Notes under the pieces: model-generated
Databases searched by the model: none
What the model was told of the DNA's origin: nothing
What the model saw: only the letters and a program-made list of their open reading frames with translations
In this document: one piece after another, positions 1 to 64,000 of the stretch
Layout of the letters: every line of letters starts with the position of its first letter
Numbering within the stretch: the stretch's first letter is position 1
Source: Pagrus major
Taxonomy: Eukaryota; Chordata; Actinopteri; Spariformes; Sparidae
Assembly: GCF_040436345.1 (NCBI RefSeq)
Contig: NC_133234.1
Coordinates: 12,523,446 to 12,587,445 of the forward strand
Length of the DNA: 64,000 nucleotides
Direction: 5' to 3'
Position numbers and translations under genes: made by a program

Positions 1-14513
<14,513 letters not shown>

Positions 14514-15259
14514 TGCTAGCGAATGTCGCAAATGGAAAGATCCACCTGTTGATGTCTGAGTCTTGTTGCAACTTGTTTAAACTCCTGCAGCTAACCTAGT
14601 GTACATTTAGAGATGTTAGCTAGCAAACACGCAGCTAAATGAGCAGGAAAGCTCTTTCTCCGTTTCCCAGCGGTCAACGCAATAAAACCTTTTGTTTCAC
14701 ATCATCATGAGATGCGAGGGCTCCTCCAGTTCTCCTGGATTCAAAGTAAGTAACACTTTATTCCTGCTATGACGCCAAGCGCTCACAGTTGCAGTTATGT
14801 CCTTCCCGCTCCAGCCTCCGCCGTTGCCAACGACAGCGCGACGCTCATGACGTCGGTGCGTTGCTTTCCATGGCGCTTCTGGGTAATGAAGTTCATAGAA
14901 CAAAAGGAGTACTAAAAGAGAAACTGAAGCTTTTGGGAATCAAAAAGGCTATAAATTACCACACAAAGTATGTTGTAAGAAGACACTGCATATGGGTGTG
15001 GTGTAGATTAACTTCAACCTTTTCACGTCCTGTTGAATGTGCCATTTTTGTTTACCACCCTACTGTTAATGATGCCAATCTCTTACAGGAGGAGATCACC
15101 CCACACACTTATTTCTTAGAAAATGACAATATAAACAAATATCCTTTCACTTATTCACAATTTTATATCATACATAGTAACAATTACTTATTCACAATTT
15201 ACATATTCACAACAAACCACATAATCTTAAAAAAAATCACAGTGAATGCAAGAATGTAT
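14514..15259. promoter_or_regulatory. wdr90 upstream/5' UTR region and receptor 3' flank
   Basis: This 0.75 kb separates the wdr90 start codon from the end of the receptor extension. The stretch 14640-14870 is more GC-rich and contains several CpGs (for example gacagcgcgacgctcatgac), which fits a wdr90 promoter. The rest is AT-rich and probably receptor 3' UTR. No TATA box or exact start site can be assigned. Confidence 0.4.
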
Positions 15260-15592
15260 TCAGTCTGAATCTATATTTACAACATTTGGGAGTGACTCTA
15301 CAGGGTCTTGAAGATGAATGATGAAGGACACTTGCATTGCTACAGATGATTGTCCGACGCCATCTTGATCTCCACACTGCAGGTTGTTGTCTCTATTTAC
15401 CACTGATGGACAGTGCAGCAAAGAATCCTCAGGCTGTGGTGAAGTCGGCTGAACTTGACGTCTAAAAATCAGTGAACTGTCAGGAGTAGGCGAACCATCT
15501 GGCATTGCCCTTGCCATTGTGCCAGAGGATCTGTTGCGCTCTGGTGCCGTGGTGATGGAGAAAGTGTCTACTCGAGAATCGAGCATGCCTAG
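15260..15592 (-). CDS. In-frame 110-codon C-terminal extension after the receptor TGA (candidate readthrough)
   Basis: Directly after the receptor's TGA the same frame stays open for 110 codons to a second TGA at 15260-15262. There is no splice junction between them. The predicted segment is Ser/Thr/Pro-rich (VDTFSITTAPERNRSSGT, GSPTPDSS) and ends near DPVESLPNVVNIDSD. That composition fits the phosphorylatable cytoplasmic tail of class B GPCRs, whose relatives usually carry longer tails than the 435-residue form. Full readthrough would give 546 residues. Alternatives are a nonsense mutation in this allele, an assembly error, or 3' UTR open by chance. Confidence 0.55.
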   Translation of the reverse strand, partial: LGMLDSRVDTFSITTAPERNRSSGTMARAMPDGSPTPDSSLIFRRQVQPTSPQPEDSLLHCPSVVNRDNNLQCGDQDGVGQSSVAMQVSFIIHLQDPVESLPNVVNIDSD

Positions 15593-15595
15593 TCA
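15589..15595 (-). promoter_or_regulatory. Stop codon in UGA CUAG readthrough context
   Basis: The minus strand reads CAG TGA CTA GGC. UGA followed by CUAG is the established efficient readthrough motif of mammalian OPRK1, OPRL1, AQP4 and MAPK10. Here it sits at the end of a GPCR frame and is followed by a long open frame. Confidence 0.6.
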
Positions 15596-18500
15596 CTGTC
15601 CACAGCATGCAATCTCAGCCTCTATCCTCCAGCTACGTAACTTCCTCTTGAGCTCTGTCCTCACCTGCACCCAGAGTGGAAATGAGCCATTCCAGAGTTA
15701 ATGTGCCATTTTGTTACTTTCTCCAGTGTGATTGAATGGAAACTGGAAAAGTCATTCATCGTGGTATTGATCAAATTATCATTGTTGTGATTGGTACAAA
15801 TGGCCAATCAATACCTTCTGTGTAGAGAAAAAATATGAAAGGAGATTATGAGATGAAACAACAAACCTCTTTATTGGCGTAGCAGTAGAGCACCGCCACC
15901 AGAAGGCCCTGCAAATATAAAGAAAAGCCCAGTTAATTTAAGGAATGTATATGATATCTGTCATACAGGAACACATTAGATAATTTTTAGACGGTTAAAT
16001 TATCTTATAATGTCAGACTCTCTCTTGAAACCTACCTGAAATGAATTGAGAAAAAGGGTGAAGAAGACCTTAATGTAGCGGAGAATGCCTGTTGTCTGCT
16101 CATCTGTAGCAAAAATGAATATGATCTCGTGAATCCCAAACAAAGGGACAAGGGTAAGGGTTGCCTTGGCAAGCCTACGAGGGCAAAGCAGACAGCAGAG
16201 CAATTAGTCACATAAGTATTAATTTATCTGTCTATGTCTTTGTTCCCTCTCCCACAAAAAAAATTATCAATGCTTCTCTTTGAAAAACAGAGTCATGGCC
16301 ATAGCTTGGGAAAAAAAATAGATGAGTCAAATAAATCTAATTCATCATCATCACTGAGAATACCCTGAGACAACTTGCCGAAGTTTGTAATCCGGGTATT
16401 CACTCTGGTTGTTGGCTCGTAATTTGGAAAGAATGACCTTCAAGATCTTCATGAAAATTAGAAAGTTGATCTGTTGATCAGAAGAAAAAAATAGATATAG
16501 CTAGATATAAAGTATTATGTCATAAATTATACAGCGGAGTCCAATGACTGTAACATATAACTGCAATCACTATTTGCATGCTTACAAGTGAAGCAAAAAG
16601 AATTGGGAAACGAATGATCCACCAGTAGTTCATGTTCTCATTGAAGGCCCAACACCTGCAAGGACAAGGCTCGTGTTACTTTTTCTCCCCTGTCCAATCT
16701 GGATCAGTTGGGTCACGGGGTCGACACATAAAGTGATCACACACGTGCTCACACTTACTCTTTGTTTTCTTTATATAGCTTCATCACTGCCCAGGGAACC
16801 ACAAAGAGAAGTGGCGTTCCTATGGAAAAACAGTTAAAAATGCTGTTTCCATGGTATCAGCTGTAATTACGTGCACTTGAGAGGGTCGGCAGTATGGGAG
16901 GAAGAAGCGTCTACTGTTGCAATGTGTCTTCATATGTATGTACTGTTTCTCTATAGTGAGATGGTTTTTGATGTAATGAGAGATTCTGATCATCTCCTTC
17001 AAATTTAGGTTGAGTCCCTGAAACAGAGATGAAACTTACCCCAGCCAAGACAGATGTAGGGTAAATATTTGGTGCTGTCGATGAACACCGAGGCAATGAG
17101 CACAGAGTACAAATAAATTGCCTCTCCAAAGAACCAATAATGATTGGCCAGGACACAGTACTGCATCATCACCTGTGCTATCCTGCAGCCAATAGCAGCC
17201 TAGAGGCAGTGGTGATACAAATAAAACATGTTTAAGGCTGATGTTTAAACTTGCAAGTATCAGAATTTCTTTCTTAATTTGTCATTTTTAGCTGTGATTT
17301 TCAACGCATGGACAATTTTAAACCATCATGACCTACCTGATGACTGAGCATCTCTTTCACGTCAGTCTGTTTCATGATCTCTCTTCCCCAGTGGCGTTCC
17401 AGCATGGTGTCCTTAATGATGACAGATACAGCTCGGAGGATGAGCGACAGGAAGAGGTTTGCATGAATGTAGTTCCTGGTGCAATGCAGCTTCCTGTCAG
17501 GTAACATGAAGGTACTTAAAATTTGAATTTTGCGTATCAAGGCTTTAAAGGGTAACTCCACCTGTTTTACACATTAAAGTGTGTTTACTGGTCTTGGGGA
17601 GTACTGCTCCATATATGAAAAAAAGTATTATAAAACCTTTTATGTCTCCAGAGGACATCTGATAACGTACATAAAGCTGCCTCCAGTGATGTCACTCAGT
17701 GACAGAGTTGCATTGTGGGTAATGTAGGCACCATGTTTTGGAAAGGAGCAGGAATACTAGGAAAAAAATGGCGATATCTCTGGTTCTTCTGTATCCATTT
17801 TGGTGATTTGTTATTAAACTATCCATAATGATATCCAGTAGTGTTTTAGGAGTGCAATGTGTTACCCACAATGCAACTTAGCCACTGATTGACATCTGTG
17901 AGGTAACTGTGGGGTATCTGATTTATATCTAGATTTAACGTTACACTGTGAAATCCAATCTAATAGACAGCTTACCTAAAACTCAGAAGAATGATGAGAG
18001 CAGTTATGAGGGTGAAGAGGGACAAGGAGTAGCCGACAGTGTACAACATCCTGAAGCTCACCATCAGTTGTTTGAACCACAGCTGTAAAGAGACAACATA
18101 GACAAGAGAGAGACAAGAGACAACGAGAGACACATAAGATATGTGAGTTTCATGGAAGATGTGACTGTTGTATGGAAAACATGTCACGGAAAAAGAGGGA
18201 GAGGCTAGAGTTGAAAGCCAATAACCTATTAGACTTCTTGGTTGTAAACACACACAATCTTGCAGACAGGAGACGTTGAAGTCTAGCCATTTTTGGATGT
18301 CAAATAACGATCAAGCCAAGTGCTGGTAATTCATGTTATTTTACCCTACAGAGCATCTCTCCATCAAACCCTCATGGTTTACTTCAACTATTTTGATATT
18401 TTTAGCATATTTTCTTTTCCTTTTTTTTTTCACCTTGAAAGTGTTCTTTGCTTTCAAAGTATTGGTCTCTTACGATAGATAAATACCTCTATTGGCATTC

Positions 18501-19899
18501 AAACTCATCTCAGTACCTCACCTACTTCAGAGGTTTTTCTTTTCCATTTCGTGTTTACATGATGACCTTGGTCTGACAAGAAACAACCCCAGTTTCATCA
18601 GTGCAGTGTAGGCTACACAAAAGAAACTTTCTTCCTCAGTAGAGAATACGTGTCATACAAATGTTTGAGTGACAAGAAGTGCTCACGGTCGAAACAAATT
18701 AAGCCCCGAGCTGGAGACATTTTAGTCGCCCTACCTCCTGAGATGTGACCTCTTTTTCCTCCTCACACTGGGTCAGGTCTCTCCACACCTGCCCGCTGTC
18801 ATCTCTCTCCCAGAGGCCGTCAGAGCCACACCGTCGAAGCACAACACCGTGGGACACTGGAGGAGAAACAGTCATTACCCACTTACTCCTAATTAGGATC
18901 CCAAGGGATTGAAACTAATAGCAACACACAGTGGGCAGAAGACAGGTTGAATGCCTGGACAAGTTATCAGCATCCAACATAAAGGGAAAAGAAACACAAA
19001 GATACCAACAACCTCGGGCACAATGGCCACATACACATGCAAAATAATCTGTATATAATCTACAGAATTTTTTTTACTTAACCATCAAAATGTATCGGTA
19101 TATTTTGCAGATTGTGCAGAAATGGATGGAGCAACTCCCCTAACATCTGCACGATCAGTATCACCACACATCAAAAGCATGCTCAAGAGGAAACTAACAG
19201 GATCACGTTTATATTTCAGCTTACTGTTCTGTCAAAGTTAGACTGACTAAAAGTGTGATTTACCTTTATCATACCAGGGCAGGTAGAAAGGGCATGAAAT
19301 GTTGACCACAGAGCCGGCAGGAGTATCTGGCCAGCAGGCATATCTGTCAAATGTCCTGTTACAGAACAAGCCCGCTAGAAAGGCAACAAATAAGAAAACT
19401 GAAAAGATTCTGTTACTCAACAAAAAAGCCATAGATGATGATTTCTGGCACAAATATAAATGGCATAATTTCAATTTTCTTTCTTCCTGTATTTCCATCT
19501 CTTGCCATTAATCCTTTTACACGACGACAGAGTAATAAATGAATGAAGTTTTCCGTACCTTGAATGAGTGGCTCATTTTCTATCATTTTCACACAGTCTT
19601 CTTTATACTGGACCCACCTCAGATAAGTCTCCTCCAAGACTTTCCCACTGGCCATTTCAATCTGTTAGACGAAGACAAAATATCTTCAGAAACACCTTTC
19701 TTTAATTTTCAAGTTTTCTTAAAAGCTGTTCAGAGAGGCTACTTTAAAAGTCATTTTTGCGTGTCACATTTTTCACTCAAAAAAAAAAAAAAGATATATA
19801 TTATCATTGTACATTATTAAAGCCTACCTTTGGCAGTTCGAGAAACAGCAGGCAGATCAAAGTTATTACATCTTGTGTCCTATTCATCGCTGCAGACAT
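15593..19899 (-). CDS. Glucagon receptor-family class B GPCR (glucagon receptor-like)
   Basis: A class B1 peptide-hormone receptor expected to couple glucagon-like peptides to Gs/cAMP at the plasma membrane (family knowledge). Thirteen phase-consistent exons: 19828-19899, 19559-19661, 19264-19374, 18735-18856, 17976-18082, 17337-17493, 17040-17199, 16759-16819, 16586-16655, 16379-16470, 16036-16174, 15867-15908, 15593-15664. They encode 435 residues to the first stop. A signal peptide covers 1 to about 24. The hormone-binding domain has six cysteines (47, 63, 72, 86, 105, 126), the [15 protein letters not shown] signature and NxS/T sites at N64 and N83. Seven membrane segments run from about 148 to 408, with [37 protein letters not shown] and [14 protein letters not shown]. 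The ectodomain is closest to GCGR. The FGEAIYLY variant in TM3 and linkage to wdr90/nlrc3 suggest the receptor lineage reported in non-mammals for glucagon-like peptide GCGL (gcrpr), but I cannot prove this. A second in-frame Met lies at residue 5. The tail ends IACCGQ at a TGA discussed separately. Confidence 0.92.
16373..16378 (-). other. GC-AG splice donor (GCAAGT) in the receptor
   Basis: The exon 16379-16470 ends AAACTTCG followed by GCAAGT. Joining here to 16174 gives [13 protein letters not shown], the canonical class B intracellular-loop/TM6 sequence. Using the next GT (GGGTATTC, before 16364) would insert five extra residues, QVVSG, into this invariant motif, so the GC donor is preferred. 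Confidence 0.7.
17546..17930. repeat. Interspersed repeat in receptor intron with 15-bp inverted repeat
   Basis: The segment starts aaagggtaactccacctg, which resembles common fish MITE ends. It contains ttgcattgtgggtaa at 17708-17722 and its perfect reverse complement at 17862-17876. I could not define both termini. It lies between the exons ending at 17493 and starting at 17976. Confidence 0.4.
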
Positions 19900-20912
19900 G
19901 TTCTTTCTGATCCAAAAAGACTGAGAGGAGGAAGAACAGAATGGTTTTGACTACGTCTTATTTGTTAAGCTCAGCAAGCTCAGCAGCTGGTGGAATACTG
20001 TACCACCAGCTGCACCTCTATCACAAGAAGATGGAGCAAGTGGGTGCCTGTTGCCTTGCAATAAAACATATGAATTATCATCAATTTTTAGCACAATTAC
20101 GTTTCCTTTCACAAGCACTGAACTTTTGAACCCATGCCAAAATGTATGCACCAAAGGGAATATTCTGCCACTTGGGCCTATATCTAGACAAAATAAGCCC
20201 ATATGTAGATCAACTCTGAGGACTATTTAATATTACTGTTTAATTAAACTATTCAAATGTAAATTATATCAAAATTTTGAATAAAACATGCACAAATGGG
20301 GGAATCTGGAGGGGCAGAATATATCCTTTGGTGCATAAATCCACTGGAGTATACAGATGTATTTCACTCAGAAAAAAACATAAAATCTTGATTGAAGTAG
20401 GCTATTTCTACCTGTTTGGTTTTCTGAGAAAAAGAGGATTTAACAGTAATTCCAGGGGTTCTTGGTGTATCCCGCCTTCCCTCCTCCATTTTGACTCTTT
20501 GGGACGTGGTAGCATGAAAGGGTTAAACTACGAGACATTTTCTAGATGTGTCAGAATTAGATAAATTAAGTCACTGAAGCAAAAGGCTTCAGCTGGCTTT
20601 TGTAAAAGTTCTCTAATAGTATGTAACTTGAAAAGCCTGACCTTATGTTGTATTTGGAAAAAGGAAGATATTTAAAATAAAATTAAAGGGGTTTGATTTT
20701 TTTTTTATTTTTAGTACTAACCTGTTTGAATATACTTTATTTTTGTCATATTTTGTCATATACACTTTTCCAGCATACATGCACCATGCTCCAAACTGGC
20801 TTAGTATGGATGGAGACACCAGCACTGCCTCATTTGTCTTCAAAGACAACCTTTCACCAACAGAATAATATCAAGGAGTCTGTGATACACTCTGAAACTA
20901 AATGAGGCTTCT

Positions 20913-20928
20913 ACCATCTATCTATCTG

Positions 20929-20996
<68 letters not shown>
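20913..20996. repeat. (TCTA)n microsatellite
   Basis: About 80 bp of tandem tcta units with one gtc interruption near 20928. It is intergenic and probably length-polymorphic. Confidence 0.95.
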
Positions 20997-22902
20997 ACCA
21001 TCATAATTATTGCCTGAAGATTTGGCTTCTACAGTAGTCAGTCTGCTAATGGCTCTGACATGTGCTTAATCATCAGTGGACGAGGTCTGGTGGGGGGTCT
21101 TGCTAGATCCTTTCAACCCTGAAACCCACTTAGACTATGAGTGATGTAGGATTTTGAAGTCAATGATTAAGAAAAAGAGAACTATTACTCTTTGAAACTG
21201 GAATGGAATAGATGAAAGAAATGTAGCCCATGTGTTACATTAATGATTGCTGTTTTAGTGGACCCTCATTTTAACAGGCATTTCCTCATGTGACCTAATT
21301 CCTCCTGCAGCAGCTTTCTGAAAGGCACAGACAATGGTACAGTATACCGCAATGTTGTCCGAAATGTTGCTTTTGATTTGCCCCACTTGTCAAAAAATGT
21401 GATATTATATTGACATGTTTTTAGATTAGCAGTGTGGTCTATAACAGTGATGTGTCCCTGGATAAAACCCTGCTACTGTATAGTGGAACCACATTTATTT
21501 GCAAAACAAGCTCAGGGGGTCCGCTGTCCCCACCATCTGTGACGGTGCCACCTCAGGCTCAGCGCAGCCTTCGTCAGTGTACCAACAGACTGCCAAAACA
21601 CAGATTCGATTTGTCTCCTGGTAGAAGGCATTTGACAGTCATTGCCTGTGGCAGCTCGAGGAATGAAACCATATCGGGCTTGGTTTCTTGTAAGGCCAGG
21701 AGCTGTCCTATGTGGAGCTCTCCCCTACTCTATAATGGCAGGAAACATAATGTGAGAACTCGATTACCATCAATATGTAATTATCAATAAATTTTGCATT
21801 ATTTTCTTTTTTCTTTATTTTCTTTCTATTTCTGTGATTTGGCCTGTTTTATCGCTTTTATTCCTTTTATTTGTCATTACTCACTCACTGAGTTTTTGTG
21901 TTTTTACATTTTCTGTTCTGCTTTCTTGATTTGACTCACTGGTTGAATAATTGCTGTAAATTCCCATATATTTGACTCATAAGGTTGTTTGCGGTGCTCC
22001 TGTGTGGCTTGCGTAGCCTGCCTTGTCGTGATTAACAGGAAGTGGAATTTTAAAAAGTTTTCTGTTGTGTGACTAAACAAGCAGACGGGTAGTTTCACTG
22101 TCATTGCTGGTGATGCCAAGCTGGCTCAAGCAGTGTCATGTCATCCATATTATGTGGTTATAATAAGAAGAAAACTAAGACAAAGATGAAAGAAGACTAA
22201 AGATAGCGACTACATCATCTTTTGTAGATTTTTAAATTATTATTATTTTTTTGTATATACTAGCAAAATGTGATCTAATTATTTATAGTCTAGATTAATA
22301 AATTAATTTTTAACCAAATCTATCCACGCCTAATTTTATTGTAATTAGTTAGTGTATCACTTAGTGAAACGCTTTATTAATCTTTTTTTCCGTGACACTT
22401 TTGGTCCTCCATACCATAGCAGGATTACATGAACCAAACCTGGCTCCTGAGCAATTATTTGACGCACTTTTACAGTTACAGGCTTCTTTCAGTACTTCAA
22501 AACAGTTGCATTGAAAAATAGGCATTGCATCCTCCACATTCTGGAAAAAGTTGCCTATAAAGACAGATTTTATTTATTATATGTTGCATTTTTTTTGTCG
22601 AAGTGCAATGGCGATTTAAAAAAACCTATACAAAAAATAAAGATGATTCTTTTTAATGGCTATCATAAGAGGAAAAAAAAACATTGTGCATGCACGAAAG
22701 CTATCTCTAATGTTAATTAAGTTTGTGTTTTTACTTACATAATGTCAACGCTCTCACATTTCCCATGAGATGTATGATGCGTTTTGGATAAATACACCCC
22801 TTCAATTTCCCTTTTGGGACATCTTCCGGATAAAACAGTTGCAGTAGTCTACTACCATGAACAAACAAAAGACAACAACAGAAAAACAACAGCACTTACA
22901 GA

Positions 22903-23129
22903 TGAAGTGTCCCTCGGAGAGAAGAAAGCTGCTCTCACAGATGCGCTGTGTGCTCCGTCCTGAGCGCGACGCACCTGAACATGCTCTGAGCAGCAGGTCT
23001 GTCCGCGACGCTCCCTGCAACACCAAGTGCTGTGAACTCACCCACTTCTCCACTGGTGTTCATCATTACTGTCCGAGCTAGAGAACATTTATGAACAAGC
23101 ATCTCTTCAATAGAGCCTAGGTTGTTCAA
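22903..23129 (-). other. Possible 5' UTR exon of the receptor
   Basis: On the minus strand a strong donor (TTCATCT|GTAAGTGC) ends a GC-richer block just upstream of the receptor gene, about 3 kb before its start codon. A short ORF in the block has no recognisable domain. This is an inference from splice consensus and position only. Confidence 0.25.
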
Positions 23130-23448
23130 AAACTATCACTTGTTTAATATATTTATCCATTCAGTGTACGCGAAATGAGCGAGAACGTGATATGTTTGCG
23201 TTTTCTCTAAGATCAGTCGCAGCGGGGAAAGGGTGCAACTAAATATCGGGAATAGAAAGAATGCAAAAAGAAAAGAGAGAAAAAAAACCCAAACATTTAT
23301 TCAGGTGTAAATTAGTCAAAATCGTCTTTGATCAAACTATTGTGTGCAATGAAGCACATCTATGGGAAATGTATTTGGAGGATCAGTCATTCACACAGAG
23401 AACCAACTTAACATCAACTGCTGACATGAATATGTGAACATCTGGGAC

Positions 23449-23773
23449 TTAAAGCTGCAATATGTAATTTGAAGAATTTGCCACCTGTGAGTTTCTTGAT
23501 GTCTTCCTACTTGTTTTCAATGTGTTTAAATGCAATTTTTAATGTCTTTTAATGTATTTTTTATGCCCCTGTAAAGCACTTTGAGTAGTTGCCTTGTGTC
23601 TGAATTGTGCTATGTAAATAAACTTGCCTTACAGCGCTGGCAACAGAACTGGGTTCTGTAGCCTCCATCTTTGACATAATGTCAAAATTGATATTTCTTC
23701 ACATTCTCTTATTAGTTTTTCAATGTTTTAACTGTAGTCCTTACATCGATATCAGCCTATATTGCACCTTTAA
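23449..23773. mobile_element. MITE with TTAA-bounded inverted ends, carrying a retroposon-like tail
   Basis: The left end is ttaaagctgcaatatgtaat. The right end is tatattgcacctttaa, whose complement is ttaaaggtgcaatata, so the ends match at 14 of 16 positions. Inside lies agcactttgagtagttgcc followed by ctatgtaaataaacttgcc, which resembles the tail of a fish SINE/LINE family and suggests nesting. It is non-coding. Confidence 0.55.
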
Positions 23774-25814
23774 TCAGCATCATGCAGTGGCACCTTCACC
23801 AACTGTTGTTTTTACAGTTATTTAACTGCTCAAAAACTTAAGAAATACAATTACAAATAGGATGTCTATCTGAAGGAAATTTGGGGATTAGCTGCAACTT
23901 TAAGGATTTGCTTTTATTTCAGAATTAAGATAATCTGTATTTAAAGTGGTAGGAAAATAAAGGCCCCAGAACACTGTTTTGAGAGCTCAACGAAACCATG
24001 TGTCAAGAATTTAAAATGCTAATGAGTGGAGGTGAGCATACCTAAATCTAGACCCTCACATCCTCAAGCAATGCAGCACAACCTGATCTTTCTACTGATG
24101 GTTATAGATCTAGTTCATCTATACTGGGTAGCAATAAGGCAGGTCTCTTGTTGCCTGATTGCAGCCAAGAAACATTCAAAGTTCCTCTTCATTTTCATAA
24201 TTTGCCTTTCATCATTATCTGACAATGGAGACGGAGTGGAGAGGAAACAGGGCTGAATGTGGGTATGTTTTTAGTTACATGGTCTGTGTCTCAGACCACT
24301 GGACCACATATATATACAAATATATATATTATTTTTTATGTAAAGTAAATTAACATAATTAATTTAACATATTTCATTTTGAAATAACGTATGAGTGCAT
24401 TTGGCAAATGTTTGGATACTTCTGAAGATACAAATTTGGTGAGTTTTAAAGGGCCTTAAATCTCATCCGTTTCTGACTTACTGTACATGAAAGCACTATT
24501 TCTGCCAACATTTGTAACATTTTGTTTAAAAATGTGATGTTGCAGTTGAATATAATACATTTTTTTCATTACAATTGATATATAAGCTTCATAATTTGAG
24601 TGAAAAGTTGAATCTTTGAAAAATGCACCTGGATTTCAGAATATCTTATCTGTCCCCCTTTAGCTTCAATGACAACATGCAATCAGGCTGGCATGGACTC
24701 CACAAAATTTGAATCAAAAGATGATTTAATGTTTATAAATATATATTTTTGTATTTCATTGTTACTCAGTGTAGAGAAGTGCTTACTAACTGTTACAACT
24801 GCTTTTAGGGGCCGTACATACCCGACATATTACCATCTGTAAAGTTAACATGGCAAACGTGTTGGCGAACAGTTGCCTATCTATACATATGGAGAAACTG
24901 TCACGTTTCGTTTGTGAGAAACGAAGAAAACAAACTAGGAGGCAGATGAGGATTAACAGGTTTATTGTGATGTTACTGCTGATGGAGATGGGTTGAGAAG
25001 ATGGGCTGGATTGTAACATCAGAGGGAAAAGGATGAATGGAGAATGGCAAGCATGATGTTGCTAGTGTGGGTGAGTTGGCAGGCAGGATGAGATCTGAAA
25101 CAGGGGAAAGTATTCAAGAGTCAAAACTAACTTGAAACCTGAGCGTTCAACCATCTGGTGATGAGTAGGAGGAAAGCCAGAGCTGATAAGATGCAAGGTG
25201 ATGAATCACTTGTAGACAGGCGGGGAGGTAGGCAGGATCTCTTCAAGGCAGGAACGACACAAACAACACTGATAGATAAACAGGATTGGGGGGAACACAG
25301 AAAGACACAAGGCAGAGACAGGGACATAGCTGCGACCGTGGCAGAAACATTGAAAATTAGTTGAATTAAGTGTTTGTCCACCTGTTGAATGTCCAAATTC
25401 AACTCTTCTAGCTCTGTTTTGCCCTCCAAAACCTTCACAAAAATATCTGGCTCTTTAGCTGCCAACATTCCACTAAGTTCATCAGCTATTTGCTAACTTT
25501 GTCTGTCTCCCATCAGGTGCCATGGGGCAAGTGGGGGAAAACCATGGTGGAAGTGAACCAAAACAGTAACGTTGTGGGCCACGAAACCAAAACAATAAGC
25601 TGAAAGACTCTGTAAAGGTCCAGAGCTGTAGGGAACAGCAGGTTAATCACTATGAACAACCCTTTCTCATACACTGATCCATGCTATTATGAAAATATCA
25701 ATCCGCTGAATAAAAGTTTTTTGTTGCTTTAAGTTACAATAATATTTTGTAGCTAGAATCCTTTTAATATTTATTTACTTCTGTGCATTTTTTCTAGCAA
25801 TAAAAACTTTCTTT
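23774..25814. other. Intergenic region, no supported gene
   Basis: AT-rich sequence with short open frames only and no splice-supported exon set. The segment around 24650-24720 (agcttcaatgacaacatgca onwards) looks like old repeat sequence. Nothing further can be supported. Confidence 0.45.
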
Positions 25815-25923
25815 CGCCCTGTGACAGACCGACAATCTGTCCTGGATGCACCCTGACTCCTGCCCCTGCATGCTGGGATTGGGTACAGCCCCCGCCATGA
25901 ACCTGCACTTAGTGGATGGATGG
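25815..25923 (+). mobile_element. Very short LINE/SINE 3' tail (L2-like) with 11-bp target-site duplication
   Basis: The segment reads gacagaccgacaatctgtcc, then catgctgggattgggtacag, then cccccgccatgaacctgcac, and ends in tggatggatgg. This is the typical 3' tail of L2/CR1-type LINEs and dependent SINEs in fish. The perfect 11-bp repeat aaactttcttt flanks it at 25804-25814 and 25924-25934. The insert is only about 109 bp, so extremely 5'-truncated. Confidence 0.75.
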
Positions 25924-26924
25924 AAACTTTCTTTTTGTAACTTGAAATTTAATTCACCCACACTTTACTTAAGTACAAGAAACATGAATGAAACTGTCTC
26001 TCCTGTATGCCACAACTATCTGTGAGATCTAGATATATCTGTTGCTTGATATGATCTTTTTGCAAGATTCATAGTCTTCGGTATTCTTATTCTGGACCCC
26101 AGTACTCAGAATGATAAATGGATTTCGAAATCTTACTCACAAACCTAATTGAACAAAGATCTCATCAAGGGACCTGCACATGATGGAAATTTTACCTACA
26201 ACTATGCCTCTAGTGATGAAAATGATTAGAAGTGGAATTGCAGAAATAAATGTTATCCCTGCATGTAGTAAATGTGGCATTGGTTGTTAATGTGATCACC
26301 ACACAGTTTGCTCAGATGCTCAGTGTGTTATAGACCACTAAGTTATTGCCTTGGGCAATCAATCAGATGGGACACAAAGTGTTTGTTGAAGACTGACCTG
26401 CGCTCACAGGCAGGGGATGCAGGACATTGAGGTCCTCTTAAAGAGTTTTACTTTGTGTCAGCCTTTTTTAATAGAATAATCCGGTTGGCTGAGATCACAC
26501 ACAAACATCAGAGATACAAGCTTTCAAATCATTTTTGACACTGGGGCTGCCAGATGTACTGATTAAAATGGAACCTTCCCATTTTTCAACAACAAACAAC
26601 ATGACAGTGACACACTCAGAGTTTCAGATTGGATTGTCAAAAAATAAAAGTGATCACTGCGAAATTAATTGTAACACCTTTCAGGAAGACATGAAGATAC
26701 ATCAGAAGATGTACAACAAAATTATCATATTTATATAATCTGTGAGTCAATTGTTTGGACTTGATTCTATAGCTAACTTTACTGTCGTTAACGTATAGTT
26801 TGGGTGCCCATGCACAATGTTTTTAAAAACTTTGATGGTTTTTAATTTTTTTTTAGTTTAAAACATGAAACAATTATGACATTATAATGTCTACGTATTG
26901 TGCTGATAGATGTCAACTGAAGTT

Positions 26925-27092
26925 AGCATGCTAACCAGCTAGCCCTGTCCCATCCTGGTCCAAAGCTCCTGTGGTTGTGATGTAGACACCTACTCTCCCT
27001 CTGTGCTGAGCTAACAAGCTAACGGCAGTTACTCTGGTGATATGCTGTCGCCTGTCCAAGTGGACAATTTTTTTACATATTGCACCTTTAAA
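26925..27092. repeat. Right end of the TTAA/gcaatatg MITE family
   Basis: The segment ends ttttacatattgcacctttaa, the same terminus as the element at 23449-23773. Upstream it holds gttagcatgctaaccagctagc and related short palindromes common in this family. The left end is not resolved. Confidence 0.45.
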
Positions 27093-29797
27093 CATTCAGT
27101 TTATTAAAGAGGGGTTGAATGTTTTGGAGATGTTAATGTTTGTCATTATAGTTAATCGAATCAAGCAGCAAAATTGCACTTTATTGCTATACCAGTTATA
27201 CTGTTGAATCCTGAATAGTCTACAAATGACAGGAATACACAGGAATTCAAAAATAAGCTTTAGTATATTATTGGTTTATTGTGTTAGTTGGTAAGTCAAG
27301 ATTTGATATAATGAAAGCATAAATTGAAGCTCATTACACAGCGCAGATTTCCTGAGTAAATTAAATAAGAAATTTGAAATGTGATTCAAGTCACGAGTTA
27401 GCAAAACTTAACAGAAGTGCATTTCATCACAATGTCTGGAAACTCAAATGATGACAATGATATGTTAGTTACGAATTAACTGGCCGAGCATACCAAGTCT
27501 CTTTGTCTACCTTCGTCTGACAGTCCTGAATGAAGCCCTCCGAAGCAAAGGGCATTTTTAGAGGAAATTAAATCAGTGGCATGGAAATTTATAAACAGCC
27601 CACAGAATAGTAAAAAGGAAGTGAACACTGGCAGATGTCTGTATTTCTGATCTATTAAAATATCAGCCTTTTTCTTACCATTAATTTAAATTAAATTAAA
27701 TTAAAGGATGTTGAAAAACTGCCAGTCACCTCCTCATAATTGCTTTGCCTGTGGCTTTTCAATTTAAAAGGGAATTATTAAACGTTTTGGAAAATATGCA
27801 AATTCGCTTTCTTGAGTTGGAGTTAGATAAGAAGATCGACTCCCCTCCCAAGTCTCATGCTCATTATGAAGAGACAGCCTGGAGGCCAGTAACTTATGAC
27901 CTCGGAAGTAAGAAGTCAGAGCTGGATATGAAGTCATACCCGACTCGACCGTGTTCGAGCAGAAGAAGTCGGGAAACCTCTTCTGGTCAGGTTAGTCATT
28001 GTTAGCAGTCCCAGAGCGTACAACGATACATTACAGGGTATTTAAACCAACATGTCTACAGATAGAAGTTGGACAGTATTGTGTGTAAGAATATTTAACG
28101 AGAAGACAGAATTTCTAATAAACAGTATTCTACAGCTTTCACAGCTGTTGATTCACAGAGCAGCCATCGTGGACTTGGGGCTTGTGAGGTGGGTCTGACT
28201 TTCCAAGTCAGGAATATGACTTCAAATGGCGTTGCCGTTGAAATTGCGTTGAAATTTCTTTTAACTCAGAAATTCTGACTTCCCAGTTCAAATGGAACAC
28301 ACCGTTGGCTCAATTAAAGACTGGAAACAGGGAGAAACAGGAAGAAACGGAAAAATGGCTAGCTTTGCTCTGTAAGTAACAAACTCTGCCTTGCAGTGCC
28401 TCTGTTTAATGTGTTGTTTTTACACTTTTCTGTACAGATTTTTGCAGATTTGTTTACGTTTGGACGCTAGCTTTACATGATGGTTTGTTAGACAGAATGG
28501 TCTTAGCAGTCTTGTAAACACTGATTGGACAGACACTGATGGACGAACCATCTTTCTATCACCGTCTATCACTTACTTCAATCAGATCATTAGTGCTACC
28601 AGCAGAGCCTGTCGGTACAATAGTTTTCCACTAATAAAAGCCTGTAATGCTGTCGTTTGCTCTTGTTTCAGTGAAATATACTCTCTAGTCCTGACATAGC
28701 TGATGCTACAGCAGCATCCATGCTAACCTTTTGAGGAGCAGGCATTGTTGTTTTCAAATGAATGGTTTCTTCTCCTGCTGGTTTTACCCATTGTCATATA
28801 CAAGGACGTTGCATTAAATCGGTTGTAAAGGTTTTCAACTGACAGCAGTTCCTCCGAGGACGCTGATTGGTCAAAACCACTGTAAGTACACAGTCAGAAT
28901 CTATATGAGCTTCATATATGAGCTCCTTGAGATTGACAGGTTAGATGTTTGTGTTTGGGCAGTAGAAGTAGAATGAATGCTTCTCAGATGAAACCACTGG
29001 TGCAATTAGATTTTCTCTCATGTTTTGTTTGCTGTTCTCCCAGAGAAATTATTACATTGTCAGGATCTCCAGAGATAATTAAGGTTGAGGAGGGTCTGAG
29101 CACAACCTATCTGGGGATGTTTTGGGATTTATGTCTTCATTCTGGTTTTGATTTGATTCTTTGATTCTCTCTGTTGTCGTCTCTCAGAGCTAGACCTCAG
29201 TTGAACTTTATTTGTTGTTTTCGTGAATTGGAAAGCCGAACAGAAGCCGGGCTGTCCACTCTGCTTATTAAAACTAACTGTTGAAATGATGTGAAGGAAT
29301 TGAGGGGACATGAGGATAATTTTGTGTCTGCTGGGGCCACTCGGAAGGCCAAGAGTGGGAAAAACATGCTGGATGAATGAGAGACCTGAAAAGAAGTGGC
29401 AGTTCTGATTAGACCCAGGAATAAAGCTTGATTTTTACAAGTGGAGAATTAATTCCATTTCTCTCCCTCTCTAAATTAATACGTGGATCTGTGACAGAAA
29501 TGAATATGTGACTCAAACGGATGTTAAAAGGCTTAGATGTCATTCATTCCAGAATTATCAATTTTCACATGACTCCTGGTAGAACAAATAAACACGTGTC
29601 CACAGTTGAATTATATTTATTGCCATTGAGACACGACATATGTAGTAAGACCTTTTAACCAACTGAAACTGAAATAACTGAAAGTGCAGGGTAAAAGCAG
29701 GAAAGGCGCAAGTGTGACCAATAACGGTAACAATAGCCCAGTCAGCCATGTCACTGAGTGAGCATGCACAAAACCAGAGCCTCGGAAAAAGCTCAAC
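27093..29797. other. Intergenic region, no supported gene
   Basis: AT-rich sequence. Around 27895-28320 there are several copies of agtcagaa/gacttcc-type motifs in both orientations, perhaps a decayed inverted-repeat element. A 71-codon open frame at 28949-29164 has no recognisable domain. Confidence 0.4.
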
Positions 29798-30118
29798 TTA
29801 AAGGGATAGTTCGGATTTTTTGACATGAAATTGTATGACATCCTCACCATCAGTGTCGTGCATCAGCAGTGACTTTTCCCCCACTGCGTCCTGTGAGCCG
29901 AGGTCTGTCCCGCTGTTGTTGCTGAAGAAAGTAGTTACGGCTAGTTTGCGGGGTCACGAAGATAAAGCGTTTTGCTTCAAAAAACAATATCCGTTCAAAA
30001 GAGTAAAACATTTGCATCACAAAATCGTTTACGACAAAAAAGTCAGACCTCACGATCACCTGGCACTATTTCCCCTCCCTTCGTATCACTGCGCGCTTCC
30101 ACCTGTTGACACACCACA

Positions 30119-30290
30119 GAGCTTTTACCACAGAGCCAAAGGGATATCTTTATGAACCCGAATACACAGACACCGAGCTTCGTCAAATGAAGTTAGAACG
30201 GGCAGAGAGAGAGGAGAGAGACAGAGAAGCGGTCCAAGTTGCTGACAATAATAATAACAGTCATCATATAAAAAGGCACCATCTTTAGCT
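30119..30290 (+). pseudogene. Second coding remnant of the THAP element, opposite strand
   Basis: On the plus strand, just inside the left arm, a frame reads GYLYEPEYTDTELRQMKLER followed by a Glu/Arg-rich stretch. It looks like the charged start of a second transposon-encoded protein converging on the THAP frame. It is cut short by the internal deletion. The function is unknown. Confidence 0.4.
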
Positions 30291-30312
30291 TGTAGATAGT
30301 TGTTCTTACCTG

Positions 30313-30545
30313 GGGTCGTGGCACAGCAGCGCTCTTCAAAACATGTTTCTTCCTCTTTCCTGGGCGTGTAGGAACATAATCGTCCTTGCTGAAGTGTGCA
30401 CTACACACACAAAGCTTTTTCACCCTTGGCAGTCTCGCTTCAATGTTCAAGCCTATGGCAAGAAGCCAAAGTTGCCTAATAGCAATGTCCGTGACAGGAA
30501 AGCGGTGAAATATATACACCGTGAAACAGTTTAAACAGCTGACGG
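30313..30545 (-). pseudogene. THAP-domain transposase exon fragment
   Basis: The minus strand encodes FHRFPVTDIAIRQLW, then KKLCVCSAHFSKDDY and KSAAVPRPQ. This is the core of a THAP zinc-finger DNA-binding domain: the FHRFP start, the invariant Trp, the C-x2-H-F end and an AVP-like tail. A strong donor (CCCCAG|GTAAGA) follows, so it was probably an exon of a spliced transposase gene. The catalytic region is absent. Confidence 0.75.
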
Positions 30546-30871
30546 AGCGGTGCGGTGTGTCAACAGGCGGAAGCGCGCAGTGATACGAAGGGAGGGGAAA
30601 TAGTGCCAGGTGATCGTGAGGTCTGACTTTTTTGTCGTAAACGATTTTGTGATGCAAATGTTTTACTCTTTTGAACGGATATTGTTTTTTGAAGCAAAAC
30701 GCTTTATCTTCGTGACCCCGCAAACTAGCTGTAACTACTTTCTTCAGCAACAACAGCGGGACAGACCTCGGCTCACAGGATGCAGTGGGGGAAAAGTCAC
30801 TGCTGATGCACGACACTGATGGTGAGGATGTCATACAACTTCATGTCAAAAAATCCGAACTATCCCTTTAA

Positions 30872-32189
30872 TGGACTGAAGCCATCACTAATGTAAGAAA
30901 TTACACCTGTGCTTTTCCTGCTTTGACATGTAAAGGGCACTTTCGCAGCGTTTATTTTTCTTCACATGGGTGCTCAGGAAGGAGTCACTGAATGAGCTGT
31001 AGCTGTTGGAGAGCATTAAGCACTCACAGTTTACAACAAACAATGGCACAGTACATTTACCTTTCAAACTTGTGTCTTTGATGAGTTTTATGGTGAACAT
31101 AGTGGGCTTTTAGCTACACAGCTGTAGTTTGTGGTGAGCAAAACTGAGCTAAAAAAAGAGTGAATAATAGACTTACAGTAATGTTTCAGGTGGCCATAAA
31201 CACCACTCCAAATGCATACTAGTCAGCTTTTTGCAAAGATGTTTTTCATATTAGCTTCGAGGGCTCTTATCATTTCTCTATTGATAATTCGTCTCCTCTG
31301 TCCTCTGCCCTCCCCCATCTTGACGTACCATTTAAAAGGATGTCTCAATTCCTAAAATGCTTCATAAGGAGAGAGGAGCTAGGACAGAGGAGACTTCTTG
31401 GATCTGCTATAAGCAAAGATGCACAGGTGTATCCTTTGCAGAGGTCCTTTGGCACCTGTGACATAAAGAAAGGCATGATACAAACAGTTGGAAAGCAACC
31501 ATGGTGGGAGCTGGACTTGATTATTTAAGATGATCAAACGCACAATTGAACTGCCCTCTACTGTTTGTGTATGCTAATCTAACAACATTCCTTAATGACA
31601 TTTCACCTTGATATTATTTATGTCACATAATGCCATGTTATGAACTGAAGTAAATATATAGTTTGTCATGAACACTGTTATGCTCATCTGACAGATAATA
31701 AAATACACCAGTATTTTCCCTCCACTCGCATTGCATGTGGGAGGTACTAAGCCGTGAGGATAGGAGGAAAGGAGAGGAAGCGAGGAGAGGAAGCAAGAAA
31801 AGGAGTCGAGGATGTATAAACTGTTGAGTTGAACATGTCAGTATTGTGTTTCCAGTTGTTTTCACTGCCCTCAAGTGGCCAAACAAAATAAGTTAATGGA
31901 GGTTTAACATAAGACACATGTTTCAGGTAAGACTTGACAAAAAGCGACACAAAAAGAGTAACTAATGATCAAGTAATTAGTAACTAATAAATCTACTCAG
32001 TATGATGTTGATGAAGGTTCTCAGTCATACAGGTAATGGTAATTCTAAGAGCTATATTGTAGGCAACTGGACTTGTTTCAGTTTTTTGAAGGTCATCAGA
32101 GAGGATTCTTCAGTTCTAATTAACTGGAGGGGAGTTGACCCTGTGTGGGTTTGTCCTTACAGAGTCGCTAAGGTCACGCATAAACTCTG
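30872..32189. other. Intergenic region, no supported gene
   Basis: Short open frames only. The stretch 31765-31815 is purine-rich (gagaggaagcgaggagagga), a simple-sequence tract. No exon-like structure is visible. Confidence 0.4.
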
Positions 32190-32400
32190 ACTTCATTAGG
32201 GTCAGTTGTGAGTCGTCGACCCAACCGGCCTTCTTGTGGGCCGTTAGGGCTAGGTGAGTCCTGGTGTGAATGGTTGTTGAGCTGTCTGGGGAGGGAACTC
32301 AGGACAGCATCTGTCTTCTCTAGCCAAGATGTGTACATTGTTGTCTTCAAAGGAATGACCTTTCTCCTTCAGATGTAAGTGGACAGCACACCAGGGGAGC
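32190..32400 (-). mobile_element. Penelope-like element fragment (C-terminal region), inverted
   Basis: The minus strand reads AVHLHLKEKGHSFEDNNVHI followed by LARED, then jumps frame into VLSSLPRQLNNHSH. These are signature stretches of the region after the GIY-YIG endonuclease in fish Penelope-like retroelements. A deletion joins the two parts. Confidence 0.7.
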
Positions 32401-32454
32401 ATTTATAACATGTGGCTACCCTAACTGGGATTTTGTCAAAACCTAAGATCCAGA

Positions 32455-32760
32455 GCAGACAGCGAGGAAGAGATGGAAAAATGGAACATCGTCATTCCTT
32501 ATATCACAGGATTAACTGAGAAACTCAGGAGGATCTTAAATGGACATCACATCCCGGTTCACTTCAAACTCAGCAACACACTGAGGCAGAAACTGGTCCA
32601 TCTAATGAAGTTATAGTTGTAGTTGCACAGATTTGTACATTGGGGAAACAAAACAACCCCTCCATAAGTGAATGGCACAACACAGGAGAGAAGAAGAAAA
32701 ATCCATCTACATCAAACTGGAATGTCCATCTTTGAACAGGGAAGGTGCTACATAGTGGTG
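32455..32760 (+). mobile_element. Penelope-like element fragment with GIY-YIG endonuclease remnant
   Basis: The plus strand reads IVIPYITGLTEKLRRIL, then IPVHFKLSNTLRQKLVHL. After a frame break it reads CTDLYIGETKQPLHK and MAQHRR. The YIG box in DLYIGET is the endonuclease hallmark of Penelope-like elements. Stops and a frameshift make it non-functional. It faces away from the adjacent inverted fragment at 32190-32400. Confidence 0.8.
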
Positions 32761-35404
32761 AGAGAAGTGTCTATGTTTGCTGTCAAACTGGAATCCAATG
32801 TAGTCACTGAAAAAACAAGCTGACTTGTATTATGTGTATGTTCTCACAGCTTGTGTAGTCTTTTGATCTTCTATACCATCAGTACAAAAGGAGACCTTTT
32901 GTGAGGAGACCTTTTGTAGTGATACTTTCATCTCTCTGTGCAAATGCTCTGTACATGTGGTAAAATGTTTGCACGTTTGTCTCTGTCTTTCAATTATTTT
33001 TACCTCCTTACATCACATCACATTCTTCATCACAAATGTGCTGGAAAAACAGGGAACAGCAGAAAGCAGCAGGTCATACACCTCATCAGAACACATCCAG
33101 AAGATGTTAAAATGTGTTTTAAAAAGTCTTAATCAATAAAATTCTAGACACACCCTTTTTTCCAGAGCTGACAACAGAAGTTGCTAACGAGAAAGACATC
33201 TTGCTTTTTTCTCAGCTCTGCTAAGAGTTGTACTCGTGCAGTACCGATCAGGCAGATGACAGGCACGGAAGCCGATAACACCATATCATCACGCCTGGCG
33301 AGGCGTGAAAATTTGTTGTGTTTCCATGCAGTGGACCCAAAAAGCAGAACACAGATAAAGTTGATGGTGTTTGATTTGCGACCTGAGCCAGCTAGATAAT
33401 GAGAATTGTACACATGATCATATAGAGCTTGGAATAAAGATGGGTTAAGAAAAGGAATTTTTGAGCACTGCATTACTGTTCTCATTGATAGATTAATAGC
33501 CCCAAGAGTTTGCAAGTCTGGGAGCTGAAATCCCTATTACAGATTATAAATAGAGCACTGGGACAACTTTAATAGTGGGCAAAATTCTTTGTAACTTTGA
33601 CACCTTAAAGAAAAAAAGTGAGAGTAGCTCTTCCGATGCAAAGGGGATCCAGCTGTGCGAAATCACACACTATCTGTATTCAATATCTGTTAATAAAACC
33701 ACTGGCAAAGTAGCTATAGTAACAATTGTCATGACAGTCTTTTTGAAAAAAGCTTTCGCAGTGAGGGGTTCAGTGTGCTGCACTGTATCTGAGCTGTCAA
33801 GGTGGGCTCCTGCCATAATGATAGCTCAGCAAGAAAAACAGTTTTTTGATTATTGTTGATCACTGGAAAAGGAGGCTACTTCAAGAAAACAAGTTGTTTC
33901 TTGCTTGTAATAAATTAAAAAAAGCAGATGGAACAAGTGAAAATAAAACCCTGTCCCTGTAAGTCAAGAAAATGCTTTGTTCTAGGAGACTGTCTTATAT
34001 AAAGTGTAATGAGATTTTAACTATCACACCCACTAAACCCTTTGTGCTGTAGCAGTTTTTTCTTTTGTTAGTAGCGGGTCAGTAACAGAGGCGAGATGAC
34101 CTCTGTTTGAATGGAAAAGCTGGCAGTGCGGGACAGGGGTGTGTCGTTCTGACGGCACTCACAGTCTGACAACTAAACAGATTCTTCACTCATCATTGGA
34201 AAGAGAAATGTCCCACACTTCAACCCACACAGCAACGTTACAAGACTGAACAACGGTAATGTGGTAGCAGTTAATATCTTCAGCAACTTATATGAGTGAA
34301 AAAATACTGAATTTATACATGAAAAAGTCGTTGTCATGCTGTCTGTCTTACCGACTTGATTTTTAGAGGTGAAGGTGAAACTGGAGGGGAACACGCAAGA
34401 AGAAAAAACAACAGATCTCAAAGTTTCTTTTGGTTTGGCTGTATGAAATGACACACGGCTTGGTGTGGAGCTGGCTTGGTTGAGTGTGAAAACACAAAGG
34501 CAGCGTAAAGGCGAGCCTTCGTTGTGGCGATATTGCAGAATCTCTGTGTTGAAAGGGCTATGGTCTAAGGATTCAGACAGTCGACTTGATATTCTGTGCG
34601 GTGAGTTGACGAAAAGTTCTCATTGAGAATTCAGGCTGCCGCTCCAATTGTGGAAAAGTCGGTGAGCTTGAGTGAAATGTGAAGGTATTGTATGCGACAA
34701 ACGATGGATGCTAAAGAAACACAGTAAGAAAAGAGTGAGATTGCAAAACAACAAATTGACACTTTGTTTTCATCCTTGCAAGAGGAGAGATCTTCCAAGT
34801 GATTACTGCTGGGAGCAAAATGGTACTCCTGGGAATGACGAAAAAAGGCTGAAAAATGAAAGGGAACAGTCTGCGTCAGATTTATAGATAGATCTCAATC
34901 AAGAGGCAATTGTGTGCATGTAAACAAGCCGGGTTTCCTATTCTGCAGACATGAGTTGATGCACAATTGCCTGTAATCATCTGTCAGCGTATATAAAAGT
35001 CTGCTCCACCAGACAAAGAAGAAGTTAATGTGTTGGAAATGGTGTATGCATGACTTTAGAGTATTTGCGTTATTTATAGATCTGGCCTCTGACTCAGACT
35101 CCAGAATCCAGAATCCATTTAAGGACACTTGGGTGTGCAAGTGATGGTCTTTGTGTTCGGGGGGCTACCTTTGCAAGCTACCAATCACAAGTAGTTCAAA
35201 CTACTCAAAACAAAAAGTGATACGAAAGTAAAAAATGAAATAAAAAAAGAAGTGCCACTTAGCTGAGTTGCAAAAAGTGGCCACCTGTTCATGGTCATAC
35301 ACAAACCAAAAAAGTAAAATATCCCAAAGTCCATGGGAAAGTATCCATCAGTCAGGCAGGTTGGCGTATAACACCAAGGGTCAGGGTGGGCTGGCATATA
35401 GAGA
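32761..35404. other. Intergenic region, no supported gene
   Basis: No exon series or known domain is visible. Isolated frames at 33144-33515 (minus) and 33575-33859 (plus) lack recognisable motifs. The repeat at 34465-34543 lies here. Confidence 0.4.
34465..34543. repeat. Dispersed repeat, copy A
   Basis: The segment running from gtggagctggcttggttgag to tattgcagaatct is roughly 80% identical by eye to 43673-43752 in an nlrc3 intron. The family is unidentified. The match may extend on either side. Confidence 0.55.
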
Positions 35405-35545
35405 CAAACAAACATTCACACCTATGCAACTTTAGAGCAACTAATTAACCTAACAGGCTTGTCTTTGGATTGTGGGAGGAAGCAGAGGTACCTGGAGGAA
35501 ACCCACGCAGACACAAGGAAAACAAGCAAACTCCAAGCATTGCAA
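35405..35545. repeat. Fish L2/SINE-type fragment
   Basis: The segment contains acattcacacctatgcaact, attaacctaacaggcttgtc, ttggattgtgggaggaagca and gaggaaacccacgcagacac. This is a very widespread interspersed sequence of fish genomes, here diverged. It is non-coding. Confidence 0.6.
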
Positions 35546-36174
35546 TCAGTGCATCGTTCTCAGTGACCTGAGTCAGAGAGTGTGGTCTGACTGAGGCTGT
35601 TAGTTGATGACTTCACAACCTTTCACAGTTATCTATTTCAGGTGTTCAATCAGTCTCTCAAATATATTGTTCCCCACAGGTGCCCCATTTGGTGCCATCA
35701 TGTCAATTTAGCCCTCTATTGAGAAACAAATCACAATGGCTACATTGTTGTTGTCATTCAATGTTGCTTCCTTACTATGTGTCCATAGCTCTTATTGTTT
35801 GTTTATGTAGCACTATATGAGAAATGGTCTGACTCGTAATTACACTCTCACAGCCTGGCTATGAATGCCGGCTGCTTGCAGCTGGCAGCAGCCTGTGTGA
35901 AATCGACATATTGGTGGTGATGACTGGCAGATTGCAGGGATGCCAAAGCAAAGCTTCTGAGCAATTACTGGCATTGCAAGCACCACCGCTCTTTGTATCC
36001 TGAGTTAGAAGTCAAAATGTGGCAAAACACTTTTTTTAAAAAAAAAGAAGCATTTTGGGATATCATGCTGCTTGACTGGGATGACTTTAAAATGGAAACC
36101 AGACATAACAGTTTGCATTCTTTGAATTCTTTAAAGATGCGACAAACCCAACACATATTTGGGCACATTTGGCT

Positions 36175-36959
36175 TTATTGGCAGTTTGACAGTTGAATAT
36201 CATGCAGCTCTTTTACCCCTTTTACCGTTTCATGAACCATATCCTTAATGTCTGCTGTCGCATCAGCTATTTGGGGGATCTGAAAGCACTGTCTTTTATG
36301 TAGCCTGTGTGCTGGAAGGTACGGTGCAGCTACCTCTTTTGACTCTACTTCTCTGATCACTGGAATTAAGTAAGCCACATAGCATGTTACTTGAAACTCA
36401 CTATATGGCAGGGCAGAGATATGCTTTATCTCCACGGATCAAATACAGTTAAAATTACTCTACCCTAATTACATACCTAGACTTTTACCTACACCACAGG
36501 AACATAATGACACATTTCACAAATCATGGGTGGTACATAGACCGAACAGTCATGCAGAGGGGTTTTCTCATTGTGTATGATTGTTGAGCAGTCAAATACA
36601 CATGTGTAAGTGGGATGTCTTACTTTATTTGTGGAAGGTGTTCCTTCCTTTCTCTCTGAGCCTGACATGGAGCCCACTCAATCAGGCCCCTTTGTTGGGG
36701 ACCCTTCTCCTCTGTGTGGCCGCAGTCCTGTGGTACATCTCCTGCTGCAAGCATGAGAGCCCGCATACTCATTCTCTGGTTCTCCCGAGTCCTTTCGCCT
36801 GATTTAATGGGAAAACTTGCCACCTCCAGTGCCAATTTCCCCTCTAGCCAGAGGAGGTGGTCCACACCTGGATGCATGTATCCATTCTGCCTTGCCTTCA
36901 GCCTTTAGCAAACAAAAAGCAAACAAAAGACACTTTGTCCAGAGACTTGATTATTACAA
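36175..36959 (-). other. Possible downstream remnant of the same retroelement
   Basis: Three broken minus-strand frames (36620-36877, 36489-36677, 36175-36435) follow the integrase remnant in the position where an envelope gene would lie. I see no fusion peptide, CX6CC motif or other diagnostic signature, so env identity is not supported. Confidence 0.25.
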
Positions 36960-37515
36960 AATCACCTTCCTGGAAAGAATGAAAAGGCTTTTCACCTGAC
37001 CAGAGCTCTGTGGATGATAAGGGAAATGCAGTTGCCACTGAGGCCGGGGCACTGCTGCAAGACCTTGAGTTATCTTTGCTCCAAATGCTGAGCCTTGATC
37101 GCTGTTGACCCCCAAAGGTACCCCAAAAATGAGGACTAAGATCTCTTATCAAGTGTTTGTCAACTGTCTTACCATCCTCTCTCCTGTTGGGGTAGGCTTC
37201 AATCCACTTGGAAAACATGTCAGTAATGACCAACAAGAGCTTATAGCCCTGACAACTTTGCACAATTACAAAGGCCCTCAATGGTGGCAGCAAATGGTCA
37301 TGTTTTATTGTGCTGTCCTTTTTTCAGGTCTGTTGGCATGTCATACATCTATCCATTAGTGTTTGTGTGACCAGTGTGACACCTGGTACAAACCATATAT
37401 AAATAAAATAAATATATAAAATAATCTCATTCATCCCCCCTTTTCCTACATGTGTAGGCCCACGTATAACCACAGGCCAGACTCCAGGCATTGTGTGCAG
37501 CTTTTTCGCACCCAA
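36960..37515 (-). pseudogene. Endogenous retrovirus/LTR element pol integrase remnant
   Basis: The minus strand carries a CMTCQQT knuckle, probably the end of the integrase HHCC zinc motif. It then has the catalytic-core start KLLLVITDMFSKWIEAYP (first catalytic Asp). After a frame shift comes VNSDQGSAF (second Asp), and then PYHPQSSGQVK, where the usual catalytic Glu position reads Lys. Stops and frameshifts mean it cannot act. The motif style is retroviral-like rather than Tc1 or piggyBac. No LTRs were located. Confidence 0.75.
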
Positions 37516-38449
37516 ACACTCTTCCCTCTACCATCAGCACGGTTTCACCACATCAGTTGCTTTGATATGCAGCTTCTCTTCTAGGTTTGGCAAATGGAAA
37601 GGAGAAACAAAATCAACACAGAGGGAGAATACAGTGCTACAGTGCTGCAGCACTGGACAGTATGAGAAAACTGATGTGAAATTAGCTGTGTGAGAAGGTG
37701 TGATGACAACATTGGTCTGTATTTGATTATTCGTTAGATTGGTGCCACCAATTAGCACCGTTGCTAACAGGTTTTAGTGTGGAGGTAAAAACACCTATCA
37801 AACACTATGTGGCAAAGTGAGGTGGCTCTAAAACACAGGTTTTTTTTTTCCTATTCTTTATTTATGGTAAGCCCAAGTGGATTATGTTTGGAGGAAAATG
37901 TATTTCTACCCAGTAAGGGCTGTAAGTCAAGTCTCTCTCCATTTAGAGAGCTACATAATCCAGTTTAATATGTGATGTCGACTCTGGCAAAGTTCTGAGT
38001 TGTTTGCTTGTCTTTCGTTTTCTCAACAGTGACCACCAGTTGAAGCTCAAACAAATATAAAACAGATCGATCACAATTGCCATAAGACCCTGTTCAAGCC
38101 ATCTCCTTTGCTCTGGGCTGTGGGACCCGACTACGCTTGTTGCCATGGATCCCACTTGAACCTTTAACCACTGCCTTCTGAGCCACTTAATCACATCACC
38201 TCCTCACCACCCTGCAGGAGACCTTTGGGTGTTTTCTTGATTGATGCAAAGATCCACATGGTTGTCACATTTTATTATTTCATTTTGTTGTATAGGATCA
38301 GTAGTATTATTACTACTGTTTCTATTATTGTATTAACTTTTTTTTTTAATTCTTGGCACTGGTGCATGCTAAAGAAGATTAAGAAATAATGCAGCACATT
38401 AGCGATGATTGGATAATTTAGCGAGGTTAATCTAAATAAATAATACGTT

Positions 38450-38625
38450 TAAAGGAGACATATAATGCTCATTTTCAGGTTTATAACTTTATCTTGGGTT
38501 ACTACTAGAATAGTTAATAATGTATTCTCCCTCTGTCTGAAACGCTCTGTTTTAGCTCCTGTCTCTTTAAGGCTCCCCTCCTTGTATTTATAACACACAA
38601 AGGTTAAGAGTCAATTGTGTGGCTA
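38450..38625. mobile_element. MITE end (ttaaaggagacatataatgc family)
   Basis: The segment starts tttaaaggagacatataatg, then ctcattttcaggtttataac, and continues to ctgtctgaaacgctctgttt and gtctctttaaggctcccctc. This is a common fish MITE. A related opposite end (catgtaaaatgagcataata) lies at 61535-61566. It sits just downstream of nlrc3. Confidence 0.5.
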
Positions 38626-38752
38626 AAGATTACCTCGAAGTTTTGAAACCATTCCCGTTCTCATTAAATATTGTTTTCATCATGAAACCGCAGCAGAAGT
38701 AGAAATGAGACTTGAATAAAAGTGCTGAGTGAGTATCAGTATCCATTTTATT

Positions 38753-38758
38753 TTTATT
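38753..38758 (-). terminator. Candidate nlrc3 polyadenylation signal
   Basis: AATAAA on the minus strand, about 320 bp downstream of the nlrc3 stop codon. A second overlapping AATAAA-type hexamer is at 38747-38752. It is assigned by position only. Confidence 0.45.
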
Positions 38759-39074
38759 ACACCAAATTCATTTGTGCAAATAGAGCGACTGTACAGAATA
38801 ACAGGACATCTAAATTAGGATGTATCCTTACTTTAGATAAGTCTCTTTTTTATCCATTGGGTGGCAACTGATACTCCAATAATAATTATGTCATAATAAA
38901 TATACATTTATCTAAAAATACAGTTTAACAATTATAGAGTGATATTCAAGTACAAAAATACAGCTAAGAGTCTAATTATATTACATAGATTACACCATCT
39001 TCTGATACCCGTGCTTGCTGTTATGTCTGTGCTACATGTATTAACTTCCTCAGTCGAAGCTGCTCTTTTCTGGT

Positions 39075-42000
39075 TCAGATGTCGACCACACAGCCCGGTG
39101 CGTTGGCTCGTATCGCATCAGATATGACCTTTGCTCCAGATTCTCCAACGCCATTTCCCTGCAAACTGCAGAAACAGATGTCATTTTGAATACGAGCAGA
39201 GAGCTTATTCATCAGACAGACAGTATTTCAAGCCATCTTTGAAATACTGCCTTCTGTGATAAAATGCACTCATCATCACACACAGTAAAGAGAGAGGGGT
39301 GTTGAAAAAGAAAAAACTCACTTGATGTATGTCAACTGGTGGTTTCCCTTCAGGGCAGTTGCAATGAATATGGCTCCGTCCATACCCAGAGAGTTCTCCT
39401 GCAGACTGATGATGCACATTGAGACAAATTATATTTTTCTTTGATTAAATGGCCTGTTATTTACAGTAAGTATAAAGCTTTTCTTTTCAAATGTAAAATG
39501 TTGGATTTTTCTGACATTTGTACAGAAACAAACAAGAAGTCCAGTACATGAATCCCTCAGAGCTGTTACAGGTCAATAGATATATAGATCTAATCTTAAT
39601 CAAGAGAAAATACGTATGAATTGGGAAACTTCAATCTGAAATAACAAAAAATGCAACCAAATAAAACATTTAATTCAATGTCAATTTCCTGTAGAAATTC
39701 AATGTTTTAATTCAGATTTAAATTCTGAAATATTCTGTTTGTTTAAATGTTTTTTCTATGGTGAAGAACTAGAGTAGAACAGTAATTAAGGAGTACTTCC
39801 TGTTCTTATGCTTTCTAATCTGGACAAAAACTGAAATTTTGGTTCACATGGATGATGATCAGCTCCAGTCAGAAACTTACTTCAACGACTTCAGGCTTCT
39901 GTTGCTTTTCAACGAATTAGCCAGAGCCTTGGCTCCCTCCATCCCGACAGTGTTCCCACGTAGACTGAAACAGCAGAAAAAGTATTGACATTAACAAGTG
40001 TGTTTTAACACCGGCAGCATCACGAAATACAAGGTTGTGTTAGATTACTAGCTTATAGACAAGGATAAAAGCCACTGGAGACAACTGAATACAAAGACGG
40101 AATTGTTATTGAATTATTGATTATCGTTCCTCTGCCTTATGCATCTTCTTTTTGTGTTGTTTCTAATGATGAATTTCTTCTGTGCCATGAACTGGGAAGC
40201 CGACTGCTTCATAATGAGATGCATTGAGCTCGTTGCATAAAGGAAAAAAAGGAGAGGTTATTAAAGAGTCTTGCCCCTCCTCTCGCTGAGGCTCTATTCT
40301 AACAGGCTTCACTTCACAATGCGTTTTCCTACAGAGGCTTTCTTTTGCTGTCGTTTTAAAAAAACATGATACAAAGTTTTTAAGCCTGTTCTTCTATGTT
40401 GTTTCGTTGACTGAAATACATTTTAATTACAGTGAACTGAACTTCAAAACTGAAATAAACCCTCTATGTGAAAATACCTTGTTGGGCTGAGGCTGACTCT
40501 ACGTTAAATAACCTGACAAGAATGTCTAGTTTGGTTAATCCAATAAATCAAATATCTGATAAGTCAATGAATGGTGTCAACTGTTTCAGAAAATGTTCCA
40601 AATTTCTTAAAATTTGCCCACAGTGGTCTCTGACAAAATTATATCTGTCTTGTCTGTAAGGCTGTGGAGCACAGACAAGTTAAATTGGGTGCTGGCGTTG
40701 TCAGGCTTAAATGGACCAACACATTTCAAGTCCAAAACCATTCAAAAGCTGTCAAACTTATACAGCGCACAAATGAGAGTGGAAATGTTTTTCAGATGGA
40801 TGAAGTAATCGAAGGAAATAAGCCTCAAGACGAGTAACGGTGTTTCTCATTAACCCAGCAGTCCTGCTTTTCACATTCGAGCCAAATGTTTCTCTCTTAT
40901 ACTCTGGACACAATCATCTGTAACTGGAAAAGCAGAAACTAGCAGTACCACTGAGGAGCAAGATGGTTAAAAAAGCTTGATTATTATACAGTATGCCGCT
41001 GAATGTCTAATAACAAAGCAAAGACAAACAGATAGAGAGTTAGAGATTTTACTCACTCTAAGGTTTGCAGGGTTTGGTTTGTCATAAGAGCCTTTGCCAT
41101 CGCAATAGCGCCACTTGTTCCCACTGACGCGCCCTGCAGACTAAAGACACAGCGCACAACACAGTCAAGATATAGGTCAATAATTGAATACCACAAATTG
41201 ACACATATATAAAATGAGTTTGGTCATCACAACTTTTATGTGAATGTATATTTATACAGTATCAAAATCAAAAACATATTTTCCCTCTCACCTGTAGTGC
41301 TATTTATCCTTCTAGTCTATAGCAGAACTCAAAAAATACATTTGAAAGACTAAACTGCAATGTCTCCGTGAGCAGTTTCTTGTAGGAGCTGTCTTCACAG
41401 AAGAAAGCATGCATCTACTCATGGATGAGATGCTAGCTAACGTTACAGCTCAGCCGACAAGGAGGTCATTAATGTTCACATCCCACACTGTAATTTGTAC
41501 GAGCCTCAAGTGCATAAGTAGATGGACGCTTCCTTCTGTGTGGCGATACAGTTGGTGGGTGTAGTTTGGTTGAAAGAAAATACTTCCTACATGAAACTCA
41601 CAACAAGGTCTGTGGACATTCCTGTTGAGTTTTTCAAATGTATTTTTTGTGCCTCAAAAGGCCGAGTGCCATTTAGTTCCATTACATTCAAGAGAAGACA
41701 TCTCTATGGCCGATACCTCCAAAACTAGGCAACTTAAATCAAAACAGTCTAGATGGATAAAATGCACCATAGGTAAGAGGACAAATATGTATTTTTGATT
41801 TTGAGTAAACTGGCCCTTTGAAGACTGAAATAAATAATGATCAACAATTGTAATACCAACCATAAAGTAAGTAGAGAGGCGTTGGTTTTCAGGGCTTCAG
41901 CAAGAAAAATGACGCCTTCATTCCCGATAGCATTCTCCTGCAGACTGCAGCAAAAGACGGAGATACAAACAGACTTACACACAGACACACTGACAATCAG

Positions 42001-45000
42001 AAATAACAATACAACCCTGCAGCTGAAATTTCCCATAACAGGTTAGTATCTGATAAGACCACGATCAGTCAATGAAACCCTGTAGCTGGTCATTTGTTCT
42101 CAGTAATGTCGGCCCAGACTTCCTTGACAGAATACAGCTTTGAAATTTGAGGAGATCAATGTAATAACAGAGAAAAGAGTGTGTGGACAAAGAGGTGAGT
42201 GAAGTGAGGCTGGCATCGGCAGCCGTCTGAACTATTGGCCTTACTCCAAGAGCTGCATTGTGGAATTGGAGAAGAGTGCATGGGCCAGAGCTTTAGTGGC
42301 AGAGGACTTGATGAAATTCCACTGGAGACTGTGGAAAGAGGAAGAGAGAAATATCAGGTCAATCTTGAGGCAAAAACTACATGTGTAGTTTTTTAATGTC
42401 ACAAGCATGAAAAATAAAAACAAGGAAAGCTGAGCGCTAAAGTATTGTGTTCTGTGATTTTGTGGCTGTGATTGACTTGCATTTATTTATGTTTTGGCCA
42501 CTGGAACACACTGTAAACAAAACATTGACATATTATGACCTCATAAATTTGATGTAGTGAACGTGTTAGCAAAGAGTAGCTTATTTAGATATCAACCAGG
42601 TTCAGCAAATAGCATTTATTTCCAACACTAACACTATCATTAGCTCGTATTCTTGGTTCTTTAACATCTAAATGCTCTATTACGTCCACCAGCTAATTGC
42701 TACCTCTGCCTAGTTGTTGTTTGGTCCAAGGTGTGAACAGAACGCGTGCATCGACTCATGAATGACAGACTAGCTAACAAAGCTATCTAAGCTAGTTAAC
42801 GTTACAGCTCGACCGAGGAGACGCAGAGATGCATCGCCAGCAAAACCATTGTTTCTTAAAATGTTACTCTAACCATTAAATCGATCATCAAAAAAGTTGG
42901 TGATCAATTTAATTGTTGAAAACTAATTGATTAATCGTTTAATTGTTGCAGCTCTATAAACAAGGTAAAGTCTCTAAAATGCCCAGTAGAGCTGAGGGGA
43001 ACTGCAGAGCTGAGTCCCCTTTCACATTACATTTATGATCGTGCAAAATCGTGCAAAAATTATAGTCAGACCAGCTTTAACAGATGGCAAGGGGACATTC
43101 TCATCAATCTTAACAGTTCCTCTGCATTGCAATAAATACTTTTTATATTCTGATATTGTGATCTGAGTTAAACATCTCATAATAACGTGCGATTGCTCGA
43201 CTTTTTTTGCGTTGAAAGGAGCTAGTGGAGTGGGGCCTATAATTTTTCCATTATCGTGGTACTCAGGAACATTTTCAAAGCAGCAGGTGATGCCTGATCT
43301 ACGAGCAGGTATGTGTGTGTATCATTTTGTGTGCTGACATTTCCTCACTTACTGCAACGACGTGAGGCCTTGATTGAACTTAATTGCCCCAGCTATCGCT
43401 TGAACTCCTTCATCATGTAGCAGGTTGGCTGTGAGACTGAGACACAGACAAACACATACAAAGACACACACATATACACAGCAAATATATTACAAAAGAT
43501 CCAACACAGTAAATAAGAGCCAGAGTGACCAAGACTTCATTATCTACATTATGTGTCATTCTACTACTGCTTTCGCAATATGTCTGCTTTCCGGCTGATA
43601 AAACATGTGGCTTTGAAGTTAGAAATTTACACTAACTTTATTGGGTGAAGGTGACTCACTTGAGCAGCTTTATGCTGGCGCTGCTTGGTTCAGTGTGAAA
43701 AAAATAAGGCAGTGTAGAGGTGAGCTTATGTTGCGGCGCTATTGTAGAATCTGGGGCTATTAGATGCATGGACGTTTTCCATCATACAATAGCCAAAGTT
43801 TGAAATACCAAAAATAACTATTTCTGAACAGCCGGATATTTCTGCACCTCTATGGGGCATTACAGTACACATTGCCATTAATGACATGACTCACTCGAGG
43901 TTTTGTAGAGAGTTGTTCTCATGCAGCGCGTGGGCCATGTTCTTTGCTCCCTCCACACCGATTGAGTTCTCCCTTAAGCTGAGCAGACAGCAAAAAACAT
44001 AAAAGGAAGAAAAGAGGAAAGAATGATGATTGATTGTTTAGTATTAATTTACAGTTCAATAGTTTGACTTTTTGGGAAATACAGCTATTGACCTTTTTTG
44101 GGATAGATGATGAAAAGTTAGGTTGATTCAGGTCAACCAACACGAGACAGTACTCTTTATAACTCATCACCACCACACCAATACATAGTATAACACCACT
44201 AAGTTTAATTTTATATACTTAGTTCCAGGATCAAGTCCCAAATGACACTAATCTTTGGTTGTTAGAGGAAAGCGACCTGGTAAAACTTACTTCAAGGAGA
44301 CAAGACCCCGGTTCAGCCTGAGTGCTTTGGTTAAGGCTATCATCCCCCTGTTGCTGATTGAGTTGCTCTGAAGTCTATCAAAAGAAAGGTTCAACACATG
44401 GCAAAAATTACTTGCAAGTCAAACTGTATCGTTGCTGCACAGTCTGTGAAGGTAATGACCCACAACATCAGCGGCAGAGTTTTATATTGAACATGATGGA
44501 CGATAAGAAGGCTACAGAAGGTACTGACTGAAGCGAGAGCAGAGTGTGGTTGACTGTCAAAGCCTCTGCCAGAGCGACGGTTCCTTTGTCCCCAAGCTGG
44601 TTGCTACAAAGACTGCAGACAAGAACAACAACACAATGGACGCATTAAGAAAAGGTAAAATAATTAATCTTGACAATCAGTACGTGACTCAATTAAAGGC
44701 TCTATGGTAAACAACGGTTTCTTAACATTCTGTTGATAATGTTTATTTATTGCATGTTGTGCTAAAATTCATATCTTACTAATTGCCCCATTTAATGTTT
44801 GAATAATTGTACCAGCTCAATAGTATGTAGAAAAGTGCAGTATGGTATAATCAAGATCAGTCTAGTGAATGAATATACTGTATTAATTTAAGATTACATC
44901 AGCTTTGTGAGAGTCCGGTTTGTCTTCAGTGCATCTGCAATCCTTTTGGCTCCTCCTGCTCCAATCGTATTCTTCTGTATACTGAATCATTACATGCATG

Positions 45001-48000
45001 AGAGAATAACTGGTTACTCTACATCATCAGCATGAACAAACACATATACTAAGCAAAGGACATTGAACAAACATAAATAAAAAGCAGAAAAAACTCACTT
45101 CAGAGACACCAGTTTGCGGTTGCACTGCAGTACCTCTGCAAGGGCCTGAGCACCTTCCTCCTCAATGGCGTTGTTCTGGAAGCTGATGAGTGGTTAGGGA
45201 AAATGAGCAATTACACCAACTAAGGGTCGCACTGGCATATTTCAGGATAATTGTGTGGTTAAACTAAAATCTATGGCAATATCACCCACTTAATTGATAT
45301 GAGGACTTGGTTCATTTTCAGAGCCTCTGCCAGGAACTTCGCACCTTTAGAGCCGATGTTGTTGTTCCGGAGACTAAATTATAAAATGGTGGTTAGGTTA
45401 CATACAGCAATGTACAGCAATGTCTACAACAAGAGAAAACCTGTGTAGCAATATACAGAATATGCTTGTGAAATTAGATGAGCACAAATTAAATAAAACT
45501 TCACAGACTAGAAAGTATTCATGTTATAGAAATCAGCGTGAAAATTTTCCCTGATTTATGTTTAAGAATTGTTTACCAAAACATTTCTAACATATCTGAT
45601 ATAGAATTGGCAATATTATTCACAGGTATTGTGAATATTGTGGATAATCATCGAATTATATATGTTTTAATGTGCTGCATTACAAAAAACTGCTGTTACT
45701 TCTCATTCCAGATAAAAACATTTGAAAATAATGACCTTCTTGACCGTCGTTTTACCTTGGTCTTTTGTTTTGTGGAACATTGCAGAATTTTTTTAGACAA
45801 AGCACCAACTTAAGTTTAGTGCTGTAGAAGCACACAACTTTCCTGTTATGAACTCAAAGAGTTACGGCCATTGCACGATCTGATATACACTTGACCCATT
45901 CAGCTAAGACTTTTGTAAATTTAAATGATAACCCTGGAGTAAAATGAATCATGATGTTTTGGTACAACACCAACACAGTGATATCACATTGATCTATGGC
46001 CTGTGCAATCAGTCAATGGCAACAAACAGATCTCACTTGAGAGAGGTTAGCGTCCGGTTCACCAAGAGGGCTCGACTCAGGGCTTTGGCACCTTTGTTGC
46101 TGATGGAATTCTCTGCCAAACTGAGGAGGTTAATAAAAGATAATACAATCATATGGTGCAAAGTAGTAATGGTAATTACATTCATCATCATCACTGCACC
46201 AATCCTACAAAGGATTGGACTCACAATCAAGAGTCTCTTACACCCTTGTAATAATCAAGACCGACACTAACTCGTAATTATGTAAGTTTCACCATTTATG
46301 TGAGCAATCAGGCATGTCACTTGATACTGTGGTTCAAAGATATTGGACTGCGAAATGTTCTTCATATGATGAATTGCCCGAGGAGTTGAAATTAAGTGTA
46401 TTCTGACCTTATCTTCTGGATATGGCAGTCTTTGGCACTCAGCAGGCTTCCCAGCAATTCCATGACATCGTCTTTGAAGTGATTATTCTCTAACCTGTGG
46501 AGTACATCAATTTAAAGTTTCACTCTTCAATCTGTCTTTTGAGTTTCAGTGTATTGGGAGAAAGTGCTTTGGGTAGCTGACCTGAGATGGCTGCAGTACA
46601 ACAGCTGTGGGAGCAAACATTTCACTGTCGTGTAGTTCAGAGAGCCTGTTAGGTTGGTCTGTTCACTGCATTCTGGAGACACATGCAGCAAGTAGCCCAG
46701 CACGACACAGTGAGCCCGTGTCAGCTTCCCTGCTAGGCTACCAAGCTGTAAATCTTCCTCTACACTCCGCAACAGCTCTGTGTGTTGAACCTCCTGTAAA
46801 CAATAAGCCAGGTTGACTGCACGCAGGGACACAACAGCACCCCCACTGACCAGGAGACCTTGTAAGAACCCTGCTGCCCATGCCTTCAGATTGCCATCTT
46901 CTTTGCCGAGGGCCAGGATTCCAGCAAGAGGTTTCAGTGCCACTGAGGACAGCAGGCCTGCCAGGAAGCGCACAAACACATCCAAGTGACCATCTTCAGC
47001 TTGTTGCGAGTGCTGGAAGGCACTTTTAAAGTGATTCTGGAAACCAATCTTGGGCCAAGACATTGTGCTCTCTGAGAATAAGTCGAAGATGGCCCGCTTG
47101 GATGAAACATGGTAGAAAGTAGCTGCAAGAAACTCCTGGAGAGTCAAATGAGTGAACCGGTATGTTGTGGAAATTGGTGACTCCTCCCGAACAAGAACTC
47201 CAGCACCAAGACTGCACTGAGTTAACAGGAGATCTATCCCATAGGCCTTTAGGTCCTGCTCACTGAAGGTGTACTTGTGTTTGAGGAGCCCATAAAACGC
47301 CAGTCGTCCAAGATTCCCCAGCAGTTTACGATTGGTCCCATGGAGCTGCTCCATTTTTACAGGCTCCCTGCCTCTTGGTTCACCTACTTCTGCCTTCATG
47401 GAACAAAAGTGAGCATACAGCTCAGTGCAAGTCCTTGGAAGGCTCTCTTGTGTTCCACTCTGCATGATGTACATCAGGGTATCAGCTACTATCCAGCAAA
47501 TGCACGGTATGTAGCACATCACCATTAGGATATTGTTGGACTCCAAGTGTGCCCATATTTTACTGGCAAAATCTCTCTCCGAGAAGTGGTGGTTTAGGAA
47601 GAGCTGGATGTCCTTCGGGCTGAATCCTGGGATCTCAGTCACTCTGTCAACCAATCCTCCAGGGATGAGTGAGGCCACTCCTGGCCTGGCAGTCACCCAC
47701 ACTGCTACATCAGGGAGCAGATTCCCCCGGATGATGTTAGTAACCAGGTCATCAATTGACACTTCTTTCTTCAGGTCATTGCATGGAGCTGCATCGGAGA
47801 AGTTTAAAGTGCAGCGGAATTCATCCAAACCGTCAAGTATGAGCAGTGTGCGACAGGAGCCGTTCAGGACCAGACTGGGGTCTGTTAAATGAGGAAAAGC
47901 CATCTTCACCAGCCTCTCTGCAGAGAGTTTCTCCAGCGAGTTCAGCTCAGAAAAAGTGAAAGGCAAGACGAAGCTCACATCTGCACAGATTGCCCCCTGG

Positions 48001-51000
48001 CTCCACTGTCTGATGAAGTGTCGGACCCAGGTTGTCTTGCCGATACCAGCCACCCCGACTGTGAGGGAGACCCTGGGAGGTAAACTGACCCGGGTCAGGG
48101 GCTCCAAGAGTTTGGGCAGCCCCAGCTGTCTGAGATGATTTCTTTTCCTTCCTCGAGTCACCCCCACTTGCATTAAGTCGTGTTCCTTTTGCTGGAGGTC
48201 GGAAAGTCCATCGACCATAAGTAAGGTTCTGGAGGAGATGTTCAGTTTCGGGCAGCTGACTGAATCTCTGTCTCTGTACTGCTCATATCGACGCAACACC
48301 ACTTCTTTGTGCTCCTTCACCATGGATTCTGCAGAAAAGAGCATGCTATTTTCAGTAATACGGAAATGATCAAGTTTGTTATTTTTTGATTAGAACTTCA
48401 AGGAGGAAATTGATTGCATTTATACGTGCGCTTTTATCTCAAGAGTGGTGCCAAGTGCCCTCCAGTGTGTTTTGTTTACATGCACACATTCAAACACTGT
48501 GTATGACACTGTGCAGCTCAAGAGGAGCAGTTTGGTGCTCAATGTCTTGGTCAATGACATAGTTGACATGCTGTTCAGAGGATTTAGGAATCAACTAGCA
48601 TCCTGGCTATTACTGCATGACCTGCTCTACCACCAAAGCTACCAGTTGCTTTAACTATAAGAACTGAAAGCAATTTCTTCTTTACCTTTTTAAAAATCAC
48701 CAACACAGAGAGCAAATCCAATTTGTAGCCCCTTACCATGGTTTATGATGAGATGGGCCACCTGAGAATCTGAGCTCTCTATGAAGCCCCGGAGGACATC
48801 GGACCCTTGAGTGTCCTTGCCAGTGACAATAGTTGTGAGCATGTTAACCTGGTCCTGCAGCCTGCCCGCTTCCTTGATCTTGATCTCCTCAGCTGAGCTC
48901 AGCACATCCACCTTTCTCAGGTGGTTTAACAACCCCTCCAGGAAGGAGGTTGTGATGAAGCGCCGTAGCTGGTCTTGATGCTTTTGGATCCAGCCAACCT
49001 CTGAAACAAGATAGAAAGAGAAAAGAAAAGAAGAAAGAAGAATGATGAATGAGATTATCAAGCGATAATTAACAAAGGCAATTTCTTGAGCTAGAACATC
49101 CATTTTTGATGAACAGAAGGAAAGCATGGTACTGTACAAGGTGGACTGTACAAACTCATCCCTTCATTTTTGTCTTTTTGTCAGACTTCATTGCACAGAG
49201 TACTGAAAAAAGCATTCGTCAGTCACTCAAAATTATAAACTCATGCCATTTTAATTAAGGACAGAGGCCAGTCATTCTCATTAAGTCCACCACAGGATAA
49301 CTGTTTCTGCAATAAAATTTCACGAGAGTTCATGCTGCGTCATTGCTTCACATAACCATGACATGACATTCAAAGAAAATTGTCTGATTTACATACTGCA
49401 TGTTGATAGATATTGTCTTTGTGTGATAGTTGTTATTTTGTTTTTCTTCTGTTGGGTAAATCAAATTGCACAATACCTCGTGTTCTGAGAAACAGTCTGT
49501 TCTCCTTTTTAATTTCCTCCCCTGATATTTACAATGAATTTCATTAGGTCATGTTAATCCCCTTCATTTGATGGCTTGTTCTGTAAAACATTTCAATTGA
49601 TCATCCATCTTATAAACACACATACAAATATCCTCACCCTATTCCAAACCCTCTCTCTTGCTTCTAACTGTGATAGCAGCCTGTCACTATGGATGGCAAT
49701 TTTGGTCTGTCTGTTACGTGATCGTTCCACCACTTTGGCCCTGACTGAAATATATCAACAACTATTGGATGCAATGTCATTTTGTGTTTGTGATCCCGTC
49801 AGGATGATAACTTTGGTGCCCACTGATTATGCACATTAGCATTTCTCCTGCTAGCCCCACCTACCGGTTCCCGCTTGATCCATAGATGCCAGATATTTAA
49901 ATACTTTTTTTTCAGTTGGAGGAAAGATTTCCAAAAATAAAACCTCCATGGATCCAAAATTCATAATAGAAAATAGTCATAAATGACCTTGTTTGCAGTT
50001 CGGGGTGTCCTTTCAACAGTTTTACAGATGTCTCTTTAATGGTGGTGTAGGGGAAATACTTTTAATACTACATGCTAAGCTGAGAAGGTTGAACATTGAA
50101 AACATTATAACACTATACATCAGTGTGTCAGCATTATTAGTGTGTGCTTGTTATAGTACTTAGCTCAGTACAGCCTCACAGACATGCTAGCATGGCTATA
50201 CACTCATAGTCTTGTTAACCTGTTAAAGTGATTTCCCGTTACCATGCGACAGCCTGAACATGATGCAGTACCAAAGCATTCATTTCTAATTCATCCTCAA
50301 AAAGGATGTAGGGAGGAGAAAATGATACTGCATTCACAATCCCACAACTCAGGAAACACTGGTGTTGTACTCACTCAAAGATACTAGCCACCTTAATATG
50401 CCTGATTTTTTTTTCATCAAGATCCATACATTATTTAATGAGAAATTAACAAATATATTTTGCAATGTTGAAGAAAGTGAGAAAAAATTCCTGGATCCGT
50501 CCCTTTATGCAGATCTGAAAAGTTAATGGAGTCTATTCTTGGCCTGGACCCATCATCCATCCAAGTTTCGTGGAAAACCATTCAGTAGTTTTTGTGTAAA
50601 CCTGATGACAAACCAACCAACCAACAAACAAACAAACGTGTGGAAACATAACCTCCTCGATAATGAAGTAAATACAGAACAAAATCATAACATACTGCAC
50701 AACAGGTAATTAATATATAAACCCACACAAGGACAGCTCAGGATTTTTGCTACGGTCTCTTCTCCAAACTCCAAAAGCCAATTGAATCACTGTTAGAAAC
50801 CTAAATTTAACACACAGGTACAGATCATCAATTCCAGCCTGCTTTAAGCTTTCTGCAGCAATTACTATGGTCAGCAATCATCATCAGTGCTTGTCAAACA
50901 TATGGTGACAACATTACCCAAAAAAAGAAAGTACCCACATCTCTCCTCAGCCTTAATTAACCTCACTTGAGGGTGTAATTACAGTCATTAACATATCAGA

Positions 51001-52890
51001 ACATGCTGCTATCATGAAGTCCTCAATAATCCATGCTGAAACACCCTGCTGGCATTTTAACATAAAAATAGTAAACTGTTTTTAGAAAAAAATTAGGACA
51101 TAATAGAAAACTTTTCATATTTATCTACATGCTGCATTTATAATCAACTGAAATCAAACAAATTCAGATTCTTGCATTTTAAGCTATACAAACCTGAAAA
51201 ATGAGTATCAGCCAGGAACGTTTGTCTTTTTGTCGCAGGTGACATCAGTAGCCCCAAATTCTCCTCAAGACTCTCTATCCTCTCTGAGTAAACTAAAAAG
51301 TACTCCTTGGCATTCAATCTGCCCAATACCCGGATATTAACCGTTTCCAAAATAACTCTACAGTAGCACCTACATTTTCTGGTTCCTAATTCTCGAGAAA
51401 GATCAAGGTAATTTCTAAAACCTTCCTGAACATTATCAGGGTCTCCCCCCAGCAAACTGGTGAGCGGACGTGGTGAGCAGACGTGGTGAGCGATGTCCTT
51501 TGTGATTAACAGTAACTTGGCAACAGTAACAAACAATAGCTTCACTCAGTAAATGTAGCTGATGGTATAATCTTCGTGTAATAGCTGCTTCTGCCATTTT
51601 TACCCTAAAAATTAAATGTAGGTGTTTACTGGGCATTACGATAGATAAGGATGGTGGGAGTGGACCATTGCAGGAAACTTGAGTGTGATCTTTTTTTTGT
51701 CTTTCTTTTTTTTAAAATCATGCCCCTAATTTGGTTCCCTGAAAACTCCCACATCAACAGGAAAAAACACACACAAAATCTAGATAACAGTTAACAGTTA
51801 AAAATATATTCCAGCCAGTTTGATCTTGGTTGATGTCAGTCTCATTTTTGATTTAATAATTTTACAGTCTATACAACCCTGCTGTTTGTGTCTTTTGCCA
51901 TTTGACAAAGCAAACCATTCCTCACAGACAGTTGTCACTCATTGCTTGACTTACTGTCACCAAACAGAACCACAAAATTATCCTCCTCCGCCTTTTACTC
52001 GAAACAAAAGTCATTGTCTTCAACTAGAAAGAAAAAAAAGACTAACTTGAAATCACTGGTCTCTCCATATAAACTTGTTAAATCCTTTGATTGTAATGAC
52101 TTTTTCTTATAATATTTGAAAGACTTTGAGAAAACTTCAACCATGAAGGATATGTCGTCCTTTAATCTCATTTCATCAATCACAGATCCTGTTGCCTTAC
52201 TGATAAGCCTTCAATCTCACCTCTGTGGTTGATAAGAACAGCAGAATGTGAATTTGTGGTTGACGATGTCATAAATAAATAAATGAAGTTGCTGAAGATT
52301 AATCAGAATGAAAGATTGATCTACAGTATAATTAAACTGGAGATCATGTTTTGGCTCCGTTATGAATGAAAGTAGGCTCCAGTGCATGTCTCTTACGTTT
52401 AATGATGTATTATGTTGTATCCATAATTATTATTTATATATTTCCATGAAAAATTGATTGTCCTCATCTTACGATCAGAAGCACACTTCACTGTCTTCTT
52501 CATTATGATCCAACCATCCACCCTCCAGAGTATCACTAACTAAGTGATAAATGTCAAAAAACTGTAATTTGGACTGGTTGCTTTTATGGTTGTTTTCTGA
52601 TGTAATTGTTTTTTTTAAAAAACTGGTTTCTGTGTATGGGCCTACATGTTTGCTCAAAATTAATTAAAAGAAAGAGGTAGAAAGGTAGAATAGATTTGTG
52701 AAACACAGAAAAGCCACTTCTGCCATGAATCAGTTCAAAGGTGAATCTGTTAAAAGAAGCTCTTACCTTCTGTTTCTGCTTGTGAAGAGACGGAGCAGGA
52801 CGTAGACTGAAGATCCACATAGCAGTCGTCCTGCCACGTAATGCGTTTGCTTCGGTCCAGGATAGAATCGTAATGTGCCTTCCTCTCCAT
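39075..52890 (-). CDS. nlrc3: nlrc3 (NLR family CARD domain containing 3)
   Basis: A cytosolic NOD-like receptor; in mammals it dampens NF-kB, TRAF6 and STING signalling (family knowledge). There are 17 phase-consistent exons: 52767-52890, 48737-49000, 46582-48328, 46408-46494, then thirteen 84-nt LRR exons starting at 46037, 45290, 45099, 44898, 44529, 44291, 43895, 43353, 42245, 41861, 41057, 39881 and 39322, and a last exon 39075-39165. Together they encode 1134 residues. Residues 42 to about 129 look CARD-like. The NACHT domain has Walker A GVAGIGKT at about 221-228 and Walker B LLILDGLDEF at about 291-300. The C-terminal half is a ribonuclease-inhibitor-type LRR ladder. The repeat order matches mammalian NLRC3 one to one down to the ending GAKVISDAIRANAPGCVVDI. 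There is no B30.2 domain or FISNA extension, so this is the conserved single-copy gene rather than an expanded fish NLR-C paralogue. The start Met at 52890 is chosen because it is the first in frame after a possible acceptor at 52902. Confidence 0.95.
41401..41465. repeat. Dispersed intronic repeat (ctagctaacgttacagctc), copy A
   Basis: Shares gcatc-actcatg-atga, ctagctaac and gttacagctc with 42742-42822 in another nlrc3 intron. It looks like part of a MITE family that carries gctagc palindromes. Confidence 0.4.
42742..42822. repeat. Dispersed intronic repeat, copy B
   Basis: The partner of 41401-41465, with the same motif order and a short extra gctatctaagctagtt insertion. It is immediately followed by the AT-rich repeat at 42865-42960. 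Confidence 0.4.
42865..42960. repeat. aattgattaatcg-type fish repeat
   Basis: The segment includes gatcaatttaattgttgaaa and actaattgattaatcg, ending ttgttgcagctcta. It is related to the fragments at 1863-1945 and 4570-4690. It is intronic and non-coding. Confidence 0.45.
43673..43752. repeat. Dispersed repeat, copy B
   Basis: The partner of 34465-34543 (gctgcttggttcagtgtgaa, then ggcagtgtagaggtgagctt). It lies in the nlrc3 intron between the exons at 43353-43436 and 43895-43978. Confidence 0.55.
49690..49870. repeat. Fish interspersed repeat (atggatggcaat...ccaccactttgg)
   Basis: The segment has ctatggatggcaattttggt, cgttccaccactttggccct, gactgaaatatatcaacaac and tattggatgcaatgtcattt. This is a widespread fish element of tandem ~70-bp character, here a single diverged unit. 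It lies in the first large nlrc3 intron. Confidence 0.55.
50505..50672. repeat. RTE/SINE-type 3' tail, second copy
   Basis: The segment includes cttggcctggacccatcatc, aagtttcgtggaaaaccatt, an accaaccaacaaacaaacaa run and acataacctcctcgataatg. It is the longer copy of the family also seen at 7290-7395. Confidence 0.6.
51144..51597 (-). pseudogene. Unrecognised broken ORF inside an nlrc3 intron
   Basis: A frame opens at an AUG in a good context (AAAAATGG, 51597) with MAEAAITRRLYHQLHLLSEA. The protein-like sequence continues in a frame shifted by one (ending at 51144) with GDPDNVQEGFRNYLDLSREL and NAKEYFLVYSERIESLEENL. No intron between the two would be large enough to splice. It does not match anything I recognise. 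It may be a frameshifted retrocopy or a transposon-derived gene. Confidence 0.35.
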
Positions 52891-52902
52891 GAGACAGTCT
52901 GA

Positions 52903-55601
52903 TAATCTCTGCCGTCAGAAGTTCCCGTTTGTGTCTATACTACACAAAACAGCATTATTTACACGAAGTCCAACTGCCCCAGACTACATCTTCAAAAACT
53001 CCCTCCACTGTCGATTAACACTAAAGTTTATTATATTCTGTGTTAGGTCGTTTGTTAGTTATTCAGTATTTCTATTTAAAAGCAGAGAAAATAAACTTTC
53101 AAAATGAGCTCAAAGCGTACCGAACAATGTGCTCTAAAGTTTTCACTGATAATGTTCAGATCTATTTTGAATATTAATAAAACCAGTTTGATAAACAGAT
53201 GGAAAGAAAAAGCTTACAACTTGAAAAAGCAATATCAAGGCCAGCAAAATGAATTAACATAAGTTGCCTCAGGCCTTGTTATTTTTCTTAACCAGTTTTC
53301 TTTAGGTCCATCACTACATGCAGAGACAGGGCTACCACGACCCCACAAAAATTAAGACTGGTGACTGGGTGTTCATTATTGTTTTTATGAAGTTGTCTGT
53401 ACCAAAGTTGATATTAGATCACAATGTGTCAAAATTAAAAATCTAATTTTGCACAAATCCTACAGTCTGCCTTGGATGGATTTTGAAGGAGACATGCATT
53501 TTATATTACTTCATTATTTAATGAATCATCTTGTCAGTGAGGCCTACACAAATTCATCCAAATGAAAGAACAGTAATTTGGGGCGTTGCACTTGACTGTT
53601 GTCAACTAGTGTGTAGTGATCAAATAACATCTGAAGGATTTGATTTGATCCATCTTGCAATTAATATATGATTCATATTCTGTTTAACTTTGAAATACCA
53701 CTAGTAAAATAAGTAAAAACTCCTGTGGGAGGGTCACCACGCTATACACTTGCTCTGACAGAAAGTTTGTTATGAGTTCCTGAAGCCCACAGTGATGCTG
53801 TCTCTGGGACAGGCTGACTACTTCTCTTTAGCTTTTAAAAGACAAACATATATGCTGCTTAATTTATTCTAGGATCTATTGTATCTTGCCTTCCATATTT
53901 ATTTTTTCTATCTTTTGCAAAACACATTATACTGCATCTATTAGTATGAAATGTGGTATATACATTTATATATCATATCGTTTCACATCACAGCTTAGTA
54001 GCAAAACTGCAGTGAAAGTACTGCAAACAGCAATTTAAAATGATGCTTGAGGTTTCACAGAGACAAACGGGAAATGGCGAATGCCTTCCTGTGTGGTTTG
54101 TTGCTGATCACGTAACTTCTCTCAAAGGAAGCTGATTCAAAAACCCAGACCTCATACCGTGACAGCTTTGCCAGCTCAAATGTACATATCTTAATGGGCA
54201 AAGCCACAAATACTGATGATGTTGTAGAAATGTGTTGGGGATGGTGTCTAACAGCTACGACCGTGTTAAACTGACAAATAGCCCGGTACAGAAACACATT
54301 ACACATTATTATCCTTATCATCAGTGATAAGCAAAAATAGCAGCAGCATTTTTATGATGCAACAGGCAGACAAGTTGTACATTAAGTTAAGACTTGTTAA
54401 TCATGCACGTGTCTGTATACGTCAGGAACGTTCAATTTTCATTGTTCTGGAGTAGAAACAGACTCAAGCCATGATGGAAAGTTAAAGTCTATGACTGCAG
54501 TCAGTATGAAAAACCTTCCGTAGCTGTGAAGGGTAAACACTGTGGCGAAAATGTGTGAAAAAAAAAACTCTGTTCACTCACCATGGGCTCGTTGGAAGTT
54601 TCCTGTAGGTGTTCAAAGGATGTAAAATGCTGCCCACACAGATGTTTTATGTGGCAGCGCCATAAATATCCCAAAAGCGGGTGCAGGATAATTTCAAATG
54701 TGAATCAGAGGAATCTCTAAAAAGGAGTGAGATCTGTTTGACGACTACTGAGCTAATGAAACGAGTCACAAACACACAGCATCTTCATACAGCACTGCTG
54801 CTGGAGATATCATGCTGCGGCTCCTTCCTGTCTGTCTGATCTGCCTTCCTGTGCTGCGGTTAGAAGGTTGAACAGTGAAAAAGAAAGAAGCGTGTGCTCG
54901 CAAAGTGACATCGTCCAAGGCCTGAAAGTTTAACCACGCTTCAGTCTCTGCTATTTGGACTGATCTGAATACAGAGCGAGGGGACAACAGGTCAAGAAAC
55001 AGCTGTGAAACTTAATTGGACATTCTTGGAAGTATTTTATTTCAAACCTGCTGCTACATGTGCATGATGTTGGAGGGGAAACAGGGATGAACAAACTGGA
55101 AGGCAAACACCGGAAAGAGAGCTTTTAATTTACAACCTGGCGATGCAGACGATACAAAGTTTTCTTTCCAATGTTTTTTGTGACATCTTAAGCTGTAGAC
55201 CACATATATTTGCTGCATGTATGCAGATGTTTAGTGCCCAGTGTTAACATTTGAGTTTCTCTTACAGTTGTGTTATGATTTGAATGCTGCTGCTCCTGAT
55301 CTGTGAATATTTAACCAAGATTGTTTGTTCAGATTCTACTTCTTATGATGGTTATCAGTGCACTATATACAGTATAGAGTATATAGGGATGAATGTTGAT
55401 TGTAATGTTAAACAAGTGCTCTGAGCAGAAGTATCTCACATTTTATTCAATAGTCCACACACGTGCATGTCGATATATTGTTGTTTAAAACTTTCTACAT
55501 GTACCATTTCACACAAAACCTAAAAATATAAACGTTTACAGTAAAATGCATTTTATGAACATCACATCATTTCAAGAGGGGGATACACCATACTTTCTCA
55601 C
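52903..55601. other. Upstream region of nlrc3, no supported gene
   Basis: AT-rich. A GC-richer block at 54600-54980 next to a good splice donor could be the nlrc3 promoter and first exon. No other gene is visible. Confidence 0.4.
54593..54640 (-). other. Possible nlrc3 5' UTR exon end
   Basis: The minus strand reads CGAGCCCATG|GTGAGTG, a good donor. It could splice to an acceptor at about 52902 just before the nlrc3 start codon. The upstream AUG at this junction would be out of frame with nlrc3. The 5' boundary is unknown. Confidence 0.3.
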
Positions 55602-56515
55602 TTTAAAAGGTGTAATTTGTAGAAAATGGCCAGAATTCTAAGGTAGGTCCAAAACTATATGGGGCAGCAGAACTGCTCACTTTGCTGCTCACTGAACAGG
55701 ACTTCATTCTCTTCCTGTAGCAACTTCCTGTCGTTAGCAAGTAGCGTGGGTAGTGGTGGAGCTAAGCGGCCCTATTAGCTGACTGGAGTCTGCCCACCTT
55801 GGGTGACTCACGGGCAGTGGGGCACAGTCAGCTGGCTCCCAATGAACACAACTGGACACCAGACTGAGACTGAACAGCCTTTAAGCCACAGATACCAGTT
55901 TGAATACGGGGGATTTAGTATGGAGGCGATTTACAGCAGCTCCAATCAGGACTATGATTTCAGGGACAACAAGATATGGCAGGCGGGCATAGAAAACGGT
56001 GCATAGAGCTGGAATATTTTCGCATCTTACTCTGCAAATTTACGATTTATTTTGGCTGAACCAGATGATGACCAGGTGATCGTGGACAGACAAACCAAGG
56101 CTGTTTTGGTGGGTTTTATTTTGTTTGTGTAGTTTGAATGAAGTGCGTTAAAGTGAGTTAACAAGGCAATTAAGCTCGTCTTTGTTCCATAAAAGACATA
56201 AACTTGAATTTCAGACGGCGCACAGTTTGTCTGTTTTGTAAAAAAAAGATGTAAAATATTTTCTTTCTTGAGATTTTGTCAGTTTATTGTGATCTTGGTG
56301 CTTTTACATTGCCTGTTGGGGCCATCGGACTATAACCATACCAAGTGGTATGACGAGACAGGACGGGCCGGGACTAGCTGGTTAGCATCTCTACAACACA
56401 GTACACAGATGTTGTTGACATAACGTCTACACTGTTTTTTCACACTCGGTTGATAATGTCAGTTAATTTTCTGAATGTTGTTAAAAGGCCATATCTTACA
56501 AACTGCACCTTAAAA
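55602..56515. mobile_element. ~0.9 kb TIR element (ttaaaaggtgtaatttgtag ends)
   Basis: The left end is tttaaaaggtgtaatttgta followed by gaaaatggcc. The right end, reversed, is tttttaaggtgcagtttgta followed by agatatggcc. This is an imperfect terminal inverted repeat of about 30 bp. A short open frame inside (55803-56006) contains no transposase motif, so it is probably a non-autonomous element. Confidence 0.6.
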
Positions 56516-58087
56516 AGCTAAGAACAAGTCCTTAATTTACATGATTTTTCTGGGCTTTCATCCAATTTTTCATTGGGTGAACTTGCTGTAAAACAAAACT
56601 GATTTTATATGGTTAACTTTTGCTTGACAAATGGGTACTGAAGCAACAAACTGTAACTTCCTTCAAATACTGACGCTTTGGATTGGTAGCCAATCCGAAC
56701 TGCTAACCCAAGATGTAAATTTTTCAAGGAAGTTACATTTTGTTGCTTAAAACATGTCACTGAGGAAGAAAATCTTCTTACCAAGGTAAGCAAAGCATAA
56801 AAAATAAAAAAAATTCTGTGCACCACAGCAGCTGAGTAAGGCAACATTACAAGGCAAGCGGCACATTTACTATATTATACAGCATATCCAAGCTTATAAT
56901 TTATTTCATGGCACTTTGTAAGAGCAATTTTTATCATTATTTTCAAATTAAGCTGGAATCAAACTAACTGAACCAATCAAAATATTTCACTTTTGCTCTG
57001 ATTATACTTACTTACTGTATTTCTACAGTAAGTCATCATTTCAACGTGGTGACAACCGGTCCCCCCCTGAGAATACTATCATCATATCCATAGTATTTAC
57101 ACTTACGGCTGCAGCAGAGATGGCTGTACATTCCCTCTAATAAATGAGGAATCAGCTGATCAAATAACACACAAGTAAAAAGGCACAGGAAAGGTTTCTG
57201 AGCCACTAAAAAACACAAGTGAAACATAAAATAGCTCTGATTTTCTTAACACGAAGCAGTCTCTCATTAAAAACAAATACTCGTCATTCAGGATATTACT
57301 TCAACATCAGCCTCTCACATCCCTTTTTCTAATTTTCTAATACAAAAAATGTAAACAGTTTGCTTTAATTAAGCATACGAAAGTGGTTACAGACACTCAC
57401 CACAAGTTAGCTAAAGACATTCACATTTAAAAAGACAATCAAGCCCTTGAGTGAGTCTAAAATGGACTGTTACAGCACGTAGCAGGAGTCGACAAGTCGA
57501 CAGTTTTGAAGAATAAATGTGAGCTTGACAAGTATTATCTTGGTTATAAAGTCTGTTGTTAAAACACTGTAATACCAGCTGAAAATGTCATTAAATAGAT
57601 GGAGCTTCCTGCATAAATCAAAAGCATGATTGTTTAATTTTCAGGATTTAAAGGCTTTTTCCACAGTAACACGAACAAGTCAACAAAAATGACCATTTAG
57701 GACTCAAGTATTTTTTAAAAATCCTCCTTTTTATCTTCCTTTTCCTTTAAAAGTAGTAACCAGCACTGTTCACAGGCAAAGGTTGCACACTGACCTCTAC
57801 AAAAATATGTTATTATCTGTATGTTTTTCAATTCAACACGTTTTGCCTGATTTGATGTCTTAAGCGCCACACTCTTAGATACAGACAGCAACGATTCATT
57901 CCATCAATGATCTCCCATCGACACAGAGAAGGACACTTGTGGTGGCATTCATTTCAAAACAATCAGACAATCAGTTACGTACGTACAGGTCAAATAACCT
58001 TTGATTACCCCGGTCTCACACTCTCTCTGCTGAAGTCCTCTGACACACTTCAGAGCACATCCAGATGCAAGTGATTCAAAGCCTGGA
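56516..58087 (-). other. Probable 3' UTR/flank of the lamin-tail-like gene
   Basis: AT-rich, with no supported gene. The part nearest 58087 is likely 3' UTR of the gene that ends there, but the polyadenylation site cannot be fixed. Confidence 0.4.
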
Positions 58088-61000
58088 TTATAGATCTGAA
58101 AGTCCCTCTGCATGTTCACTCAGCTCCATGGTGTAATAGTCCAGAGGACGCCTAAAATAGAGACAGCAATGTTAACACAATCAAGCCTCGACGCCTTCAG
58201 CATCTGCTCATTGCAATCAGTTTCCAGTAACTGTTGTTAAAAGTATTCCAGGAGTCATTTACCGAGAAAGTTTTTTCCCACTCTGCCCTCAACCCAAGTT
58301 ATTTTTATGTCTAAATATATAAAATACACAAAAGAAAAATGCACTAAATGAGTGTGACTTTTATACTGTGTGACTCTTTATATCAGCAAAGCCTTCACTA
58401 AAAAAAAGTGACCAGAAAGGAACAAAGGCAATGATTGTATATGAACAAGAAACAATCTTGAGTGCAAGACTCCCAACAATGGAGCTTGATGAGCATTACT
58501 CACTCTGAATTGTACACATCTAACTAAAGGTATGCTATTCACAACACTTAATCACTATGCAATTGAAAGAGGCATTACAAGTCAATGGGTTAGACAAATG
58601 TTAACAATCTGGGCTTTGTGAAGATTGCAGCAAACCAACACATCCAGCTGAAGAGAGAGAGATAAGAAGACCGTTACCTTCTTCTGTAGAAATATGTGAA
58701 CAGAGCTGCTCCTAGTCCGAGCAGCAGGAGCACTGCTACTATCAGCCCTATCTGTAACCCCAGGGCAGACGCTGGAGAGACAAGTACAAACTCACCTCAG
58801 AATAAATGAATATGTATACTACATAGCCGTTCAAACATCAAACATCTTGATGAAACCAGCAGCAGATATTGTTAGTTTGTTTTAGTCCAGATTCTACAAG
58901 CCCATCTAAGGTTTAATTCAGACTAAAACTCCATGTAACAACAGTGAATATATTGGAGATAGGATGTAAAATACTCATTACAGAATGTAAACATACTCAA
59001 TGGCTATCACTGAAGAAGAATCAGTCAAAAATTGTTCTAAAAACAGGGCTTTGCTTTCATGAAATTCTTAAGGATTATTACTTTAAAGCAACCTTGTGTA
59101 GAAATTGGCATTTAGTGCGATTTGGCGCCCCCCGCAGTTTCTGAGTGCAACACCACTGTCGTAAATACAAATCCCAGGTCTGTAATAATTTGTCAGATGT
59201 AATGTAGATGCCAACTAAAAACAAAACTCATTACATCATAACGATGTTATGTCTTTAAACTTGTATGTTGAAGTAAACGTGTGTAACGCTGTGATCCTCC
59301 CCTCTCACTGAAGTTACACAGTGCAGAAACAAGTGATAGGAGGGCGGAGTCGCTGAGACAGAGACACCATTCGCCCTATTAGAAGACACTGTACTATCAA
59401 AATGATTATGAAGCTGTTAAAAGTTACAGAATGTTGCTTTGAGTACTTCCAGGTCGTTTTTATATTCCATGAAGCAGAGTCAGATTGCAGCATTGTATTG
59501 AACATAACAGCTGGGGAAATTGGACTAGAAGGGCTTAATAAGACTTAATGTGTGCCTAACTGCGATGTTCTTTCTTGCCTTGTTATTATATGTTATCAAG
59601 ATATTTTTATGTCCCTCTGTAGGAGTTAGAGTTGTGTTAGGAGGTGAAACTGCTTCCGACATGAGAGTGCTTTCAATTTATGGTAATTTCAGCTCATGAA
59701 TCATCCCCCACGCCCCCCCACCCCCACCCCCACCCCCACCCCCCACGTCTGACGTGGAAGATGCTAAACCATAATTCAGTCTCTTTTTTGTTGCCATGAC
59801 ATTTTGTCTTACATGTATTCACAGACTTATTTATAATACATGAAATCTAAATTATAAGAGACACTTTTCACTCATCACCAAGACTTGCTCGATTTTATGC
59901 AGTGTGTTTTGAGAAGGTTGAACGGGCTGGATTTTCACTGCAGACTACACACTGTTCATTCATTGATTTAGCTGATTAGTGCCAGTTTTCTTTTTGAAGT
60001 GAAGATTTTGTGTATGCTTTGTTCAGCTGTGAGAGCTGGTGGCTTACCTGTGCTTGTATAACGGTCTGTTGTTGGAGCGGAGCAGACGTCTCCCTGAGCA
60101 GGTGAAGGATTCATGTGTGATGTCTGGATGATGAGGGCCTTCTGATGGTTCGACAGTGCCTGGATGTTCCCCCACACTCGCAGCCACCCGGACACACAGG
60201 AAAAGTTGGCTCCTTGAACACAGACAGGGAAATGTTTCACCATCTGCATATGAAAGGGTCCAGGAGCTGACGTAACTTGGTAAATATTTACATTGTGTGA
60301 ACGGGAAACCGGAGATGGTACTTTTTTCATGACAATTATTTTGTGTGTATGGGGGATGCAGGATGTGAGAATGACAAGGGAATAGCCAAACCTCTCCCAA
60401 TGATTATACTTTGAGAGAATTATCTTCCAGAGGTGGAAGTGCTTGAAGGTGGTTGTTAAAGGATTTTTTCTGAGTGCAGCTCATCTCATCTGAGTTGCTT
60501 CAGGCTTTTACATTTGGGCTGCTTTTAAAAGTCAAATGCACCTACTCGTACCACTTCACTCTTGGGTAAAAATACTGCGCTATAACCACATATATTTATT
60601 TGTTCTCTTTCAACTCCAGCGACCTGCCCCGCTGTGTTGATTGTAAGGAGTCAAGTACTCTTTTCTTTCTTATCTACGTTTTTTGAACATATAATTTTTC
60701 CAAGCTCATGGATAACTCATCCATTTTCTTACATCAAAACGTGGTTTCAGTTCAGTGAAAGTGCCTCACCTTGGAGGTACAAGGCAGAGATGCCACAGTG
60801 ACACTTCTGCTCCAGGTAGTCGGCCACCTCGGCGACCCTCTTCCCCTTGATGAGACTGCTACAGTCTGGGACAAACAGAGAAGAAGATGTCAGTTTCTTT
60901 TTGAGTCACAGGTCAAACCATTTCTATTTTATTTACTGTATATCAGCCAAAATCACAAATCAAATATGTGTGTCCTTAGATCATAATTAAATCAGTTTGT

Positions 61001-63171
61001 ATACATTTCAGTTTTCTCAAGTTATGATGCCTCACCTCCTGACTGCTCCTGCCAGTCACTGGACAGCGGTCCGAGGCATAGGTCAATGTGACTTGAGAAG
61101 GCGGAGCTCGGACAGAGGTTGGTGCTGTGAGGTGTGGGCGAGGAGCTCGTCCAGGAGGAGGGGCTCCTCACCTCGCAGCATGAACACCGGCTGAGCGAAA
61201 CAGGACCATCTTCCACTGACCTGCAAGTTGTGTATGAATACACATACAGTATATACATTCAGTAATAATAATGATAATAAAGTCTTTATGAGCACGTCTG
61301 CCCATAATGATATAAAGCAAATCAGAATTAAGGTTTATTTGCAAACCAAGCTGTTTAAGAAAATGGTGTATTTTTCAACATTTACATGGTTGTGGTTACA
61401 GTAATGCTCTTGAAAGTTAAAAAGCCCAAAGTCAGCACCAACACAAGCTCCTCTCTCCCACAGAAAACACTGCTCCTAAAACTGCTCCTCGTCAGTTGTC
61501 CCGCCTTTAATTCTGTGACTTTGTGACATCACACTATGTCACCATGTAAAATGAGCATAATATGCTTGCCACTGAACTGCACAAAGCAGTATTTAAACCT
61601 TGCATTAATACATCAACTGGAGCCTTTATTACAAATTGAATTTGACCCTGAATAACTCGTCTCATGTACCTAGTTGTTAAGTGGCTCTCGGTCAATGTTC
61701 ACATGAAACAGATGGGAGCTGTTTTTATTAGATAATTACAGGACAGCCAACCGTGAAGCAGTATCTATAATAATAATAATAATAATAATAATGTATCATA
61801 TTAAAAGAGATACTGATCCTACACAGGAACTCTGATTGCTGCAGAGGCATCATGGCCCAGCAGAATGTATACTATAAGAAAACAACCAGAATTTAAAAGA
61901 ATCAGTAGAATTGGTACAAAAAAACTAAAATGTGCACTCCGGGGTTTTGGGTCTTGAACATAATGACCACAATCTACAAAATGAGCAGTTAATAAAACTA
62001 CAGCAGAAACTAAGTGCTATAATGTTCTCAGTTTGAAGGGTTTATGTGGCTGTGGAGACCCCTACGTGGAGAAAGAAGAAGAATCATCATGATTTTATCT
62101 ATATGGAAAGTTTGTACTGACAAAGCAGAAATGATGGAATATGAGCGCTGCGGTAAAGGCTTCACTGAGCCAATCACTGTCAGAAATCCAGGGTTTCCCT
62201 CAGGAAACTGGTTAGCGTAGCTGATTGTGAGTGATTGAACTGTTTACCTCCAACATTTTCCATCTGAAGAAAAAAAAACAACCCCCTGACACTTATTCAA
62301 GCTGCTTCAGCTAATCAACATGAAGCACAAGTGCAATGAGTAAGCTTAATTAATCACTGCCATCTGCTGAGTTGAGTCTGACAGATCCCGACTCATTAAA
62401 TATGTGGCATTTGCTGCGTGAGTATTACTTTTTAGATGGTTCTGTGACATTGGCCCAATTAAAATAATAAGATGAAAGTCTTTACATGACATATCCAGCA
62501 GTCAGATTAATATCCATAATTGGATTTAAGATTTATCCTTAGTGTGAAAGTTAAAACATGTAAATCTTGTCAGTGATTCATGCTGTGTGGTTTATGCTGT
62601 GTTTACCTGAGAGCTGGAATCACTTGTCTCCCTCTGGTGGTGGACAGGGAGGACAGCAGCTGCTGGTTTTCACTGAACACAAGCACATCTCTGAGACTGG
62701 AGTTGGTCAGAGCAGTGCCAGCTCTGCAGACGCTGAACAGGTCGTAACACAGGACTACCGCTCCTCGCACCGGCACCGTAGAGCCCTCCGTGAAAGTCTG
62801 ATCTATGCAGGGGAGAGAGGAGGTGAAGGAGTACAGTGAGAGGTGGTGGGAGTGGATGCAAAACAAGGAACGTGAGAGTCATCTGTACTGTGCTCACCTG
62901 CCCCAGTGACATTTCCAACGACGTAAAATCCGTCCTGGTCAATAGATCCAGTCAAAGGGAGGGCGATGACGGTCCCACTGCGCTCCTGGTCAAACACAGT
63001 GAGCACCAGGCCCTGCAGGTCTGTCATGGGGGGGCCATGCAGCTCTACAAACGCCCTCTGCTGGCTGTGATTGGTCCAATAGCCACTAGCAACCTCACTG
63101 ATGACCACACCCTCTGGGGCTGGAGGGGGACGGGGGCAGCTGTTCTCCCTCAGAGGGGTGGGTGGAGCCAC
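58088..63171 (-). CDS. Single-pass membrane protein with lamin-tail-like domain, 5' end off window
   Basis: I do not recognise this gene. Seven phase-consistent exons are visible: 62898-63171, 62607-62802, 61036-61220, 60770-60865, 60048-60212, 58678-58771 and 58088-58151, giving 357 residues to the stop. The first visible part reads GVVISEVASGYW, AFVELHGPPMTDLQGLVLTV and GFYVVGNVTGA. The pattern FVEL-x-LxGLxLxxF-xxGFYxVG resembles a lamin-tail (LTD) beta sandwich. A Cys-rich stretch follows (SRCSCCEV, DLCLGP, KCHCGISALYLQ). Then come a membrane segment (QIGLIVAVLLLLGLGAALF) and a short tail, YRRRRPLDYYTMELSEHAEG. The orientation is probably type I, with the LTD outside. The signal peptide and N-terminus must lie beyond 64000. 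Adhesion or secreted-matrix roles are possible, but no function is claimed. Confidence 0.85.
59084..59438. mobile_element. MITE-like element in an intron
   Basis: The left end is tttaaagcaaccttgtgtag. The right end, reversed, is ctcaaagcaacattctgtaa. These form imperfect inverted ends about 355 bp apart. The interior (ggcgccccccgcagtttctg onwards) has no coding motif. The target duplication is not clear. Confidence 0.45.
59705..59747. repeat. C-rich (CCCCAC)n tract
   Basis: About 40 bp of ccccca/ccccac units. It is a low-complexity tract in an intron of the lamin-tail-like gene. Confidence 0.9.
61440..61566. repeat. MITE end, ttttacatggtgaca/gagcataatatg type
   Basis: Contains ctgctcctcgtcagttgtcc, gtgacatcacactatgtcac and catgtaaaatgagcataata. 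This looks like the opposite end of the family seen at 38450-38625. Intronic. Confidence 0.4.
61766..61794. repeat. (TAA)n microsatellite
   Basis: About nine tandem taa units in an intron. A short second patch of taataataatgataataa lies near 61263. Confidence 0.9.
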
Positions 63172-63799
63172 CTGTAGTGAAAGATGCATTTCATACATTT
63201 ATTATACAGCTTACTTCTAAGATAGTCTGACTCACCAGGTGTAGACTGTTGGCCTATCATTGAGCTCCTATTTAAGGTGGCATCCCCCTCTTCCATCAGC
63301 TATCTGCGTGTTAGTGTTTTTAAAATCCCGGCTGCTGCCTGAACTAGTGACCTACACGCTAAAATTGGCAAGTGACTCGAACACTGACTTGATCACTGAC
63401 CCTACGAATCTAAACAAACTAGCAGTTGTTACCCTGTCTTTTGTGGAGTTTTAGCCATTTTAATCCCAGGGTTCACCGCTCCACAAAGCAAAACAAGTTT
63501 TGCAGGTAGGGGCTCAATCGCTGCATCCTGTGTTTAGCTCTTCCCAGGATGATTGTGATTGGTTAAAATCAATCACAATCAACTCAATAGACCTCTCTCC
63601 AGCGTTTACACAGTTGGCTAGGCGAGACTGGCTTGAAAAACTATTGTTCAACATTTTTGGAAAAACATGCCGTAACTTCCCGGAGTCTCCGCTGGTTGCC
63701 ATGCAACCCTATGCTGACAACAAAGAAGTTACTGTGCTGGACCGTAAATACAAACCACAATGTCATTTTTACAATTTAGGTATAATCTGTTAATAAGTG

Positions 63800-63998
63800 C
63801 CTTTAAAAACGTGCTAGTAATGGATTTTGTTACCGGTTTCCCTCGGTTTTCAGTCTTTTTGCTAAGCTAAGCTAATTAGCTGCTGGCTGTAGCTTAATAT
63901 TTAGCATACAGATATGAGCGTGGATTAATATTATCATCTGCCTATCAGCAAGTAAGCGAATAAGCAAATTCCCCCAAATGGTGAACTATTCCTTTAAT
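63800..63998. mobile_element. MITE right end (gtgaactattcctttaa)
   Basis: The segment has gctaagctaagctaattagc, tggctgtagcttaatattta, agcaagtaagcgaataagca and ends aactattcctttaa. This is a very common fish MITE terminus. It lies in the intron upstream of the first visible exon of the lamin-tail-like gene. The left end is not defined. Confidence 0.6.
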
Positions 63999-64000
63999 TT

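Follow-up and report, generated by a model that had tools for sequence, protein, structure and literature searches.

The window analysed here, a 64,000-nt stretch of Pagrus major DNA (contig NC_133234.1), carries on its minus strand a gene of 13 coding exons, which were placed by eye and whose frames all join (Table 1). The receptor product matched glucagon receptor structures (chain 6whc_R, E 3.9e-136), and its best match among the listed proteins was the glucagon receptor-like protein of the sparid Acanthopagrus schlegelii (P0001, 412 of 435 residues identical). The Pfam families HRM and 7tm_2 were found in the orthologues P0034 and P0059, on which, rather than on the window receptor, Pfam was run. 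Judged by this hormone-receptor domain, the secretin-type 7TM region and the nearest relatives, the gene is teleost grlr (glucagon receptor-like receptor, also GCRPR), a class B1 receptor of the glucagon family, the family to which an initial annotation made from the letters alone had assigned it. According to the text of Park 2013 (PMC3679108), GCRPR/grlr is known from medaka, fugu, tetraodon and stickleback and from non-mammalian tetrapods, and is absent in zebrafish and mammals; the text of PMC8312260 also uses the names grlr and GCRPR.

Exon 10 is followed by a non-canonical GC donor (GCAAGT, 16378-16373, minus strand), and a long GATA-type microsatellite lies at about 20914-20996, upstream of grlr exon 1. 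Just downstream of grlr, and in tandem with it, is a WDR90-like gene (4975-13090, minus strand) with WDR90/POC16 beta-propeller and CFA20 matches. An NLR-type gene at 46527-49163 on the minus strand comprises two open stretches, one bearing a CARD and the other, of 620 residues, containing NACHT, winged-helix and HD2 domains. An inverted repeat at 29798-30871, with 326-nt arms that are 98% complementary, overlaps a THAP-domain ORF and is perhaps transposon debris.

Table 1. Position of grlr, its exons and the elements of its last exon in the window
Feature	Position	Strand	Remark
grlr (glucagon receptor-like receptor / GCRPR) gene	15260..19899	-	13 coding exons
grlr exons 1-7	19899-19828, 19661-19559, 19374-19264, 18856-18735, 18082-17976, 17493-17337, 17199-17040	-	
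grlr exons 8-13	16819-16759, 16655-16586, 16470-16379, 16174-16036, 15908-15867, 15664-15260	-	GC donor after 16470-16379
Final 23 residues of the short isoform	15596..15664	-	Equal length from exon start in 77/93 usable orthologue models
Stop codon TGA, putatively leaky	15593..15595	-	W here in Antennarius P0034 and P0075
Putative readthrough context CTA GGC	15587..15592	-	Directly after TGA
Conserved C-terminal extension	15263..15592	-	110 codons
Extension residues 10-18 (TFSITTAPE), candidate arrestin phospho-code	15539..15565	-	Conserved; each of two patterns fits 20/23 usable rows
Extension residues 86-110 (MQVSFIIHLQDPVESLPNVVNIDSD)	15263..15337	-	Most conserved block; Merluccius P0059 closes with a similar one
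Second stop codon TGA, end of the putative extended isoform	15260..15262	-	Seven ORFs have W here

Exon 13 contains the sequence CAG TGA CTA GGC at 15598-15587 on the minus strand, and beyond the TGA the frame meets no further stop for 110 codons (15592-15263), both as the initial annotation had described. Its product lengths also hold in the spliced 13-exon model: the receptor has 435 residues and a short tail whose last residues are CCGQ, and the product read through the TGA would have 546.

The position of this stop was compared among orthologues. Searching with the receptor protein gave 2147 hits with E no higher than 1e-20, the best 120 of which were analysed; 27 of them, including Sparus aurata P0027, whose model runs into an intron, were dropped for want of the exon-13 pattern, and 93 were usable. 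The window's stop position was shared by 77 of these 93 models, 71 of the 77 ending on Gln, and among the 77 were birds, lizards, a turtle, the coelacanth and Acanthopagrus schlegelii. Another 12 of the 93 ended no more than three residues away, two salamander models and one lungfish model among them ending one residue later. Tetraodon P0044 (one of the 93) had a different 52-residue end, and two Antennarius models and one Merluccius model (three of the 93) ran on past the stop position. The stop is conserved between species, with Antennarius, the ORF P0121 and perhaps Merluccius as exceptions. The orthologue models indicate that the stop is old and not a private nonsense allele, and its occurrence at one and the same residue in models from fish, birds, reptiles and the coelacanth makes it most simply ancestral. 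The initial annotation had warned that a private allele or an assembly error, recognisable by a sense codon in other individuals or close relatives, would undo its proposal. The stop proved not to be private, whereas sense codons do occur at its place in Antennarius (W) and in P0121 (R), and the latter looks like another stop loss.

The extension was found conserved as a protein. In Antennarius striatus the stop position is occupied by Trp, and the sequence then continues with 71 of 109 residues identical to the window extension, with one single-residue gap; the alignment score was 333, whereas 1000 shuffles reached at most 32, and the receptor core was identical to that of the window at 342 of 434 residues. 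Merluccius P0059 runs on with a glycine-rich middle and a similar C-terminal block, its last 30 residues being identical at 16 of 30 positions (score 83, shuffled maximum 25); its start does not align, and the model may be spliced at the stop. Antennarius belongs to the percomorphs and Merluccius to the gadiforms, so the C-terminal block is probably older than the divergence of the two. With the extension as query, 27 of 408 candidates proved homologous (E 1.9e-51 to 1.3e-11); these came from short contigs, and no extension known to come from a tetrapod was among the search results. The frameshifts between species that had been named as a further ground for abandoning the proposal were seen in none of these 27 homologues, all found as intact ORF calls, a sample in which broken extensions would be missed. 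When Antennarius residues 420-544 served as query, only the two Antennarius models were recovered (2 of 58 candidates); Merluccius was missed, so the reach of this search was short. The depth of the extension, as far as these proteins indicate, covers acanthomorph fish.

A tree and a clustering were made from the 24 rows of at least 95 residues (the window, Antennarius and 22 of the 27 homologues), with Merluccius and the shorter rows left out. These rows formed 23 clusters at 90% identity with a median pairwise identity of 0.55, and P0121 was the second-nearest extension to that of the window. The mean share of the commonest residue was 0.88 in residues 86-110 and 0.61-0.71 elsewhere in the extension. 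Substitutions were modestly more conservative than neutral, with 25 of 29 rows positive and three above z=2, the rows not being independent. The extension is conserved in frame as protein among rows ascertained as ORF calls, and this protein conservation argues against its neutral evolution. No Pfam family was found for the extension, and AlphaFold2 modelled it with low confidence (mean pLDDT 59.5; 74-81 at residues 81-100), with no assignment from DSSP. Its PDB profile matches, to flagellin (E 0.0048) and to a BTB domain (E 0.57), were judged to be chance. Viral contigs were scanned for sequences related to the extension, and of 31 pattern matches none was confirmed as a relative.

Ten of the homologous ORFs extended upstream of the boundary, and nine of the ten carried the receptor exon in frame. 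At the stop position eight of these nine had W and one had R (P0121), and in all nine L followed by A or G stood directly after it, which fits CTA-G. Seven of the eight W rows also had W at the second stop and then ran on, while P0128 ended at the end of the extension. The ORF caller probably used a code in which TGA is W, so the DNA would be TGA at both places. UGA followed by CUAG was seen directly in the window; for the other species we infer both from residues, which are consistent with them. P0124 has an exon 13 identical at 23 of 23 residues to that of Chelmon rostratus P0002, and the annotated P0002 model stops there. P0137 has the extension preceded by residues unlike the CCGQ-stop sequence, and rows P0143-P0147 are similar; this group may represent a spliced exon reaching the extension or a rearranged exon 13. 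P0133 ends differently.

In a frame comparison of eight rows, from which P0121 was left out, exon and extension matched as one in-frame stretch in all eight. Matches outside the exon's frame lay 29-58 bases from the coding stretch, in the upstream intron in two of the eight rows and in the 3' UTR in one; in other rows the matches to the window intron or 3' UTR kept the frame of the exon. Because nucleotide similarity reaches beyond the extension, similarity alone is weaker evidence. Past the second stop, at 15259-15202 on the minus strand, the residues (IHSCIHC...) resemble several of the ORFs, and a further match is in another frame; this stretch appears to be conserved 3' UTR.

The single-sequence statistics were also calculated. 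At the base composition here, 110 open codons have a chance of 0.005, and an open frame at least as long follows 15 of the 2958 TGAs of the window, counted on both strands and in all frames with real genes included. TGACTAG occurs four times in the window on the two strands together. In two single-sequence tests of codon usage, neither of them supportive, the extension scored like non-coding DNA of the window, and its GC3 was 0.40 compared with 0.60 in the receptor exons. The synonymous-codon test gave -0.07 for the extension and -0.15 to +0.23 for six real grlr exons, and the codon-usage tests are weak because these exons score around the value of the extension. In a neutral simulation with substitutions only, the frame stayed open with a chance of 10-19% per lineage at 54-66% identity, a chance that was not multiplied over lineages because the homologues were ascertained as ORFs. 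No significant RNA fold was found near the stop (z -0.77 and -0.84), and a local GCATGC...GCATGC pairing there needs residues that are missing from the other boundary-spanning rows. The case for readthrough from the single sequence is suggestive only, and the orthologue proteins lift it above chance.

The tails were scanned for two arrestin phospho-code patterns and for the acidic dileucine pattern [DE]xxxL[LI]. At extension residues 10-18 the short and the long phospho-code pattern each fitted 20 of 23 usable rows, after 7 of the 30 rows had been excluded as gapped there; the short tail had no match to either pattern. The window extension had 2 and 1 phospho-code matches against a shuffled mean of about 1.1 each, and since these counts are near the shuffled mean, only the conservation of the pattern is telling. 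The acidic dileucine occurred within the last 25 residues of 23 of the 30 rows and not in the window, which has DPVESL, so that the motif cannot be essential. A function of the tail is a hypothesis, with residues 10-18 as a candidate phospho-code.

The explanation that best accounts for these observations, and that we consider very probable, is programmed readthrough of grlr at UGA-CUAG, which was also the interpretation of the initial annotation and which gains support from the shared stop position and the conserved in-frame extension. Most ribosomes would stop at the UGA and release the 435-residue receptor with its short tail. A fraction would read through because CUAG follows, decoding UGA by a near-cognate tRNA and continuing for 110 codons to the 546-residue receptor, and it may be this translation that keeps the extension conserved. 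The long tail would carry motifs missing from the short one, namely phosphorylation/arrestin motifs and, in the majority of the species seen, AP-2-type sorting motifs, and readthrough could thereby set the share of receptor open to desensitisation or internalisation. Whether grlr desensitisation is indeed set by translation termination, with the long tail hard-wired by stop loss in Antennarius, in the P0121 lineage and perhaps in hake, we put at even chances.

The foremost alternative is that splicing skips the TGA and so yields the extension. As many as 42 in-frame GT-AG pairs at least 50 nt apart could remove the stop without creating another, the residues just upstream of the extension in P0137 are unrelated, as a spliced exon might make them, the Merluccius model is perhaps spliced around the stop, and Tetraodon has a different end. 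However, with each of the 40 pairs inspected among the 42, at least the first seven extension residues would be lost, and L followed by A or G stands directly after the stop position in all nine ORFs with the receptor exon. Antennarius reads straight over the stop codon, and among the 93 exon-13 models the extension is present only in Antennarius and Merluccius. We therefore regard splicing as improbable.

Conversion of UGA to UGG (Trp) by A-to-I RNA editing would agree with the Trp found in Antennarius, and GPCR mRNAs are known editing targets. The A of the stop is preceded by G, however, which is a poor ADAR context, the stop lies without a significant fold, and editing leaves the constant Leu followed by Ala or Gly unexplained; we consider it very improbable. 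Equally slight is the chance that the long tail is ancestral in acanthomorphs and that the TGA was gained recently and repeatedly, leaving the extension as a decaying relic. Sense-codon sequences do exist (Antennarius P0034, P0121, perhaps Merluccius), P0121 is close to the window in the tree, and the codon usage of the extension is not receptor-like. A relic would hardly keep the C-terminal block at its high commonest-residue share, though, and the extension is intact in divergent sequences for which TGA is the inferred codon, while the stop is most simply ancestral given its wide occurrence. A separate downstream ORF translated by re-initiation could start at the ATG that the window has at extension residue 3, but of the ten rows reading across (the nine ORFs and Antennarius) eight have V at this residue and two have A, and the residues ahead of the ATG are in frame with the receptor, which makes this reading still less probable. 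Least probable of all is decoding of the in-frame UGA as selenocysteine, since an Rfam scan of 13000-21500 with E up to 1 found no SECIS and the sense-codon sequences have W or R, not Cys.

Programmed readthrough at UGA-CUAG in grlr would, if true, enlarge the small set of vertebrate genes with conserved efficient readthrough by a hormone receptor of class B1 whose extension is unusually long. It would link translation termination to GPCR tail signalling, and species that have lost the stop would serve as natural controls. It would also mean that fish grlr constructs cloned as "full-length" but ending at the annotated stop lack one of the isoforms. The main text of Park 2013 (PMC3679108) contains neither "stop codon" nor "cytoplasmic tail" and mentions no tail isoform. 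No description of readthrough in grlr or the glucagon receptor family was found in searches of the open PMC literature, a scope outside which subscription papers and preprints fall. On the protein comparisons, grlr emerges as a well-supported new UGA-CUAG case and, as far as we are aware, the first among class B1 receptors.

Opioid receptors belong to class A, whereas grlr belongs to class B1. According to the text of Loughran 2014 (PMC4132726), four mammalian genes with UGA-CUAG showed efficient readthrough in reporter assays, at about 31% for OPRL1, 13% for OPRK1, 14% for MAPK10 and 7% for AQP4; the same four genes gave 6-17% in the text of a later paper (PMC5868278). The initial annotation had pointed to UGA CUAG as an established readthrough context and compared the receptor with OPRK1 and OPRL1, and both points stand, with the context seen in the window and the text of Loughran 2014 (PMC4132726) in agreement. 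As described in the text of that paper, OPRL1 and OPRK1 resemble grlr in being GPCRs with UGA followed by CUAG and with a cytoplasmic Ser/Thr extension most conserved at its C-terminal end; OPRL1 also has GC after CUAG, as grlr does, and indels in the middle of its extension. The two opioid extensions have about 28 to 34 residues (PMC4132726), compared with 110 in grlr. Moreover, their conservation spans mammals to bony fish and their readthrough has been measured with reporters, whereas the grlr extension is known from sequences of acanthomorph fish and from the short contigs. VDR shares with grlr both UGA-CUAG and a long extension, in its case of 67 residues (text of PMC5868278). However, VDR is a nuclear receptor whose extension has weak coding evidence, confined to the Old World monkey clade in the text of that paper, whereas the extension of grlr is kept across 23 clusters.
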